Source: Planctomycetota bacterium (GTDB lineage Bacteria; Planctomycetota; Planctomycetia; Pirellulales; Pirellulaceae). Taken from it: a stretch of 64,000 nt of DNA. The DNA lies in contig JACNKX010000078.1 of the NCBI GenBank assembly GCA_014381825.1, positions 62,001 to 126,000 on the forward strand. The letters run 5' to 3'. Of the stretch, positions 1 through 64,000 are shown in pieces. The translations under genes were made by a program, and so were the position numbers. The notes under the pieces were generated by a model. It searched no databases and was not told where the DNA came from. It saw nothing but the letters and a program-made list of their open reading frames with translations. Every line of letters begins with the position of its first letter. Positions within the stretch are counted from its first letter, which is position 1.

Positions 1-1124
1 CGCGGGCGCTGGAACGCGTCGCATTGCCCTCAGATGAAATCGTGAACGACGAGGCGCTGGATTCACGGCGGAAGATAACCGAAGAGATCGTCGCCAAGGA
101 TACCGCCAGCGAGTTCACACTCTCGGAGCACAGCTCCATCGAAGAAGCGCCCGCCATCGATGCGACGAGCGCTGCGAGGCTTCGGAACATCGGTGTGATG
201 CGAGTCGGCGATCTGCTCCGATTGTCTGCCAAGTTAGCGGCTACTGAGTTACGTGATTATGGAATCACTACTGACCAAATCATTTCGTGGAAAGCACAGA
301 CACGACTGGTGTGCGAAGTCCCTCGGCTGCGCGGTTACGACGCCAGGATTCTGGTCGCGTGTGGCATCACCGAAGCGGAAGCACTCTATCGCCTGAGCCC
401 TTCCGAACTGCGAACAATCGTGAAGGACGTGGCTGCGAGTAGCGATGGCCAGGCCTTGCTGCTCTCTGGAACCGAATTCGAACTGTCTCGCGTTGCCGAT
501 TGGATTGGAACACGTCGCGGAAAAGCTGCTTCCGAGCAATCAAGCGGCTCGCGCCAACGCGACCCCTCATCGAATCGGGGGGAGCGATCTTCGCGAGGAA
601 AGAAGAGCAGGAGTCGTGGCGAAGCCGAGCCGGGACGTCGCGAACGGAGCCCCGACGTCGTCAAGATGCGTTCAAACGCTTCACAATATGAATTCTACCT
701 CGGCGGGAGCGACGCGGTCGTCGACGCACCTTCGATCGGCGCTCGAACGGCAGAGCGATTGGAAGCGATCGGCATCACCACCATTGCCGACCTGCTAAAG
801 GCTGATCCTGGCTCGGTTTCCGAGCAACTGGACGTCAAACGCTTCACGACCAAAGTGATCACCGGATGGCAGAACCAGATGGAACTAGCGTGTCGTGTCC
901 CCCAACTGCGCGGTCACGATGCCCAGATCCTTGTGGCTCTCGGTGTTACTGACGTCGAGGAATTAGCTGCGAGCGATCCGCAAGAACTGTGGACGTTGGT
1001 CAAGCCTTTTGTCGAAACAAAAGAAGGTAAGCGTATAATTCGCAACGGCAAGACGCCCGACTTGGATGAAGTGACGGAGTGGGTCCAACGGGCACAGGCG
1101 TCGCGACAACTTAACGCGGCGTAA
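1..1124 (+). CDS. DUF4332 double-domain protein, 5' end outside window
   Basis: The reading frame is open to the left edge (codons from base 3), so the TTG at 24 is only the first possible start inside the window and the gene is probably cut. The visible protein has two copies of one roughly 125-residue module, about residues 40-165 and 230-355 counted from the TTG. Each copy has a helix-hairpin-helix-like start (ARLRNIGVMRVGDLL and AERLEAIGITTIADLL), then a conserved W..Q..L.C.VP.LRG.DA.ILVA.G block. This matches DUF4332, a helix-hairpin-helix-like domain of unknown role. The two modules are joined by a basic Ser/Arg-rich linker (about residues 165-215) that is probably disordered. DNA or RNA binding is plausible from the fold but not shown. 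It ends in TAA. Confidence 0.7.
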   Translation, partial: RALERVALPSDEIVNDEALDSRRKITEEIVAKDTASEFTLSEHSSIEEAPAIDATSAARLRNIGVMRVGDLLRLSAKLAATELRDYGITTDQIISWKAQTRLVCEVPRLRGYDARILVACGITEAEALYRLSPSELRTIVKDVAASSDGQALLLSGTEFELSRVADWIGTRRGKAASEQSSGSRQRDPSSNRGERSSRGKKSRSRGEAEPGRRERSPDVVKMRSNASQYEFYLGGSDAVVDAPSIGARTAERLEAIGITTIADLLKADPGSVSEQLDVKRFTTKVITGWQNQMELACRVPQLRGHDAQILVALGVTDVEELAASDPQELWTLVKPFVETKEGKRIIRNGKTPDLDEVTEWVQRAQASRQLNAA

Positions 1125-1310
1125 GACTTGCCATTCATATTAGATCGATCAATTATTACTGCTGATTAGTATTTGGCGTTCGGAATGTCTTGTCGATCCT
1201 AAGTGATCGGTGTGGACACCCGCAATGTCGGCCATTATTCGATTCGTATTTACAACCTGCGGACAGAGTTGTGTAGAATCGACGCACGTCCTGAGACTCA
1301 GGAGGCAGCG

Positions 1311-2168
1311 ATGGCCGATCTCTACGTCGGGCTCGTCATCCTTGGCGGGTTAACAGTTTTGATGTTCCTTGGTTCGTTGTGGTGTTCGTACCACATTCAC
1401 CGAGTTTTCAGCGATCTCCTTGCCGTGCTCGTGGTGGTCGTGATGTTCTTCTACATCCGCCACCTTTGGTACAACGTGCGGCTGGCCACGATCTTGCCGT
1501 TCTCCAACTTGGTAATCATTGGCAATTGGTTGCCACCGCTGGCTGGACTCTTAGCTGGATTCGCGTGGAGAAGGATTTACGGTCGCATTTTTCGCAAGTC
1601 GATATGTACCTCGGCGCTCGCTGTCGCCGCTGGTTATGCCGCCGTCTTACCCATGCTCGGCGAGCCACCTGAGTGTAACAACCAGTGGGATCGCGACGGC
1701 ATTTGCCTGCAAACAACGGTGCATACCTGTACCGCCGCCTCCGCCGCAACCCTCCTGCGGCTGCACGGTATCGAGACAACTGAAACTGAGATGGCGCAAC
1801 TCTGTCTGACACGCGAAGGCACGACCTGGATGGGGCTCTACCGCGGTTTGAAGCACAAGACAACTGGAACTCGTTGGGACGTCGAGGTGATTGAGTGTAC
1901 GGCCGGTGAGATTCCGCGGGACCCAACGCAATCGTGGATTCTAAGTGTCGGCTTGGGGAAGCAAGTCGCCAAACGGGACGAACGGCGGTTCGCTGAATGG
2001 GGCTGGCGTCCAGGCCAAGGGCACTCGGTCTTACTTCTTGGCGAGGGACCTTTGGGTGGTGTCAAGATCGCTGACCCAACACCCGGTTACGGAATCGAAT
2101 CATGGAGCCAGAAGAATCTGGAGGAGCTTTTTCAAGGCACCGCCGTTCGGTTAATCGAACGCTCTTGA
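1311..2168 (+). CDS. Membrane-anchored C39-like cysteine peptidase
   Basis: This 285-residue protein has three or four hydrophobic segments in residues 4-115, followed by a papain-like domain resembling peptidase family C39 (bacteriocin-processing type). The candidate catalytic set is Gln134, Cys140 (in QTTVHTCTAAS), His238 (GQGHSVLLLG) and Asp255 (KIADPTPGYG). The position suggests a peptidase held on the membrane. There is no ABC-transporter domain and no small double-glycine leader gene nearby, so a role as a bacteriocin exporter is unlikely. I chose the ATG at 1311 because AGGAGG lies five bases upstream; an in-frame extension to 1203 has no such site. Substrate unknown. Confidence 0.65.
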   Translation: MADLYVGLVILGGLTVLMFLGSLWCSYHIHRVFSDLLAVLVVVVMFFYIRHLWYNVRLATILPFSNLVIIGNWLPPLAGLLAGFAWRRIYGRIFRKSICTSALAVAAGYAAVLPMLGEPPECNNQWDRDGICLQTTVHTCTAASAATLLRLHGIETTETEMAQLCLTREGTTWMGLYRGLKHKTTGTRWDVEVIECTAGEIPRDPTQSWILSVGLGKQVAKRDERRFAEWGWRPGQGHSVLLLGEGPLGGVKIADPTPGYGIESWSQKNLEELFQGTAVRLIERS

Positions 2169-2295
2169 CCGTATTCGCTGGGCCGCATATCGTCTCCGTC
2201 TATTAGTCCGGTGCCAGGAATGCGCCATCGCCCCCAATCCTGATAGGCAGCCTCGAAGTCCGCTACCGAGAGCACGCAGCAAGGAGTCGCTCGAA

Positions 2296-3462
2296 ATGTC
2301 CCACAACCGCACTATTGACCCAGAAAGCGTGCCGTTGCTTGATATCGTTGGCAACAACCGTCCTCTTCATGACGAAATGCTCGATGCGATTCGCGATGTC
2401 TTCGAATCGGGGCGGTTCCTTCACGGTCCCGCGGTCACCGAGTTGGAGAATGCCGTTGCCGAATTGACGGGCGCGAAGTTCGCCATCGGCTGTGCGTCAG
2501 GCAGCGATGCGGTCCTGTTATCTCTTATGGCGTTGAGTATCGGTGCTGGCGATGAAGTGATCGTGCCGAGCTTCACATTCTTTGCCACAGTCAGCGCGGT
2601 TGAGCGTCTGGGCGCTAAGATCGTCTTCGTCGATATCGATCCTACAACATTCAATATCGATCCGGAAAAAGTCAAAGCAGCAATCACGCCAAAAACGAAA
2701 GCCATAATTCCCGTTCATCTCTTTGGTCGTGCTGCGGACATGACGGAGCTTCATCGGGTCGCCGACGAGGCCGGAATTCGTGTAATCGAAGACGCGGCGC
2801 AGGCCATCGGCGCAACACATCGAGAGCGCGGAGCGGGGGCCTGGGGTGATATCGGTTGCTTCAGCTTCTATCCCACAAAAAATCTCGGTGGTTGCGGAGA
2901 TGGCGGAATGTTGACGACGTCCGATGGCGAGCTGGCCGAACGTCTGCGTTTGTTCGCCGCACACGGCATGAGCCCGCGATATGTTCATCGAGTCGTTGGC
3001 ATTGCCAGTCGCCTCGACACACTTCAAGCGGCCGCGCTCTGCGTGAAGATCAAGCATCTGGCACACTGGACTGAATCACGTCGCGAGAATGCGTCGCGTT
3101 ATCACGAGCTGTTTGCGGATGCCGGGCTAACCAATGACATCACCCTGCCGACCGATGATCCAGCCGGAAAGCACATCTGGAATCAGTTCACGATTCGCGT
3201 TCCGGATTCGCGCCGAGACACGTTGCGAGTGCATCTCTCGGAGCAGCGCATTGCGAGCGAGGTGTACTATCCAATTCCGCTGCACCAGCAAGAGTGCTTC
3301 CAGCACGTCGACTGTGCCCCAGGCAGTCTCACGGAATCGGAACGAGCCTCCGAAGAAGTCATTAGTCTCCCAATCTTTCCCGATCTTACGATTGGAGAGC
3401 AACGACGCGTTGTCGACGGCATCGCCTCATTCTTCGCCGCCTGTAAAGCGTCCGCTGCTTGA
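2296..3462 (+). CDS. DegT/DnrJ/EryC1/StrS family PLP aminotransferase
   Basis: This 388-residue fold-type I PLP enzyme belongs to the sugar aminotransferase family, which adds an amino group to keto sugars bound to nucleotides, usually for cell-surface glycans. Visible marks are the cofactor-phosphate region GCASGSDA (66-72), the ring-stacking/Asp region EDAAQAIGA (165-173), and the Schiff-base lysine Lys195 in FYPTKNLGG. Full family length. AAGGAG lies ten bases before the ATG. No other sugar-nucleotide genes are next to it, so the exact substrate cannot be read from context. Confidence 0.88.
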   Translation: MSHNRTIDPESVPLLDIVGNNRPLHDEMLDAIRDVFESGRFLHGPAVTELENAVAELTGAKFAIGCASGSDAVLLSLMALSIGAGDEVIVPSFTFFATVSAVERLGAKIVFVDIDPTTFNIDPEKVKAAITPKTKAIIPVHLFGRAADMTELHRVADEAGIRVIEDAAQAIGATHRERGAGAWGDIGCFSFYPTKNLGGCGDGGMLTTSDGELAERLRLFAAHGMSPRYVHRVVGIASRLDTLQAAALCVKIKHLAHWTESRRENASRYHELFADAGLTNDITLPTDDPAGKHIWNQFTIRVPDSRRDTLRVHLSEQRIASEVYYPIPLHQQECFQHVDCAPGSLTESERASEEVISLPIFPDLTIGEQRRVVDGIASFFAACKASAA

Positions 3463-3704
3463 CGCTCGCTTTGGGACGTGGCACTTGCGAGAACTCGGTG
3501 CAAGCGATTTCCGCTAACGGCCCGCAGACGCAATTGGGCGATTGAGTGAAGCGGAGCCAGTCGCACTGACTTGCGGGGTCGTAAAGTCATCACGCTTAGC
3601 GACGCTGCTCGTCGCATCTTGGGAATCGCGGAGTGTAACGGCTGGGCGTTATACTTACTTTGTGTGTCCGCGCGAGCGGTGCCGATTGTGCGAGGAGTTT
3701 CAAC

Positions 3705-5621
3705 ATGTCAGCGTGTCCAAACCAAGATCGGCTTCGTGCGTTTGCGATTGGTGATCTTGTCGGTGAAGTCTTTGAATCGGTTGCCGAGCATGTCGAAACT
3801 TGCGCGACCTGCGATCGCTCGTTAGCAATGCTTGATGAGCACTCGGATGGCTTCGTCAATGAATTGGAAGAAGCTGCAGGGCAAGCGGGCGCGGTTGCGA
3901 TCGCTGTCCCAAGCGAAGTTCTCGCCAGTGTGCGAACGGTGAACGCGGGGGCTGGAGTGACCTCGTCAAACATGACCTTGGATCTCGGCAAACGATACGC
4001 GCGACGACTGGCCGACGGACCCTGTCGACTGGGTCGGTTTGAATTGGAAGCGGAACTCGGCGACGGGTCGTTCGGTTATGTGTTTCGCGCTCGCGACACA
4101 GAACTCGATCGCATCGTCGCCGTCAAGATTCAGCGAGCGGGCAGCTTCGCAAATGAAGACGAGGCGAACCGCTTTCTCCGCGAAGCGCGGAGCGCCGCAC
4201 AACTACAGCATTCAGGCATCGTCTCGCTTTACGACAGCGGTACGACGGAGGACGACGTTTGCTTTCTCGTTCACGAATTCATTGATGGCGAAACGCTGGA
4301 AGAGCGGATGCACACCGTCCATGTCGAGCCGTGCGAAGCCGCAGACCTCGTTGCGCAGCTCGCCGACGCGCTGCAATATGCTCATGAGCACGACGTCATT
4401 CATCGAGACATGAAACCATCAAACATCTTGCTCGACGCCGATGGCAATCCGCACATCACGGATTTTGGTTTGGCGAAGCAAATGACTTCTGATCAAACGG
4501 TAACGTCCGACGGTCGAGTGATGGGTACACCTGCGTATATGTCACCCGAGCAAGCTCGCGGCGAGTCTCACCAAGTTGATGCTCGCAGCGATGTGTACAG
4601 TCTCGGCGTCGTGTTTTACGAATTACTGACTGGCAAGCGACCATTCCACGGGAATCGGCGCGCGTTGATGTTACAAACGCTGGATCACGATCCGCGACCA
4701 CCTCGGCAACTTGACGACCATATTCCGCGCGATCTCGAAACGATCTGTCTGAAATCGATTGCCAAAACCCCCACGCGGCGATACCAAACCGCCGGCGCAT
4801 TGGCTGACGATTTGCGTCGGTTCATATCGGGCGATCCCATTCAAGCCCGACCGATTAGCTATCCGGAACGAGTGTGGCGCTGGTGTCGTCGCAATCCGCT
4901 GGCCGCCACTTTAATGTTCTCGGTTTATGTAGGTGCACTAATCGGATTCATTTACCTGTCGTACTTGTCGACTTTCTTCGTGCGAGCGACGGCGCTCGAT
5001 AGTGCCCGCATGGAAGCCGATATGCTCGAGCGTATCAACGACTACTACAGCGAAGAGGTCGTCGATCGCTTGGACCGCAAGCAGCTTGGACTGAAGGTCA
5101 CTCACGAGTACGCATCCATGCGCGATGCGTTACCGCTGCCGGTCACCTTCGTGAAGGACGCCGGTAAGCGAATCAGTCAAGGCACGACGGGGATGGAAGT
5201 GCTGCTGTACAGCTCGCACCCGTGGCGTAGGGACGCTGATCCGAAGGACGACTTTCAGAAAAAGGCGCTCGTAGCGTTGGAAACTAAAGTCAGCAATCGC
5301 GCCGACGATCCCTCGTTTCACGAATTCACTGAGAAAGACGGGCGCAAGGTGCTACGCTATGCGCAAGCTCGAATCATGAAAGAGAGCTGCGTGAAGTGCC
5401 ACAACGACGCGAAGAACAGCCCCAAACGTGATTGGAAACAAGGCGATCTCGCGGGCGTTTTGGAAATTGTGCGACCGTTGGAGCAAGACATCGAACGGAC
5501 TCGCGCTGGTCTTGGCGGAGCATTTGCATTAATTAGCAGTTCAGGCGTGTTGTTGGTTGGTTTGTCCTTTGGTCTCGTTCTCGTCACGCGTTCTCGCAGC
5601 CGAAGGAAGGTTTCCGCGTGA
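3705..5621 (+). CDS. Ser/Thr kinase with N-terminal zinc-finger-like motif and periplasmic c-haem-type (Tll0287-like/DUF3365) domain
   Basis: The protein has 638 residues. Order of parts: an HxxxCxxC motif (His29, Cys33, Cys36) like anti-sigma zinc domains; a full Hanks-type kinase domain from about 110 to 380 with glycine loop GDGSFGYVF, VAVKI, HRDMKPSNILL, DFGLAKQ and GTPAYMSPEQ; a membrane segment near 405-425; an outer domain of about 175 residues ending in a haem-attachment motif CVKCH (562-566), as in the DUF3365/Tll0287 family; and a second membrane segment near 605-628. This layout suggests a redox or ligand sensor controlling a cytoplasmic kinase. The ATG at 3705 has GAGGAG seven bases upstream. 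Its stop overlaps the GTG start of the sigma gene (GTGA), so the two are very likely translationally coupled. Confidence 0.85.
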   Translation: MSACPNQDRLRAFAIGDLVGEVFESVAEHVETCATCDRSLAMLDEHSDGFVNELEEAAGQAGAVAIAVPSEVLASVRTVNAGAGVTSSNMTLDLGKRYARRLADGPCRLGRFELEAELGDGSFGYVFRARDTELDRIVAVKIQRAGSFANEDEANRFLREARSAAQLQHSGIVSLYDSGTTEDDVCFLVHEFIDGETLEERMHTVHVEPCEAADLVAQLADALQYAHEHDVIHRDMKPSNILLDADGNPHITDFGLAKQMTSDQTVTSDGRVMGTPAYMSPEQARGESHQVDARSDVYSLGVVFYELLTGKRPFHGNRRALMLQTLDHDPRPPRQLDDHIPRDLETICLKSIAKTPTRRYQTAGALADDLRRFISGDPIQARPISYPERVWRWCRRNPLAATLMFSVYVGALIGFIYLSYLSTFFVRATALDSARMEADMLERINDYYSEEVVDRLDRKQLGLKVTHEYASMRDALPLPVTFVKDAGKRISQGTTGMEVLLYSSHPWRRDADPKDDFQKKALVALETKVSNRADDPSFHEFTEKDGRKVLRYAQARIMKESCVKCHNDAKNSPKRDWKQGDLAGVLEIVRPLEQDIERTRAGLGGAFALISSSGVLLVGLSFGLVLVTRSRSRRKVSA

Positions 5622-6256
5622 CTTCCAACGAATCACGATCCGGGAAGGTGCCGGCGAGCGTGACTTCGACGTCACGAAGCCTGTTGATGCAGCTGAAGCA
5701 GAAAGAGCCGCGGGCTTGGGATCGGCTAACATCGCTGTACACGCCGCTGGTTTATTTTTGGTGCCGTAAACAACACTTGCAGGACCAGGACATTCCAGAC
5801 GTTGTTCAGGAAGTCTTCAAAACCGTTGCCGCGAACATCGACAAGTTCCGCAAGGAGCGTCAAACCGATACGTTTCGAGGCTGGCTGCGAACAATCACGC
5901 GCAGCCGTGCAGCCGATCATTTCCGGCGACTACAACATCAACCGAAAGCTGCGGGCGGCAGCGAAGCGCAGCGTCGATTCTCACAATTGTCAGCGGAGCC
6001 GATTGAGTGCAATGGCTCGGACGACGATGAGGTAGAAGATGGACAAGTTCATCACGCGCTATTCCTTCGCGCGTTGGAACTCGTTCGGTCCGACTTCCAA
6101 GACAACACCTGGAGAGCCTTCTGGCGAGTTGTTGTCGACGGCCAAACGCCCAAAGACGTAGCAGAAGAACTCTCCATGCAGCCAGGAGCCGTCCGAGTCG
6201 CCAAGTCGCGAGTACTCCAACGGCTGCGCCGCGACCTGGGCGAATTACTGGAATGA
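5618..6256 (+). CDS. ECF-type RNA polymerase sigma factor
   Basis: This 212-residue sigma-70 family protein has region 2 at about 30-100 (RAWDRLTSLYTPLVYFWCR, then DIPDVVQEVFKTVAANID and FRGWLRTITRSRAADHFRR) and region 4 helix-turn-helix at about 165-205 (GQTPKDVAEELSMQPGAVRVAKSRVLQRLRRDLG). It starts with GTG inside the kinase stop (GTGA overlap), so it should be made together with the kinase at 3705-5621, which may control it by phosphorylation or by binding. The kinase-sigma link is inferred from gene order and is a theme in planctomycetes. It has no separate anti-sigma gene. Confidence 0.85.
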   Translation: MTSNESRSGKVPASVTSTSRSLLMQLKQKEPRAWDRLTSLYTPLVYFWCRKQHLQDQDIPDVVQEVFKTVAANIDKFRKERQTDTFRGWLRTITRSRAADHFRRLQHQPKAAGGSEAQRRFSQLSAEPIECNGSDDDEVEDGQVHHALFLRALELVRSDFQDNTWRAFWRVVVDGQTPKDVAEELSMQPGAVRVAKSRVLQRLRRDLGELLE

Positions 6257-6349
6257 CCGGATTCGTATAACGGCAAGCCCTATGCGCTGGTCGTTGTGAC
6301 GAATTGCGTCTGCAGTTTCGGAACTCAGGTACTTTCCACAATAAAGGAG

Positions 6350-8416
6350 TTAATGGACTCGTTGCCCGGGCAGGCCGCCATCGTCGACACCAAGCATGAA
6401 CACGTCGGCCTTGCCAGGACCGCTGGCAAGGATCATCCCTTCGCTTATACCGAACTTCATCTTCCGCGGAGCGAGATTCGCGCAACAAACGACCAGCCGA
6501 CCGACGAGATCTTCAGGTTTGTATGCCTCTTTGATTCCGGCGAACACAGTTCGCGTTTCGTCACCACCGAGGCCGAGTGTTAGCTTAAGCAGCTTGTTCG
6601 CTTCGGGAACGTCTTCGGACGTGAGAACCCGCGCGATCCGCAAATCCACCTTCACGAAGTCGTCGATCGTGCATTGCTCGGCGAGTGGTTCTGCCTTCAG
6701 CGGTTTGTCACTGTCGTTGTATGGAGAAGCCGGCGACTCGGTGACGTCCTCTTCTTTGCTCTCTTCGATCATAGCGTTAACATCCTTTGGATTAACTCGT
6801 TTGAGCATGTGTTTGAATTTAGCGACCGAAGTGCCGACGAGCGGTGTCTTTGCTTCGTCCCAGCGTTCGATCGGCTCGCCCAACAACTCGACCGTTTGCG
6901 TCGTGAGGTCAGGCAGAACTGGCGTCAGGTAGATGATGATCTGTCGAAACAGATTCAATCCGATCGTACAGATGTCTTGAAGCTGCTGCGCCTTGTCGGG
7001 ATCACCCTTAAGTGTCCACGGTGCCGCAGCTTCGATGTGGGGATTTGCTCGGTCGGCCAATTCCAAGATCAACCGCATCGCGCGATTGTAGTCGCACTGC
7101 TCGTACGCCGTAGCGATCTCGTCACCTGCGACTGCGGCTTGCTCGAACAAGCCGCCATCGTCGGGGTACTTTGCCGACAAGCCTGTCTTGCCAGCGAACT
7201 TGGCACAACGACTTGCGAGGTTGACGACCTTGCCAACAAGATCGGAATCAATCTTCGCGGCAAACTCTTCCAAGTTCATGTCGATGTCGTCCAATCGCGA
7301 TCCCAACTTGGATGCGTAGTAATATCGCAAGTACGACGGATTGAGATGCTTCAGGTACGTCTCGCCTTTGACGAACGTGCCAGTGCTCTTCGACATTTTC
7401 TCGCCGTTGACGGTCAAGAAGCCGTGGATATGCACCTTCTTCGGTAAGTTAAAGCCAGCGGACTTCAACATCCCCGGCCAAAACAGCGTATGGAAGTACG
7501 TGATGTCCTTGCCGATAAAGTGGTGAATCTCGACCGCTTCATTCCGCCACCAATCGTCAAAACTCTCTTCGTTCTCCCCGCACCACTGAAGCGTCGACGC
7601 CATGTATCCGATCGGCGCGTCGAACCAAACGTACCAGTAGTTCCCGGGACTGTCGGGAATCTCGAAACCGAAGTAGGGAGCTGGTCGAGAAATATCCCAA
7701 TCGCGCAGCGACTTGCGTCCTTCGGCTGAACTGGCGTCGCCTAAGAAGTGCCCTTTCAGATAGTTCAATACTTCTGGCTGCAAATGGTCGTCGCTCTGAG
7801 TCCACTCCTCAAGGAAGTCATGAAGCTGCTCGAGTTCGATGAACAAGTGTTTGGCGGATCGAATTTCGGGCGTCGTTTCAGACAGCGTGCTAATCGGGTC
7901 GATCAGCTCAGCGGGCGTGTAAGTACATCCACATTTGCTGCAGTTGTCACCTGGTTGATTCGTCGCGCCGCACGAAGTATTCGGGCAAGTGCCGCGAACG
8001 AAACGGTCTGCGAGAAACGTACCTTCTTGGACATCGAATAACTGCTCGACATCCTTTTCTTTCACTAAGCCAGCTCCGCGAATCGACTGCCAGATCTCGC
8101 CGCAAAGCTTTTCGTTCTCGGGGCTATTGGTGCTGCCAAAGTTATCGAACGCGACATCGAAGCCGGCAAAGTCGCGTTCGTGCGCCAACTTCGTCTCGGC
8201 AATCAATTCTTCTTCGCTACGACCTTCCTGCCGTGCACGAATCATAATCGCAGTGCCGTGGGTGTCGTCTGCACAAAGGAATATGCAATTGTGACCGCGA
8301 AGCTTCTGAAAACGCACCCAAATGTCAGTTTGGATGTACTCCACTAAATGCCCGAGGTGAATCGGACCATTCGCATAGGGGAGGGCAGCAGTAACTAGAA
8401 TGCGGCGTTGTGTCAT
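6350..8416 (-). CDS. metG: Methionine--tRNA ligase
   Basis: This 688-residue cytoplasmic enzyme charges tRNA-Met with methionine. Visible: the HIGH-type motif as HLGH (20-23, after PYANGPI), an editing/zinc region with paired cysteines ([19 protein letters not shown]), the KMSKS signature in [10 protein letters not shown], the anticodon-binding helical domain, and a C-terminal tRNA-binding (Trbp111/EMAP-like) domain from about 585 ([15 protein letters not shown] to the end). The length and domain set are those of the long, dimeric bacterial type. It is convergent with the sigma gene. Confidence 0.97.
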
Positions 8417-8692
8417 GACGTTGGATATCTGTCCAAAGGTGAGGCAAACCGAAGATTCTACTGGCTTTACAGAAAGTCGGACAGCCGGTTGTACCTTGAG
8501 GTTCTTGGTCAGCGGAGTCGTTTTTTCAGCGGCACGGGGCGCACAAGTTACCTCAACGTCACAGCAATTGAGGATCCACGCGACGGAGGCGACTTATGGC
8601 GTCTGTGAAGGGGCTAACACTATTGACCGGCGGAGGGTGGCCAAGGATACTTCATTGCAGTTCAGGAACTGGAACGAGAAGGTGCATCGCTA
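8417..8692. other. Non-coding gap between metG and hicA
   Basis: This 276-base gap separates the metG start (minus strand) from hicA (plus strand), so it should hold two outward-facing promoters. I saw no convincing gene, tRNA, repeat or strong hairpin in it. The bases AAGGTG about eight bases before the hicA GTG can serve as its ribosome site. Confidence 0.4.
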
Positions 8693-8887
8693 GTGACGGT
8701 CGAAGAGGTGATCAAGTTGCTGGAGTCGGGTGGCTGGCGTCAAACGAATGACGACGAGAGCTGCCGACAATTCAAACACGACACTAAGACTGGGGCCGTC
8801 ACACTTTCCGGACAACTCGAAATGGTCCTGCCGATCGGAGTCTTACGAACTCTCCGCCGTCACGCCCAACTTGAGGAGGAGATCTGA
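8693..8887 (+). CDS. hicA: HicA-like toxin with catalytic His replaced by Cys
   Basis: This 64-residue protein has the layout of HicA, an mRNA interferase with a double-stranded-RNA-binding-like fold: VEEVIKLLESGGWRQ, then an ESCRQFKHDTKTGAVTL core, then VLPIGVLRTLRRHAQL. In HicA proteins the core is normally GSH.QF.HP, and that His is catalytic; here the codon is TGC, giving Cys. Arg, Phe and the later His are kept. The toxin may therefore be inactive or weakened. The GTG start follows AAGGTG. Its stop overlaps the hicB start by one base (TGATG), typical for a coupled toxin-antitoxin pair. Confidence 0.8.
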   Translation: MTVEEVIKLLESGGWRQTNDDESCRQFKHDTKTGAVTLSGQLEMVLPIGVLRTLRRHAQLEEEI

Positions 8888-9093
8888 TGCGCTACGCCGT
8901 TGTGTTTGAGAAGTCGGAATCGAGCTTTGGAGCCTACGTTCCCGATTTGCCTGGTTGCGCTGCAGCCGGTGCCTCGTTGGCCGAAACCAAAACGCTGATC
9001 TCCGAAGCGATGAAGCAACACTTAGCGGATCTCAAGTCCGCCGGTGAGAATCCGCCCGAACCAGCTTCGGTTTGCGCGTATATCGATGCCTAG
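8887..9093 (+). CDS. hicB: HicB-like antitoxin
   Basis: This 68-residue protein has the HicB partial RNase H fold: RYAVVFEKSESSFGAYVPDLPGCAAAGASLAETKTLISEAMKQHL. It should bind and block HicA. The C-terminal part is short and ends soon after the fold (PEPASVCAYIDA), with no ribbon-helix-helix or helix-turn-helix DNA-binding domain, so autoregulation by this protein is doubtful. GAGGAG lies six bases before the ATG. It meets the end of the lactonase gene on the other strand with a four-base overlap. Confidence 0.85.
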   Translation: MRYAVVFEKSESSFGAYVPDLPGCAAAGASLAETKTLISEAMKQHLADLKSAGENPPEPASVCAYIDA

Positions 9094-10163
9094 TCTTCAA
9101 TTCGCACTGCCAACACCCACCAGGGCTGTTTGCCGATCTCATCGGTCGCGAGCCTCGACAACCCGCCCGATTTCTCGTCAATCCGGTACGTCGCCAACTT
9201 ACCCGCCGACTCACCCGCCGCAATTAAGAATCGTCCACTCGGATCGATATTAAAGGAGCGAGGCGTTTGCTCGGTGGGTGTCTGCCCTAATGCAGTTACT
9301 CTGCCCGAATCAGAATCGATTTGAAACCTTGCGATACTGTCGTGTCCTCTATTGGCGACATAGACGAATCGCCCTGATGGATGGACTTCGATGTCGGCGG
9401 TTGAATTGCCTCGACTGAAGCCGTCAGGAAGCGTCGATACCGTTTGCATTGGAGTGAGCCGACCATTCTTTGGATCGAACCGATACACCGTGATGCTGCT
9501 TCCTTGTTCATCACTTACGTAAGCAAAGTCGCGAGTTGGGTGGAACCAGATGTGTCGCGGGCCGGTCTTGTCCGGTCGTCGTAGCTTCGCGACGTCGTTG
9601 GCAATTAGTTTGCCAGCGTCGAAGCGAAACTGGAAGATCGAGTTCGGGCCTGTGTGCGGTACAAAGACGAATTGGTTCGCGCGATCGGTGATGATTGCGT
9701 GAGCTTTGTCGTCTGTTGTAACTTCCTGTATGGGCCTGCTGCTTATTGTTCCTTGTCTGTCGATCGAGTGGACGGCGACTTTTCCTGCAAAATAATAAGC
9801 TGACAACAGAAATTTGCCGGTCGCGTCAGTCGCCACATATGCCGGATCGGCTCCAGCGACGACCTCGTTGACCAATGTAAGCGAACCCGACCTTGCATCA
9901 AGACGAAAGCTCGCGAGATTGCCGACCGATCGAATCGACGCAAACAAGAACTTCTGATCTGGAGATACGGTCAGAGCACCAGGACCGCCGCTGACTTTCA
10001 TACTACCTTGGAGCTTCAATTCTCCATCCGTCTCGCGGAGCTCATAGATTGCGATCCGATTCTCGCCGGCGACCGAGACGTAAACGAAGGACTTTGCCTG
10101 TCCAGTGGAAGGATTGCTGCCGATCCATGCTACGACGAGCGCGAAATATCGAAGCGAACACAT
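9090..10163 (-). CDS. Secreted lactonase-family seven-bladed beta-propeller
   Basis: This 357-residue protein starts with a signal peptide (MCSLRYFALVVAWIGSN..AKS) and then has repeated propeller blades with the pattern G.L..FR.D...G.L and PSG(R/K)F(L/V)(Y/F)VAN typical of the 6-phosphogluconolactonase-like (YbhE/Pgl) family. Likely action: hydrolysis of a sugar lactone outside the cytoplasm, or simply a binding propeller. It lies 24 bases after the DUF1080 gene in the same direction, which suggests one transcript working on extracellular sugars. Exact substrate unknown. Confidence 0.8.
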   Translation of the reverse strand: MCSLRYFALVVAWIGSNPSTGQAKSFVYVSVAGENRIAIYELRETDGELKLQGSMKVSGGPGALTVSPDQKFLFASIRSVGNLASFRLDARSGSLTLVNEVVAGADPAYVATDATGKFLLSAYYFAGKVAVHSIDRQGTISSRPIQEVTTDDKAHAIITDRANQFVFVPHTGPNSIFQFRFDAGKLIANDVAKLRRPDKTGPRHIWFHPTRDFAYVSDEQGSSITVYRFDPKNGRLTPMQTVSTLPDGFSRGNSTADIEVHPSGRFVYVANRGHDSIARFQIDSDSGRVTALGQTPTEQTPRSFNIDPSGRFLIAAGESAGKLATYRIDEKSGGLSRLATDEIGKQPWWVLAVRIED

Positions 10164-10187
10164 GTGAAACCTTCCGGGTCATAGAGC

Positions 10188-10817
10188 CTACGGCAGTCGC
10201 TTCACGCGAATGTTTTTGAAGTACGCCGTGCTTTTCGGATCGTGAGCTTGAAATGCGAATGTGCCGTTTCCAAGTCGTCGCTCGAAGTTCTTGGAAAACG
10301 CTTCCTTACCATCGGGTTCGGTATGGTCGACGACCGTCTTGCCGTTAATCTTGATCGTAATGTGCTTCCCCTTCACAATGATGTGTTGGGTCCAATACTC
10401 GTTGTCCTTACAAGGTGGATCGCTGACGTCCACAACCCCATACAAGCTGCCCGTCTTCTTCGGGTCCTTGTGCGTGACGTTGACTTGAGCTTCATAGCCA
10501 TGCCTCGGCCAGCCTTCTTCTTGATACTTGGTGTGGAAGTAAATGCCCGCGTTGCTGCCGGGCGTCGTCATGACTTCCGCCTTGAACTCGAAATTGACAA
10601 ACGGCTTGTCATCGCCAGCGTAGAACAGGTGGCTTCGTTCCCCATGACACACCAAAGCGCCGTCTTTGAATTGCCACGAGTCTTTGTTTTCGCTGGCCTT
10701 CCAGCCGCTCATCGACTTGCCATCGAACAGCGACACCCAGCCGTCGCTATCCTCCGCAACAACGGACGAGAAGCAAAGCGATAACAGGATGACGGAGATC
10801 GGTAACGTACGTAACAT
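10188..10817 (-). CDS. Secreted DUF1080 (3-keto-disaccharide hydrolase-type) protein
   Basis: This 209-residue protein has a clear signal peptide (LRTLPISVILLSLCFSSVVAED) followed by one DUF1080 domain, a concanavalin-like beta sandwich. Typical marks: WVSLFDGKSMSGWKAS, DGALVCHGE, FEFKAEVMTTPGSNAGIYFHT, GYEAQVN, and DPKSTAYFKNIRVKRLP at the end. Members of this family hydrolyse 3-keto-glycosides or act in sugar binding. It is the first gene of a probable two-gene operon with the lactonase. A second DUF1080 protein lies at 32304-33038. Confidence 0.85.
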   Translation of the reverse strand: MLRTLPISVILLSLCFSSVVAEDSDGWVSLFDGKSMSGWKASENKDSWQFKDGALVCHGERSHLFYAGDDKPFVNFEFKAEVMTTPGSNAGIYFHTKYQEEGWPRHGYEAQVNVTHKDPKKTGSLYGVVDVSDPPCKDNEYWTQHIIVKGKHITIKINGKTVVDHTEPDGKEAFSKNFERRLGNGTFAFQAHDPKSTAYFKNIRVKRLP

Positions 10818-10959
10818 GCTGAATACTCCGTTAAGTCTGTGAGTTGAAAGTTAAAGTTAGCGGAATGTGTGATCGTTTAACGTCAACGAAAGAAACTCGA
10901 ATCGTTAGCATAATCCGTTCGGCTCACGAATCCAATTGTGGCGGACGGACAGTGCGTGG

Positions 10960-12654
10960 CTAATCTGGCGCGATACCGAGGAACTTCCGAGCTTGGCCAA
11001 CTACTTCGCGAAGGCTCCCCTCCTCGAACGGACTGACAAGTCCGGCCGATTCCGCGAGTTGCCGGAACGGAGCCGCGCCACCACGTTTACACAACGCTAC
11101 GTACGACTCCATCGCTTCGGTCATGTCCGCGCGGCTGCGCACCCAGAACTGCAAAGCACAAGTCAATGCTAACGTGTAATCGATGTAGTAAAACGGGAGG
11201 AGGTAGATGTGTCTTTGGAACTGCCATTGGCCGCCCATCGGCACGTGCGGCAAATCACCGCAATCTCGCGTCGGCAAGTAGGTCGCCTCCATCTCTCGCC
11301 ACATCTCGTGTCGTTGTGCGGACGTTGCGTTTGGCGTCGAATAAACCAAGTGCTGAAAGTGGTCGACAGCGACTCCGTAGGGCAAAAACAAAAGCGATTG
11401 TATCAAGTGGATCTGGCGAAATCGTTCCGCGTCGTCGCCGAAGAATTTATCCATGTTCGGCCATGTTAGGAACTCCAACCCCATCGAGTGAATCTCACAC
11501 GACTCGTAGGTTGGGAACAGATAATCCGCCAACGGTTGCTCGCGACTGCAGTAGCCTTGAAAGGCATGACCGATTTCATGCGTAAAGACTTCGACATCGC
11601 CCTTGGTGCCGTTGAAGTTTGCGAAGATGTATGGCAACCCGAAGCTGGGAAAGTCGGTACAGAATCCCCCGCCCGCTTTGCTGTCGCGGTTCTTCAAGTC
11701 CATCAGATGACATTCGTCCATTAAGCGAAAGAACTCACCAAGGCCTCCGCCCATCTCGTCGAACATCTCCGTCGCGCGTTCGATCATCCAGTCATGATCA
11801 CCTTGCGGTTTTGGATTGCCTTGCGGATCGAAGATGCCTTCGTCCCAGAACATCACGCGGTCGATACCGAGCGACTCGGCTTGCATCCTTCGTAATTCTC
11901 TTGTCAAAGGCACAACATCTTCACGTACCGCGGCGCGGAATCGCTCGACATCGGCTTGGTCGTAGTCGACTCGCTTCATTCGCTTGTAACCGAGTCCGAC
12001 GAAATCGTCGTAGCCAAGTTTCTTCGCCATCTTGGTCCGCAGCTCGACTTGTTCGTCGTAGATTCGATCGAGCTGTTCCAAGTTGTCGGCAAACCATTGC
12101 CACTTCACTACGTTCGAGTCGTGGCGTACTTGCCGGTCGCTGGCAACATGGAATTTAGCGAGGCCGGCGAAGTTGTATGTCTCGCCCTGGTACGAAAGCT
12201 TCGCCGACGCGAGTAGATCGGTGAACTCGGCTTCGAGCTTCGACTCTTGCACCAAATCCGCTTCGATCTTCGGATCAAAGGCGAGTACATCAGCTTCCCA
12301 TAGTGCAAAGGCCTGCGGGCCGAAAGCCGCTTCTAGATCGTTGCGGTGTGGTGTCTCGATCAACTTGCGTTTCATCTTGACCGAAAGATCCGTGAGCCGC
12401 GGCTTCAGCTCGTCGGAGAATTCACGAGCCTGTTTGTACTCGGCGTTGCTCGTATCTTGATTGAATCGCAGATCAACTAGATTCTCCCAAGTGGAGAGTC
12501 GACGTTCGAGTACGTCCCAATCATGGATGACTTGTCTGCACTCGTCCGTGTTCTCGGCAGCGCGCCAAGAGGTCTCAAGCTGTTCATACTCGATGACAAT
12601 GGCTTCATAAGCCGGAGTCGACATCTGAATCTCGGAAAAGTCAGTCTTCGTCAT
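10960..12654 (-). CDS. M3 family metallopeptidase (oligoendopeptidase F-like)
   Basis: This 564-residue enzyme has no signal peptide, so it probably degrades short peptides in the cytoplasm. The zinc motif is HEIGHAFQGYCS (HExxH), with the downstream glutamate ligand expected in the YESCEIHSMGLEF helix, as in M3 enzymes. The N-terminal part is a long helical region (EQLETSWRAAENTDECRQVI...). Length agrees with the PepF/M3 group. The gene stands alone, with a terminator of gapA upstream. Confidence 0.9.
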   Translation of the reverse strand: MTKTDFSEIQMSTPAYEAIVIEYEQLETSWRAAENTDECRQVIHDWDVLERRLSTWENLVDLRFNQDTSNAEYKQAREFSDELKPRLTDLSVKMKRKLIETPHRNDLEAAFGPQAFALWEADVLAFDPKIEADLVQESKLEAEFTDLLASAKLSYQGETYNFAGLAKFHVASDRQVRHDSNVVKWQWFADNLEQLDRIYDEQVELRTKMAKKLGYDDFVGLGYKRMKRVDYDQADVERFRAAVREDVVPLTRELRRMQAESLGIDRVMFWDEGIFDPQGNPKPQGDHDWMIERATEMFDEMGGGLGEFFRLMDECHLMDLKNRDSKAGGGFCTDFPSFGLPYIFANFNGTKGDVEVFTHEIGHAFQGYCSREQPLADYLFPTYESCEIHSMGLEFLTWPNMDKFFGDDAERFRQIHLIQSLLFLPYGVAVDHFQHLVYSTPNATSAQRHEMWREMEATYLPTRDCGDLPHVPMGGQWQFQRHIYLLPFYYIDYTLALTCALQFWVRSRADMTEAMESYVALCKRGGAAPFRQLAESAGLVSPFEEGSLREVVGQARKFLGIAPD

Positions 12655-12681
12655 CGCAATTAACTTTCTGTTAGTTACTTA

Positions 12682-12710
12682 GTAGCCATCACTCTCCGAG
12701 TGATGGCTAC
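12682..12710. repeat. Perfect 13-bp-arm hairpin, TCACTC-TCC-GAGTGA family
   Basis: Arms at 12682-12694 and 12698-12710 are perfect inverted copies around a TCC loop. The sequence after it reads CTACATTAAC. The same core (CACTC-TCC-GAGTG) followed by CTACATTAAC recurs near 25108-25160, so this is a dispersed palindromic repeat and not a gene-specific site. Confidence 0.8.
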
Positions 12711-12718
12711 ATTAACAC

Positions 12719-12758
12719 AAAAAACCTCGTATGTGACGGTGGTCACACGCGAGGTTTT
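12719..12758 (-). terminator. Rho-independent terminator after gapA
   Basis: On the minus strand the arms AAAACCTCG and CGAGGTTTT (12750-12758 and 12721-12729) enclose a second stem (GTGAC/GTCAC) and are followed by a run of T. It sits about 40 bases after the gapA stop and before the M3 peptidase gene. The T-rich flanks on both sides could let it work in both directions. Confidence 0.8.
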
Positions 12759-12799
12759 TGTTTTAGCTTTCCGCATGTCCGGGAAGACTAATGCGTTGA

Positions 12800-13954
<1,155 letters not shown>

Positions 13955-13992
13955 TCAAGCGCCTGCCGCGTGTGATTACGAATGAGCGCCCT

Positions 13993-14790
13993 ATGCCGTC
14001 GACGCCTCCACCTCAATGGCAACTGCCACCAGGGATCACCCGCGGGTTGTGGGAGTACGTGAATTCCGATGCGGTGGCGTACCACTACGACGAATACTTT
14101 TCCCACAATCAGCTATTTGAGTTCGACGAGCGCATCGTCATTGAAGAACTATCGCGTCGCAAGATCCCGGCAGGGGCTGTGGTCGCCGATTTGGGATGCG
14201 GGACCGGACGAGCATTGGTTACATTGGCGGGTTGCGGCTATCGAGGGCTGGCGATTGATCTATCTCAGAAGATGTTAGAAGTCGTTCGCGAGAAAGCAGA
14301 AGACGCTTCCTTACCTATTCAATGCATTCAAGCGAATTGGGTCGAGCTGGATGGCATTGCAGACTCGACCGCCAACGGAGCGATCTCGCTGTTCAGTACA
14401 CTCGGCATGATTCGCGGCAAAGAGAATCGTGCGGCGGCGTTAGCCCATACGCGTCGCATCCTGGAGCCCGGCGGGCCGTTCGTGCTTCATGTCCACAACT
14501 ACTGGTACAACCTTTACGATCCAGGCGGACCGTGGTGGGTGTTACGAACTCTTTGTCGAGCGATTTTCAAACGTGACATCGAAGCTGGCGATAAATTCTT
14601 TCCCTACAGGGGTGTGCCTAACATGTTCTTGCATGTGTTTCGCCTCAGAGAATTGAAACGGGACCTTCGCAGAGCCGGCTTTCGCATCACACGCATCATC
14701 GCACTCGCTCCGCAGCGATATCGCAAGCTGCGGGCTTCTTGGTTCTTTGGGACGTTGCGAGCAAACGGTTGGATTGTCGTGTGCGAGTAA
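13993..14790 (+). CDS. Class I SAM-dependent methyltransferase
   Basis: This roughly 265-residue protein has the SAM-binding motif I VVADLGCGTGRALVTL, then a post-I acidic end (GLAIDLSQKML) and a motif around NGAISLFSTLGMIRG. The rest fits the Methyltransf_25/11 group, with LEPGGPFVLHVHNYW as the post-motif strand. Substrate unknown. The start is uncertain: a GTG at 13942 is in frame, but the sequence up to MPSTPPP looks non-coding, and neither start has a good ribosome site. Confidence 0.8.
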   Translation: MPSTPPPQWQLPPGITRGLWEYVNSDAVAYHYDEYFSHNQLFEFDERIVIEELSRRKIPAGAVVADLGCGTGRALVTLAGCGYRGLAIDLSQKMLEVVREKAEDASLPIQCIQANWVELDGIADSTANGAISLFSTLGMIRGKENRAAALAHTRRILEPGGPFVLHVHNYWYNLYDPGGPWWVLRTLCRAIFKRDIEAGDKFFPYRGVPNMFLHVFRLRELKRDLRRAGFRITRIIALAPQRYRKLRASWFFGTLRANGWIVVCE

Positions 14791-14835
14791 TGTTTCAATC
14801 TGCGTACGACTCTACGCCAAAGGCGTTATATTCCA

Positions 14836-15035
14836 AAGCCCAGGGTCGCGGCGCAGACGCGCACACCGGGCAGGCGATCCAATTTCGTTCGTACGCTGAA
14901 CGCGTTACACAATGGTGGAAGGATGCAAATTGTGTAACGCCGTTGGCGTAACTGTCGTCGTTGCTCGAGACCCAGGGTCATGGCGTTGCCGCGACCCTGG
15001 GCTTCGGAATGTAACCGCGTTGCGGTAAAGCAACG
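14836..15035. repeat. Cluster of nested palindromes (REP-like)
   Basis: This non-coding stretch holds several perfect inverted repeats. A 17-bp pair (14836-14852 and 14988-15004, core GCCCAGGGTCGCGGC) encloses a 12-bp pair (14902-14913 and 14929-14940, GCGTTACACAAT). A short hairpin uses 14971-14979 with 14993-15001, and another pairs CGTTGC at 15018-15023 with GCAACG at 15030-15035. There is no open frame. It lies between convergent genes and looks like a composite REP-type element. Confidence 0.75.
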
Positions 15036-15053
15036 ATTTAGTCGTACGAGAGG

Positions 15054-15926
15054 TCACCCTTGGGCTTTCTTCACCATCTGCTCAAACAACGCAACTTGCC
15101 TTGCCAATGCAGCGACCTTATCCGCCGGCTTGCTGCTTGATTCGAGTAAGATCCAGCCTGCGTAGTCGCTCTTGACGAGGAGATCAATCAGCTGTTGGTA
15201 AGGATACTCCGGGCTGTCGAGTTCACGGACGTGACAGGTCGCGCCAAATCGATCTCGAACCAGCGCGAGATTATGTTCTAGTCCCCCGCCCTCCAGATCT
15301 GCCGCGTTTGAATTCCAACATACAGCAACGTTGTGATTGTCCGCGATATCCATGATCGCTCTGATCGTTGGCAGTTCGCGGCACTGGCCATGAACTTCGA
15401 GGCGGATCTGTTGGCCAAATCCTTCGGCGTACTTGCCCAACTCGTTGAGCGATTTTCCGATCTGCTCGATGGTCTTCTCTCGCGGCACATCCGGATAGAA
15501 GCGATCAGGCTTTACTTTCACGCCGGTGCTGCCGACATCGTGGCTTAGACGGATAAAATCTTTGGTCGCGTCGATCGCTTTCTTAACAACGGCTGGATCG
15601 GGGTTGTCGTATCGCTCGTTGCTGCCGATGCCGACTAAAGTTACGTCGCTATCGGCGAAGCGATCGCGGACGGCGGCGCGTTGCTTGTCGTTAAGTGTCG
15701 ATTCGACGCCGTGGGCGTGTGTCGTTCGCAATTCGACTCCCAGAGCACCTGATTTCTCGCAGTTGGCGATCAGCGTGGGTAAGTCCCAGTCCTGTCCCCA
15801 CAAATAGGTCACCAAGCCGTATCCCATTTTATCGCCTGCTGCCGCCCGAACTGTTTGGCTGCTGAGAGCAAGAGCGGTAGCGGCGGCAGAGGTTTCGAGA
15901 AACGTTCGACGCGAGACTTGTTGCAT
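15054..15926 (-). CDS. Tat-exported sugar phosphate isomerase/epimerase-like TIM-barrel protein
   Basis: This 290-residue protein begins with a twin-arginine signal (VSRRTFLETSAAATALALS, cleavage near VRAAA). The mature part matches the xylose isomerase-like TIM barrel family (AP_endonuc_2): GYGLVTYLWGQDWDLPTLIANCE, GVELRTTHAHGVE, FIRLSHDVGSTGVKV, IRLEVHGQC, NVAVCWNSNAADLEGGG and GWILLESSS. Glutamate and histidine residues at strand ends could bind a metal. Likely an extracytoplasmic sugar enzyme; no partner genes adjoin it. Confidence 0.85.
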   Translation of the reverse strand: MQQVSRRTFLETSAAATALALSSQTVRAAAGDKMGYGLVTYLWGQDWDLPTLIANCEKSGALGVELRTTHAHGVESTLNDKQRAAVRDRFADSDVTLVGIGSNERYDNPDPAVVKKAIDATKDFIRLSHDVGSTGVKVKPDRFYPDVPREKTIEQIGKSLNELGKYAEGFGQQIRLEVHGQCRELPTIRAIMDIADNHNVAVCWNSNAADLEGGGLEHNLALVRDRFGATCHVRELDSPEYPYQQLIDLLVKSDYAGWILLESSSKPADKVAALARQVALFEQMVKKAQG

Positions 15927-16140
15927 GGCTGGTACCCTGATTCTGTGAAAAACGATGGTCTGCGTTACAAAAGCTTGGAACTCGACTGACGCACGAGTAG
16001 ATTGTCAGATTCTGGCTCATCGGACGTTCGGATGCAAACATTGCATTTTTGTGGGAAGTCTCGTGATCGCTGGCGTTATCTATGTAGAAACGCGCATAGT
16101 TGCGAGGAATTCGGTAGCGAGAGTCTGTTCGGAATTTTGA

Positions 16141-16683
16141 ATGACGCAAACCGTGACACCCGAACTTCTTAGCCGACTGCTCGACGAGTACGGAGCGGCG
16201 TTGGAGCTGTTCGCGTCGCAATGGACTGAAACGCCCGACGATTGTGTCCAGGAAGCGTTTTTGCAGCTTGTCCGGCAATCGAAGCCGCCTGAACAGATAG
16301 TGCCTTGGTTGTTTCGCGTCGTCAGGAACCGAGCGATCAGTTTGCGGCGATCGTCGCAACGACGACAACGGCACGAGTCGGCAGCGGCGATGGAACGTCC
16401 GTCGTGGTTTCAAACCGAGACAAATTCGTTGATCGACGACGCCAAGCTGACGGAAGCGTTGCGTTCGTTATCGGATGAGCATCGGGAAGTAATCGTGGCA
16501 AAGATTTGGGGCGGTCTGCCGTACGAGCAGATCGCCGAAGTGGTTGGTGTTTCCCGGAGTAGTGCACACCGGCGCTACGAAGCGGGGTTACGCATCTTGC
16601 GAGAAAGACTCGGACTAACATGTCAGAACGAAGCAGTTCAGAACAAGACCGCGACGAGTTCACTCAACTCGAACGTCAGTTAA
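16141..16683 (+). CDS. ECF RNA polymerase sigma factor
   Basis: This 180-residue protein has sigma region 2 (LFASQWTETPDDCVQEAFLQLVRQ, VPWLFRVVRNRAISLRR) and region 4 (ALRSLSDEHREVIVAKIWGGLPYEQIAEVVGVSRSSAHRRYEAGLRILRERLG). The last 21 residues past region 4 are encoded by the 64-base stretch that overlaps the next gene. It begins a four-gene cluster ending with a DUF1559 protein. The downstream membrane protein is the likely partner that restrains it. Confidence 0.88.
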   Translation: MTQTVTPELLSRLLDEYGAALELFASQWTETPDDCVQEAFLQLVRQSKPPEQIVPWLFRVVRNRAISLRRSSQRRQRHESAAAMERPSWFQTETNSLIDDAKLTEALRSLSDEHREVIVAKIWGGLPYEQIAEVVGVSRSSAHRRYEAGLRILRERLGLTCQNEAVQNKTATSSLNSNVS

Positions 16684-17252
16684 CACAGCTCATTCCGAAC
16701 AAGAGCCAAGTTGACCGCGAGACGCTCTTGTTCCGCGCTGGACAAGAGTCGGTGCTGGCGAGTCGGCAACCGGCTTCTCGCAATTCCTGGCTCTGGCCGC
16801 TGACGACTGCCGCGATGGCGATCGTCTCAGCCGGTTTGAGTTGGCAGCTCTATGTTCGTGGCGAGCCGACGGTTATTGAGCGCGTGCGAATCGTCGAGCA
16901 ATCCGAAACAGAGGTTGAAGCAGAGACGCCGAGCGATGTCAAACATATGGAAGAACCTCGCCCAGCGAATGTCGAGAGGACTTACGTGAATTCGTCGTCT
17001 AAGATCCCGCACGATAACTATCTGCTGCGACGAGAGTTGGCGTTAACGTTTGGCATGGACGCGCTGACAGTTCCAGTCGCCTTTCGTTCTCCACACACCG
17101 CCGACACATCGAGCTATCGCGAACTGAGATCAACTTACACCGAATCACCGACTATGGCCCCAATATCAGATGCCCCAATATCGAGTGGCAGTGAACAGGA
17201 AGATGCAGCAGACCCGACGAATAACGATCGCTCTCTCGGAGATAAGTCATGA
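16620..17252 (+). CDS. Single-span membrane protein, putative anti-sigma factor
   Basis: The 210-residue protein has a charged cytoplasmic N-terminus (1-55), one membrane span (about 60-82, WLWPLTTAAMAIVSAGLSWQLYV), and a polar, Ser/Thr/Pro-rich outer part with no recognised domain. Topology and position right after a sigma gene suggest an anti-sigma factor, but no zinc-finger anti-sigma motif is present, so this is inference. Its start lies 64 bases inside the sigma gene, an unusually long overlap. Its stop overlaps the next start (ATGA). Confidence 0.55.
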   Translation: MSERSSSEQDRDEFTQLERQLTQLIPNKSQVDRETLLFRAGQESVLASRQPASRNSWLWPLTTAAMAIVSAGLSWQLYVRGEPTVIERVRIVEQSETEVEAETPSDVKHMEEPRPANVERTYVNSSSKIPHDNYLLRRELALTFGMDALTVPVAFRSPHTADTSSYRELRSTYTESPTMAPISDAPISSGSEQEDAADPTNNDRSLGDKS

Positions 17253-18805
17253 ATTGGAGTTCCATAAACGAACTGTTTGTTCCTCGAAGGCTGCGGCCGC
17301 GAGGCGCGCAACGCAATTGGGCGGTGGCTGCGACGCCTCTGTTATGCGGACTGGGTTTTCTGCAAACTTCGTCGCAAGAGGTCTTGGCTCAATCGAAGCA
17401 AATCGATCAGAGCGATGTGGCTGCTGCCGAGCAAGTCCAGCAAGTCTGGGACTTGCAATTAACGCCTGCGTCCGAGCCGCGGCCCGCCCTGAAGTATCAG
17501 CTACGCCCGCCTTATCGAATGCAGCAGCCAGGCGATGCCACGCCGCATTACTACCGCGCGCTGTTGATGGATGCTGAGTTGCCCAGCGATCTGAAGAAGC
17601 AATACGTCGATCGATCCGAGCATTGGAGCGGTGACGATGACGCGTCGCGAGAAGAGATGCGCAAGTGGCTCGCCAAATACCACCAGGTTTACAAGGAACT
17701 ACTAATTGCAACTTATCGCGAGCGAGTCGATTGGGACTTGCGAATTCGTGACTTGAAAGGGATGGAGACCATCGCGTTCCTGTTGCCAGACGCTCAGAGG
17801 ATGCGTGATCTGGGCCGCATGCTGCAGATCAAAGCGAGGTTGGAGATTTCCGAAGGGCATTTTGACGAAGCAATCGAAACGCTTCGTGTCGGTTATCGAC
17901 TCTCGTATGCAGTGGCTCAAACACCCACATTGATAAACGACTTGGTCGGCGTCGCGATCACTTCCATGATGACGGTCGAACTGACTCGATTGGTGGCACA
18001 ACCGGACGCACCGAACATGTACTGGGCGATCGCATCGCTGCCGCATCCGGTGATCGATATGCGCGAGGCGATGGATTGGGAGCGGAGTGTTCCGTGGAAG
18101 ATCTTTCCCCTGTTGCGCGATCCAGAGAATGCGGTTCGAACATCGGATGAGTGGCGGCAGTTCGTCACAGAATCCTACACGAAGTTTCATGAGCTGAGCG
18201 GCGACTATGCCGGCAAGCCAGGTCCAATGAGCGAGTTGATGGCGACTGGTCTGGTGATGAAAAACTATCCACTCGCGAAGCAGGCACTGATCGAGGGTGG
18301 CATGGACCGCGAGCGAGTCGACGCGATGCCGGTCGGACAAGTCATCGCGATTCACACCTCACGAAGCCTCGAATACGCTTACGATGAAACGTTCAAATGG
18401 ATGCTGCTAGCATCGGGCGATATCTACGAACGTGGTGCCGCGACGGAACGACGACTTCGCGAAGAAGGCCATTTCGGCGAAGGTGGCCGCCCACTAGGAA
18501 TCCTGCCGATCGGGGGCCTCCTGATTCCTGCCGTCTCGCAAGCGTGGTTCGCTGCCGCTCGACTCGAAAGACAACTTGCCGCCGTCCAGACGATCGAGGC
18601 GATTCGATTGTACGCGGCATCACATGACGGCGAGTTACCCAAATCATTGGACGAAATCGAGTCAGTTGTTGTTCCGAGTAACTCCGTGTACCTGAAACAA
18701 CTCGAGTATCGCGTCGACGGCAAGCAGGCCGTACTCGAGACGGTGCCTCGAAGCAAAGACCGTCGACGCAGCGACGTCTATCGCTATCAACTCCGTGTCA
18801 ACTAA
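17249..18805 (+). CDS. Hypothetical exported protein, conserved-looking
   Basis: This 518-residue protein has a basic N-terminus and a hydrophobic stretch (about 22-47, NWAVAATPLLCGLGFLQTSSQEVLAQ) that resembles a signal or anchor. The rest is mainly helical and includes a segment that looks like a tetratricopeptide-type pair (RMLQIKARLEISEGHFDEAIETLRVGYRLSYA). Near the end is a possible pseudopilin-like stretch (TIEAIRLYAASHDGELPKSLDEIE). I do not recognise a catalytic family. It is coupled to the anti-sigma-like gene by an ATGA overlap and followed by the DUF1559 gene 31 bases on, so it belongs to the same regulon. Confidence 0.6.
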   Translation: MNWSSINELFVPRRLRPRGAQRNWAVAATPLLCGLGFLQTSSQEVLAQSKQIDQSDVAAAEQVQQVWDLQLTPASEPRPALKYQLRPPYRMQQPGDATPHYYRALLMDAELPSDLKKQYVDRSEHWSGDDDASREEMRKWLAKYHQVYKELLIATYRERVDWDLRIRDLKGMETIAFLLPDAQRMRDLGRMLQIKARLEISEGHFDEAIETLRVGYRLSYAVAQTPTLINDLVGVAITSMMTVELTRLVAQPDAPNMYWAIASLPHPVIDMREAMDWERSVPWKIFPLLRDPENAVRTSDEWRQFVTESYTKFHELSGDYAGKPGPMSELMATGLVMKNYPLAKQALIEGGMDRERVDAMPVGQVIAIHTSRSLEYAYDETFKWMLLASGDIYERGAATERRLREEGHFGEGGRPLGILPIGGLLIPAVSQAWFAAARLERQLAAVQTIEAIRLYAASHDGELPKSLDEIESVVVPSNSVYLKQLEYRVDGKQAVLETVPRSKDRRRSDVYRYQLRVN

Positions 18806-18836
18806 TAACCGCTTAAGCATAACGAGGAATATTGAG

Positions 18837-20366
18837 ATGTCGAAATACGTGATTCCGAGCTTGCTGCTCTTGAGTTTTAGTTCCGCCTCGCTCCTACAGG
18901 CCAACCCCCAGGAACGAGCCGCGAAAATCGCCCCTTATGTCGACGAGCAGACAATCGCCGTCCTGTACGTCGACTTCGACCGAATCGCCGTTCCGGACAC
19001 GTTCAAACAAGTCGCTGAGCTAGTGCCAAGCCAAAGCATCCGAAACAAGATCAACGCGAACGCAACGAGTGCGCGTGGAATGATTACTTCGATGAAAGAA
19101 GCTGGGGCCGAGCTGTTCGTTGTTTTTAGCAGTTCCGATTTGCCAGCTCCGGGGCCATTCCTTATCGTCTCGACGAAACAAGGCGCGGACTCCGAGAAGT
19201 TGCTGGCGGCATTCAAGGAACAAAAGCCCGAAGCTTGCGAGCAAGTAAACAAAGTGATTTACTCGGGTTCGGCCGCAGCGTTCGAGCGAATCAAGAGCGG
19301 AACGTCGGCAGCTCGTCCTCACTTGGCACGAGCGTTTGCAGCGGCAGGCGATGCACCAGTTCAGCTTCTCGTCGCTCCGGCAGCAGACCACCGGCGCGTG
19401 ATCAAAGAGATGCTACCCAAATTGCCGGAGGCTCTCGGCGGCGGAAGCAGCAGCGCGATCGCGGACCTCGAGTGGGTTGCCGCTAGTGTCAAGTTCTCAC
19501 CCGAGTTGCAAGTTAGCATTTCGACGCAATCGCCAAACGACGATTCGGCGCTCGCTTTGAAAAGCACGGTTGGGTCCTTGTTCTTTTCACTAGCTCGCAA
19601 CGAGAGCGTTCGTAAATCAGTTCCCAACATCGAAAAGCTGTTAAGTGCGATCGTACCACGTAGCGAAGGAAAGCAGTTGAAGCTGAGCGTGAGTGCGGCT
19701 GACGGAAACGTGAAGCAGTTACTGGCAGCACTCTCGACACCGGTCTGGCAGGCACAAGCATCGGGCGACCGACAGAATTGTGTTACCAACCTCAAGCACT
19801 TGGCTCTCGGTATGCACAACTATCATGGCGCGCACAAATCGTTCCCGAGTGCTGCCAGTCGCAACGCAGACGGAGAACCGCTGCTGAGTTGGCGAGTGCA
19901 TTTGCTTCCATATCTCGAGCACCAGAAACTGTACGACCAATTCCGGCTTTCCGAGCCGTGGGACAGCGAACACAACAAGCAGTTGATCAGCCAGATGCCC
20001 GAAGTCTTTGCTTGTCCCAGTTCGGATTTACGTGCAGCGGGTAAGACAACTTATCTGGTGCCGACCGGACCGAACGCAGCCTTCAAAGTGTCCGAGGGAG
20101 CTCGCCTCCGTGACATCACCGACGGTACTTCGAATACGATCATGATCGTGGATGCATCTCCGGAACGGGCCGTTGTCTGGACGAATCCTGAAGACATCAA
20201 GATCGATCCGAAGAAACCGATCGATGGTCTCGGCGGTCAGCATGAGAAAACGTTCACCGCGGCATATTGCGATGGAAGCGTGAGGCAAATCCCATTAGAT
20301 GTCGCGATGAAGACGCTACGTTTGCTGTTCGATCCAAAGGACGGCACGCCGATTCCGCAGTTTTGA
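18837..20366 (+). CDS. DUF1559 protein with signal peptide and long N-terminal extension
   Basis: The protein has 509 residues. The first 22 are a signal peptide (YVIPSLLLLSFSSASLLQA). Residues of the N-terminal half form an unassigned domain with helical repeats. The C-terminal part (about 320-500) is a DUF1559 domain: QNCVTNLKHLALGMHNYHGAHKSFP, LLSWRVHLLPYLEHQKLYDQF, then AAYCDGSVRQIPLDV as the H-x9-DG-type tail. Unlike most DUF1559 proteins it lacks the type IV pilin methylation motif at the start, so it is probably secreted and not assembled as a pseudopilin. The ATG at 18837 has GAGGA eight bases upstream. Confidence 0.8.
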   Translation: MSKYVIPSLLLLSFSSASLLQANPQERAAKIAPYVDEQTIAVLYVDFDRIAVPDTFKQVAELVPSQSIRNKINANATSARGMITSMKEAGAELFVVFSSSDLPAPGPFLIVSTKQGADSEKLLAAFKEQKPEACEQVNKVIYSGSAAAFERIKSGTSAARPHLARAFAAAGDAPVQLLVAPAADHRRVIKEMLPKLPEALGGGSSSAIADLEWVAASVKFSPELQVSISTQSPNDDSALALKSTVGSLFFSLARNESVRKSVPNIEKLLSAIVPRSEGKQLKLSVSAADGNVKQLLAALSTPVWQAQASGDRQNCVTNLKHLALGMHNYHGAHKSFPSAASRNADGEPLLSWRVHLLPYLEHQKLYDQFRLSEPWDSEHNKQLISQMPEVFACPSSDLRAAGKTTYLVPTGPNAAFKVSEGARLRDITDGTSNTIMIVDASPERAVVWTNPEDIKIDPKKPIDGLGGQHEKTFTAAYCDGSVRQIPLDVAMKTLRLLFDPKDGTPIPQF

Positions 20367-20399
20367 TAATTCGTCTTCTCGGCAGCCTGCAGCTATAGT

Positions 20400-21482
20400 C
20401 TACTTTTGCGCCCGCGCCTTCAGCACAGGATCTTTCGCCAACGGTAATTGCAAGGCCTTGCCGGTTTCGGCAGCCTTGTAGATGCCGAGAATGATTTCGA
20501 CCGAGCGACGACCTTCATGGCCGTCGACCAGCGGAGTCGTTCCCTTCTTGATCGCGTTGACGACATCTTTAAAGAGATACGTGTGGCCGTGATGTCCGAT
20601 GGCCGTCGGATCTGCAGCCCCGCCGCCCGTTTGCGTCTTGCCCTTCATCCGTTCCAGCAACGCGACGTCGGCTCTTGTCTGTTTAGCGAACTCCCACGTC
20701 TTGATGTCTTCTTCTTCCAAAACCGCCGAACCGTTCGAGCCGTGTATCTCGATCCGCTTCAACGCACCTGGAAAAGCCGCCGTCGTAGCTTCGATCACAC
20801 CAAGAGCGCCGTTCTCGAATCGTAGTGTTGCCATGGCGACGTCTTCGACTTCGATGTCGGTGTGTGCCAAGGTCGCCGTGTGAGCCGTGATCTCTGCAAC
20901 CGGTCCCATTAGCCAGGTCAACAAGTCAACGCTGTGAATGGCTTGATTCATCAACGCCCCGCCGCCGTCGAACTTCCACGTGCCACGCCACGCGCCACTG
21001 TCGTAGTAAGCCTGCGTGCGAAACCACTTTACATAAGCATCGCCGATGGTCAGCGTCCCAAAGCGATCCTTGTCGATCGCCTTCTTGATCAGCTGCGATG
21101 ACTCGTGAAATCGCGACGGGAAAATCGTTGCCAATACAACGCCCGCCTTTTCGCAGGCATCAATGATCTTGTCGCAGCGCTTCAGCGTGATCTCCAGCGG
21201 CTTCTCGACGATGACGTGCTTTCCCGCTTTCGCCGCGGCAACCGCGGGTTCGAGATGAGCCCCGCTGGGCGTGCAGATGGTGACGATGTCAACATTCGAA
21301 TCGGCAAGCATCACATCAAGGTCGTGGTAAGACGTACAACCAGTTGCGTCTGCGAAGCGATCTGCCGACGCCGGGAACATGTCAAAGCAAGCAGCTAGTT
21401 TTGCGCCTCGAATATCCGCAATCGCCTTGGCGTGAAAGTTCGCGATCATCCCACAACCAATTACGCCAAATCCAATCGCCAT
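20400..21482 (-). CDS. Gfo/Idh/MocA family oxidoreductase
   Basis: This 360-residue NAD(P)-dependent dehydrogenase has a Rossmann start (IGFGVIGCGMIANFHAKAI), the conserved EKP of the family in HVIVEKPLEIT, and the C-terminal alpha/beta dimer domain with DSGAWRGTWKFDGGGALMNQAIHSVDLLTWLMG. Such enzymes oxidise or reduce sugars, inositols or their derivatives. There is no signal peptide. It stands alone between the DUF1559 gene (convergent) and the CPBP gene, so the substrate cannot be inferred. Confidence 0.92.
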   Translation of the reverse strand: MAIGFGVIGCGMIANFHAKAIADIRGAKLAACFDMFPASADRFADATGCTSYHDLDVMLADSNVDIVTICTPSGAHLEPAVAAAKAGKHVIVEKPLEITLKRCDKIIDACEKAGVVLATIFPSRFHESSQLIKKAIDKDRFGTLTIGDAYVKWFRTQAYYDSGAWRGTWKFDGGGALMNQAIHSVDLLTWLMGPVAEITAHTATLAHTDIEVEDVAMATLRFENGALGVIEATTAAFPGALKRIEIHGSNGSAVLEEEDIKTWEFAKQTRADVALLERMKGKTQTGGGAADPTAIGHHGHTYLFKDVVNAIKKGTTPLVDGHEGRRSVEIILGIYKAAETGKALQLPLAKDPVLKARAQK

Positions 21483-21557
21483 GATTCACTCCTATGAGGT
21501 TTCGGCCCACATGAAACGGGCATTATAAGGTTCGAACAAGTCAACGAAAGGTGGCGG

Positions 21558-22481
21558 CTACGCTCCCAATTCATCCAACGAGAGCCACAGCAAGAGCATC
21601 GTAGTACCATTCAAACAGGCATGGACGATGATGCAAGGGAGCAGACGATGTGTTCGCTGATAGACATAGCCAAGAGCCAGCGCCAAGAAGAACAGTGGTA
21701 TTGGGTCAGGGCCATGCGACCAGTGCATCGCCGCAAAGATCGCCGATGTAATGACGATCGGCATCGGGGCGACGGGATGAGCCCCTCCTTGGCTTTCTTG
21801 AAGCAGAATGTCGTCTTCTTCGTTGGTTTGGCGTCGTCCAAGGATGAACGAATCGATTTCTGCTCGAAACAGCGGTATTCGTTCTAGCCAGCTTTGCAAG
21901 AAGCCGCGAAACAGAAGTTCTTCGGCGACTGGCGCTACCACTACGGCCAGAAACGCGCACATCTGAAACGCCGAAGTATCGTCCTTTAGAAGTTCAATGA
22001 GAGGATGTTTCGACTCGATCTCTAGCAGCACAACGAACGTCGCCTGAATCGCGAATACGACGGGCCCTACGAGCAAGAAGCAGCCGAGACCAATCGCAAG
22101 CTGCGAACCGAAGCTTCGCGAATCTAGCCCGACATCCTTGAGACTGGCTTGCGGGCGTAGTTGGAAGTAAGTGAGCATTCCGAAAATGGAGATAACTGAT
22201 ACGACTGAGTTCCAACGAAGTAGCTCTCGCATGACGTGTGGATCTGGTCGAGTGGGATTGAGCAACGGCTGAAAGTAGAATCCCACGGCCATCTGCGGAC
22301 CGATCGCAAGGCCTAGAACCAGGAAAAGGTCCCAGAGCCCCCAAGGCGACTCCCGTCGGATCGTGTATTCCAGCGGTTGTTGACGTTGATAGAGCCGAAT
22401 GGCGATCATCGTCCAGCCCGTGATGCACAGGGCAACCACACCAACCAGACCAGTCGCAATGTTGGCGTTGAGGTCGTCCAC
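21558..22481 (-). CDS. CPBP (Abi/Rce1-type) intramembrane glutamic protease
   Basis: This 307-residue multi-span membrane protein has the CPBP motifs: EELLFRGFLQSWL (motif 1, the double Glu and Arg), a middle FAAMHWSHG (motif 2 with the Phe and His), and CIIVHACLNGTTML (motif 3). These are the residues of Rce1-like intramembrane proteases. It starts with GTG, seven bases after the pgsA stop, so it is probably the last gene of a rimO-pgsA-CPBP transcript. Confidence 0.85.
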   Translation of the reverse strand: MDDLNANIATGLVGVVALCITGWTMIAIRLYQRQQPLEYTIRRESPWGLWDLFLVLGLAIGPQMAVGFYFQPLLNPTRPDPHVMRELLRWNSVVSVISIFGMLTYFQLRPQASLKDVGLDSRSFGSQLAIGLGCFLLVGPVVFAIQATFVVLLEIESKHPLIELLKDDTSAFQMCAFLAVVVAPVAEELLFRGFLQSWLERIPLFRAEIDSFILGRRQTNEEDDILLQESQGGAHPVAPMPIVITSAIFAAMHWSHGPDPIPLFFLALALGYVYQRTHRLLPCIIVHACLNGTTMLLLWLSLDELGA

Positions 22482-22488
22482 GGCCGCT

Positions 22489-23079
22489 TTAGCCTTCCTG
22501 TCGGAAGAACTTGGCGGCAGCGGAGATATAGTCGAGACCTGATTGGATCGTTGACAAGATGGCGACCCAAGCCAGTATCAGCACGGTGAGTGGCAGCCAA
22601 CTGGGCGCGGCGTCACCCTTCCAAAGCAGCAACATGCTCGCAACCACTGCTGCACACTGAAACGTCATCTTCAACTTACCCGCAAAGCTGGCGGAGAAGT
22701 CGCCACCACTTTGTTCAATCGACGAACGAAGAGCGGTCACGAGTATCTCGCGTCCGACAACGACGACTGCCATCCAAGCATCAACTCCAGATCCTTGCTC
22801 AGATGCCAAGAAGATAAATGTGCCGCAAATGAGGATCTTGTCGACGAATGGGTCGAACATCCGCCCTAATTTGGTCACTTGGCCGTACTTGCGAGCATAG
22901 TAGCCATCGATCCAGTCCGTCGATGCCGCGACCACAAACACAATTAAAGCGGCCAGGTACATCTGCAGCGGAATCAGCACGAACACAACGATCGCCAGAA
23001 CGAAGCGAGCCGCGGTCAGCTGATTCGGAACGTTGAAAACGGTGTTGGTCAGTTTTTGTTCTTCGATAGGTTCAGCCAT
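22489..23079 (-). CDS. pgsA: CDP-diacylglycerol--glycerol-3-phosphate 3-phosphatidyltransferase
   Basis: This 196-residue membrane enzyme makes phosphatidylglycerol-phosphate. It has the complete CDP-alcohol transferase signature D-G-x2-A-R-x8-G-x3-D-x3-D in DGYYARKYGQVTKLGRMFD followed by PFVD, and five or six hydrophobic spans. The ATG at 23079 has AGGAAG upstream; a GTG two codons earlier is also in frame. It lies nine bases after rimO, a gene pair (rimO-pgsA) also seen in many other bacteria. Confidence 0.93.
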   Translation of the reverse strand: MAEPIEEQKLTNTVFNVPNQLTAARFVLAIVVFVLIPLQMYLAALIVFVVAASTDWIDGYYARKYGQVTKLGRMFDPFVDKILICGTFIFLASEQGSGVDAWMAVVVVGREILVTALRSSIEQSGGDFSASFAGKLKMTFQCAAVVASMLLLWKGDAAPSWLPLTVLILAWVAILSTIQSGLDYISAAAKFFRQEG

Positions 23080-23088
23080 GACCACTTC

Positions 23089-24486
23089 CTAGAACGGAAC
23101 GCCGACTGCCGCCGCAGCAAGGTCGTAACCTTGGCTCGCAACGATCTCGCATGCGACGATGTTTCCCGCGGCGAGTGTTTCTTCTCCGCCGGTGACGTAA
23201 ATGACGCTATCCACGTCGGGTGCATCCGCTTTCGAACGACCGACCCATACATTGTCTTCGCCAGCGACAGGTTGATCGAGAATGATATCGAATACTTTTC
23301 CAAATTGAGTCTGGCTACGCTCGAAGGCGATTGGCTGCTGAACGGCCATCAGACGCTCGCGACGATCTTCTTTGATCGCTTCCGATAAGTGATCGGACAG
23401 CCGCCCTGAAGGCGTGTCTGCCTCGAACGAATAAGTGAAGACACCCATGTGGTCGAACTTTTGCTGCTGCACGAATTCGACCAGTTCTTCGAACTCAGCT
23501 TCCGTCTCGCCAGGAAAGCCGGTGATCAAAGTTGTTCGTAACGTGAGGTTGGGAATGCGATCACGCAGCTTCTGAATCAACGCTTCGGTTTGCTCACGCG
23601 TCACGCGGCGAGACATCCGGCGGAGCATGTTGTCGTTAATGTGTTGCAGCGGCATGTCGATGTAGGGCAGGATCTTTTTCGCGTTGGCCAGCACGTCGAC
23701 CAACTCGTCAGTAATATACATCGGATAAAAGTACATCAAGCGGATCCAGTCGATCCCTTCGACTTCGTCAAGTTGTTGGAGTAACTCGGCGAGTCGCGGC
23801 TCGCCATACAAATCCATCCCGTAATAAGTCGTGTCTTGTGCGACAACGATCAATTCTCGCACCCCGTCCGCCGCCAACTCCTTGGCTTCATGAATCACCT
23901 CATCCATCGGCTTCGTCGCGTGCTTGCCACGCATCTTCGGAATCGCACAAAACGTACAAAGCCGATCGCAACCTTCGGAGATCTTCAAGTAAGCGAAGTG
24001 CCGAGGCGTAATCCTCAAGCGATTCGTATCTGGAAGCGCACGAATCGGAGCAGGCCGAAAGACGCTTCGCTGTTCGTCAAGATCACCGAGCAATCGATCT
24101 GCGACCTTCGTGACTTCCTCGCGACCGAACACGCCAACCAGCGAATCGATATCCGGTCGATCGTTTAGCAAGTCGACGCGTTGCCGCTCGGCCAAACACC
24201 CAGAAACGATCACGCCACGCGTCTTGCCATCGCGTTTCAGAGCAAGCATCTCGTCGATCGCGGCGAACGATTCGTCACGAGCTTGTTCGATGAAGCCGCA
24301 AGTGTTTACGACGACAAAGTCAGCGCCGTCAGGATCAGCAACGAGTTCATAGCCATCCAACTTCAGCAACCCGAGCATTCTCTCGCTATCAACGAGATTC
24401 TTCGCGCAACCTAGGCTCACGAAGGCGTACGAGCCCTTTGCCTTTGTCTCGGCGAGCTTTGGTTCTAATTTGACGACGTTACTCAA
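23089..24486 (-). CDS. rimO: Ribosomal protein S12 methylthiotransferase
   Basis: This roughly 465-residue radical SAM enzyme adds a methylthio group to an aspartate of ribosomal protein S12. N-terminal UPF0004 domain: [18 protein letters not shown], with later cysteines NTCGF and VSGCLAE for the second iron-sulfur cluster. Radical SAM cluster: [11 protein letters not shown] (CxxxCxxC). A TRAM domain ends the protein. I chose the TTG at 24486 because an upstream in-frame TTG (24516) lies inside a 10-bp hairpin that looks like a repeat. It is followed by pgsA. Confidence 0.94.
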
Positions 24487-24501
24487 GCGACGTGCCCTAC
24501 A

Positions 24502-24530
24502 GACGGTTTGCGGCAACTTTGCAAACCGTC
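24502..24530. repeat. 10-bp perfect inverted repeat upstream of rimO
   Basis: Arms GACGGTTTGC at 24502-24511 and GCAAACCGTC at 24521-24530 enclose a nine-base loop. It sits between the release-factor-like gene and rimO on the minus strand. It has no T run, so a REP-type element or RNA hairpin fits better than a terminator. Confidence 0.65.
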
Positions 24531-24569
24531 ATCCTACTTAAACGACGAGAGTTCAGCGAGTGGGACGGC

Positions 24570-25088
24570 TCAGCGAAGCGACCGCAGGCCGCGCTCAAAG
24601 CGCTGCCGATTTAGCTCAGCGAAGGCGTGTGGTTCGAGTTGGACAAGCTTTATCAATTGGGATGGCGAGCAACCTAGTTGTAGGGCTGCTTCCTTTGGTT
24701 CCCATCCATTTACCGCCAGCAAGTCCAGTGCTTCAGCGAGAATTGCAGGAAAGTCTTCGTGTTGCGGATTGACCGAGATTCGCTGGCTGCGACATCGCTG
24801 CTGCCACAACTCGCTCGGTTGGTAGTCCTCGGCGGAGACTATCGTGCGATGCTTGACGGCTAAGTTGATTCGGAGTCGCAGGATTGCGACCTTTCGATTT
24901 TGTTCCTGGCTGCGCCGCTCTGTGGCCTCACCTTGGATGCCTGTTGGCACGTGTGTGATCACCACGGCTGTTTCGACTTTATTGCGATGCTGCCCGCCGG
25001 GGCCGCTGCGCCGTTGCCGGCGCGTTTCGCATTGAGCGAGCAAAGCGGCTTCCTCAAGCGTTGCCGGATGTCGTGAATTGGATTGCAT
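24570..25088 (-). CDS. Peptide chain release factor-like (GGQ) protein
   Basis: This 172-residue protein has the class I release factor domain: RSGPGGQHRNKVETAVVITH with the GGQ that hydrolyses peptidyl-tRNA, then RRSQEQNRKVAILRL. The anticodon-like codon-recognition domains of RF1/RF2 are absent. This is the size class of ArfB/YaeJ, PrfH and related stalled-ribosome rescue factors. The C-terminus (ELNRQRFERGLRSLR) is moderately basic, as in ArfB, but a longer alignment would be needed to name it. It is upstream of rimO on the same strand, with a hairpin repeat between them. Confidence 0.85.
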   Translation of the reverse strand: MQSNSRHPATLEEAALLAQCETRRQRRSGPGGQHRNKVETAVVITHVPTGIQGEATERRSQEQNRKVAILRLRINLAVKHRTIVSAEDYQPSELWQQRCRSQRISVNPQHEDFPAILAEALDLLAVNGWEPKEAALQLGCSPSQLIKLVQLEPHAFAELNRQRFERGLRSLR

Positions 25089-25107
25089 GGGTGTCGATGA
25101 TCGTTGC

Positions 25108-25151
25108 GGTCACTCTCCGAGTGACCAGCGCTCGTCACTCGGAGAGTGACG
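25108..25151. repeat. Two tandem hairpins of the TCACTC/GAGTGA repeat family
   Basis: Hairpin one: 25108-25115 with 25119-25126, loop TCC. Hairpin two: 25133-25140 with 25144-25151, loop GGA, which is the same element in the opposite orientation. Bases 25154-25162 (CTACATTAA) match the sequence after the copy at 12682-12710. It lies between the start of the release-factor-like gene and the stop of the SDR gene. Confidence 0.75.
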
Positions 25152-25157
25152 ACTACA

Positions 25158-25844
25158 TTAACTCGGAGCAGTAAGCGGATCGCCGTTGTCGGCTTGATCA
25201 AGTTCGAGCAGAAACGGAACGGCTTTCTTCGACCACTGTGCAGCTCGAGGATACGCCACCGCGTTTTCTCCGAAGCAACGATCGAGCATGTCCGTGTGGA
25301 TGATGCCCGGATTAAGGGGAATTGCTGCCATTCCGTACGGCAGGTCATCCGCCAAGGCTCGCGTCATTCCTTCGATTGCCCACTTGGTCGCGCAATACGG
25401 ACCAACCATGGGCGAGGTTGATCGCCCCCATCCCGAGCTGAAGTTGACGATGACACCTTTTTCTCGATCAATCATGGCTGGGACAAAATGTCGGATGATG
25501 TGATAGACGCCTTTGACGTTGACGTCGATCACTCGCGAAAATTCATCAGGAGGAACATTCCAAAGCGATGCGTTCTCGTTGATCAAGGCGGCACTATTGA
25601 GCAGCAAGTCAGGGGCTCCAACTTCACGCATCACGATATTCGCCCAACCACCGACCTGGTCGTCGTTGCTGACATCGATGCAATCAAATCGGTGAGGTCG
25701 CGGAAAGCGATCGGACAGCTCGGCGATCGGGCGCTCGGATCGGGCGCAACCGACAACCGTGTGACCAAGCCGAATGAACTCTTCGGTCATTGCGAGACCC
25801 AGTCCGCGACTGACACCCGTAATCAAAACTCTTCGCTGGTCCAT
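25158..25844 (-). CDS. Short-chain dehydrogenase/reductase
   Basis: This 228-residue protein has a Rossmann fold: RVLITGVSRGLGLAM (glycine-rich TGxxxGxG), DVSNDDQ, NSAALIN (in place of NNAG), the catalytic NFSSGWGRS serine and YCATKWAIEG with the YxxxK pair. Substrate not evident. I chose the ATG at 25844, where the dehydrogenase fold begins; an in-frame extension to 25895 would run into the DUF309 promoter. It is divergent from DUF309 across 73 bases. Confidence 0.88.
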   Translation of the reverse strand: MDQRRVLITGVSRGLGLAMTEEFIRLGHTVVGCARSERPIAELSDRFPRPHRFDCIDVSNDDQVGGWANIVMREVGAPDLLLNSAALINENASLWNVPPDEFSRVIDVNVKGVYHIIRHFVPAMIDREKGVIVNFSSGWGRSTSPMVGPYCATKWAIEGMTRALADDLPYGMAAIPLNPGIIHTDMLDRCFGENAVAYPRAAQWSKKAVPFLLELDQADNGDPLTAPS

Positions 25845-25917
25845 CGGTGTCAACTCCCTTGGTGCGTCCGCCGCGATTCCGCCTACAATGAACACTTATC
25901 GTACATCAGGAGCAACG

Positions 25918-26445
25918 ATGAGCAACATTCCCGTGCTGTTACCAGAGCGGCCCATGCCGGCGTATTCGTACGTGCCGGGAAAATTTCCACATCCCACTGG
26001 AGATCCTCAAGGTCATAGCTTTGGTGAAAGTCCCAAAGAACTTATGTATCTCGATCCAGATCAGTGGCGATCGTGCAAAGCGTATCTGCATGGAATCGAT
26101 CTATTCAATCACGGTTACTATTGGGAATCACACGAATCGTGGGAGGTCGTGTGGATTGCCGCGGGACGCGAAGGCATGATCGCTGACTTCGCAAAAGGAT
26201 TGATCAAGCTGGCAGCGGCCTCGGTCAAAGCTCGAGAAGGCAGCGCGATCGGCGTCGCACGGCACACCACTCGGGGTGCCAGGCTGTTTAGCAAGATCGA
26301 GCCGCAGACACCGATCTTGATGGGCTTATCGCTCGCAAAGCTGCGAGAGTTTTCGCAGCATCTTGCCGCGAACGCTGATAGCGTGGTTAATACGAGCGAC
26401 GAGCCAGTGCTTCGCATTCACGACTTCATTCTCGTTCCCAGATAG
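25918..26445 (+). CDS. DUF309 domain protein
   Basis: This 175-residue protein carries the DUF309 motif GIDLFNHGYYWESHESWEVVW (about residues 60-80) with the typical HE..E..W cluster, followed by LIKLAAASVKAREG. The family is compact, helical and of unknown function. AGGAG lies before the ATG at 25918; an upstream in-frame ATG at 25774 lies within the divergent SDR gene and has no site. A short membrane peptide gene follows. Confidence 0.85.
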   Translation: MSNIPVLLPERPMPAYSYVPGKFPHPTGDPQGHSFGESPKELMYLDPDQWRSCKAYLHGIDLFNHGYYWESHESWEVVWIAAGREGMIADFAKGLIKLAAASVKAREGSAIGVARHTTRGARLFSKIEPQTPILMGLSLAKLREFSQHLAANADSVVNTSDEPVLRIHDFILVPR

Positions 26446-26458
26446 TCGGAGATAATCG

Positions 26459-26566
26459 ATGCCAGAACCTGGCTACGCCGGCGACGACCCGCCTGGATTT
26501 TGGGGCTTTGTGTTCGGCTTCGTCGTCTTGTTCGGGCTCTTCTTTCTGGTGAAGGGCTGCTTTTAG
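26459..26566 (+). CDS. Putative 35-residue single-span membrane peptide
   Basis: The ATG at 26459 is preceded by GGAG seven bases upstream and opens a frame of 35 codons ending in TAG. The N-terminal half is acidic and proline/glycine-rich (EPGYAGDDPPGFWG); the rest is a hydrophobic helix (FVFGFVVLFGLFFLV) ending KGCF. It starts 13 bases after the DUF309 stop, so it should be co-transcribed. Homologues cannot be judged by eye; the good ribosome site and membrane span support it as a real small protein. Confidence 0.5.
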   Translation: MPEPGYAGDDPPGFWGFVFGFVVLFGLFFLVKGCF

Positions 26567-26578
26567 AGGGCGAAGGTC

Positions 26579-27478
26579 TTAGCGTGCCCGTGGATGAGCC
26601 TTCTCGTAAGCTTCACGCAGTCCAGCCGTGCTCACATGTGTGTAAATCTGAGTCGTCACCAGACTCTTGTGGCCGAGCAACTCTTGAACGCTGCGGATGT
26701 CAGCGCCGCGATCGAGCAAGTGCGTGGCGAAGCTGTGCCGCAACGTGTGTGGTGTGGTTCGCGTGTCGAGGCCCGTTTGTTTGAGATGCTTTTCTAGCAT
26801 CCGACCAACACTGCGCGTGGTCAATCGCCGACCGAATTTGTTGACGAAGACCGGGGCGGTTCCGTTTTGAGGCTCCTTCGGCGAAAGTTCTCTTTTCCGC
26901 AGCCAATGCTTCATCGCTCGAACCGCGAACGATCCGAGAGGCGATAGTCGTTCCCGTTTTCCCTTACCGCGAACACGAACCAGACCTTGCTCGAAGTCGA
27001 GATCTTCTTCATTCACACCAACGGCTTCACTGACACGAAGCCCCGCCGAGTACATCGTCTCGAGGATCGCACGATCGCGCAGGCCGAGTGGTATGTCTGC
27101 TGGTGGCGCGTCCAACAGCTGGCCGATTTCATCGGTGGAAAGAAAGTGCGGCAGCTTGCGGTCGCGACGTGGATTGCGGAGCGGCTTCGCAGGGTTGCTG
27201 TCGACGAGTTCTTCGCGTTGGGCAAAGCGAAAGAAACTTCGCAACGAAGCCAACCGTCGCGAGACAGATGCTTTGGCGTAGCCGGCCTCGTGTAATGCCC
27301 CAACGTAGCCACGTAAATCAATCGGTGTAATCTCGCTGGGGCTGGGCTCGTGACCGAAGGCTTCGGTCAGATACTCGAGTAGCGCCTCGAAGTCCTCACG
27401 ATACGACTTGATCGTCAACTCGGACGCGTTGCGTTCGACTTGCAGGTAGCGAAGAAAGCGGGGAATCGAGGTCTTCAT
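26579..27478 (-). CDS. xerC: Tyrosine recombinase (XerC/XerD type)
   Basis: This 299-residue recombinase resolves chromosome dimers at dif. N-terminal SAM-like domain ([30 protein letters not shown]), then the catalytic domain: Arg in [11 protein letters not shown], Lys near [20 protein letters not shown] (HxxR), His in [15 protein letters not shown] and the final nucleophile Tyr there. Start at 27478 fits the usual length of about 300; an in-frame GTG-type extension to 27535 would run into an inverted repeat. There is no sign of phage cargo next to it, so I read it as the housekeeping enzyme. XerC versus XerD cannot be settled here. Confidence 0.9.
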
Positions 27479-27497
27479 CAAACCGATCGATAAATAG

Positions 27498-27573
27498 TAG
27501 GCCGGAACAAGTCCGCGCAGTTCCGGCATGAACACACACAGATGCCGGAACTGCGAAGAATTGTTCCGGCCTA
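27498..27573. repeat. 31-bp-arm imperfect inverted repeat (TAGGCCGGAACAA family)
   Basis: Arms 27498-27528 and 27543-27573 match at 28 of 31 positions with a 14-base centre. The ends read TAGGCCGGAACAA and TTGTTCCGGCCTA. It lies between xerC and the 82-residue protein. It looks like a dispersed REP element, able to form a long RNA hairpin. Confidence 0.8.
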
Positions 27574-27576
27574 CGC

Positions 27577-27825
27577 CTACTCAAGTCCCGAGTTATCGGT
27601 TGGCAAGGGGAGCGTGAATCGCGGGTCAGGGTGTTCAACCTCTGCCGTGACCTGGCGAATCTTCTGACTCAGCACTGCCGCGTCGTACCAGCTGAAACTG
27701 AGTTCCGGATTCGAGGCGTAACGACCGAGCGTGCGCAATGCTTCGCTGCGGTTGTTGTCGTCGAACAGAAAGACGTAGCGCTCTTCGCCCTTCACGAGGG
27801 CCAATACATTGATATCTTGGGACAC
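27577..27825 (-). CDS. Hypothetical small protein, 82 residues
   Basis: The protein starts with GTG ([22 protein letters not shown]) and has AGGAG eight bases upstream. It is acidic and hydrophilic, with a predicted beta-helix-like start and no membrane span. It contains [35 protein letters not shown] do not recognise its family; it lies between the lipoprotein gene and xerC, all on the minus strand, so they may share a transcript. Confidence 0.6.
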
Positions 27826-27885
27826 GTCTCGAGCTCCTGCGGGTCGACGTGGCGGGAATCAGTCGCAGGCCGCCATCCGTGCGAC

Positions 27886-28905
27886 CTATCGGTCATATCG
27901 GCCAATCGGCCATCGCCACACCACTCGCGTTTCGCCTCCGCCACCTCGCGCTGCCAGCATCTCCGTCACATGTAAGTGACAGCAGAAGCGGATAAAGTCT
28001 TCGCTGCGCTGGAGGTACGCCTGCCAGTCGCCGAAGCGTGCGTCGTCGCGAAAGTAGAAATAATTGGCCAGTCGCTTTGTGAATTCCGCGTCGTTTCCGT
28101 GGTATAGACGCGTGTGAGAGAGAACGGGATCGTTCTGCGGACGCGCTGGCGGACGTTCAGCGGTCGGAGCTGGAGGCACGAATCCACGCGGATCGGGCCA
28201 GTCGACCGGTAGCTGTGGAGGTGGAACTAGTCCGAGTCCTACCGGTCCTTCGAATGGCACTGATTCTGCCGGTTGTTCGATTGGCTCGGGTTCTGCCGAC
28301 GGATCTAGTATTGCTTCCGCCGCTGCCAGCGAGACGCTCGCGATTGACCGAGCTTCTTCGTCCGGTGCGGGAGGAGATTGAGTCTTGAGTTGCTCCTTCG
28401 CCAAGGCGAATTCCGCCTCGAAGACCAACGATTCTGGAATGAACTCTTCTTCCGACGTGCCCCACGGCAGACCGTAACCGGGCGGGATCGGGTGATAGCT
28501 TGGATTGGCGGCGTGCCAGCGAACTGATAGTCCCATCCGCGGCGGATAGTACGGATCAAACTCGGTCACGGACCCCTCCACGATCGCATCGACGTCCATG
28601 TATCGGGCCAAAGCTTGGAAGTCCTCCGGAGTCTCTAGAGCGATACCGCTAGCAACCAAGAGACGTTTCGTAGTGCCGACGGGCACAACTTCAAAGCCAG
28701 GAATTGCTTGCAATTCGTTGTAGTACGCCAGCGCGACCAGATCCTGATCGACCGTCGGATCATTGCTCTGGTTATAGAACGGTAGAACGGCGACGCGACT
28801 GAGCTGCGGGAAAGGGTTGTGAAACTGCGGCTGATGCACGACGTCCGGAAAGGCCGAACAGCCAGCAGTCAGAACAAGCAGTAAGCAGAACGGCAGATAA
28901 CGCAT
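27886..28905 (-). CDS. Putative lipoprotein with LpoB/CsgG-like domain
   Basis: The 339-residue protein has a lipobox (LLVLTAGCSAF, acylated Cys16), and its N-terminal domain (about 25-130) looks like the nucleotide-fold part found in LpoB, CsgG or GNA1162 lipoproteins: RVAVLPFYNQSNDPTV, YYNELQAIPGFEVVP and ARYMDVDAIVEGSVTEFDPY. A Pro/Glu-rich linker (about 170-255) follows and then a unique end with RFCCHLHVTEML. Function unknown; possibly part of an outer-membrane assembly. It ends in TAG. Confidence 0.65.
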   Translation of the reverse strand: MRYLPFCLLLVLTAGCSAFPDVVHQPQFHNPFPQLSRVAVLPFYNQSNDPTVDQDLVALAYYNELQAIPGFEVVPVGTTKRLLVASGIALETPEDFQALARYMDVDAIVEGSVTEFDPYYPPRMGLSVRWHAANPSYHPIPPGYGLPWGTSEEEFIPESLVFEAEFALAKEQLKTQSPPAPDEEARSIASVSLAAAEAILDPSAEPEPIEQPAESVPFEGPVGLGLVPPPQLPVDWPDPRGFVPPAPTAERPPARPQNDPVLSHTRLYHGNDAEFTKRLANYFYFRDDARFGDWQAYLQRSEDFIRFCCHLHVTEMLAARGGGGETRVVWRWPIGRYDR

Positions 28906-28946
28906 CGCGTAAGGGAGCCAGTCAATCGAGCAGACCCCCCTGCAAC

Positions 28947-28988
28947 GAAAAAACCGGACGAATCGATAGAATCGACCCGATCCGGTTT
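28947..28988 (-). terminator. Hairpin with T run upstream of lipoprotein gene
   Basis: Arms AAACCGGA (28951-28958) and TCCGGTTT (28981-28988) are perfect. On the minus strand the stem is followed by TTTTTT (28947-28953 complement). It stands between the start of the lipoprotein gene and the start of the plus-strand ISP gene. No minus-strand gene lies immediately upstream of it, so it is either an attenuator for the lipoprotein gene or the end of an unrecognised short RNA. Confidence 0.55.
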
Positions 28989-29182
28989 ATCGGCATATCA
29001 CTAATTGAAGATAAGTGAAATCCAAGCTTTTCCCAACATAACCGCAGGACGTCCGACTTCGCCACGATCCGCAACATTGTTACCTAAGACTCGCTTGCAT
29101 TGACAGCAGTGCAGCGTCAGAGAGAATGCGACGTTGGCCTTATGGATATTTGACGGACCTCACCAAGCGGGTTGCAGCACGG

Positions 29183-32100
29183 ATGGCTGAACATCTTATC
29201 TTAAAGACGAGCCACAAAGCAGTCGCTGAGTACTACGCGGCTCTTGAATCCTACCGTCGGCAGGACGTCGAACACGAAGGTGCCGTGAGTACTGCGTTTC
29301 AGAGTCTGCTCGATAAGTGCGGGCACAAGGTTGGTTGGACACTCATTCCCCAACAGCTGCTGGAAGTCAAAGGCCGCAAGATTCGTCCAGACGGAACACT
29401 TCAAGATGATTACTACATGAAGCGCGGGTTCTGGGAAGCGAAGGACTCGCGCGACAACTTGGAGACCGAAATCCGGAAGAAGATCAGTAACGGTTATCCA
29501 CTCACAAACATCATCTTCGAAGACACGCGGCAGGCGTACCTTTACCAGAACAGCGATCAAGTCATGATCGCCGATCTGACCGACCGGCAGGCACTTTGCG
29601 ATTTACTCAACGCTTTCTTCGCCTGGACGGAACCTGCTCACGAGGATTTCAACAAGGCAATCGACGAATTCAAAGAGCGTGTGCCCGATCTGGCTCGCGG
29701 GTTGGTCGAGAAAATCCGAGAGGCCCACAAGTCCAACTCAAAGTTTATCGAAGCGTTCGACAACTTTTTCGAACTGTGTCGCTCGTCATTGAACCCCAAT
29801 CTGAGTGAAGCGGCGGTGGACGAGATGCTCGTCCAGCATCTGCTGACCGAACGACTGATCCGCACGATCTTCGACGCCGGCGATTTCCGCGAGCGCAACG
29901 TCGTGGCCCGCGAAGTCGAAAGGGTCATCGCGGCCTTGACGAGCGAGAGTTTCAGCCGCCACGATTTTTTGCAGACGCTGGACCGCTTCTACCTGGCCAT
30001 CGAATCCGCCGCGAACACCATCACCGACTTCAGCGAAAAGCAGCACTTCTTGAACACAGTCTACGAGCGATTCTTTCAGGGCTACAGCGTGAAAGTGGCC
30101 GACACGCACGGCATCGTCTACACGCCGCAAGAGATCGTCGACTTCATGTGCGCCAGCGTCGAGCAGGTACTGCAGGCGGAGTTCGGCAAACGGCTGGGCT
30201 CGCCCGGCGTCAACATCCTGGACCCCTGCACCGGCACGGGCAACTTCGTTGTCAACCTGCTCCGCCGCGTCTCCAAACGCGACCTGCCTCGCGTGTACAG
30301 CCAGCAACTCTTCGCTAACGAAGTCATGTTGCTGCCGTACTACATCGCAGCGCTGAACATCGAGCACGCTTATTGGGAGCGATCAGGAAGCTACGAACCG
30401 TTCGAGGGACTTTGCTTTGTCGACACACTTGATTTGGCAGAAAAGCAGCAACAGACGTTTGCATTTATGAGCGAGGAAAACACAAAGCGCGTCGAGCGGC
30501 AGAAGAAAACTCCAATTACCGTTGTTATCGGCAACCCACCATACAATTTTCGCCAACTAAATGAAAACGACAACAACAAGAATCGCGATTACGAAGTTGT
30601 TGATCGGCGAATCAAGAACACTTATGCGAAGGCATCAGTAGCTACGAGTAAACAAGCTCTTTCCGATGCCTATGTCAAATTCTTTCGTTGGGCGGTCGAT
30701 CGCCTTGAAGGAAACGACGGCATCATTTGCTTTGTCAGTAACAATAGCTTTGTTGATCAGATCCCGTTTGACGGAATGCGTAAACACTTGCACGAAGAGT
30801 TTACGAAGATATTTCACGTCGATTTGCACGGGAATGTACGGCGTAACCCCTCGTTAAGCGGCACAACTCACAATGTTTTTGGAATCCAGGTTGGTGTGGG
30901 AATCACCGTTGCAGTTCGCTGCAAATGCCAGAAAGAACACAAAATCCAGTACCACCGTGTGGACGAAAGCTGGCGGAAAGAGACCAAATTGAATTGGTTG
31001 GCCACAACCCAATCAATCGGCGACGTTAGTTGGGACGTTATCACACCTGATGCAAAGTTCAATTGGCTCATCGACCCGAATGACGTCGAGTTTCAACGGT
31101 TTATTCCAATTGCGTTGCGGAAGACGATTGAGTCGGGAATCTTTCACGACTCCTCACCAGGCGTTCAAACAAACAGAGATGAGTTTGTCTATGATTTTCA
31201 ACCAAACCATCTTCGGTCGAAAATCACCGACTTGGTCGAAGCGTATAACGGGGAAGTCGACAGGTGGATTCGTGCGGGGCATCCCGACGACATCAACTCG
31301 TTCGTTGATTACGACGAAAAAAAGATCAAATGGTCTTCTCGTCTCAAGGAAACACTCTCAAGGGAGCAAAAGGCAGAATACCGTGAGTCATCGTTTCACG
31401 ACGCACTATATCGGCCGTATACAGCGAAACAGGTTTACTTCGATTCAATCTTGAACCACCGACCTGGGATGTTAGCGGTTGTCTTTCCGACCAAACGCGC
31501 GATTGATGAAAATCGAGTTATTTGTACGACCAATAGTTCACAGGTTGACTTTTCTGCGATTCTTACAAAACGATTTCCTGATGTTGCAATTGGTGGTCGC
31601 CCGGGAGCAGTTTTCCCGTTCTACGTCTACGACGAGAACGGCGGGAACCGTCGGGAGAACATCACGGATTGGGCGTTGGCTCAGTTCCAAGATCGCTACG
31701 GTGACGCGTCGATCAGCAAGTGGGATATTTTCTATTACGTGTACGGCTTGCTGCACCACGCGGGCTATCGCGACAAGTTTGCCGACAACCTCAAGCGCGA
31801 ACTGCCCCGCATCCCGCTGGCCCCCGACTTCCGCGCCTTCGCCGATGCTGGGAAGCAACTCGCCGAATTGCACCTGAATTACGAATCGCTTGAACCGTAT
31901 CGTCTGGGATGGGGCGAATCGCTGGACATTCCGTTGTCGTACCGCGTAGAGAAGATGAAATTGTCGAAGGACAAGACCTCGCTCGTGGTTAATGAGTCGC
32001 TCTCGCTATCCGGCATTCCGCCCGAAGTTTTCGATTACCGCCTTGGCAACCGCAGTGCGCTCGATTGGGTGATCGACCAATATCGAGTCAAGACCTACAA

Positions 32101-32272
32101 ACGCAGCGGCATCACGAGCGACCCCAATCGCGCCGACGATCCTGAATACATCGTTCGTCTTGTCGGGCAAGTTGTTGCGGTTTGTCTGGAAACAGTTGAG
32201 ATCGCGAAAAACCTGCCGATCCAGTTCACTCAGATAAGCAACCCAGGCGGCAAAAAGAAGAAACACAAGTGA
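29183..32272 (+). CDS. Type ISP-like restriction/N6-adenine methyltransferase
   Basis: This single-chain enzyme has about 1029 residues. The N-terminal PD-(D/E)xK nuclease-like motif is RPDGTLQD...FWEAKDS. A helical linker follows. The methyltransferase has motif I DPCTGTGNFVVNLLRR and catalytic motif IV VIGNPPYNFRQ (NPPY), so it should methylate adenine. The C-terminal specificity domain of type ISP enzymes (ITDWALAQFQDRYGD, IFYYVYGLLHHAGYRDKFADNLKRELPRIP) is present. A helicase domain as in LlaGI is absent, as in the shorter type ISP annotations. An in-frame ATG at 29126 would add 19 residues; neither start has a strong ribosome site. No partner restriction or defence gene adjoins it. Confidence 0.8.
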   Translation: MAEHLILKTSHKAVAEYYAALESYRRQDVEHEGAVSTAFQSLLDKCGHKVGWTLIPQQLLEVKGRKIRPDGTLQDDYYMKRGFWEAKDSRDNLETEIRKKISNGYPLTNIIFEDTRQAYLYQNSDQVMIADLTDRQALCDLLNAFFAWTEPAHEDFNKAIDEFKERVPDLARGLVEKIREAHKSNSKFIEAFDNFFELCRSSLNPNLSEAAVDEMLVQHLLTERLIRTIFDAGDFRERNVVAREVERVIAALTSESFSRHDFLQTLDRFYLAIESAANTITDFSEKQHFLNTVYERFFQGYSVKVADTHGIVYTPQEIVDFMCASVEQVLQAEFGKRLGSPGVNILDPCTGTGNFVVNLLRRVSKRDLPRVYSQQLFANEVMLLPYYIAALNIEHAYWERSGSYEPFEGLCFVDTLDLAEKQQQTFAFMSEENTKRVERQKKTPITVVIGNPPYNFRQLNENDNNKNRDYEVVDRRIKNTYAKASVATSKQALSDAYVKFFRWAVDRLEGNDGIICFVSNNSFVDQIPFDGMRKHLHEEFTKIFHVDLHGNVRRNPSLSGTTHNVFGIQVGVGITVAVRCKCQKEHKIQYHRVDESWRKETKLNWLATTQSIGDVSWDVITPDAKFNWLIDPNDVEFQRFIPIALRKTIESGIFHDSSPGVQTNRDEFVYDFQPNHLRSKITDLVEAYNGEVDRWIRAGHPDDINSFVDYDEKKIKWSSRLKETLSREQKAEYRESSFHDALYRPYTAKQVYFDSILNHRPGMLAVVFPTKRAIDENRVICTTNSSQVDFSAILTKRFPDVAIGGRPGAVFPFYVYDENGGNRRENITDWALAQFQDRYGDASISKWDIFYYVYGLLHHAGYRDKFADNLKRELPRIPLAPDFRAFADAGKQLAELHLNYESLEPYRLGWGESLDIPLSYRVEKMKLSKDKTSLVVNESLSLSGIPPEVFDYRLGNRSALDWVIDQYRVKTYKRSGITSDPNRADDPEYIVRLVGQVVAVCLETVEIAKNLPIQFTQISNPGGKKKKHK

Positions 32273-32303
32273 CCGGTAGTCCAACGAGCGTCAACGTCGA
32301 TGG

Positions 32304-33038
32304 CTACTCGCGCCCTTTAATACGGATGTCTTTGAATTCGACCCACATTGGCTTGCCAGCGTGGAGCTGTAGTGCCAGCACGCCGTCGAGCAACGCGTGG
32401 TCATCGCTGTCCTTAAAGTCGAGGATCAATCGACCGTTCATATAGTGTTGAATATGCTTCCCTCGGGCGATGATCACAACATCGTTCCAATCATCCAGCT
32501 TGAACAGCTTTTTGTAACCTTCGGCGTCGATCAGCTGACCAGTTACTTTCTTCCCATCCTCGCCCCATGTGGCTTTCTCGCCAACGAGGCAAGTGCGACC
32601 GCGCTTTCCTCCTTCGTCGTAGATGAATCCGGAGACGCTCGGCAAAGTGTTCTCGTTACGGATTTCATGTTGATAGCCGCGGACGACCCACTTGTTGCGA
32701 ACATTGCCATCGGTGATGTGCTTCGAGCGATATTGAATGCCGGAGTTGTTTGTCGCGTTGCAACGGAAAGAGAGCCGCAATTCAAAATCTTTCGTTCTTC
32801 CCGCTTGCCAAATGATAAAAGTGTTTCCGTTCGCCTTGATCTCGTCCGTCGTTTCGCCTCGGATGGCTCCATCTTTGACCGACCACAATCGTGTGTCGCC
32901 GTCCCATCCAGTCAGATCTTTGCCATTGAAGATCGCCTTCATGTCGGAAGGTTCTGACGGCGCGGTCTGTACGTCGTCGGCGGCAACCGCACTCAATACG
33001 GCGAGAGTCAAAGCGGCGAACGTTAAAGAGCGAATCAT
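32304..33038 (-). CDS. Secreted DUF1080 protein
   Basis: This 244-residue protein has a signal peptide (RSLTFAALTLAVLSAVAADD) and one DUF1080 domain: KAIFNGKDLTGWDGD, WSVKDGAIRGET, FELRLSFRCNATNNSGIQYRSKH, GYQHEI, and MWVEFKDIRIKGRE at the end. It may hydrolyse 3-keto-glycosides outside the cytoplasm. The ATG at 33038 has GGAG upstream. It begins 39 bases after the stop of the giant PVC-type cytochrome gene and is likely in the same transcript. Confidence 0.85.
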   Translation of the reverse strand: MIRSLTFAALTLAVLSAVAADDVQTAPSEPSDMKAIFNGKDLTGWDGDTRLWSVKDGAIRGETTDEIKANGNTFIIWQAGRTKDFELRLSFRCNATNNSGIQYRSKHITDGNVRNKWVVRGYQHEIRNENTLPSVSGFIYDEGGKRGRTCLVGEKATWGEDGKKVTGQLIDAEGYKKLFKLDDWNDVVIIARGKHIQHYMNGRLILDFKDSDDHALLDGVLALQLHAGKPMWVEFKDIRIKGRE

Positions 33039-33077
33039 TGTCTTCTCCAAAGTTGCAAGTGTTGATCTATGAAACAT

Positions 33078-36000
33078 CTAGGGTGCGGTGCGCGTCTCCA
33101 CCGTAATCGCCATGACTACCGGAGCACTGTTGTCCGGTCCTTTTACAAGACTCAACTCCGCGATCACAGCATTTCGTTTTGTGTGAAGCGCGAGGTAACG
33201 TATCTGTTTGCCGCGCAGATTATACGCGAACTTCGATTCTGGAACATCAACGCGGCGAATGTAGTCCGCGAAGTGGATGCCATTCTTCAATTCATGATCT
33301 TCGGTTTGTCCGTCCACGTAGCGAAGGCGGACGATCATTGAAACTGATCCATGCTGGCCGAAGGGACTTCCCCAACCACTCACCCCGCTCAGCAAGTGAA
33401 TCGATTTGGCCGACGTGTTTACAGGCATCGACAATTGCTTTGGCATGTTGGGCGCGAACTTGCCGTTCGGTCCGTAAAGCAAGACAGCATTAGGCACTCG
33501 CGTTCCCTGCGGATCGATCAATTGAAAGGGCACGCCTTCAAAAGTCTTTGGCTTCCAATCCGAGAAGATCAATGCTTCGGCCATGACCTTTTCGTCGACA
33601 AACATTCCGCGTGTACTGACACTCGTCGCAACCCTTCTTAAGTCAAGTCCGACGAAACGTCCCTTCGCCGTGAGGAACTCAAGCAGATTTACGATGTCAT
33701 CGTCCGAAGCTTGCTTCTCGAAACCTTCGGGCATCAGCGACTTGCGCGACGCAAGCAGTTCGTCGATCTCGGACCGTTGAATGGCGTGACGCTTCGCCTC
33801 GGCGTCAATCAACTCCAAAGACGTCCGCGTTTCGCTCGCGAGCATCCCATTGAGCACACGGCCCACGTCCGTCACGATCGTGTAGATACGGAAGTTGCCT
33901 TCGACACTGCGGCTGGGGTCGAGGATGTGGGTTAGCAATTCCGTCTTCGGGTGCACGGACATGCCGGTCAAGTCTGGGCCAATGTTCTCGCCTTCGCCGC
34001 CGTGCTTATGACACTTGGCGCACCGCTTCTTAAAAACAGCTTTGCCGAGAACCGGGTCGCCCGTCAGCTTTGCCAAACGAAGCTTTTCATGAAGCACTTT
34101 CTCTCGGTCAGGATTCGGCAGTCCACCCCCTGCCGCTAAGAGCTTCGTCGCTCGTTCCTTGAGTCGTTTGTCCGGGTGATTGCTCAACGCTTGCTTTTGA
34201 TCGAGCTTCAGGTCAGCCAACGAAAGCTGCCCGGATTCAATGCCATCAAGCAACGCCTCGGTGGTCTCGGGACGCGCCATTAACACGCGAATCACCTGAT
34301 CGCGAAGGCTCGGTGTTGTTGCCGCAGCGAGGCCCGTTAAGGCAGCTCCGGCTCCGGAAGCCGTACTGACGGTTAATGAATCGATTATCTTCGCGGCCAA
34401 CTCAGGCGGCGTTTGGGGTTTGACGAGCGCGATCAGACTAGCAACGACTGCATCGTCATTCGATCGGAATCGAACTAACTGATTTGCGGCCGCGGCGCGA
34501 TCGTTCAGTGTGACCTTAGCGTCGCTCGCCGTGCTGAGCAAAGCCCTAACAATCGAGTCAGCGTGTTTCTCTAGTTCCTTGCTTCCCCATAGCGAAGCGA
34601 GTTGGAGCAGTTGTCCCTTCGAATTCGAAGGGGCTCGTTCGAGCAACGATACCAGCGACCGGTCGGCTTTGCTCGACAGCTTTACTCGGTGAGCCCGGGG
34701 CCAGCCTTTGACAAGGCCGTCGAGTACTGCGCCGATTAGCCGCGGATCTGACTTTGAAAGCGCAGCGACCATTGTTTCGATTGCCTTTGCTTCGGCTTTG
34801 CTTCGCGCGACGTGTTCGGCAACAATTGTTGCGATCGGCAAAGACTTGCCGCCAAATGCGTCCGAGTTGTTTTTCAGTTGGACATTCGGATCGGCGAGAG
34901 ACAAGAGGAACGGTGTGGCATGTGCGGCCGCGGCGGTCGTTAGCGAGTCGGTGATCCATCGGTCCGCCGAAGTTGCAGGCTCCCGCACAAGTTGCGCGAT
35001 CGCGCGCCCAGCACTGCTGCTCTCCGGCATGTCTGCCAGCGCGAGAGCTGCGGCCAAACGAACTTGCGGATCACTGTCTCGCAGTAATCCAAGCGAAACG
35101 ATGGCGGCGCTCGATGCTATGGTTCTTGGGAGCACTCCGACTGCGTTGCGTCTTACGCCGGCCGAAGGATGCGCGAGCACACTGACGGCAGCCTTGAACG
35201 GTTCGCCTGTCGTTTCTCTAAGGGCACCAAGGCTATGCAAAGTCCACAAGGCATGCATTGCACCGACGTTCAGCCCGATGCTATCAACCGATTCGTCATT
35301 GACCAGCGCGATCAACTCTACCACGACATCAAGCTTGCCTCGCTCGACGAGCAACCGCTGAGCCTGCTTTCGCCATAGCATTGTCGGATGACGCAGTGCG
35401 TCAACCAGCTCGCTCGGCGTTGCAACTTCTAGCGAAGGCGAGGTACTCGCTTCGGATTGTCCTTGGCTTCCTGTGTAGATGACGCGATAAATGCGTCCGT
35501 GCTTCTTGTCTCGCAGGTCTGACTTGTAGGCGTTCCCTTTGCCGGTCTCGAACCCATGCGGCGTGGGGTTGTGTTGGACGATGTAGTTGTACCAATCGAG
35601 TACCCAAACATTTCCATCCGGTCCAACCTCCGCCATAATCGGCGCAGACCACTCGTCGTCGCTGGCGACAAGGTTGCAAGGACTTGTCGAATGGACGTCG
35701 GCTCCATCACGACGCAGTTCAAAAGTTCCAACCAGATGTCCGGTCGGGCCGCAGACAAATGCCGTTCGATTCCACCACGTCGATGGATACGTACGCGCCG
35801 TGTAAAGAGAGTGTCCAGCGCCTGCTGTGTAGCCGCCAAATTGATCGACTTGTCGAACGCGATCAGTAATCGGTTTGAATAGGTACGTATCGGCGATACT
35901 TCCAAGTTGCTGAGGTGACCAGCCGCGAACTTGTTCGTAATAGCGATTCGCGATCGGCATGTAAACGCTCGGGTTGCGATTTGCTGTCGAGCCGAATACG

Positions 36001-37520
36001 AGTCCTTCTTCGCTGAATCCAAGTCCCCAGGTGTTGTTGTTTGTTGATCGAACGAATTCAAGTTCTTCGACTCGTGGAGGATCGGTGTTACTCAATCGGA
36101 AGCGGAAGAAACCCATGCGAAATGCTTGCTGTTCGACGCCGTTGATCACTGGCTTGGAGTTGTTATAACCCTGCATCGCCCAAATCCAGTTATCCATCCC
36201 GTAGCGGAAGTTGCTCACGCCGCCGTGCGTATCACCCAGCGTCCAGTTCGAGATAAGCACCTTGCGAACATCGGCCTTGTCGTCGCCGTTCGTATCCTTG
36301 AGGAATAAAGTCTCGACACCGTTCTGCACGATCGCTCCGCCTCGATAGATGACAATCGCGGTCGGAATACTGAGCTGTTCGGCAAAGACCGTGAACTTGT
36401 CGGCGCGGCCATCCCCGTCGGTATCTTCACAGATGCGAATTCGATCCCGTCCTCTACCTGCTGGTTGCAACTCGTTGGGGTAATCGTACGTCTCGCAAAC
36501 CCAAAGTCGCCCGCGTTCATCCCAATTCATGGCGATCGGCTTGCCGCCAAGATCGGGCTCGCTGGCAAACAACTGCATCTCGAAGTCAACAGGCGTGACG
36601 TAATGCTTGATCGACTCTTCGGCAGACAGCGGCAGTTGCATGGCCGTCCGTGGATCACCTTGGACGCCCCACTTCGCCCCTGGAGTGTAGTTTGGGATTT
36701 TCGGACCGACGTCGACATACTTCGGCGTCTCCACATCCGCTCGCTTTGGGGTCATCCTTGGAACTTCGAAGTGCTTCGCATCGGCAAAGTCCGGCACATC
36801 CAAGACGTCGGCTCCACAGGCCCAGCGAATGCCGCGTTCAAGCAAGTTCTGAAAGCCAAGCTGTCCCCAAGTCCGTTGGTCGTGCCCCCAAGCGGTGTAG
36901 AAGACTCGGCCTTCGCCATGTGTTCGTATCCATGTCCAAGGTTCGCGCGAGCGGCCTTCCTCCTGAGGGCCTTCAACTCGATACTCAAGGACAATCCGAT
37001 TTTCTTCGTTGTGCATGTGATGAATGTAGCTCTCATCCCAGCTCGTAAAACCGTGAAAGCCTTTCATGATCGGATGCTTGGTCGGAGCAATTTGTGTCGC
37101 GAACACACCAGCGCCGTGCCGCTTGAACTGGCCACCCATCAACGCCACGACTTCCGGCGAGTTGCGGAAGCAGTAGGTCGCACAGTGTAGCGGGATGAAA
37201 CCCTTGCCTGATGCGACGTACTCCAACAGCGCCGCCGCTTGCGTCGGCCCGATTTCGTCGATGTTCGCGTAGACGATCAACCCGTGGAATTGGTTCAGCG
37301 TGTCGAGTTCCAGTGACGCCATATCTTCCGTGTATGTCATCGCGATGCCGCGTTGTTTCAAGACCGGCTCCAATTGCTGAAATCGCTCCGTCGGCACATG
37401 ATGGCCGTTATCACCCAGGAACAGGAGTTTCAATTCGGATGCATCTGCCCGGGTGATCGCTGTGACGCAGCTGAGAGTAAGTATCAGGAGGTGGAAGATT
37501 CGAGCCACTTGTCGTTTCAT
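33078..37520 (-). CDS. Giant secreted ThuA/PVC-propeller/HEAT/cytochrome c protein
   Basis: The 1480-residue protein combines several modules. After a signal peptide comes a ThuA domain (about 30-245; LKLLFLGDNGHH, FIPLHCATYCFRN, YTAWGHDQRTWG). Next is the PVC-type dehydrogenase-like propeller (about 305-680; PDLGGKPIAMNWDERGRLWVCETYDYPNELQ, DGDGRADKFTVF, DWYNYIVQHNPTPHG). HEAT-like helical repeats follow, then a class I cytochrome c with CAKCH (Cys1167, Cys1170, His1171) and a Met in KSLMPEGF. The C-terminus is probably a beta-rich binding domain. Such proteins are common in planctomycetes and probably take part in sugar oxidation in the periplasm. The ATG at 37520 has GGAG upstream. Confidence 0.85.
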   Translation of the reverse strand: MKRQVARIFHLLILTLSCVTAITRADASELKLLFLGDNGHHVPTERFQQLEPVLKQRGIAMTYTEDMASLELDTLNQFHGLIVYANIDEIGPTQAAALLEYVASGKGFIPLHCATYCFRNSPEVVALMGGQFKRHGAGVFATQIAPTKHPIMKGFHGFTSWDESYIHHMHNEENRIVLEYRVEGPQEEGRSREPWTWIRTHGEGRVFYTAWGHDQRTWGQLGFQNLLERGIRWACGADVLDVPDFADAKHFEVPRMTPKRADVETPKYVDVGPKIPNYTPGAKWGVQGDPRTAMQLPLSAEESIKHYVTPVDFEMQLFASEPDLGGKPIAMNWDERGRLWVCETYDYPNELQPAGRGRDRIRICEDTDGDGRADKFTVFAEQLSIPTAIVIYRGGAIVQNGVETLFLKDTNGDDKADVRKVLISNWTLGDTHGGVSNFRYGMDNWIWAMQGYNNSKPVINGVEQQAFRMGFFRFRLSNTDPPRVEELEFVRSTNNNTWGLGFSEEGLVFGSTANRNPSVYMPIANRYYEQVRGWSPQQLGSIADTYLFKPITDRVRQVDQFGGYTAGAGHSLYTARTYPSTWWNRTAFVCGPTGHLVGTFELRRDGADVHSTSPCNLVASDDEWSAPIMAEVGPDGNVWVLDWYNYIVQHNPTPHGFETGKGNAYKSDLRDKKHGRIYRVIYTGSQGQSEASTSPSLEVATPSELVDALRHPTMLWRKQAQRLLVERGKLDVVVELIALVNDESVDSIGLNVGAMHALWTLHSLGALRETTGEPFKAAVSVLAHPSAGVRRNAVGVLPRTIASSAAIVSLGLLRDSDPQVRLAAALALADMPESSSAGRAIAQLVREPATSADRWITDSLTTAAAAHATPFLLSLADPNVQLKNNSDAFGGKSLPIATIVAEHVARSKAEAKAIETMVAALSKSDPRLIGAVLDGLVKGWPRAHRVKLSSKADRSLVSLLERAPSNSKGQLLQLASLWGSKELEKHADSIVRALLSTASDAKVTLNDRAAAANQLVRFRSNDDAVVASLIALVKPQTPPELAAKIIDSLTVSTASGAGAALTGLAAATTPSLRDQVIRVLMARPETTEALLDGIESGQLSLADLKLDQKQALSNHPDKRLKERATKLLAAGGGLPNPDREKVLHEKLRLAKLTGDPVLGKAVFKKRCAKCHKHGGEGENIGPDLTGMSVHPKTELLTHILDPSRSVEGNFRIYTIVTDVGRVLNGMLASETRTSLELIDAEAKRHAIQRSEIDELLASRKSLMPEGFEKQASDDDIVNLLEFLTAKGRFVGLDLRRVATSVSTRGMFVDEKVMAEALIFSDWKPKTFEGVPFQLIDPQGTRVPNAVLLYGPNGKFAPNMPKQLSMPVNTSAKSIHLLSGVSGWGSPFGQHGSVSMIVRLRYVDGQTEDHELKNGIHFADYIRRVDVPESKFAYNLRGKQIRYLALHTKRNAVIAELSLVKGPDNSAPVVMAITVETRTAP

Positions 37521-37727
37521 GTTGATAGCTCCAGTCGTGCGCGGCGATTCGGGCAGCACAAACGATTCTCAGGTGCGAGCCAACTATTCTACTCGCGGTG
37601 CGGTCGATCGCTACCGCGCGCCGATCACGGAATGTCAGCGAGTCGAGTTCATTTGTTGGCCGTTGCCATTCGCATTGCCGTGCGGATCGGGTAGGGTGTA
37701 TCACCACGCGAGGATTGGAGCGATATC

Positions 37728-38093
37728 ATGGACGTCATTAATCTGGACCAAGTCGAAGCGTTTACGACGAAGGATGGTTCGGAGATCCGCGAGCTATTGG
37801 CGGAGCGGAACTCGTGTATTCGTAAACAGAGCTTGGCAGAAGCTCGCTTGCCAGTCGGGGGCGCAACAACGCCGCACTATCATCCGAAGACGGAAGAGAT
37901 CTACTACATCCTCGAAGGAACTGGTTCGATGCGAATCGGGGAAGAGCTTCGTGATGTCGGTCCATGCGACGCAATCGCGATTCCGCCGGGAGCAACACAC
38001 CAGATCGAGAACACCGGAAGCGTCTTACTGAAGTTCCTCTGCTGTTGTGCCCCTGGCTATCTGCACGAGGATACTGTGCTGCTAGACAAGTAG
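37728..38093 (+). CDS. Small cupin protein
   Basis: This 121-residue single-domain cupin has motif 1 TPHYHPKTEEIYYILEGTG (His, His, Glu metal ligands) and motif 2 PPGATHQIENTG (third His). It should bind one metal. Sugar isomerase, dioxygenase or binding functions are possible; family relatives with this length are often called cupin domain proteins of unknown role. Ends with TAG. Confidence 0.85.
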   Translation: MDVINLDQVEAFTTKDGSEIRELLAERNSCIRKQSLAEARLPVGGATTPHYHPKTEEIYYILEGTGSMRIGEELRDVGPCDAIAIPPGATHQIENTGSVLLKFLCCCAPGYLHEDTVLLDK

Positions 38094-38120
38094 ACTACCG
38101 TCTCACTTCGCACGAAGCGA

Positions 38121-39239
38121 TTAGAACGGATAGTCCTTGAACAGGACCTTGCCAAGTCCGAGATAAGGGTCGTCGAGATCGGTGTTAAGTACTTCACGAT
38201 AGAGCCATTTGGTCAATTCACTGGGAACCAAGTGATGATTTTGGGCCAAGTGACGATGGACCTTGAGGCGTCGCGGGCCTTCGTTGATCCGCGTATCTTC
38301 GTCAAGTACAAAGGGATCGTGATCGGCGCGATCGCTCGGATTGATGTCCGCCGGACGAGCGGCGACGGCACGCGCCAGCAGACGGCGAGCGGGCTGTAGC
38401 ACGACGCGGACGCCTTCCTCGACAGCAACAATGGACAGGCGGTCATAAGGTATCTCAACCAAGCGGTCTGGTGCCGCACCCTGAGCCAGGGCCGCGGCTT
38501 GCCGTTCATGATACTCCGTTAAAGCCGCGTCGAGACCGTTTCGATCTGCACGTACAAAGCGATGGAGCCGCTCAAGCTCCATGACTTGGGCGAGGTAGGT
38601 TTCCGGATCGTAGATGCCGGGCAGAACATCGAGTACTCGACCGTCCACGTCACAGACGTAGGTCGCCACATTTCCGTTGAGCGTTCGCCGAATGACTTGG
38701 CCGTTGCCAAAATCGATTGTAACCCGCGGGACAGGACGGACCGATTGCCATACCGGCTCGAAGTGCTCATTCAATTCACGTGCCACGTCTTTGTCGGAGA
38801 ACAACACGGCTCTCGCAAGGCGCGCGTTGGTTCACGTGAATTCACGATCGAGTTGCCCCAGCAGCTGAAACAGCAGAATCGGTTTTCCCGATTGGGCGCC
38901 TGCTAATTTGGCGTGCTCCCAATCTGGATGCCAACGGACCAAACCGGGCTGAACTCTGGAATTCTCTTTCCCTTCTCCGAGCTCCTCACTCGGCGGCTCA
39001 TCGCCGGTCGTTTCCTTTCCGACGAGCGACTTAACAGACGATTCGATGACAAACTTGCGAGCATCGACGCTCTTGCGAACATCCGCCGCCTGTTCGGCGA
39101 CGACCACCTTAAGCGGCGTTTCAATCCGGCCTTTGCGCACATCAACTCGTTTCTCGCCCCGGCCCGCCGCCAAGCCTGTGAAGACCAGACACGCCACCAA
39201 TATCCGAATCCGATTTATTTGCATTGTATTTATTTGCAT
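38121..39239 (-). CDS. Thioredoxin-like protein with in-frame TGA (candidate selenoprotein)
   Basis: The reading frame runs from the ATG at 39239 (GGAG seven bases upstream) through a single TGA at 38832-38834 and on to 38121, 372 residues in all with the TGA as residue 136. Before it: a signal-like start (RIRILVACLVFTGLAAG), a charged linker, and GKPILLFQLLGQLDREFT. After it, without a break: TNARLARAVLFSDKDVARELNEHF and a second half. The two halves fit one thioredoxin-like protein in which the TGA falls at the end of the helix-strand core where a cysteine is expected in GKP-type proteins. A stem-loop at 38797-38814 fits a bacterial SECIS. Alternative: nonsense mutation of a former Cys/Trp codon. 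Confidence 0.75.
38797..38814 (-). promoter_or_regulatory. SECIS-like stem-loop after TGA of thioredoxin-like gene
   Basis: On the minus strand, GAGAGC pairs with GUUCUC (six pairs, one G-U) around loop CGUGUU. The loop starts 23 bases after the TGA and has G as its second base. Pairing was done by eye, with no energy calculation. Confidence 0.5.
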
Positions 39240-39342
39240 CGTAATGCTCCAGCATAAAGAACGTCGGTCCTGTCTACCGAACAATCATAAGGGCATCCGT
39301 CGGCCTAGTGGGTAACCGGTTTGTAACAGGCCGTCGCGAAGT

Positions 39343-40806
39343 TCAAAGCATGATGTCGTGTTCGGCGATGACAACGATCTCGTCGCCTTCTGAGAAAGTG
39401 TGATCGGCCGGATTCACAATCAACTCGCCCGACGCGGCATGAACGGCGACGAGGATCGCGTTGTGATCTTGCTTGATTCGTGCAAATAAATCGTTGAAGC
39501 TTTTCCCGAACCACGCCGCCGGTAGGGTCAATCGATAGAACTCGTTGCCCCGTTGATACGTCAACAGTTCCGAGAAGACACCCATTAATCCGCGATTCAT
39601 GGCGGCCTGTGCCAGCATGTACGCGCCGTATTCTCCGCTGACGACAAAGTCATTGACGTGTCCCATCTTCAGGTGTGACGCGTACGAACGATTCAGTAAT
39701 TCGGCGCACGTATAGACCGCTGGGTTTAGCTTCTCGACGGTCAGCGCGGCGAGGATGGTACGTGCGTCGGCATCCTGCTCACTGCGTCCACCGGAGGTGT
39801 CTGCCATGATGATGCATGTCTTGGCGCGATGAACTCCAACTTGTTCCAAGGCGGCAATGCGGGTGAAGTCATCGTTCAGAAACTGGACGGCTTTGCGGAT
39901 TTCCGGACGGAGCGTCGGCGGTTCACCTTCGAACTGTGTGATGACGGCGATTGGCCGGCCGCTCCCCGCGGCCGACGCGCGGAATTCGGCGACGATAATC
40001 TCGGCTTTACGGTTCCAGCCACAAATGATGACGTGATCTTCCAGCGTGTCCCAATTCACAATTCCACTCTCCGTTCTCAATCGCTCTACCATAAATGCCG
40101 ACACGGTCCCCGTGAACATGGCGAAAATCGTTAGCCCCATAAACATCACAAAGACAGCAACGATCTTACCGCCAACGGTTTGCGGCGGACCGGGGATCGG
40201 CTCGCCAGCGAACAGCGAATAGACGCTGAACCAAAATGAATTCTGCAAATTGAAAGGCTGTTCTGAGCTGGCAGCAGCACTCCCTTCAAAGACCATCATG
40301 GCCCCCGTCCCAAACAATATCGTCAGACCAAGCAATCCGCACACAAAGACATATTCAAGCGCGCCACGCCGCACGATGTCCGGAAAGTGTAATGCGAGCC
40401 GAGATGCAACACCAAACATGCGCAACAAGCGTATCAGGCGAAACAGTCGGATCAACTTCACCGATCGGAAGACGCGAAACAGCGGTAGCACGGCAACAAT
40501 GTCGATCCAGTACTCGCCGAAGAATCGTCGCTTCGTCGGACTCGCGGCGAAGCGAAGTGCTAACTCAACGACAAAGATATAAGTGATCGCATCATTGATC
40601 AGTTCAAGTCGGGCGAGCAATTTGACAGAATCCGGATTTGCGCTGGATGACTGCAAGGTGAACTCGAACAGTGTCAGCATGACGGAAACGAGGACCAGCG
40701 CGCCGACCGTCAGTTCGACGGAAGCCTTCGCAAAAAATCGCCCTAACGTCCTCTGCCACGGAGCGAGCGGTCGGGCGTTGATCTTCGGTTGCTCAACTTG
40801 GACCAT
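39343..40806 (-). CDS. Voltage-gated-type ion channel with TrkA-N/TrkA-C domains, unusual pore
   Basis: The 487-residue protein has six hydrophobic spans in residues 30-240. A strong S4-like voltage-sensor helix is visible (FRSVKLIRLFRLIRLLRMF). The cytoplasmic part has a Rossmann TrkA-N domain from about 250 (EDHVIICGWNRKAEIIVAEF) and a TrkA-C-like end (GEIVVIAEHD-type). The pore loop reads SFWFSVYSLFAGEPIPGPPQTVGG, where potassium channels have TVGYGD, so selectivity cannot be assumed to be for potassium. No neighbours explain its role. Confidence 0.8.
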   Translation of the reverse strand: MVQVEQPKINARPLAPWQRTLGRFFAKASVELTVGALVLVSVMLTLFEFTLQSSSANPDSVKLLARLELINDAITYIFVVELALRFAASPTKRRFFGEYWIDIVAVLPLFRVFRSVKLIRLFRLIRLLRMFGVASRLALHFPDIVRRGALEYVFVCGLLGLTILFGTGAMMVFEGSAAASSEQPFNLQNSFWFSVYSLFAGEPIPGPPQTVGGKIVAVFVMFMGLTIFAMFTGTVSAFMVERLRTESGIVNWDTLEDHVIICGWNRKAEIIVAEFRASAAGSGRPIAVITQFEGEPPTLRPEIRKAVQFLNDDFTRIAALEQVGVHRAKTCIIMADTSGGRSEQDADARTILAALTVEKLNPAVYTCAELLNRSYASHLKMGHVNDFVVSGEYGAYMLAQAAMNRGLMGVFSELLTYQRGNEFYRLTLPAAWFGKSFNDLFARIKQDHNAILVAVHAASGELIVNPADHTFSEGDEIVVIAEHDIML

Positions 40807-41365
40807 CGATCACCAACTTAGAAGGCAAAACTCGCGAGTGAATCCTCTTCGAGATAATTGGCTATTGACGCGAGTGTACATATTGCCGGACTGGCAGGCT
40901 ACGGAGCGGCAAAGTCGTCGAAACGCAGAATATGGTGTGTTTTCAGACACTTCTCGGTGAACACCACCACGATCCGTGATATCCCGAAGGGATGCGAGCG
41001 ATTAGCCGGTGGTCGAGCGCAGCGAAAACCACCGGAAATGAGAGCGAATCGTGTTCAATCCCGAAGGGATTGCAGACTGCTGGCATCCCGTTCGGGATGC
41101 TGTTCGTCGTTGGATATCCGTCCGGTGGTGGCGCTCCGCTTACCACCGGCTAATTGCCGTAACCGCTCCGCGGTTGATTGCAGCTCATGGTGGCGTTCAC
41201 CGAGAAGTGTCCGTTTTTAAGATGTTTTGACTCATGAGGCCCAGCGAAACTCGTGATCGGGCGAGTCTGTCTTGTTGATTCTCTGGCATTGCGGATAGAC
41301 TCCCGATCCAACTACACGTGTAGAATATCCAAACGCTGGTAGCTTGATACTGGGAGATCGATCGC
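40807..41365. other. Gene-free 559-base interval holding a palindromic element
   Basis: This interval lies between the start of the ion channel gene (minus) and the start of the C25 peptidase gene (plus). Most of it is the 264-bp element with terminal inverted repeats at 40947-41210. The flanks (40807-40946 and 41211-41365) should hold the two outward promoters. I saw no gene, tRNA or terminator in the flanks. Confidence 0.5.
40947..41210. repeat. 264-bp element with 23-bp terminal inverted repeats and internal hairpins
   Basis: The ends 40947-40969 (ACACTTCTCGGTGAACACC...) and 41188-41210 are inverted copies with one mismatch in 23. Inside are several perfect or near-perfect hairpins: ATCCCGAAGGGAT near 40980, CCGGTGGT...ACCACCGG twice (near 41005 and 41122), CAATCCCGAAGGGATTG near 41055, GCATCCCGTTCGGGATGC near 41083, and AACCGCTCCGCGGTT near 41161. 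There is no open frame and no transposase. It could be a MITE-like or REP-cluster element, or encode a structured RNA. Confidence 0.7.
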
Positions 41366-42967
41366 ATGTCGCTTCTGCTGGTGACCACACTATTGCTCGT
41401 CGGGGCTGATCCGCCCGTCGACACGGTCGTGGTCTGCCCGGAAGTCTTCATGCGTACTCTCCGACCGTGGGTTGAGCATCGTGCAGCGCAGGGACATCGC
41501 CTCGCGTTTGTCTCGAACGAGCAATCCGGCGACGCAATTCGCGATGACATCCGCAAGATCGCTCAATCCGAGCAACTGCGCGCGATCGTTCTCGTGGGTG
41601 ACGCTGATCCGAGAGCCGACGTTGACAGCACTCTTCGTGCCGCAACGACACCAACATTTCACGCCGAAGCCAAGGTCAATGTTTTGTGGGGCTCCGAGCC
41701 CATGATCGCGACCGATAACTCGTATGCCGATCTCGACGGCGACTTGCTGCCTGATATCGCAGTCGGGCGATTGTCGGCGGACTCGCCCGAGCAGTTGGCG
41801 CAGATTGTGCGCAAAATCATCGCCTACGAAAAGCGAGGACCGCCAGGAGTTTGGCGCCGGCGAGTGAACTTTGTGGCGGGAGTCGGTGGATTTGGAGCGG
41901 TCGCGGATAACGTTATCGAGACGACAACCAAGAAAGTTCTTACGGAAGGAATTCCGGCGGCATACGAGACGTCGATGACCTATGGCAGCTGGCGCAGTCC
42001 ATTCTGCCCTGACCCTCGGCACTTTCACCAAGCGACCGTCGACCGGTTGAACGAAGGGTCTTTGTTCTGGGTTTACATCGGTCATGGCCAGCGACGCGTT
42101 CTGGATCAAGTCCGAACGCCCAACGGTTTGCATCACATCTTCGACACGGATGATGTCAGCAAGATCCGATGTACGAACGGATCGCCAATCGCGATCTTTC
42201 TTTCCTGCTACGCAGGATCATTCGACGAGGTACGTGATTGTCTTGGAGAAGAGATGCTTCGTGCGGAAGACGGGCCAGTTGCTGCGTTGTGTGGATCGCG
42301 TGTCACGATGCCCTATGCGATGGGCGTCATGGGACACGAGCTAATGGACCAGTATTTTGTAAAGCAGCGAGATACGCTAGGCGATTTGGTCATGCACGCC
42401 AAACGCCAGATGGCGCGTGAACTGACGAACGAGGAACGAGTCGCAAAGGCCACGCGTCACCTATTGGACTCCATCGCAACTGTTATTAGCCCGGCTCCTA
42501 AGTTGTTGGAAGAAGAACGACGCGAACACGTTTTGATGTTTAACTTGCTCGGTGACCCATTGCTTCGACTCGATCATCCAGACCGAGTCACTATTACTAT
42601 AGCCGACGAGGCGACTGCGGGAAGCACCATCCGAGTCGCGGGAACGACCAAGATCGTCGGTCCGTGTACGATCGAACTCATCTGCCGCCGCGACCGCCTT
42701 AGAACGCGATTCGTCGCACGACCGCGGTATGACTCGCGAGACGATGCACTCGCGGATTACACGACGGTCTACGCAGACGCAAACGATCGACGCTGGTCAC
42801 ACGCGTCCTTCGAATGTGAGGGAGGAGCATTTGAAACGACTCTCCAGATTCCCAACGATGCCTACGGGCCGAGTCACATTCGCATATTTATCGAGGGCGT
42901 TGAGGAATTTGGAATCGGATCGAGCGATTTGCACATCCGTCGCGCGCCGCCCGCATCCGGGCGTTAA
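41366..42967 (+). CDS. Secreted C25 (gingipain-type) cysteine peptidase-like protein
   Basis: This 533-residue protein has a short signal (SLLLVTTLLLVGAD) and a caspase-like/C25 fold: AIVLVGD, DNSYADLDGDLLPDIAVGRL, the catalytic His in FWVYIGHGQ, and the catalytic Cys in IAIFLSCYAGSFD. A DP-x-LR strand (FNLLGDPLLRL) and a C-terminal beta domain follow. The catalytic dyad is intact. Start: ATG at 41366 with GGGAG ten bases upstream. Likely a secreted endopeptidase with Lys- or Arg-type specificity; unproven. Confidence 0.85.
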   Translation: MSLLLVTTLLLVGADPPVDTVVVCPEVFMRTLRPWVEHRAAQGHRLAFVSNEQSGDAIRDDIRKIAQSEQLRAIVLVGDADPRADVDSTLRAATTPTFHAEAKVNVLWGSEPMIATDNSYADLDGDLLPDIAVGRLSADSPEQLAQIVRKIIAYEKRGPPGVWRRRVNFVAGVGGFGAVADNVIETTTKKVLTEGIPAAYETSMTYGSWRSPFCPDPRHFHQATVDRLNEGSLFWVYIGHGQRRVLDQVRTPNGLHHIFDTDDVSKIRCTNGSPIAIFLSCYAGSFDEVRDCLGEEMLRAEDGPVAALCGSRVTMPYAMGVMGHELMDQYFVKQRDTLGDLVMHAKRQMARELTNEERVAKATRHLLDSIATVISPAPKLLEEERREHVLMFNLLGDPLLRLDHPDRVTITIADEATAGSTIRVAGTTKIVGPCTIELICRRDRLRTRFVARPRYDSRDDALADYTTVYADANDRRWSHASFECEGGAFETTLQIPNDAYGPSHIRIFIEGVEEFGIGSSDLHIRRAPPASGR

Positions 42968-43071
42968 ACATCTTTGGTTGCGACAGGGTAACAAGGTTGT
43001 TTGGGTACAAAACTTGCTCTACCAGCAGAGCGAGATCTCGTTTGCTCACCCATCCATGAAAAGTTGCGGTC

Positions 43072-44070
43072 ATGAACGAACTTGCTAGCCGTCTCGGCAT
43101 TCAACCTAGTTTATTGTGGGCAGTGCTCGCGATTCTGGGCAGTCTGCTGTTCGGCACTGTCTTGCGTGCAGTGTGGTTGACGATTGCACCCACCGAGCGA
43201 AAGCATGATCGATTCGACAGCTTGAAGACGTGGTGGGTATTGGTGCTTCTCCTTTGTGCGTCGGTATTGATCGGGCCTGTCGCGGTGGCTGGACTCTTCG
43301 CAGTCGCGAGTTGTTTGGGGCTACGAGAGTTTTTGCGTCTGACAGGTCAGCCGAGTCAGCGTCGGGGCGCGAAGCAATTGGTGTACGCAATTGTCCCGCT
43401 GCAATTTCTGTGGGTCGTCCTGGGATCGTTCGAACTGTTTTGGGTCACCGTTCCCGTCGCCAGTCTTCTCATCATCGCTGGCTCGACGGCAGCTGCTGGA
43501 AAGACAGAAGGCTTCTTGCGTGAAGTGACCACCGTCACGTGGGGATTGATGCTGACGGTGTTTTGTTTGTCTCATGCCGCGATGCTCCTGGCGTTACCCG
43601 ATTCGAGCAACCCGGTCGCTGGAAATGCTGGCTGGGTTCTCTACCTGGTGTTACTGACCGAAACCAATGACATCGCGCAGGCTCTTTGGGGTCGTCAGTT
43701 GGGGCGACACAATGTCACACCGCGAGTCTCGCCGCACAAAACCTGGGAAGGACTTCTACTTGGTATCGGCACAACGGTGACTCTCGCCGTCGTACTCGCT
43801 CCACTGCTGACACCATTACTAGATGGTCCAAGTCACGCGATCGGCGCCGTTGAAATCGCGTTCTCGTTTGTTTGGGCTGCTTTGACGGGCGCGTTGATCG
43901 CGGTGAGTGGTTTCTTGGGAGATATTACGATGTCTGCCGTAAAGCGAGACGTGAGGGTCAAAGACAGCAGCTCGCTGCTGCCGGGGCAAGGCGGCATGTT
44001 AGACCGAATTGATAGCTTGATGTTTACGGCACCCGTGATGTTCTACTTCGTCTATTGGCTGTACACCTAA
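43072..44070 (+). CDS. cdsA: Phosphatidate cytidylyltransferase
   Basis: This 332-residue membrane enzyme makes CDP-diacylglycerol from CTP and phosphatidic acid. Eight or so hydrophobic spans are visible. The C-terminal signature is SAVKRDVRVKDSSSLLPGQGG followed by MLDRIDS; the usual PGHGG has Gln instead of His, which is noteworthy. SPHKTWEGLLLG lies upstream as expected. It precedes a CDP-alcohol transferase by 54 bases, and both belong to phospholipid synthesis. Confidence 0.9.
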   Translation: MNELASRLGIQPSLLWAVLAILGSLLFGTVLRAVWLTIAPTERKHDRFDSLKTWWVLVLLLCASVLIGPVAVAGLFAVASCLGLREFLRLTGQPSQRRGAKQLVYAIVPLQFLWVVLGSFELFWVTVPVASLLIIAGSTAAAGKTEGFLREVTTVTWGLMLTVFCLSHAAMLLALPDSSNPVAGNAGWVLYLVLLTETNDIAQALWGRQLGRHNVTPRVSPHKTWEGLLLGIGTTVTLAVVLAPLLTPLLDGPSHAIGAVEIAFSFVWAALTGALIAVSGFLGDITMSAVKRDVRVKDSSSLLPGQGGMLDRIDSLMFTAPVMFYFVYWLYT

Positions 44071-44124
44071 CCTGCGTAGCGTGACGGCGAAAGACGCACC
44101 AAGGCCCTAAACAAAGTGACTGCA

Positions 44125-44748
44125 ATGTCGACGCCACCAACTGAAGAGACACAGGTCGAGCAACCAGACAGCGAATCAGCGGTAAGCTTGATCAACGTGC
44201 CGAACACGCTCTGTGCGATTCGGCTTGTTGGTTCGTTCGTATTGATTGGCCTCGCGATCGGCGGCGCAACCGATGTCTTCGTCGTACTGCTGGGCTTTCT
44301 ACTGATGACCGATTGGGTCGACGGCAAGCTGGCGATTCTGCTGAAGCAACAAACGAAGTTCGGAGCTAGATTCGATACAGTTGCCGATGTGTCGCTTTAC
44401 ACTGCGCTGCTCTTCGGGCTGTTCTGGCTGAAAGGTGCTGAAATTGCAAGTCAGTGGGCATGGATGGGAACTGCGATATTCAGCTACGGACTGAGTGTTA
44501 TTATTGCTCTCATCAAGTTCGGCGTCTTCCCCAGCTACCATACGCGAGCTGCAAAGATCTGCTGGTTCCTCGTCAGCGTTGCGTCGCTCGCTCTCTTCGC
44601 CGGTTGGTCAACGTGGCCAATTCGTTTTGCCGCGATTGCGGTATCCGTAACAAACGTCGAAGCAATCGCGATCACTTGCGTGCTCAACGCCGCGCAAGTC
44701 GATCTGCCTTCGATCTATCACGCTTGGAAAGTCAGAGACGAAGTTTAG
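44125..44748 (+). CDS. CDP-alcohol phosphatidyltransferase family protein
   Basis: This 207-residue membrane protein has the CDP-alcohol transferase motif with one change: DGKLAILLKQQTKFGARFD then TVAD, where the normal DGxxAR has Ile in place of Arg. The other Asp and Gly residues are kept. Substrate could be glycerol-phosphate, serine or inositol; none is certain. It follows cdsA, its CDP-diacylglycerol source. A GTG at 44116 is also a possible start. It is convergent with the TVP38 gene. Confidence 0.8.
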   Translation: MSTPPTEETQVEQPDSESAVSLINVPNTLCAIRLVGSFVLIGLAIGGATDVFVVLLGFLLMTDWVDGKLAILLKQQTKFGARFDTVADVSLYTALLFGLFWLKGAEIASQWAWMGTAIFSYGLSVIIALIKFGVFPSYHTRAAKICWFLVSVASLALFAGWSTWPIRFAAIAVSVTNVEAIAITCVLNAAQVDLPSIYHAWKVRDEV

Positions 44749-44766
44749 AACGGATGTTATGCTGGG

Positions 44767-45462
44767 TCACGAAAGCTTCGTCGGCGAGTGGACGATGCCG
44801 AAGCGGCGCAGGAGAGCTCGGATCGCGATCGGGGAAATGCCTACTAGTGTGAACGCCAGTATCAATTGTGGCGAGAGAACTCCGAAGATGCCCTCGTCGA
44901 CAAACGTCTTGAGTGTAGGCAACTGCGAGCCTGCATAGACGAACACAACATTACCGGGCAGCATTCCAAACGCCGTGGCGCAAACGAAACTACGCATGCG
45001 GATCGTCGTCGCACCCATCGCATAATTTGTTAGGGCATACGGAAAGTGGACGACGCGCAGTGCGAACAGATAGAACGCTCCGTCGTGATCCAAGGCGCGA
45101 TCGATTCGAGCAACAAAGTACCCTAATCGCCGTTGGATCATGTCGCGGAGGAAGTATCGGCTGATACAGAAAGAGATCGTCGCCGCGATCGTTAACGCGA
45201 CCGATACAATCGTGGCGCCTATTAGCAAACCAAAGATCCAACCGAAAACAACTGACTTGCCGCCGGTGCCGGGAATCAATGACGCCGCCAAGTAAATCAC
45301 GAAGCCGAGTAGGCAGGATCGCCCTGGGTACTCCCCAACCTGTCGCCGCAGCCACAACTCGTGAATGATTAACTGCTCAAGTGATAGCCATCGTTCTAAA
45401 GACCAGAACAGTAGGCCATAAAGGAGGACGATGATCGAGAATACGACTACTTTTCGTTTCAT
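44767..45462 (-). CDS. TVP38/TMEM64 family (DedA-like) membrane protein
   Basis: This 231-residue protein has five or six spans and the VTT/SNARE-associated pattern: SLIPGTGGKSVVFGWIFGLLIGATIVSVALTIAATISFCISRYF, then AFYLFALRVVHFPYALTNYAMGATTI. The family is linked to lipid scrambling or transport. Its start overlaps the stop of the lipid kinase gene by four bases (ATGA), so they are co-translated. Confidence 0.85.
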   Translation of the reverse strand: MKRKVVVFSIIVLLYGLLFWSLERWLSLEQLIIHELWLRRQVGEYPGRSCLLGFVIYLAASLIPGTGGKSVVFGWIFGLLIGATIVSVALTIAATISFCISRYFLRDMIQRRLGYFVARIDRALDHDGAFYLFALRVVHFPYALTNYAMGATTIRMRSFVCATAFGMLPGNVVFVYAGSQLPTLKTFVDEGIFGVLSPQLILAFTLVGISPIAIRALLRRFGIVHSPTKLS

Positions 45463-46361
45463 GAGGGCTTTGTCTGTGCGGGACCAACGGCCACTCGCAG
45501 TGTTTCGGGAATAGCTTCGAAAGTGGCTTCGATCTCACGAGTTGGCTCGCCGTCGACGCTGAAGAGCATCTCGGGGTTTGACGTCAAGTGAACTCGCTTC
45601 GCTTCGATCACTTTAATCGGACCGCTCGCCTGACTGCGACCCAGCGTATAGTTCAATCCAGCGGAAAGAAGCTCGAGAGTTGGTAAGACGGGAATGATCA
45701 CGACGGAAAGCTTGCCGTCGTTTAGCGTTGAATCGGGAGCAATCGGAAATCCTCCCCCTACAAAGCGAGCGTTCGCGATGACGACGCCATAGACCGAAAG
45801 ATCAAGAGAGTCGTCATCGATATCGAGATGCAAGTCGAACGTTCGCAGATCGATCAGCTCCGACAACGCTGTCATCCAATACGCAAACGCTCCCCAACGA
45901 GCCTTATCAAGGTCCATGACGTCCGCCGCAACTTTACCCGCCATGCCGCCGGACGCAGCATTCACAGCATAGAACGACCTGCCGTCTGTCACACGAATCA
46001 AGTCGACCGCACGAATCTGTTCGCCCAAAGCTATCGCAACGGCCGATTCTAAGTCGTCCAATGGCAGTTCAAGCGACCGCGCGAAATCGTTGCCGGTCCC
46101 TAACGGAATAACTCCCAGCTCGACACGTCCAAAGTCCGTCGCGATTCCGTTCACGACCTGGCTGACTGTCCCATCGCCTCCGGCAACCACAATTCGCTCG
46201 AATCCTTCGCCAACAGCGTGTCGTGCCTGCTCTTCGGTCGATTCGCCATCGCGTTTGGTAAAAACTTCGACTTGATGTTCCCTGACGAGCGGCGACAAAC
46301 GGTGCTTGATGCCGCCGGCGTGACCAGCTGTTTCGTTCAGGATGATGCAGGCGTGTTTCAT
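45459..46361 (-). CDS. Diacylglycerol/lipid kinase (YegS/DagK-like)
   Basis: This 300-residue enzyme has the lipid kinase nucleotide-binding motif VVAGGDGTVSQVVNG and the GVIPLGTGNDFARSL loop, then a beta-sandwich end (LFSVDGEPTREIEATFEAIPETLRVAVG). It phosphorylates diacylglycerol or a related lipid, feeding phosphatidate to cdsA. It is upstream of, and overlaps, the TVP38 gene. Length is usual for the family. Confidence 0.92.
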   Translation of the reverse strand: MKHACIILNETAGHAGGIKHRLSPLVREHQVEVFTKRDGESTEEQARHAVGEGFERIVVAGGDGTVSQVVNGIATDFGRVELGVIPLGTGNDFARSLELPLDDLESAVAIALGEQIRAVDLIRVTDGRSFYAVNAASGGMAGKVAADVMDLDKARWGAFAYWMTALSELIDLRTFDLHLDIDDDSLDLSVYGVVIANARFVGGGFPIAPDSTLNDGKLSVVIIPVLPTLELLSAGLNYTLGRSQASGPIKVIEAKRVHLTSNPEMLFSVDGEPTREIEATFEAIPETLRVAVGPAQTKPS

Positions 46362-46471
46362 ACTTCGATAGCCCAGGTCCGCGTCGAGAATCGATTACTG
46401 ACGCAAGAGAGTCACGTACATTAGAATGCAACTTTCATACCGCGATATCGACGTTGGGAATCCATCGTATC

Positions 46472-47326
46472 ATGCTGAAGTTACTTCATATCTCGGATTT
46501 GCACTTTGGCCCGCCTTATCGTGAAAAAGTCGGGAAAGCCGTGCTACGACTTGCGCCGACGCTTGAACCGGATGTGGTTGTTGCCAGCGGTGACTTCACT
46601 CAACGGGCCAAGGATGCTCAGTTCGCCGAAGCGCGCGCGTTTTTGGATCAATTACCCGATCTGCCAACGGTTGTTGTTCCAGGCAACCACGACGTTCCGT
46701 TGTATCGCGTCAGCGAGCGGTTGGTCGATCCCCATGGATTGTACCGAAAACACATATCGAGCGAGCTAAATCGAGTCTGGCAAGTCGATGGCGCTGTCTT
46801 CGTCGGTCTAGATTCCACAGCACCGCGAACCGCGATTTCGAACGGTCGGATCAGCGAGGAACAGTTGGAGTTCTGCGCAGATGCCTTCTCGATGGCAGAG
46901 GATGGTTTGGCGAAGATCGTTGTCGCTCATCACCATTTCGCGCCAGCGCCCGACAAAGAGCGTGACCGCATCATGCCCAAGGCAAAGCGTGCGATGAAGC
47001 AATTCGTCGAGATGGGAGTCGACATGGTTCTCGGCGGCCACTTGCATCGAGCGTACATCGGCGATTCGCTGGATATTTACCCGGAACTGCGCAGCGGACA
47101 TCAAGGCATCATTATCGTTCAATGTGGAACGACAACCTCGCGGCGCGGTCGCGCTCGCGAGAAACAACGCAACACCCTAAACGCCATTCAAATTTGTCCT
47201 GAATTCGTCGAAGTCACTCACTATATGTATTTCGACGATACCGATGCCTTCGAGCCAATCAGCCGACACTTGTTCCCGCGCCGAGGCAAACGATCTGTGG
47301 AACGCAACGGTGACGCAGAAGTGTAA
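46472..47326 (+). CDS. Metallophosphoesterase
   Basis: This 284-residue protein has the calcineurin-like metal motifs: LHISDLHFG (D, H), VVASGDFTQ (GD), VVPGNHDVPL (GNHD), VVAHHHFAP and GGHLHRAYIG (GHLH). It is cytoplasmic, with no signal peptide. Cyclic nucleotide or phospholipid-headgroup phosphoesterase roles are both possible. Start taken as ATG 46472 because the fold begins at LKLLHISD; the ribosome site is weak. Confidence 0.85.
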   Translation: MLKLLHISDLHFGPPYREKVGKAVLRLAPTLEPDVVVASGDFTQRAKDAQFAEARAFLDQLPDLPTVVVPGNHDVPLYRVSERLVDPHGLYRKHISSELNRVWQVDGAVFVGLDSTAPRTAISNGRISEEQLEFCADAFSMAEDGLAKIVVAHHHFAPAPDKERDRIMPKAKRAMKQFVEMGVDMVLGGHLHRAYIGDSLDIYPELRSGHQGIIIVQCGTTTSRRGRAREKQRNTLNAIQICPEFVEVTHYMYFDDTDAFEPISRHLFPRRGKRSVERNGDAEV

Positions 47327-47361
47327 GGGGCGCGTCACACGAAATTCCCAGTAATAGAGCG

Positions 47362-48321
47362 TTACTCAGGATAGAGCGCCGTCGACAAATAGCGTTCGCC
47401 GATGTCGGGCAGGACGACCACGATCAACTTCCCAGCGTTCTCTGGGCGTTTGGCGACTTCGATCGCGGCCCAAGCTGCGGCACCGCTGCTGATGCCGCAC
47501 ATTAACCCTTCGAGGCTGGCTAACTTTCGAGCTGTGTCGGCAGCGTCTTCGTCTTTGACTTGGACAACGCTGTCGATGATGTCGACATTTAGCACGCCTG
47601 GAATAAATCCGGCGCCGATTCCTTGAATCGTATGCTTGCCGGGTTGTAGGTCTTGGCCCGCTTTGCGTTGTGTAATCACGGGGCTATTGGCAGGTTCGAC
47701 GGCGATCGATTGAAGTTCAGGCTTCTTCGACTTCAAAACTTCCGAAACTCCGGTAATCGTTCCGCCGGTCCCGACGCCTGCCATGAAGATATCGATCTTG
47801 CCATCTGTGTCGCGCCAGATCTCCTCTGCGGTCGTTTGCCGATGCACTTCCGGATTGGCCGGATTTTCGAATTGCTGAGGAACAAAGTAGTTGTCGTTCT
47901 CGGCCGCCAGCTCTTCGGCTCGACGAACTGCGCCAGGCATGCCTTCCGCAGCGGGAGTCAGCACGAGTTCTGCACCCAGAGCTTTTAACATCCGGCGACG
48001 TTCGAGCGACATACTTTCTGGCATCGTGACCATCAGCCGATATCCTCGTGCCGCACAAACACAGGCCAATCCGATACCCGTGTTGCCGCTCGTCGGTTCA
48101 ATAACGACGGTATCCGCTTTGATCTTGCCGTCACGTTCGGCGGCATCGATCATCGCGCGACCAATCCGATCCTTGACGCTCCACAGCGGATTCATGTTCT
48201 CGATCTTGGCGACGACCGTCGCGACACAGCCTTCGGTGACGCGACGCAACTTGACAAGTGGCGTATTGCCAATGCACTGGGTGATGTCTTCGTGAATTCC
48301 GCTCGCGGTTGCGGTGGACAT
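47362..48321 (-). CDS. cysK: Cysteine synthase A
   Basis: This 319-residue PLP enzyme makes cysteine from O-acetylserine and sulfide. Visible: Schiff-base Lys50 in [12 protein letters not shown], the [12 protein letters not shown] substrate loop, [10 protein letters not shown] phosphate loop, and [10 protein letters not shown] near the end. The ATG at 48321 has GAGAGG upstream. It is a housekeeping gene; no operon partner. Confidence 0.94.
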
Positions 48322-48446
48322 TGCGTTTCCTCTCGGCAAATGAAAAGTCTTAGGTTGAAGCGGGCACGCGGACCGTGCCGACGGTTTTCATCAAAGTTAA
48401 GCCGGAATATAGCAGCGCGCGGGAAAGGGGGTCAACGCGCTCTAGA

Positions 48447-50279
48447 TTACAGGCTCTTCAAGTAGTCGACCAAGTCACTTGTTTGACGGGACGAGAGCGG
48501 CTCTTCTCCCGCGACTTTCTCCGGTGCGTGCTCATCGGTCAGGACTGCTTCCAAAGACTTCGTGCGCCCGTCGTGCAGAAAGCGGACCTTTCGATAGACT
48601 CCTCGAAGCGATGGCGTATTGAAGCCCTCGTAGCGATCCTCGTCGGCTCCAAGCCCGACATCATGGATCTTGCCGTCGGTAAAGAACGCGCCGCTGTGGC
48701 AGTTCGCGCATCCAGCTTGGCGACTTTCGAAGACTTCTTTGCCGCGCGTCGCAGATTCGGAGAGTGATCCATCGGGGTTACGGAACGGATTCGGAGGAGC
48801 CTCGAGCGACTCGAGGAATGCCAAAACGGCTTGCATTTCAATTGGACTGATATCCTGGCCCAGCATCGTCGTCGTGAACGACTTGTGCATCGCATCTCGC
48901 AGATTCGTCTGCCATCCATGCCACGTCCATGGACTCGTTTTGTGGACATGATAGAGCGGAAGAACAGTCTTCATCGTAAGTATGCTGCCGTCGTTCATCG
49001 TGTCCATTGCTTTCGAATTGACGCCACCGTTGTAATGGCAACTGTGGCAGCTGTACCACTGATCAAGACTTCGTCGCCCGTCGTAGAAAATCTCCATGCC
49101 GCGGCGAGCCAATGAAAGCTCTGACGCCGAGCCAAGCGCAATTTCGCGAACCAGCCTCCGTGACTCGATATCGATCTCTTGAACCGAATCGCGCGAGTAG
49201 TTCGCTACGTAGACAGTTCGATCATCATTTGCCATGACCATACCCATCGGTCGGCCACCGGTGTCAATCCGATAAAACAGATCGTTGTCGGCCAACAGAC
49301 GTCGGTCGATCAAATCGCCGGGGCCTCCAACCCCGATAAAAGGCAAGTCGGGCTGCCGATAGACAAGCAATTCGTGAGTTCCCGATGCGGCTACCACGAG
49401 GCGTTTTTCATCGCTGCTCATGACAAGTCCATGCGGATCCGCAACGGCCAGACGAGGGACATCCAGCGAGATCGCTTCTCGGTACGACGGTCCATCGAGA
49501 CGCACTCGACCAATACGACTCGCCAGTACCCACCCCAATCGAATATTGCCACGTGTGATCGGATTGCTGCGATACACCATCCACGGAAAATACACGTACT
49601 TTCCATCGTTAGAGCATCGCAGGTGACCGATGTTGATTCCACCAATCAGCCCCTCGTCGTACAAGGCTTCGCCGCTCTCGCAGTCGACGATCACGATCTT
49701 GTTCTCGCCACTACAGCCAACGGCCAGCCGACTTCCGTCTGGCGAGACGGCGAGGTAGCGAGGCCATTTACCAACAGCGAAGCGACGTGACAGCTTGGCC
49801 GTAACGAGATCAATCACAGCGACTTCGCCTGATGCGGCGAGACCGACATAAGCAGTTTGACCATTCGGTGCGATGGCGATTCCGACCGGCTCGAAGCCAA
49901 CACGAACAACCGCTTTTCTCGTCAGTCGGTTGTCGCGCACCTCGATTAGCACCACTTCTCCGCTATACGAGCACGAGACTAGCACGTGCTCTCCGTCGAG
50001 ACATCGAACGATGCTCGCGGGATGGCTCCCGCACACGGTTTCGTCCAGAATCGTTCCGCTCTTGGTATCTATCAAGGACACTGAATTTGAAGTTTCATTG
50101 GCCGTCGCAAGCCAATCTCCGCCTTGGGCAAGTACTAGCTCGGTGGGCGAACGATGAACGAGCCCGATCTTTCGGCTTGAATTCTCGTCGCTGGCTCGGG
50201 TCAGCGGCGGAAACGTGCTGAATCCCAACCCGACGAGTAGGAAAATCAGTCCGAATCGATTTGCCAATTCAAGTGACAT
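48447..50279 (-). CDS. Secreted propeller protein with di-haem cytochrome c peroxidase-like end
   Basis: This 610-residue protein starts with a signal peptide (LANRFGLIFLLVGLGFSTFPP). A YVTN-like beta propeller (about 45-400) has repeats such as LVASDDEWS-like blades: SPTELVLAQGGDWLATANETSNSVSLIDTKSG and PNGQTAYVGLAASGEVAVIDL. The C-terminal third has two c-haem motifs, CHSCHYNGG and CANCHSG, with DVGLGADEDRYEGFNTPSLRGVYRKVRFLHDGR typical of MauG/cytochrome c peroxidase. It probably transfers electrons in the periplasm. Confidence 0.8.
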   Translation of the reverse strand: MSLELANRFGLIFLLVGLGFSTFPPLTRASDENSSRKIGLVHRSPTELVLAQGGDWLATANETSNSVSLIDTKSGTILDETVCGSHPASIVRCLDGEHVLVSCSYSGEVVLIEVRDNRLTRKAVVRVGFEPVGIAIAPNGQTAYVGLAASGEVAVIDLVTAKLSRRFAVGKWPRYLAVSPDGSRLAVGCSGENKIVIVDCESGEALYDEGLIGGINIGHLRCSNDGKYVYFPWMVYRSNPITRGNIRLGWVLASRIGRVRLDGPSYREAISLDVPRLAVADPHGLVMSSDEKRLVVAASGTHELLVYRQPDLPFIGVGGPGDLIDRRLLADNDLFYRIDTGGRPMGMVMANDDRTVYVANYSRDSVQEIDIESRRLVREIALGSASELSLARRGMEIFYDGRRSLDQWYSCHSCHYNGGVNSKAMDTMNDGSILTMKTVLPLYHVHKTSPWTWHGWQTNLRDAMHKSFTTTMLGQDISPIEMQAVLAFLESLEAPPNPFRNPDGSLSESATRGKEVFESRQAGCANCHSGAFFTDGKIHDVGLGADEDRYEGFNTPSLRGVYRKVRFLHDGRTKSLEAVLTDEHAPEKVAGEEPLSSRQTSDLVDYLKSL

Positions 50280-50558
50280 TCGCTCTGAATCCTCGGAGTC
50301 CTGGAGAATCAACGGTACCATTTGCCTCAATTCGACAACAGATTCTAATGGTAGCACACGCATATTGAAAACGGTGAAATAGCATACTGACGTCTTGAAC
50401 GGCTGTCGGTATCATCGGATAATGCTTTGCCGCCTGCGACGGGCCGGTATTCCGGTTCAACACGGGCGACGCCCCAAACTACGACCGCCCGACAAAGTTT
50501 GACGACGGTGCGGTTCCTTCCAACTATCCCCCCCCAATTCTGACTCAAGGAGTGTTCG

Positions 50559-51125
50559 ATGAAGAAACTGACAGTTGTTGCAATCTTAATGGCATTGTTC
50601 GCCAGCGTTTCGCTTGTTTCCGCCGAAGATGTTAAGAGTGGTCTGCAAGCTGGCGCATTGGTCGGTCCATTCTACGTAACGAAGTTGGCTGGTGCCGAAG
50701 AAGACGGTATCAAAACCGGGGCGAACCTTTGCTATCGCTGCAAGAACGGTGGCCGTCCTCAAGTGATGGTGTTCACTAGCTCGTCCGACGCGCAAGTCGT
50801 GAAACTTGTTCAGAAACTGGATGAAGCCTTGGATAAGAACAGCAGCAAGTAGCTTCGTGCGTTTGTCAACGTTTTGGGCGAAGACAAGTCATCCGCCACG
50901 AAGGCCGCGAAGAAGCTGGCGTCTGCTTCCAAAGCCAAAGACGTTCCTTTCGTAGTCCCGAACGAAGTCGAGAATGGTCCTGGCGACTACGGTTTGAATT
51001 CGAAGGCTCAAGTCACCGTCATCTTGGCCGAAGGTGGCAAGGTGAAGGCGAATCACGCATTTGCATCGGCATCTGACGTTGCCGTTGACGCCGTGATCGC
51101 TGACCTGGCGAAGATCCTTAACTAG
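50559..51125 (+). pseudogene. Exported CxxC protein split by in-frame TAG
   Basis: AGGAG precedes the ATG at 50559. A signal peptide (KKLTVVAILMALFASVSLVSAED) and a domain with NLCYRCKNGGRPQVMVF lead to a TAG at 50850-50852. The same frame continues as LRAFVNVLGEDKSS...VTVILAEGGKVKANHAFA...DLAKILN to 51125. The two pieces read as one thioredoxin-fold-like exported protein of about 188 residues. The simplest explanation is a nonsense change, for example CAG to TAG, at residue 98. TAG is a normal stop elsewhere in the window, so pyrrolysine is very unlikely. A sequencing error or suppression cannot be excluded. Confidence 0.75.
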
Positions 51126-51152
51126 CATCTCGTGGATACACCAAAGTAAATT

Positions 51153-51185
51153 AGCCGCGATGTTGAACCTATCAACATCGCGGCT
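51153..51185 (+). terminator. Strong hairpin after the amber-split gene
   Basis: Arms 51153-51166 (AGCCGCGATGTTGA) and 51172-51185 are a perfect 14-bp pair with a five-base loop, then TTCTATTT. It lies between the convergent amber-split gene and the TlpA-like gene and may end both transcripts. Confidence 0.75.
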
Positions 51186-51219
51186 TTCTATTTGCGCGGG
51201 TGATGCCAACGTGCAGGGA

Positions 51220-51813
51220 CTACTGGGCCAAACCTAGAAGCTGCTTCACTAATGGCGTGATGTCTTCCTCGTAGTTGAATCCTTCGGGACCATACTTCTC
51301 TTCGTCGTTATTAAAGATCGTGTGCAGCTTGCCCTCGCGATCGTAAACGATCGCCGCCGGAATCGATGCGGTATTGATCTGCTTGAGAACTTCCTCATCC
51401 GCGCTACTCGAAATAAAATTCTGCATCGACGCTCGTCGAGATGTCAGGAATTTCAGGACGGGTGGCTTTACATCTTCCGGCTTGTTGCCGTCGCCTCCGT
51501 AGAAATCGATATTGAGAGAAGCGCAAGCCACGTCGCGTCCAAGATCGTCGTGCAACTGCACGAAGTGAGGAAACTCCCTCATACACGACGTTCACGAAGT
51601 CGACCAGACGTCGATAACAACGATTTTTCCCTGCTGGCTGGCAACCCACGGCTGGATCTCTTCCCAACTTTTGATATCGACCTGCACTTCCTGGGGCGTC
51701 GCCGCCGAGACCCGCGCCTCGGTGTGTTCAACGACAGGGTCAGCGGGCGAATTGTTGCAACCGATGGCCCATGAGACCAGCAACATCATCCCCGTCCAAC
51801 GCGTGAGACGCAT
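51220..51813 (-). CDS. TlpA-like thioredoxin lipoprotein with Sec in UxxC (in-frame TGA)
   Basis: Start ATG 51813, 197 residues with a TGA at 51592-51594 as residue 74. The N-terminus has a lipobox-like signal (GMMLLVSWAIGCNNS). Before the TGA: GKIVVIDVWSTS. After it: TSCMREFPHFVQLHDDLGRDVACASLNIDF. TlpA proteins read VVIDVWATWC-x-x-C-R.EFPH.V.LH, so TGA sits exactly at the first cysteine of the redox CxxC, giving UTSC with Cys77 intact. A stem-loop 16 bases after the TGA fits a bacterial SECIS. This is the best single case for selenocysteine here. Confidence 0.85.
51566..51581 (-). promoter_or_regulatory. SECIS-like stem-loop after TGA of TlpA-like gene
   Basis: On the minus strand UGAGGG pairs with UUCCUCA (five strong pairs and one G-U) around loop AGUU. 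The loop starts 16 bases after the TGA and has G as its second base. Without the G-U pair the loop is GAGUUU, beginning at 15 bases. Hand-folded. Confidence 0.5.
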
Positions 51814-51835
51814 TAAATCTCCTTGGCTACGCAGG

Positions 51836-53140
51836 CTATGCGATCAACTCGCTGATCGGAGACGCAGCCGGGTCGGCGATGGGCATCTCGCGGCCATCGA
51901 CGTCAAACGATCCGCTCGAATCAACGCCGACGGCTTGCATATAGGTGTGAAACAGATGCGCATGATCGACTTCGCGATCGGCGACCGCTGTGCCGTTGTC
52001 ATTGGTCTTGCCGATCACGGCACCCGGTTGAATCTTCGCACCACCGAGACAAACTGACCACGCCGTTCCCCAATGATCGCGCCCGTAGTTTTGGTTGATG
52101 TTCGGCGTACGACCGAACTCGGACATGACGACGATCAGCGTGCTCTCCAACATGCCTCGATCCGCCAAATCAGCGACCAACATTGCGAATGGCGAATCAA
52201 ACTCGCCGAGCTGTTCGATGTGAAAGTTGAAGTTTTCGTTGTGCGTGTCATAGTTCGAGTGCGTGACTTGCACGAATGTGATCCCGCTATCGAGAAGTCG
52301 TCGCGCGAGCAAGCAGTGACGACCGAAATCATGCGTGCCGTATCGGTCGTGATCTTGTTGCGGCTCTTTCGTGATGTCGAAAATCTCGCGTCGTTTCATT
52401 AACTCCAAGGCTTGCTCGTAGTTCGCTGTGTAGGCATCGGTCATCGCCGTCCGTCGTCGCAGCGCGAAGCGATCGTTGACCTTTCGGCGGAACGCTTGTC
52501 GCGCTAGTTCCGATTGTTCGCTGATCGCCTCAGGCCGCTCGGTGTTTTTAGGTGGCTTGCCATCGCCTAGCGAAATACTTGAATACTTGGGACCGAGATA
52601 GGCCGAATCGCTGCCGCGCCCACCGCTACCGCCGGGAGTGATGACGATGTGTCCCGGTAGCGAACTAGCTTGCGGTGACAGGGCTTTGGCGGCGACTGCG
52701 CCGATCCGGGGATAGTCGGCTGCTGGCGTCTGTCGCCGCCCGGTGAACATCGCGTATCCACCTTTGCCGTGATCGTTCTCTTTCGTGTTGATACTGCGAA
52801 CCAACGACAAATGCTGCATCTGTTTCGCTGTTTCTGGTAGCAGCTCGCAGATGTGTATCCCTGGCACGGCCGTCGGAATGGCCCGGAACGGCCCGCCGGT
52901 GTCTGTCCCCGGCTTGGGATCCCAGCTTTCCAATTGGCTCAAACCACCCGCCATATTCACGACGACGACACGCTTCTGGTCCTTGGCGAGTTGCATCGCC
53001 GAAGCAGGCTGAGCCAAAGCGCCTAGTCCACCGACTATGGGGCCCGCAACAACAGCTCCGGCACTCGCAGCGACTCCACCGAGAAACTGGCGACGTGCCA
53101 CGACATGTTCGTTCGTCCCACATGCGTATGAGCACTTCAT
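51836..53140 (-). CDS. DUF1501 Tat-exported protein
   Basis: This 434-residue protein has a Tat-like start (EHVVARRQFLGGVAASAGAVVAG), and the DUF1501 (sulfatase-like fold) pattern: RVVVVNMAGGLSQLESWDPKPG, HLSLVRSINTKENDHGKGGYAMFTGRR, SEFGRTPNINQNYGRDHWGTAWSV. The signature pairs with the DUF1549/DUF1553 gene directly upstream, a common planctomycete pair. The ATG at 53140 has AGAGGG upstream. Function unknown; a role in handling sulfated polymers or a membrane complex is proposed but unproven. Confidence 0.88.
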   Translation of the reverse strand: MKCSYACGTNEHVVARRQFLGGVAASAGAVVAGPIVGGLGALAQPASAMQLAKDQKRVVVVNMAGGLSQLESWDPKPGTDTGGPFRAIPTAVPGIHICELLPETAKQMQHLSLVRSINTKENDHGKGGYAMFTGRRQTPAADYPRIGAVAAKALSPQASSLPGHIVITPGGSGGRGSDSAYLGPKYSSISLGDGKPPKNTERPEAISEQSELARQAFRRKVNDRFALRRRTAMTDAYTANYEQALELMKRREIFDITKEPQQDHDRYGTHDFGRHCLLARRLLDSGITFVQVTHSNYDTHNENFNFHIEQLGEFDSPFAMLVADLADRGMLESTLIVVMSEFGRTPNINQNYGRDHWGTAWSVCLGGAKIQPGAVIGKTNDNGTAVADREVDHAHLFHTYMQAVGVDSSGSFDVDGREMPIADPAASPISELIA

Positions 53141-53171
53141 ATTGGATCCCTCTGCTATTGGTCGTAAACAA

Positions 53172-55541
53172 CTAGTAGCTAAATCGGAACTCGGCAGATG
53201 TGAGCAACGCCCACACCATCTCTTTGATCGCATTAAGTTTGTCTTCGGGTCGCGATGCCAGGTAGGCGGCAACGTCAGCCACTTCTTCTTCCGTGGGTCG
53301 ACGCGGCAACAAACTGATATACATTTCATCGGCGATTTGCGCCGGCTCTTCCAACTTGTTCAACCGCGCCGTTAGGTTATTCCCGCTCGGGTTCAGCCAG
53401 GATTGTACTGTACCGCCGTTGGCAAAGAACAAGGCTTGGTCCACGGTGGCAAAGAAATCTCGCTGCGGCTGCCCACCGCCATGGCCGAACAACTTCACAA
53501 ACGCACTAACATTTCCCTTCGTCTTTTCGTAGACAAACGCCTCGATCTGCTTCTCGCGCTCCGCAAGTCGAGTGGGATCATCCGGCTTTTCGGGATCGAT
53601 GGGAAGCGTCTTGTTTACCTCCGCTTCGCCGGCAGCTCGTTGATTCTCGATGACGCCGGTTGCCTCCATAACAGACCACGCCATCTGCTCGGGCGATAGG
53701 TGTTCAAGCCGATTTGTCGAGAACCGTTCGCCCCACTGATCTCGCATCAAATCGTACAGCCGCGTCACCGTGGCCTCATCAGCCGAGATGCGATCCGCAT
53801 AGGTGTAGGCCAAGACCGATTCGGCGGCTCGTAACTCGTCGTCGCCAAGTAGCTTCGACCGTTCGACGGCTCGCATATTACTGCGAGCCGATGCCAGCTG
53901 CGGTTCGGCTTCGCGAACTTTGGCGCGCGCTGCGTCGAATCGTTGCTTGATGGCATCGGCATTTTGCTTTGCAGCCGCCAATGCATCGGCGGTTTGCTGC
54001 GCCGGAGGCGTCTTGTCGGTAACGACTTTGTTGGCGGCTGCAACTTCAGCGGTGAGCTTGTCAGCTCTTGCTTGAAGTTTCGTGGCGATCTCCGTCAACT
54101 CAGCTTCTTTCAGCTTGTCGGCGGCTTCTTTCGTACTCTTTGCAAGTGGCCCGATGGCGTTGAGCGCCGCTTGCTTCGTCGCTTGTAGAACTTGAGCGTC
54201 GGCCAACGCCTTTGCCGCGGCATCCGAAGCCTTTCGCGCCTCGCCAGTCGCGGTGTTCGCCGCCGTCAGTTCATCGTAAATTGGATTCACCGCGTCGCGG
54301 GCTGAATCAAACGCGGCCTGGGCGACGTTAACTGCCTTCGCAGACTCAATCGTTTGATTGGCGAGTCCGTCTACTTTCGTTCGGAGCGAGCCAACTTGCG
54401 TTTCAATCGTCGTCGCCTGCTCGGCAACAGAGTCGGAAGCGTCGAGCGACCGCTGATACGTTGCGCTCAAAGCGATCTCTCTCAAGAAGGCTTTCATGTC
54501 ATATTTCATTGCGACGAACTGGTCGCCGAGCAACTCCAGTAGCTCAGGATGTGAGGGAGGATTGTCCGCGTGATGCAAATCGACGGGCTCGACCAACCCG
54601 CGACCCATCATGTGCGTCCACAGTCGATTCGCGATGTTCTTGTTGAATTGTCGGTTCAATCCATTTGTTGCCAACTCCGCCAACTTCGCGCGACGACTGT
54701 ACTTTGGCACGGGGCGAACTTTATCAGCCGGCGCTACGTCGTACTCCTCGCCCTTGGCGAAGAATGGTTCGTCGATCTCGAACGCAGTTGGCAGTCGCGG
54801 AAACGTCTTATCCTGTTCGTCTGTAAACACGGACTTAAACGAGACGTGCCCCTCTGCCTTTTCGGCGTAGAAGACCTTTTTGTCTTTGTCCGTGAACAAG
54901 ACGCCTCGATTCAGAAACGCATAAATGCCGTAGTAATCGGATTGGTAATAAGTGTCGATCAATGGGTGGTCATGGCACTGGGCACATTGGAGATCCATCC
55001 CGAAAAAGATCCGACCGACGTCTCGCGTTAGGAGGTTCGTTTCCCCTTCACGGGCCAGATAGAAGGCAGCGGCGGATCGATTTTTCTCATCAGTGCCATC
55101 CGCGGCGAGAATCTCGCGAGCCAACTGATCCCAAGGCTTGTTTTGTGAGATGGAGTCATATAGATATTTTTGCCATTCGACGTTTTTGACATGCTTTTCG
55201 GCGCGGCGTTCCATCAGCATCACGTCAACGACGTTCGTCATGTGACGACTGAATTGCGGGCTGTTCAGCAGTCGCTCGATCACACGCCCTCGCTTGCCCC
55301 CCGACTCGTCATCGAGGAACGCACGAGTCACTCCACTGGGCGGAATCGCGCCCGTTAAATCCAGGTACAAGCGGCGTAAGAACTCGCCGTCGGTGGCAAT
55401 CGGCGCGACGATGCCAAGATTCGCCTCGGAGATCATCTGATCGATCGACGTGTGGAGCGGCGGATCGGCATCTCGGGCGAACCCCGGTGTCAGTATGCAG
55501 CATGCAAAGGCAAACGCTGCGAGTGGGAGAGGTCTTGTCAT
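53172..55541 (-). CDS. Secreted DUF1549/DUF1553 protein with coiled-coil insert
   Basis: This 789-residue protein has a signal peptide (RPLPLAAFAFACCILTPGFA). DUF1549: FLRRLYLDLTGAIPPSGVTRAFL, HMTNVVDVMLMERRAEKH, DVGRIFFGMDLQCAQCHDHPLID (a CxxCH-type motif). DUF1553: RRAKLAELATNGLNRQFNKNIANRLWTHMMGRGLVEPVDLHHADNPPSHPELL and, at the end, PRRPTEEEVADVAAYLASRPEDKLNAIKEMVWALLTSAEFRFSY. Between about residues 380 and 590 is a long Ala/Glu/Lys-rich coiled-coil segment which is not found in every member. It forms a likely operon with DUF1501. Confidence 0.87.
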   Translation of the reverse strand: MTRPLPLAAFAFACCILTPGFARDADPPLHTSIDQMISEANLGIVAPIATDGEFLRRLYLDLTGAIPPSGVTRAFLDDESGGKRGRVIERLLNSPQFSRHMTNVVDVMLMERRAEKHVKNVEWQKYLYDSISQNKPWDQLAREILAADGTDEKNRSAAAFYLAREGETNLLTRDVGRIFFGMDLQCAQCHDHPLIDTYYQSDYYGIYAFLNRGVLFTDKDKKVFYAEKAEGHVSFKSVFTDEQDKTFPRLPTAFEIDEPFFAKGEEYDVAPADKVRPVPKYSRRAKLAELATNGLNRQFNKNIANRLWTHMMGRGLVEPVDLHHADNPPSHPELLELLGDQFVAMKYDMKAFLREIALSATYQRSLDASDSVAEQATTIETQVGSLRTKVDGLANQTIESAKAVNVAQAAFDSARDAVNPIYDELTAANTATGEARKASDAAAKALADAQVLQATKQAALNAIGPLAKSTKEAADKLKEAELTEIATKLQARADKLTAEVAAANKVVTDKTPPAQQTADALAAAKQNADAIKQRFDAARAKVREAEPQLASARSNMRAVERSKLLGDDELRAAESVLAYTYADRISADEATVTRLYDLMRDQWGERFSTNRLEHLSPEQMAWSVMEATGVIENQRAAGEAEVNKTLPIDPEKPDDPTRLAEREKQIEAFVYEKTKGNVSAFVKLFGHGGGQPQRDFFATVDQALFFANGGTVQSWLNPSGNNLTARLNKLEEPAQIADEMYISLLPRRPTEEEVADVAAYLASRPEDKLNAIKEMVWALLTSAEFRFSY

Positions 55542-55756
55542 TGGCCAGCATTCGCCGCACGAGACGGCAGGACCCATTCAATGGGGAGGAAGGTGAGCGT
55601 CCGGTGGGGGGTGCACCGAGCTGCGGCTTACGCACGGCAAAATCGCAACTCATCAACACCGGCCAATATGTTAATCCGCCGAGCACGAGCAGGTCAAGTT
55701 TGATACTGAAACGTCCAAGTGCAGCGATCACTAGTCTCTAGCCGCACGACTTAGCA

Positions 55757-56848
55757 TTAAGAGCCTTTGGACCAAACGGTCGTCTCAGGATGAAAATCAA
55801 TCCACGCTGGCTTCAGTGAAACGATGCCCGGTAGCTTCCGTAGCTGTCGTCCTTCGTGTGCTTCATCGGCAGCCTCACCGGTGATCGGGTCCCATTCCGA
55901 TTGTTGCCGGTCGTCAACGAGCTTTCCTCCCTTAAAAGTAAAACTCATCTCTTGACCGGCAAAGATTCGACTGAAGACTGTCGCGGTTCCACTTTTGGGT
56001 TCAAAGACTGCGACAACCGGTTGTCCGGCAAAACGATCATTGATTACCAAGTCGATGCGTAGCGAGTCGAATCTCCAACAACGAGCTTTTCCATCGCCAA
56101 CCAATCCGATCACGAGCGCATCTGGCAAGGGATACGACGGGAGCATGATTTCGTTTAAATGCATACCGCGCCGGTACTCGTTGGTCGTTCTGGACATTTG
56201 CATTACTGTCGTGCTTGGATAGCGTTCGCGCCAGGAACCCCAGTCAGTCATTGTCGATGGGATCGCTTCTAACTTGCTGCCTTCGAGCGGACCTTGCATG
56301 GCCGTCCCAAGCAGATGACTCCACAGACTCTCCGTCTCCTGGTCGATCATGACCAGACTGGATCGCCAGAGCAGGCCGGATACCGCTAGTGTCAGTGTCT
56401 GGCCATTCACTTGCCGGACATACACGATGCCGTTATGGCAGAGATGTCACCACGTCGCGGCGATCGACCGTCCTCCTAACGTGTCATTGAAGATCTCACG
56501 TTCAGGCCCCGACATCACATTGATCGAGTACGCCCGGGCCTCGCCACCTATCTCAACTCCCAAAACCAATTCGTCATCGTCCAGCACAGTCGCGACCTCA
56601 TCGACCGACATGACTTGATAGCCGGTCACGACGGGTTGCCGTGGCACTGCCCGTTGGGGAAAGAAGCTCCCGTCCGCAGGTGGATTCTCTTCGATTAATC
56701 GAGGTGGCTCCTCGTCTGCAATCTGGGCTGCCTCTTGATAATCGGACCACCGTTCGACGAGCGCGGATAACACCACGAATCCGACAGCCGCTCCCACAAC
56801 TGTCAGAATTACTTGGCCAACCTTCGATGTGCTGGTTAATTGGGTCAT
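55757..56848 (-). CDS. DUF3179 membrane protein with Sec in UxLC (in-frame TGA)
   Basis: Frame from ATG 56848 (a GTG at 56860 is also possible) through a TGA at 56447-56449 to 55757: 363 residues with the TGA as residue 134. An N-terminal span (VILTVVGAAVGFVVLSAL) anchors it. Before the TGA: LGVEIGGEARAYSINVMSGPE, then FNDTLGGRSIAATW. After it: HLCHNGIVYVRQVNG and the core of the family (SGLLWRSSLVMIDQETESLWSHLLGTAMQGPLEGS). DUF3179 proteins have a conserved VTWCPLC or similar CxxC; here the first Cys is TGA, giving UHLC with Cys137 kept. A SECIS-like hairpin follows. Function of DUF3179 is unknown; probably an extracytoplasmic redox-active protein. Confidence 0.82.
56417..56431 (-). promoter_or_regulatory. 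SECIS-like stem-loop after TGA of DUF3179 gene
   Basis: On the minus strand GGCAU pairs with AUGUC (five pairs, one G-U) around loop CGUGU, which starts 20 bases after the TGA. Loop and spacing are the same as in the redoxin gene at 63159. Hand-folded. Confidence 0.5.
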
Positions 56849-57086
56849 TCTGGCCACCACTCTCTAGAATCGGCGCGAACTCGGAAGTGCGATCAACGTG
56901 GGTCACAGTCTAATGTTGCGAACGAACTCAGTTTGTGAGTTAATTAACAAGCGGTAACGGCAAACTACAGGCCGACGAAGATAATTAAAAAATAACTTGC
57001 TTCCCCGATAATTCGAGGGGTACACTGTGGCTTGCAGATTGTTGGCGTTGACCACTTCACGATGCGAATCACTTTTAGGAGTTGAA

Positions 57087-57527
57087 ATGATCGTCAGTCG
57101 AATGGGCATCGTGGGATTTGGCTCGTTATCCTTGTTGGTTCTGTTGGTTAGTTCGGGTTGTGGAGGTCCTGGTTACGGCTCGTCTGTGAAGGTCACCGGA
57201 ACGGTGACGGTGGACGACAAACCGCTGGCAGACGCTTCGGTAACGTTCCATAGCACGGAAGGACGCGAGGCAGAGTTCAGCAACTTCACCGCAACGACAG
57301 GTGGTGATGGCAAGTATGAACTCGCAGATGTCTACCCGGGTGCCTACGAAGTCATCGTTGCCGAGGGAGGCGGCGAGAGTGGTGAAGGAATGGAAGACCC
57401 AGGCATGGCCTCTGCCACGGCTGGACAAGATCTGCAACCGGTTGCCGGGGAACTCAAGACAGAGGTCGGGTCAGAAGATCACACTTTTGATGTCAAGCTC
57501 AAACGTGGTCGTGTGCCACGACAGTAG
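57087..57527 (+). CDS. Lipoprotein with carboxypeptidase-regulatory-like domain
   Basis: This 146-residue protein has a lipobox (LLVLLVSSGCGGPG) and one transthyretin-like beta domain: VKVTGTVTVDDKPLADASVTFHST, FTATTGGDGKYELADVYPGAYEVIVAEGG. TAGGAG lies before the ATG at 57087. It belongs to a common planctomycete pair with a DUF1559 pseudopilin-like gene 48 bases downstream. Function unknown; likely attached to the membrane surface. Confidence 0.85.
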   Translation: MIVSRMGIVGFGSLSLLVLLVSSGCGGPGYGSSVKVTGTVTVDDKPLADASVTFHSTEGREAEFSNFTATTGGDGKYELADVYPGAYEVIVAEGGGESGEGMEDPGMASATAGQDLQPVAGELKTEVGSEDHTFDVKLKRGRVPRQ

Positions 57528-57575
57528 CAGAATTTTCAGTTTACTTCATTATCCGTCTTAGTCAGGAGCATCGTC

Positions 57576-58541
57576 ATGAAACGATCACGAGGTTTTACGT
57601 TGGTCGAGCTATTGGTGGTCATCGCCATCATTGGCATCTTGGTTGCCTTATTGCTTCCGGCTGTTCAGGCGGCGCGCGAAGCGGCCAGGCGCATGTCTTG
57701 CGGCAACAACCTGCACCAGCTCGGAATCGCGCTGCACAACTACGCAGACTCGCGGAGAGAAGCGATGCCGCGAGGCGTTGAGGCTACGACGGGGTTAAAC
57801 TGTTGTTGTTCCAACCAAGACTGGAAGCTGGGACATACAATCCACGCAATGCTTCTACCCTATGTCGAGCAGCAAGCACTGGCAGATCTGTACGACATGA
57901 GCGTGCCTCCGTGGGGCCAACAGCTCGGAGTTGTAAGCACCCGAATCGATTCCTACCTGTGCCCCAGCGCTACGGAACATCGAATCAACAAGATTACCAA
58001 CTTCGGTAACCCAGCGCCTGCTCTCAACTTTACATACTCAAACGATGACAACTATCCGCACAACTATCCCGCAGCGGGATCGCACCACGGTTGGGGTGTC
58101 TGTGGTCGTCACGACAATACTACGATCAACGGCACTTTCGCGGTCCGCCGTGGAATTCGAGAACAAAGCGGCGCTCCCGCCGATCCCCGAATCAAGCTGT
58201 CCGGTATTACAGATGGCACCAGTAACACGATGGCCTTTTCCGAAACGGCGCAGGGCAAGAATGATATACTCCCCGGCGGATGGAACAACTTAAGTGGGAA
58301 AGGCTGGGCAGATCCATGGTACAACAGTACGCTATTTTCGATTGGGGAACGATCCACACCCAACAGTCTTGTGTCGCAGTACGGCGGGTACAATGCCAGC
58401 AACGCGACGAGCTATCATCCTGGTGGTGTCCAGGTGTGCTTCATGGATGGCAATGTGCGATTCGTTTCGGAGACGATTGACGGCCAGGTTTGGTTCGGTC
58501 TGGGAACTCCGGGTCGTGGAGAAGCGGTCTCCCCTCCTTAA
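57576..58541 (+). CDS. DUF1559 pseudopilin-like protein
   Basis: This 321-residue protein starts with a type IV pilin N-methylation signal ([26 protein letters not shown]) and [24 protein letters not shown]. The DUF1559 domain ends with the usual [17 protein letters not shown] tail. It is cut by prepilin peptidase in related proteins and displayed on the cell surface; function unknown. It follows the small lipoprotein gene. Confidence 0.92.
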
Positions 58542-58572
58542 CCCTCGCTGTTTTTTTGAACGTGACAATTAT

Positions 58573-58598
58573 CGCACGCGTCCGCGCGTGCGGTTTTT
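58573..58598 (+). terminator. Rho-independent terminator after DUF1559 gene
   Basis: Arms 58573-58580 (CGCACGCG) and 58585-58592 form a perfect 8-bp stem with a TCCG loop, then TTTTTT. It ends the DUF1559 transcript and lies just before the convergent CRTAC1 gene. Confidence 0.9.
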
Positions 58599-58631
58599 TA
58601 TTCTTTCCAACCGCCGTCACGAGCGAGCGTT

Positions 58632-60413
58632 TTATGGGGATGTACCGGTATCTTGCAACAACGTCATCAAAGGTGTCCGGGGCATATCCCGCCAAGTCTC
58701 AGCCGTTTGCCCCGGCCAATGAACGGTTACATCGTCGATTATGCCGACTTGTCCGGAAACGATACTTAGCTGCGTATCGCTGGCCGACTGAAAGCTTCCC
58801 CCGGACGGTATCCAGTAAGTCCTCCGCTGCTCTCCGATCACGACGTCCACCCGACATCCCAGCGGCTGGCGTGATGAACTCGTGCCGACAAGCCTCAAAC
58901 GGCACGAACCGTTGAATTCTTCCGAGTCGTTTCGCAGCAGTTCGACCGGCGTCTCGAGATGGGTGACGACAAGATCTTCATCTCCATCGCCATCCAAGTC
59001 TCCGACGGCGACCCCGCGGCCTAGCCGGTCTTCCTGAAAGTAGGAGCCAGCCGATGCGGACACGTCCGTCAACCGCTGGGCGTTGAGATTACGAACCAAT
59101 TGCGGAGGCATTGCGTACGCATAGCTCATTTTCAACGCGGTTAAATCCCAAACGTGGCCGTTCGCAACAAACATGTCCAGATAGCCGTCACGATCAAAGT
59201 CGGAAAACACTGCGCCGAATCCCAACATGGGCCGCGAAATTGGGTTCAAGCCGAAAGATTGGTTGACGCTCAAGAATCCGGTTGGTCCCAAGTTCTGATA
59301 CAGGTCGTTGACTTGATTGTCAAAGTTTGTCACGAGCAAATCAAAACGACCATCGTTATTCATATCGCCACACGCCACTCCCATTCCGGAATGGGCGAGC
59401 CCTTCACTGCCGACCGCCACACCATTTGAGATTCCTACTTCCTCGAATCGCATCTCGCCTTGATTGCGAAACAAGTAATTCTCGGTCGTGTCATTTGCCA
59501 CATAGATATCGAGCAAGCCATCGGCGTCGAAGTCAGCGACCGCCAGCCCAAGGCCCTTCGACTCCGCGCGCACGATGCCCGACATTTCGCTGACGTCACG
59601 AAACGTGCCGTCACCCAAGTTGTGGTGGAGTACATCGGGTTGACCCGGACGCCCGATTGGCCCGCAGGAAATCTGAATCGGCGTTTGATGTTGCGTATGG
59701 CAAGGTGGATCGTCAGGTGACCACTCGACGTAGTTGACAATATACAAATCGAGGTTGCCATCGCCATCCAAATCCGCCCACGCCGCGCTTGTCCCCCAGC
59801 GATCGTCCATCAATCCGCTCGAAGCGGACACTTCTGTGAAAGTTCCGTCGCCGTTGTTGTGCCACAAGCGGTTCGTTCCGTATCGTGCCAAAAAGAGATC
59901 GACAAAACCATCGTTGTCGTAGTCGCCGGCGGCACAGCCCATACCGAAACCAAACTCGTCCAAGCCCGCCGTCGCGGACACCTCGGCATAGGTGAGTTGG
60001 CCCATTGCGCGGTACAGTTGGTGCGTGGCACTTTGCTGTTCGGCTGGCCTCGCGAAGTGTGATCCGTTGGAAAAGAAGATGTCGAGTTGTCCGTCGGCGT
60101 CAAAATCCAACAAGGCAACTCCGCCGCCGTTTTGCTCCGTCATATAGTGTTCGGGAGATGGGCCGCCGTAGTACGTAAATTCAACGCCTGCTTCCTTCGT
60201 CACCGTAGTAAAGCGAATCGAATCAGTTGTGTCTGCAGAGTCTCCAGAACGCTGAAATCGCGGTATTGGCGGAGTTGTGATGACGTCTTGCTTCACGACA
60301 CCGTCAGGAGGCTGCTGTGAAGTGCAACCCCAACCAAAAAACAGTATGATCGGTGCAAATAACAGAAGCACGCCGTGATGCGTACTCCAGCGAAGCGATC
60401 TGACAAAAGTCAC
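58632..60413 (-). CDS. CRTAC1 family protein (FG-GAP/VCBS repeats with ASPIC/UnbV end)
   Basis: This 593-residue protein is a secreted lipoprotein-like beta propeller: signal VLLLFAPIILFFGWGC, then repeated calcium-binding DxDxDGxxD blades (LLDFDADGQLDIFFSNG, GDYDNDGFVDLFLARYG, ADLDGDGNLDLYIVNY, ADFDADGLLDIYVAND). The C-terminus is ASPIC/UnbV (GCRVDVVIGEQRRTYWIPSGGSFQSASDTQL). Start is GTG at 60413, one base after the TPR gene stop, with GGGAG upstream; the two genes are coupled. Function unknown. Confidence 0.9.
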   Translation of the reverse strand: MTFVRSLRWSTHHGVLLLFAPIILFFGWGCTSQQPPDGVVKQDVITTPPIPRFQRSGDSADTTDSIRFTTVTKEAGVEFTYYGGPSPEHYMTEQNGGGVALLDFDADGQLDIFFSNGSHFARPAEQQSATHQLYRAMGQLTYAEVSATAGLDEFGFGMGCAAGDYDNDGFVDLFLARYGTNRLWHNNGDGTFTEVSASSGLMDDRWGTSAAWADLDGDGNLDLYIVNYVEWSPDDPPCHTQHQTPIQISCGPIGRPGQPDVLHHNLGDGTFRDVSEMSGIVRAESKGLGLAVADFDADGLLDIYVANDTTENYLFRNQGEMRFEEVGISNGVAVGSEGLAHSGMGVACGDMNNDGRFDLLVTNFDNQVNDLYQNLGPTGFLSVNQSFGLNPISRPMLGFGAVFSDFDRDGYLDMFVANGHVWDLTALKMSYAYAMPPQLVRNLNAQRLTDVSASAGSYFQEDRLGRGVAVGDLDGDGDEDLVVTHLETPVELLRNDSEEFNGSCRLRLVGTSSSRQPLGCRVDVVIGEQRRTYWIPSGGSFQSASDTQLSIVSGQVGIIDDVTVHWPGQTAETWRDMPRTPLMTLLQDTGTSP

Positions 60414-60414
60414 A

Positions 60415-61434
60415 TTAACTCCCGACGTGTGCCGCCGCACGTTTCCAAGTCTCCGCCTGAATCTTCTTCCCACGCTGCTGACAAATCTCGGCGATCTCGC
60501 CGCACAACTCCTGCGTCGGATTCTCCAGGTCCCCACTTAACACGATCTCCGTGAGCCGACCGACATACGACTCCAGCTGATTCGCACGCGAGAAGCAATC
60601 CGCCGCCTCGTCACCTCGACCGAGCAATTGTAACAGCGCACCACGACGCTGGACGTATCGCAGTTCACTGGGATGCCGCTCGAGCGCCCGTTCGATGCGT
60701 TCCAAGGCTGCGTCGACTTCACCTTGCGATTCCTTGACGAGGCTCTGGTTCCACAATACTTGGTCCGAATAAGTCGCGTCGTGGGAATCGATCGATTCTG
60801 CTGCATTCGGCCAATTCAGAAGCAGATCCGCCGACGACCATTCACCTCGATCGATCAAAAACTCCGCCGCGCGAATACGGACCAGTACGTCGCTGGGACA
60901 GAGATCAACGGCTGACTGCAGCGTCTGTTCTGCCTGTTCGGATTCTCCGACTCGAGCATAACAATAGCCGAGCGTCGCCAGGACTCGCGGCTGTTCGCCC
61001 TGTCGGCCTGCCGCACGTTCCCAATAGCCGAGGACTTCACGCGGATTCTGTGGCCTGAACTCACTCATCAGCAAGTCGACTGCCAGCGAGAAGTCACGCG
61101 GACGAACCCGCAATCCATCCTCCAGCAGTGATTCCAATTCGCGACTACGGAATTGATTGAAATACATCCAGCGTAGCTCGTCGCGTACACGAACCGATTC
61201 TGGATGCAGAGTAAGGACTTGCGTCAAGAGTTGCTCTGCTTCATCGACGCGATACTCTTTGAGGAACCGCATTGCCATGTCGTAAGTGACTAGCGGCGCC
61301 GTCTGGGAATCTGACTTCTGGCTCTCGCGATTAAAGAGCGGAATCGATGCTAGTAGCAAAACCGGGGCGAGGAGCCAACGCCATGACCAACGATGAGCGC
61401 TTGGGCGATTGTTTGTTTTTTTAGTCCTTGGCAT
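60415..61434 (-). CDS. Membrane-anchored TPR protein
   Basis: This 339-residue protein has a basic start and one membrane span (WRWLLAPVLLLASIPLF), then several TPR units: MRFLKEYRVDEAEQLLTQVLTLHPESV, LATLGYCYARVGESEQAEQTLQSAVDLCPSDV, AALERIERALERHPSELRYVQRRGALLQLLGRGDEAADCFSRA. It should hold protein partners on the membrane, presumably the CRTAC1 protein coded directly after it. ATG at 61434. Confidence 0.85.
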   Translation of the reverse strand: MPRTKKTNNRPSAHRWSWRWLLAPVLLLASIPLFNRESQKSDSQTAPLVTYDMAMRFLKEYRVDEAEQLLTQVLTLHPESVRVRDELRWMYFNQFRSRELESLLEDGLRVRPRDFSLAVDLLMSEFRPQNPREVLGYWERAAGRQGEQPRVLATLGYCYARVGESEQAEQTLQSAVDLCPSDVLVRIRAAEFLIDRGEWSSADLLLNWPNAAESIDSHDATYSDQVLWNQSLVKESQGEVDAALERIERALERHPSELRYVQRRGALLQLLGRGDEAADCFSRANQLESYVGRLTEIVLSGDLENPTQELCGEIAEICQQRGKKIQAETWKRAAAHVGS

Positions 61435-61725
61435 GGAAGCAGGTAGTTTGTGTCGAAAGTATAGAGCTCGAAATGTGCGAATTAATGTCTGCCCCAATTC
61501 AACAGTCAACAACTTAACACAGAGCGTTGTGGGATGCGCAGAAATCGGCACGCTATCAATCAGAGCCTGACGTCAAGGCGAGCGAGTAGATGTGTTGTCG
61601 AGGGAGTGCGATCGACGTTGATCACTGCTCGAACTGGCGCGACGGTAGACGTCAAGGCGAGGAGCCAAATAAGTCGACGAATTGAGCGTTTGACGCGCTC
61701 GTTGAGTATCTACGGGAAGGTTCCC

Positions 61726-62037
61726 TCAGATTTCAACTTGAAGTTCGGCTCCAACGACACGCACAGCGAAAGTGCGGGCGTTGAACCGAGGTTTGTCTTC
61801 GTCGAGATAAGTTCCTTCGCGAACACAAAACCGCCAATGGTGGATTCTGCAGCGAATCGTGTCGTTCTCGATAATTCCGCCAGCGAGTGAAGCGCCCGCG
61901 TGTGGGCAACGATTGTCCAAAGCGAAGTACTCGCCGTTTACGTGAAACACACCGACCATCACGTTGTCGATGACAAACATTCGAGCTTCGTCTTCGGGGA
62001 TCTCGTCTGTTTGGCAGATCGTATGAAAGGTTGACAT
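61726..62037 (-). CDS. Rieske-type [2Fe-2S] ferredoxin
   Basis: This 103-residue single-domain protein has the Rieske cluster ligands CPHAGASL (Cys, His) and CRIHHWRF (Cys, His), as in NirD or dioxygenase ferredoxins: NGEYFALDNRCPHAGASLAGG...IRCRIHHWRFCVREG. It transfers electrons to an unidentified partner. No oxygenase gene adjoins it. Between it and the TPR gene lie 291 bases without an evident gene, containing a direct repeat GACGTCAAGGCGAG near 61569 and 61647. Confidence 0.9.
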   Translation of the reverse strand: MSTFHTICQTDEIPEDEARMFVIDNVMVGVFHVNGEYFALDNRCPHAGASLAGGIIENDTIRCRIHHWRFCVREGTYLDEDKPRFNARTFAVRVVGAELQVEI

Positions 62038-62159
62038 GTGGATGGTTGCGGTTGGGGTCCGTCAACGGAAGCTTCGCTGCAACGAAGTGCTACCAACTTG
62101 ATTAGAGATTTTCATGGCGTTGCGGGTTGGACGTAAGTATCCGAAGTGCCTGTTGAAGG

Positions 62160-62993
62160 TCAAGGGTTGGCCTGCGTCCGGTCCACCGCACGCAATACGA
62201 CGGCTCGCGCGTCGACGTTCAAGACCTGCACGCCGCTGGCGAGTTCGACGAGCGGATCGGGCCAATGACTATGACCGCGGACCACAAGCGGTGGTTGATA
62301 GCGCTCGATCACTTCACGAACGGCCGACGAACCTTTGAAGCCACAAGACGGGGCGTCGGGGCCGTCGTGCATCACGAGAACATCGAGTGGTTCCAGGAGA
62401 AGCGACTCTAACACTTCGAGATACTCTTGCTCCGTGCGGCGTTGCAATCGCGTTGGGTTTCCGATGATGCCACCAATTCCTGCAACACGAATCCCCTCAA
62501 TCGAAGTCCGATCACCATCTAAAAATCGCAGTTGTTTGGGAAATCTAGGGCGTGTCTCTTGGTTGGGTCCGAAGGTATCGTGATTCCCTGCAACTCCCGC
62601 GACGGCACCAAACGATCGTCCAAACGACTGCCACACCGAGGACACGTCGCCGCTGCCTCCGCGTTTGTCGAGGGCCGGAACGGTGTAGAAATCTCCCGCC
62701 AGAAGGACGGCGATTCGGTCGGGATTCGAAAGGCCGATGGTGGCGACAACCTCTGTGAGAATCTTCGGCAAGACTTCTCCCAATAGACGCGGTGGTCCGC
62801 TCTGAGACTTCTGAAATCTCGCCCGACCTTGGAGATCGGCCGTCGCAATGACCGCATCCAATCCGCTTGGCAATTCCTGGAGTTCTGCGCTCAGGATCGG
62901 CAAGCGGTCTTCATAGTATCCTCCTGCGCCTCTCCCAGCATTGAGAAAGCAGACCTCCGCGATTGGTTTGTAATCGATTGATACGACGCGCAC
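62160..62993 (-). CDS. Metallophosphoesterase
   Basis: This 277-residue protein has the family's later metal motifs VLLAGDFYT (GD), GVAGNHDTFG (GNHD), VLVMHDGPD and VVRGHSHWPD (GHSH); the first DxH motif is not clear and is probably replaced by IATADLQG. Probably a cytoplasmic phosphoesterase of the Icc/YfcE type. Start taken at GTG 62993 with AAAGGTG upstream. Its stop lies 122 bases from the start of the Rieske gene. Confidence 0.75.
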   Translation of the reverse strand: MRVVSIDYKPIAEVCFLNAGRGAGGYYEDRLPILSAELQELPSGLDAVIATADLQGRARFQKSQSGPPRLLGEVLPKILTEVVATIGLSNPDRIAVLLAGDFYTVPALDKRGGSGDVSSVWQSFGRSFGAVAGVAGNHDTFGPNQETRPRFPKQLRFLDGDRTSIEGIRVAGIGGIIGNPTRLQRRTEQEYLEVLESLLLEPLDVLVMHDGPDAPSCGFKGSSAVREVIERYQPPLVVRGHSHWPDPLVELASGVQVLNVDARAVVLRAVDRTQANP

Positions 62994-63158
62994 GGCAACA
63001 CCTTTAAACGTATTGATATGGACCAAGACACGGCGCGGATTTGAAGGTTCTCGAATATTCTGGCTGTTAGAAGCGCAGACGTTGTGTGCGCGCTTAATTG
63101 CGTGCAGAATGTGCAAGTGACCATTCTGCGTCGAGGAAGCAAGATTTAGGCATGTTCC

Positions 63159-64000
63159 ATGATTTCACAACGAACTGCTCGATTCTCTTTCGGCTTCGTA
63201 GCGATCCTCGCGGCGACTTCCATCCCCGCGGCAGATACTGAGAACATACGGTTCACACGCGAGGCCAATACGGTTTTTCTAAACGGCCCTGACGTCGCTG
63301 GCGAACTGGGCTACAAGTTCAAGATCGTCTCACCGCGTCTAGCGACGTTCTGTCGAGAAGGCTCGAGTGGCATCTGTATTCCCGTGCGATTGACGAAAGA
63401 GAATCATCGAGGCGCTGGCAAGGACTTGGTGGTCGCCGCCGATGTGTTGGCAAGTGCGTTGCGATTTCGCGTAACTGATATCGGTGAAAAGGCTAGAATC
63501 GCGAGATCGGAATTGCCGACTGTCGGAGGTGACATCGCGACACCAGCGTACAACGCTGCCTGGGGCAAAGGTCGCGGTTTCCGCCAGGGCGAGACGCTGC
63601 CTGACATACCACTGGTTAATTTAACGGGCGACGAAGTCCGGTTCTCTCAGTTTCTCGGCAAGCGATACATTTTGTATTGCTGGGCGAGTTGGTGAACGTG
63701 CCGCGCGAAGTTGCCCGTGTGGCAGCAATTGTTTGAGAAGTACGGCGACGAAGAGTTTACGGTGGTTGGCTTAGCGATCGACGCGGAAGGAATCGTGCCG
63801 GCGAAGCGGTACTACGACAAATACGGAGTGACGTTCCCATCGCTTGTCGACCCTGACTATGCGACTCAGTTTGGTGCCGTGCCAAAGACGTTCTTTGTCG
63901 ACGAGCAAGGCGTCGTTCAAGATTTGAAGAACTGGGAGCAGGAGCTCTCCTCACTCCGTACGGCAAAACCTGTGACGAGAGAGATTCGCTCGAAATGGTC
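63159..64000 (+). CDS. Secreted TlpA-like redoxin with in-frame TGA (candidate selenoprotein), 3' end outside window
   Basis: A signal peptide (FSFGFVAILAATSIPAAD) begins the protein. Residues 25-150 form a domain with DVAGELGYKF and VSPRLATFCREGSSGICIPV. The redoxin domain follows: GETLPDIPLVNLTGDEVRFSQFLGKRYILYCWASW, then a TGA at 63693-63695 (residue 179), then TCRAKLPVWQQLFEKYGDEEFTVVGLAIDAEGIVPAKRYYDKYGVTFPSLVDPDYATQFGAVPKTFFVD. The TGA follows WASW, exactly where TlpA proteins have the first redox Cys. Only one residue separates it from Cys181 (UTC), not the usual two. The frame remains open to the window end. A SECIS-like hairpin follows. Confidence 0.82.
63710..63726 (+). promoter_or_regulatory. 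SECIS-like stem-loop after TGA of redoxin gene
   Basis: GUUGCC pairs with GGCAGC (six pairs, one G-U) around loop CGUGU, which starts 20 bases after the TGA and has G as its second base. It fits the usual bacterial SECIS model. Hand-folded. Confidence 0.55.

Follow-up and report, generated by a model that had tools for sequence, protein, structure and literature searches.

The DUF3179 gene on the minus strand of the window (the whole 64,000-nucleotide stretch of DNA that was analyzed) is best read, at a probability of roughly 85%, as encoding an exported, membrane-anchored selenoprotein in which UGA134 is decoded by way of a hairpin and the selenol has a redox role. That the TGA is read as selenocysteine (Sec) is close to certain from the sequence data, and the selenoprotein assignment of the preliminary description is strongly supported by a conserved TGA, a SECIS-type hairpin, and a full Sec gene set.

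The gene and its in-frame TGA

With the TGA read as a residue, the gene (Table 1) is a single open frame containing only that one TGA, and an in-frame GTG at 56860 is a possible alternative start. ORF calling under translation table 11 cuts it at the TGA into 55757-56425 and 56447-56860; because plain ORF calling splits such genes in this way, Sec copies of DUF3179 in planctomycetes are easily missed. The match to the Pfam family spans both sides of the TGA (201.6 bits, E = 2.4e-59, cutoff 27, profile positions 11 to 292 of 292). The TGA stands in the context TW-U-HLC-HNG, and both the translation and the Pfam alignment confirm the earlier statement that TGA-CAT-CTC-TGC falls at the first Cys of the DUF3179 CxxC motif and yields UHLC.

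Table 1. Features of the DUF3179 gene in the window
Feature	Position	Strand	Remarks
DUF3179 selenoprotein gene (predicted)	55757..56848	minus	363 residues and a stop codon; start ATG at 56848
Hydrophobic N-terminal stretch, residues 12-31	56756..56815	minus	From translation
DUF3179 domain, residues 78-356	55781..56617	minus	Pfam PF11376
TGA codon, candidate selenocysteine U134	56447..56449	minus	Conserved column in relatives
TGC codon, Cys137, second residue of UxxC	56438..56440	minus	Translation and alignments
SECIS-type hairpin GGCAT-CGTGT-ATGTC	56417..56431	minus	Bases 19-33, with the T of TGA as base 1
Conserved motif D169-xx-T172-xxx-W176	56321..56344	minus	Alignment A3

The hydrophobic N-terminal stretch is probably a membrane anchor, judging from the translation; among 87 Sec relatives, 64 have a hydrophobic stretch ahead of the domain, 20 have none, and 3 are too short to judge. 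All 58 rows of alignment A3 are invariant at T132, U/C134, S157, D169, W176, and G181, and T172 is present in 56 of them.

TGA at one column among relatives

The scan of other DUF3179 genes for the same TGA, as proposed in the preliminary description, returned it at the same column in two collections. The first comprised 199 genomes from the bacterial family to which the source genome belongs, 94 of which have a DUF3179 match. With all stops read through, TGA was the sole type of inner stop among the matches listed; it occurred in at least 51 matches, and 49 of the 51 listed carry it at the U134 column, the other two (L050 and L083) having it elsewhere. At the first-Cys column of 102 aligned rows, the codon is TGA in 50 (49 distinct, since L102 is L003 again), TGC in 29, TGT in 13, and something else in 10, counts that are not prevalences because the rows comprise all 51 listed TGA matches plus chosen TGA-free ones. 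Eight of those 10 are the second half of the same protein and 2 are N-terminal halves without Cys, with Ser (L087) or Asn (L099) at the Sec column, indicating that not every DUF3179 member needs the reaction. The source genome has four DUF3179 matches: the window gene and one on another contig (C56), with one TGA each, and two TGA-free copies with Cys.

The second collection consists of 61 loci in named genomes labeled Planctomycetota, Verrucomicrobiota, and Poribacteria, plus one other bacterium and one haloarchaeon; most are metagenome-assembled genomes (MAGs), and individual taxon labels may be off. The Sec column of their 62 DUF3179 domains is TGA in 56, TGC in 4, and TGT in 2, although one of the two scan patterns spelled Cys at this position and so favored Cys copies. 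Some of these loci are contigs already present in the 199-genome set, and identical stretches were removed before the hairpin counts given below. As in bacterial selenoproteins, the in-frame UGA aligns with the Cys of homologues and the frame is conserved downstream.

Two variants of the domain were seen along the way. L063 (G076:C102) and L115, apparently the same contig, hold a tandem pair of DUF3179 domains, each with its own TGA and hairpin. A short DUF3179-like subfamily (L075 and L078-L082) has the motif USSE, that is, Sec without Cys at position +3.

A hairpin 3' of the TGA

The SECIS element of the E. coli formate dehydrogenase type is a hairpin just downstream of the UGA, with a small loop that exposes GU. 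A SECIS-type hairpin lies just 3' of the UGA in the DUF3179 gene. We compared folding with that of synonymous recodings of the same sequence. Over 48 bases from the TGA, the mean z was -0.60 in 48 Sec sequences versus 0.00 in 42 Cys sequences (P = 0.0014). These foldings pointed to one small hairpin, after which the stretch of bases 16-37 was picked; there, the mean z was -1.87 in 46 Sec sequences versus -0.04 in 42 Cys sequences (Mann-Whitney test, P = 5e-11, with related sequences treated as independent in this and the other hairpin tests). Individual P values fell below 0.05 in 22 of the 46 Sec sequences versus 1 of the 42 Cys sequences, and the window hairpin itself gave z = -1.82 (P = 0.044).

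Base pairing was analyzed in 84 distinct Sec and 47 distinct Cys sequences, named loci included. The pairs 23-29, 22-30, 21-31, 20-32, and 19-33 each show standard base pairing in 78 to 81 of the Sec sequences versus 12 to 36 of the Cys sequences. At least four of the five form in 79 of the 84 Sec sequences, which bears out the downstream SECIS conservation for which the preliminary description proposed a check, and the remaining five (L044-L046, L085, and L086) form a shifted hairpin.

In all 74 Sec sequences that encode Ile/Val-Val-Tyr here, base 1 of the Ile/Val codon is complementary to base 3 of the Tyr codon: 51 pairs are A-U (Ile with TAT) and 23 are G-C (Val with TAC). The choice of Tyr codon is silent, and the association is strong (Fisher exact test, P = 1e-19, uncorrected for relatedness). 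Loop bases 24 and 27 are also complementary in 74 of 74 (64 C-G, 6 A-U, and 4 G-C), and among 10 Cys sequences with Ile/Val-Val-Tyr, the stem-pair rule holds in 4 and the loop-pair rule in 2. On the best tree of 72 rows, both members change 8 times in the Ile/Val-Tyr pair and 7 times in the loop pair; only 2 independent pairs on starred branches bear on this covariation, too few for a formal test.

Searches of Rfam matched neither the whole window nor the TGA region with its hairpin. The Cys copy L109, the sister of a Sec copy, retains the loop and lacks the stem pairs. A candidate fossil SECIS in the Cys copy L032 (P = 0.005) was dropped, its hairpin being in another register and 42 Cys sequences having been tested.

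Selenocysteine machinery and gene surroundings

SelA, SelB, SelD, and tRNA-Sec all exceed their cutoffs in the source genome. SelB (352 bits) lies beside SelA (565 bits), SelD (345 bits) has one TGA of its own with a second SelD in a longer frame, and tRNA-Sec scores 67 bits against a cutoff of 47. Among 14 control genomes, the cutoffs were passed by tRNA-Sec in 5, SelA in 1, SelB in 2, and SelD in 2, so that a tRNA-Sec match alone proves little. ARAGORN found no tRNA in the window. SelA and SelB occur together in 35 of 37 genomes with a TGA-flagged DUF3179 match among the matches listed (34 of 36 without G021, whose TGA is off the column), versus SelB in 24 of 57 genomes with only TGA-free matches listed (Fisher exact test, P = 8e-8). 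Neither SelA nor SelB was found in the remaining two TGA genomes, G063 (82% complete) and G065 (86% complete).

The next genes on the minus strand encode a PSCyt2/PSD1 protein and a DUF1501 protein. A scan of the named loci covered 101 of the 119 nearest long ORFs, which were delimited by length and are not gene calls, and no Pfam family was present in more than 3 of the 101 (PSD1, PSCyt2, and two helicase domains). Gene context thus gives no function or pathway for DUF3179.

Other frames in the window also run through a TGA. Positions 63150-63998 (plus strand, TGA at 63693) encode, when read through, a Redoxin/AhpC-TSA-like protein with CWASW-U-TCR (Pfam E = 1.6e-14); a downstream hairpin has the same loop type, in a scan without a chance control that passed 11 TGA sites. 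Positions 51220-51843 (minus strand, TGA at 51594), just after the DUF1501 gene and on the same strand, encode a thioredoxin-like protein with VWSTS-U-TSC and Pfam matches below the cutoff. Both are probable selenoprotein genes by sequence. Positions 38124-39284 (minus strand, TGA at 38834), open on both sides of LDREFT-U-TNAR and with no Pfam match, are a possible further one. Across the source genome, 9 of 31 AhpC-TSA matches contain one or two in-frame TGA codons (their position was checked for the window copy only), as does the one SelD mentioned above, and its selenoproteome is possibly large.

Exchange of Sec and Cys

A tree was built from 126 N-terminal halves (81 Sec and 45 Cys, with rows of less than 140 residues and duplicates left out). 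It needs 10 Sec/Cys changes, at least 5 of them forced by starred branches, with the bootstrap not settled. L109, sister to a Sec copy on a starred branch, and L135/L140, placed within a Sec clade without a star, likely switched from Sec to Cys. The UIIC copies, nested among Cys copies on starred branches, likely switched in the opposite direction.

Position +3 is Cys in 78 of 87 distinct Sec domains, the others having Glu (6), Gly (1), Ala (1), or Thr (1), and in 43 of 47 Cys domains. Since it is not always Cys, neither a CxxC metal site nor a CxxC disulfide can be general. On these alignments, the second Cys of the DUF3179 motif is dispensable, and Cys137 is likely a resolving Cys that is not universal in the family. 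Sec and Cys usually replace each other where a thiol is reactive. Because they do so here, with at least five switches, and because position +3 is not conserved, the protein probably has a redox role. The preliminary description took the CxxC to be catalytic or redox active and not a structural zinc site; its reactive first residue is favored by these data, but the CxxC as such is not general.

The alternative that survives best accepts Sec and has the Sec or Cys bind a soft metal (copper, mercury, or zinc) without redox chemistry. UxxC and CPLC do look like metal-binding turns, and the protein looks exported, but the 9 Sec and 4 Cys domains without Cys at +3 speak against such a site, as do alignments A1 and A3, whose invariant or nearly invariant columns include no Cys other than those at 134 and 137. 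Sec is, moreover, seldom retained for mere zinc binding. We regard metal binding as unlikely.

Predicted fold

AlphaFold models were made of residues 58-363 (pLDDT 93.2, pTM 0.91) and of residues 73-217 alone (pLDDT 94.6, pTM 0.89), and the former consists of two similar halves with Sec in the N-terminal half only. Foldseek gave no match with E below 1e-3 for either model. For the whole model, the best E was 9.8e-3 (a Rieske ferredoxin complex) and the leading rows were nearly all Rieske proteins; for the N-terminal half, the best E was 0.1 (a chemotaxis protein, probability 0.12), with Rieske proteins from rank 4 at probabilities up to 0.90. VIA-align, which realigns Foldseek's own candidates, gave a best Z of 9.2 for the whole model (4p1b_H, 91 aligned, 2.4 Å), over the C-terminal half, and of 9.2 for the N-terminal half (2qpz, 92 aligned, 2.9 Å), where a best Z of 7 to 8 is common without kinship. 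We take the 50 rows listed per model to be Rieske-domain proteins. No thioredoxin-fold protein was among the structure matches listed, and a PDB sequence search with profile A1 gave no match up to E = 1. These models are suggestive of two Rieske-like halves.

The same likeness raises the alternative that DUF3179 is an iron-sulfur (Rieske) electron carrier with Sec as a cluster ligand, for which the 50 Rieske rows per model would speak. However, the CxH...CxxH motif of Rieske 2Fe-2S proteins occurs in none of the 58 rows of alignment A3. In addition, the span of the 1vm9 row and its number of aligned residues place U134 at chain residue 24-37 and D169 at 59-72; with the cluster ligands at residues 45, 47, 64, and 67, Sec would lie outside the cluster loops and D169-T172-W176 close to the second one. 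A Rieske carrier is thus very improbable. Tentatively, DUF3179 may instead be a duplicated Rieske-type fold without the cluster motif, whose redox site is one Sec or Cys residue on a beta hairpin far from the former cluster loops. It would then be a selenoenzyme class of Planctomycetota, Verrucomicrobiota, and Poribacteria in which Sec and Cys switched several times.

Readings without selenocysteine

Two further alternatives dispense with Sec, and we give hardly any credence to either. The first, a decaying gene whose TGA arose by nonsense mutation or through a sequencing error, requires a change of one base from TGT or TGC, and L050 and L083, with TGA elsewhere, look like such cases; against this stand the same TGA in dozens of assemblies from three phyla by their labels, hairpin pairing in the Sec and not the Cys copies, and a single TGA per domain in 104 of 105 Sec rows (L076 has three; some rows are the same contig in both collections). 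Reassignment of TGA in the lineage, for example to Trp, has nothing in its favor beyond the open frame and conflicts with the Cys of relatives at this column, the Sec genes of the source genome, and the use of TGA as an ordinary stop in 9 of the 33 long ORFs of the window.

Proposed mechanism

Our best guess is that the protein is an exported selenol/thiol redox enzyme. By analogy with Sec decoding in other bacteria, SelB carrying Sec-tRNA(Sec) would dock on the hairpin 18 bases after the U, and UGA134 would be decoded as selenocysteine. The later steps are less sure. U134 is predicted to sit at a beta-hairpin turn of the first Rieske-like beta domain, where its selenol may act as nucleophile in an extracytoplasmic redox reaction of the peroxide, sulfoxide, or disulfide type, perhaps assisted by the invariant T132, S157, D169, and W176. 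The oxidized selenium might then be resolved by Cys137 in most copies and by an external thiol in copies that lack it. DUF3179 thereby gains a defined candidate reactive residue, and its chemistry becomes open to test through the exchange of Sec and Cys, the dispensability of the second Cys, and the predicted fold.

Comparison with known systems

DUF3179 is already known as a selenoprotein family: tables in PMC9312934 (2022) and PMC13188914 (2026) both list DUF3179 (pfam11376) with the motif UxxC/T, so the preliminary description was mistaken in presenting this as the first sight of the family as a selenoprotein. A table in one further paper names a DUF3179 gene of Idiomarina, and a study of three planctomycetes reports selenoproteins in two, with a supplementary candidate list that may include DUF3179. 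The string "planctomyc" is absent from the main text of PMC9312934 and PMC13188914, and the passages of the DUF3179 and selenoprotein literature that we consulted contain no lineage spread, SECIS analysis, or Rieske-like prediction. New to us, relative to those passages, are the lineage spread, the SECIS, the repeated Sec/Cys switches, and the Rieske-like prediction without the cluster motif. PMC9312934 and PMC13188914 cite a study of the Olavius algarvensis delta-symbiont (Zhang and Gladyshev 2007, NAR 35:4952, reference 63 of PMC9312934), whose DUF3179 selenoproteins, as cited there, belong to the same Pfam family and have Sec first in UxxC/T. The present copies, in contrast, come by their labels from Planctomycetota, Verrucomicrobiota, and Poribacteria, with up to several per genome, and also include UxxG, UxxA, and UxxE.

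With the canonical bacterial SECIS, the DUF3179 hairpin shares its place soon after the UGA, a small loop, and an exposed GU, but it has a short stem of 5 to 7 pairs that is built from the Ile/Val-Val-Tyr codons. The Cys relatives (CPLC and CTLC, including L001 in the source genome) have the same DUF3179 domain with Cys at the Sec column and differ in having a TGC or TGT codon and no conserved hairpin there. E. coli NirD (2jo6) aligns with each of the two models (Z of 7.9 and 7.5) and, like the small subunits of nitrite reductases, is presumably a Rieske fold without a cluster. Unlike NirD, the DUF3179 protein is duplicated, is predicted to be membrane anchored, and carries Sec or Cys on a hairpin.
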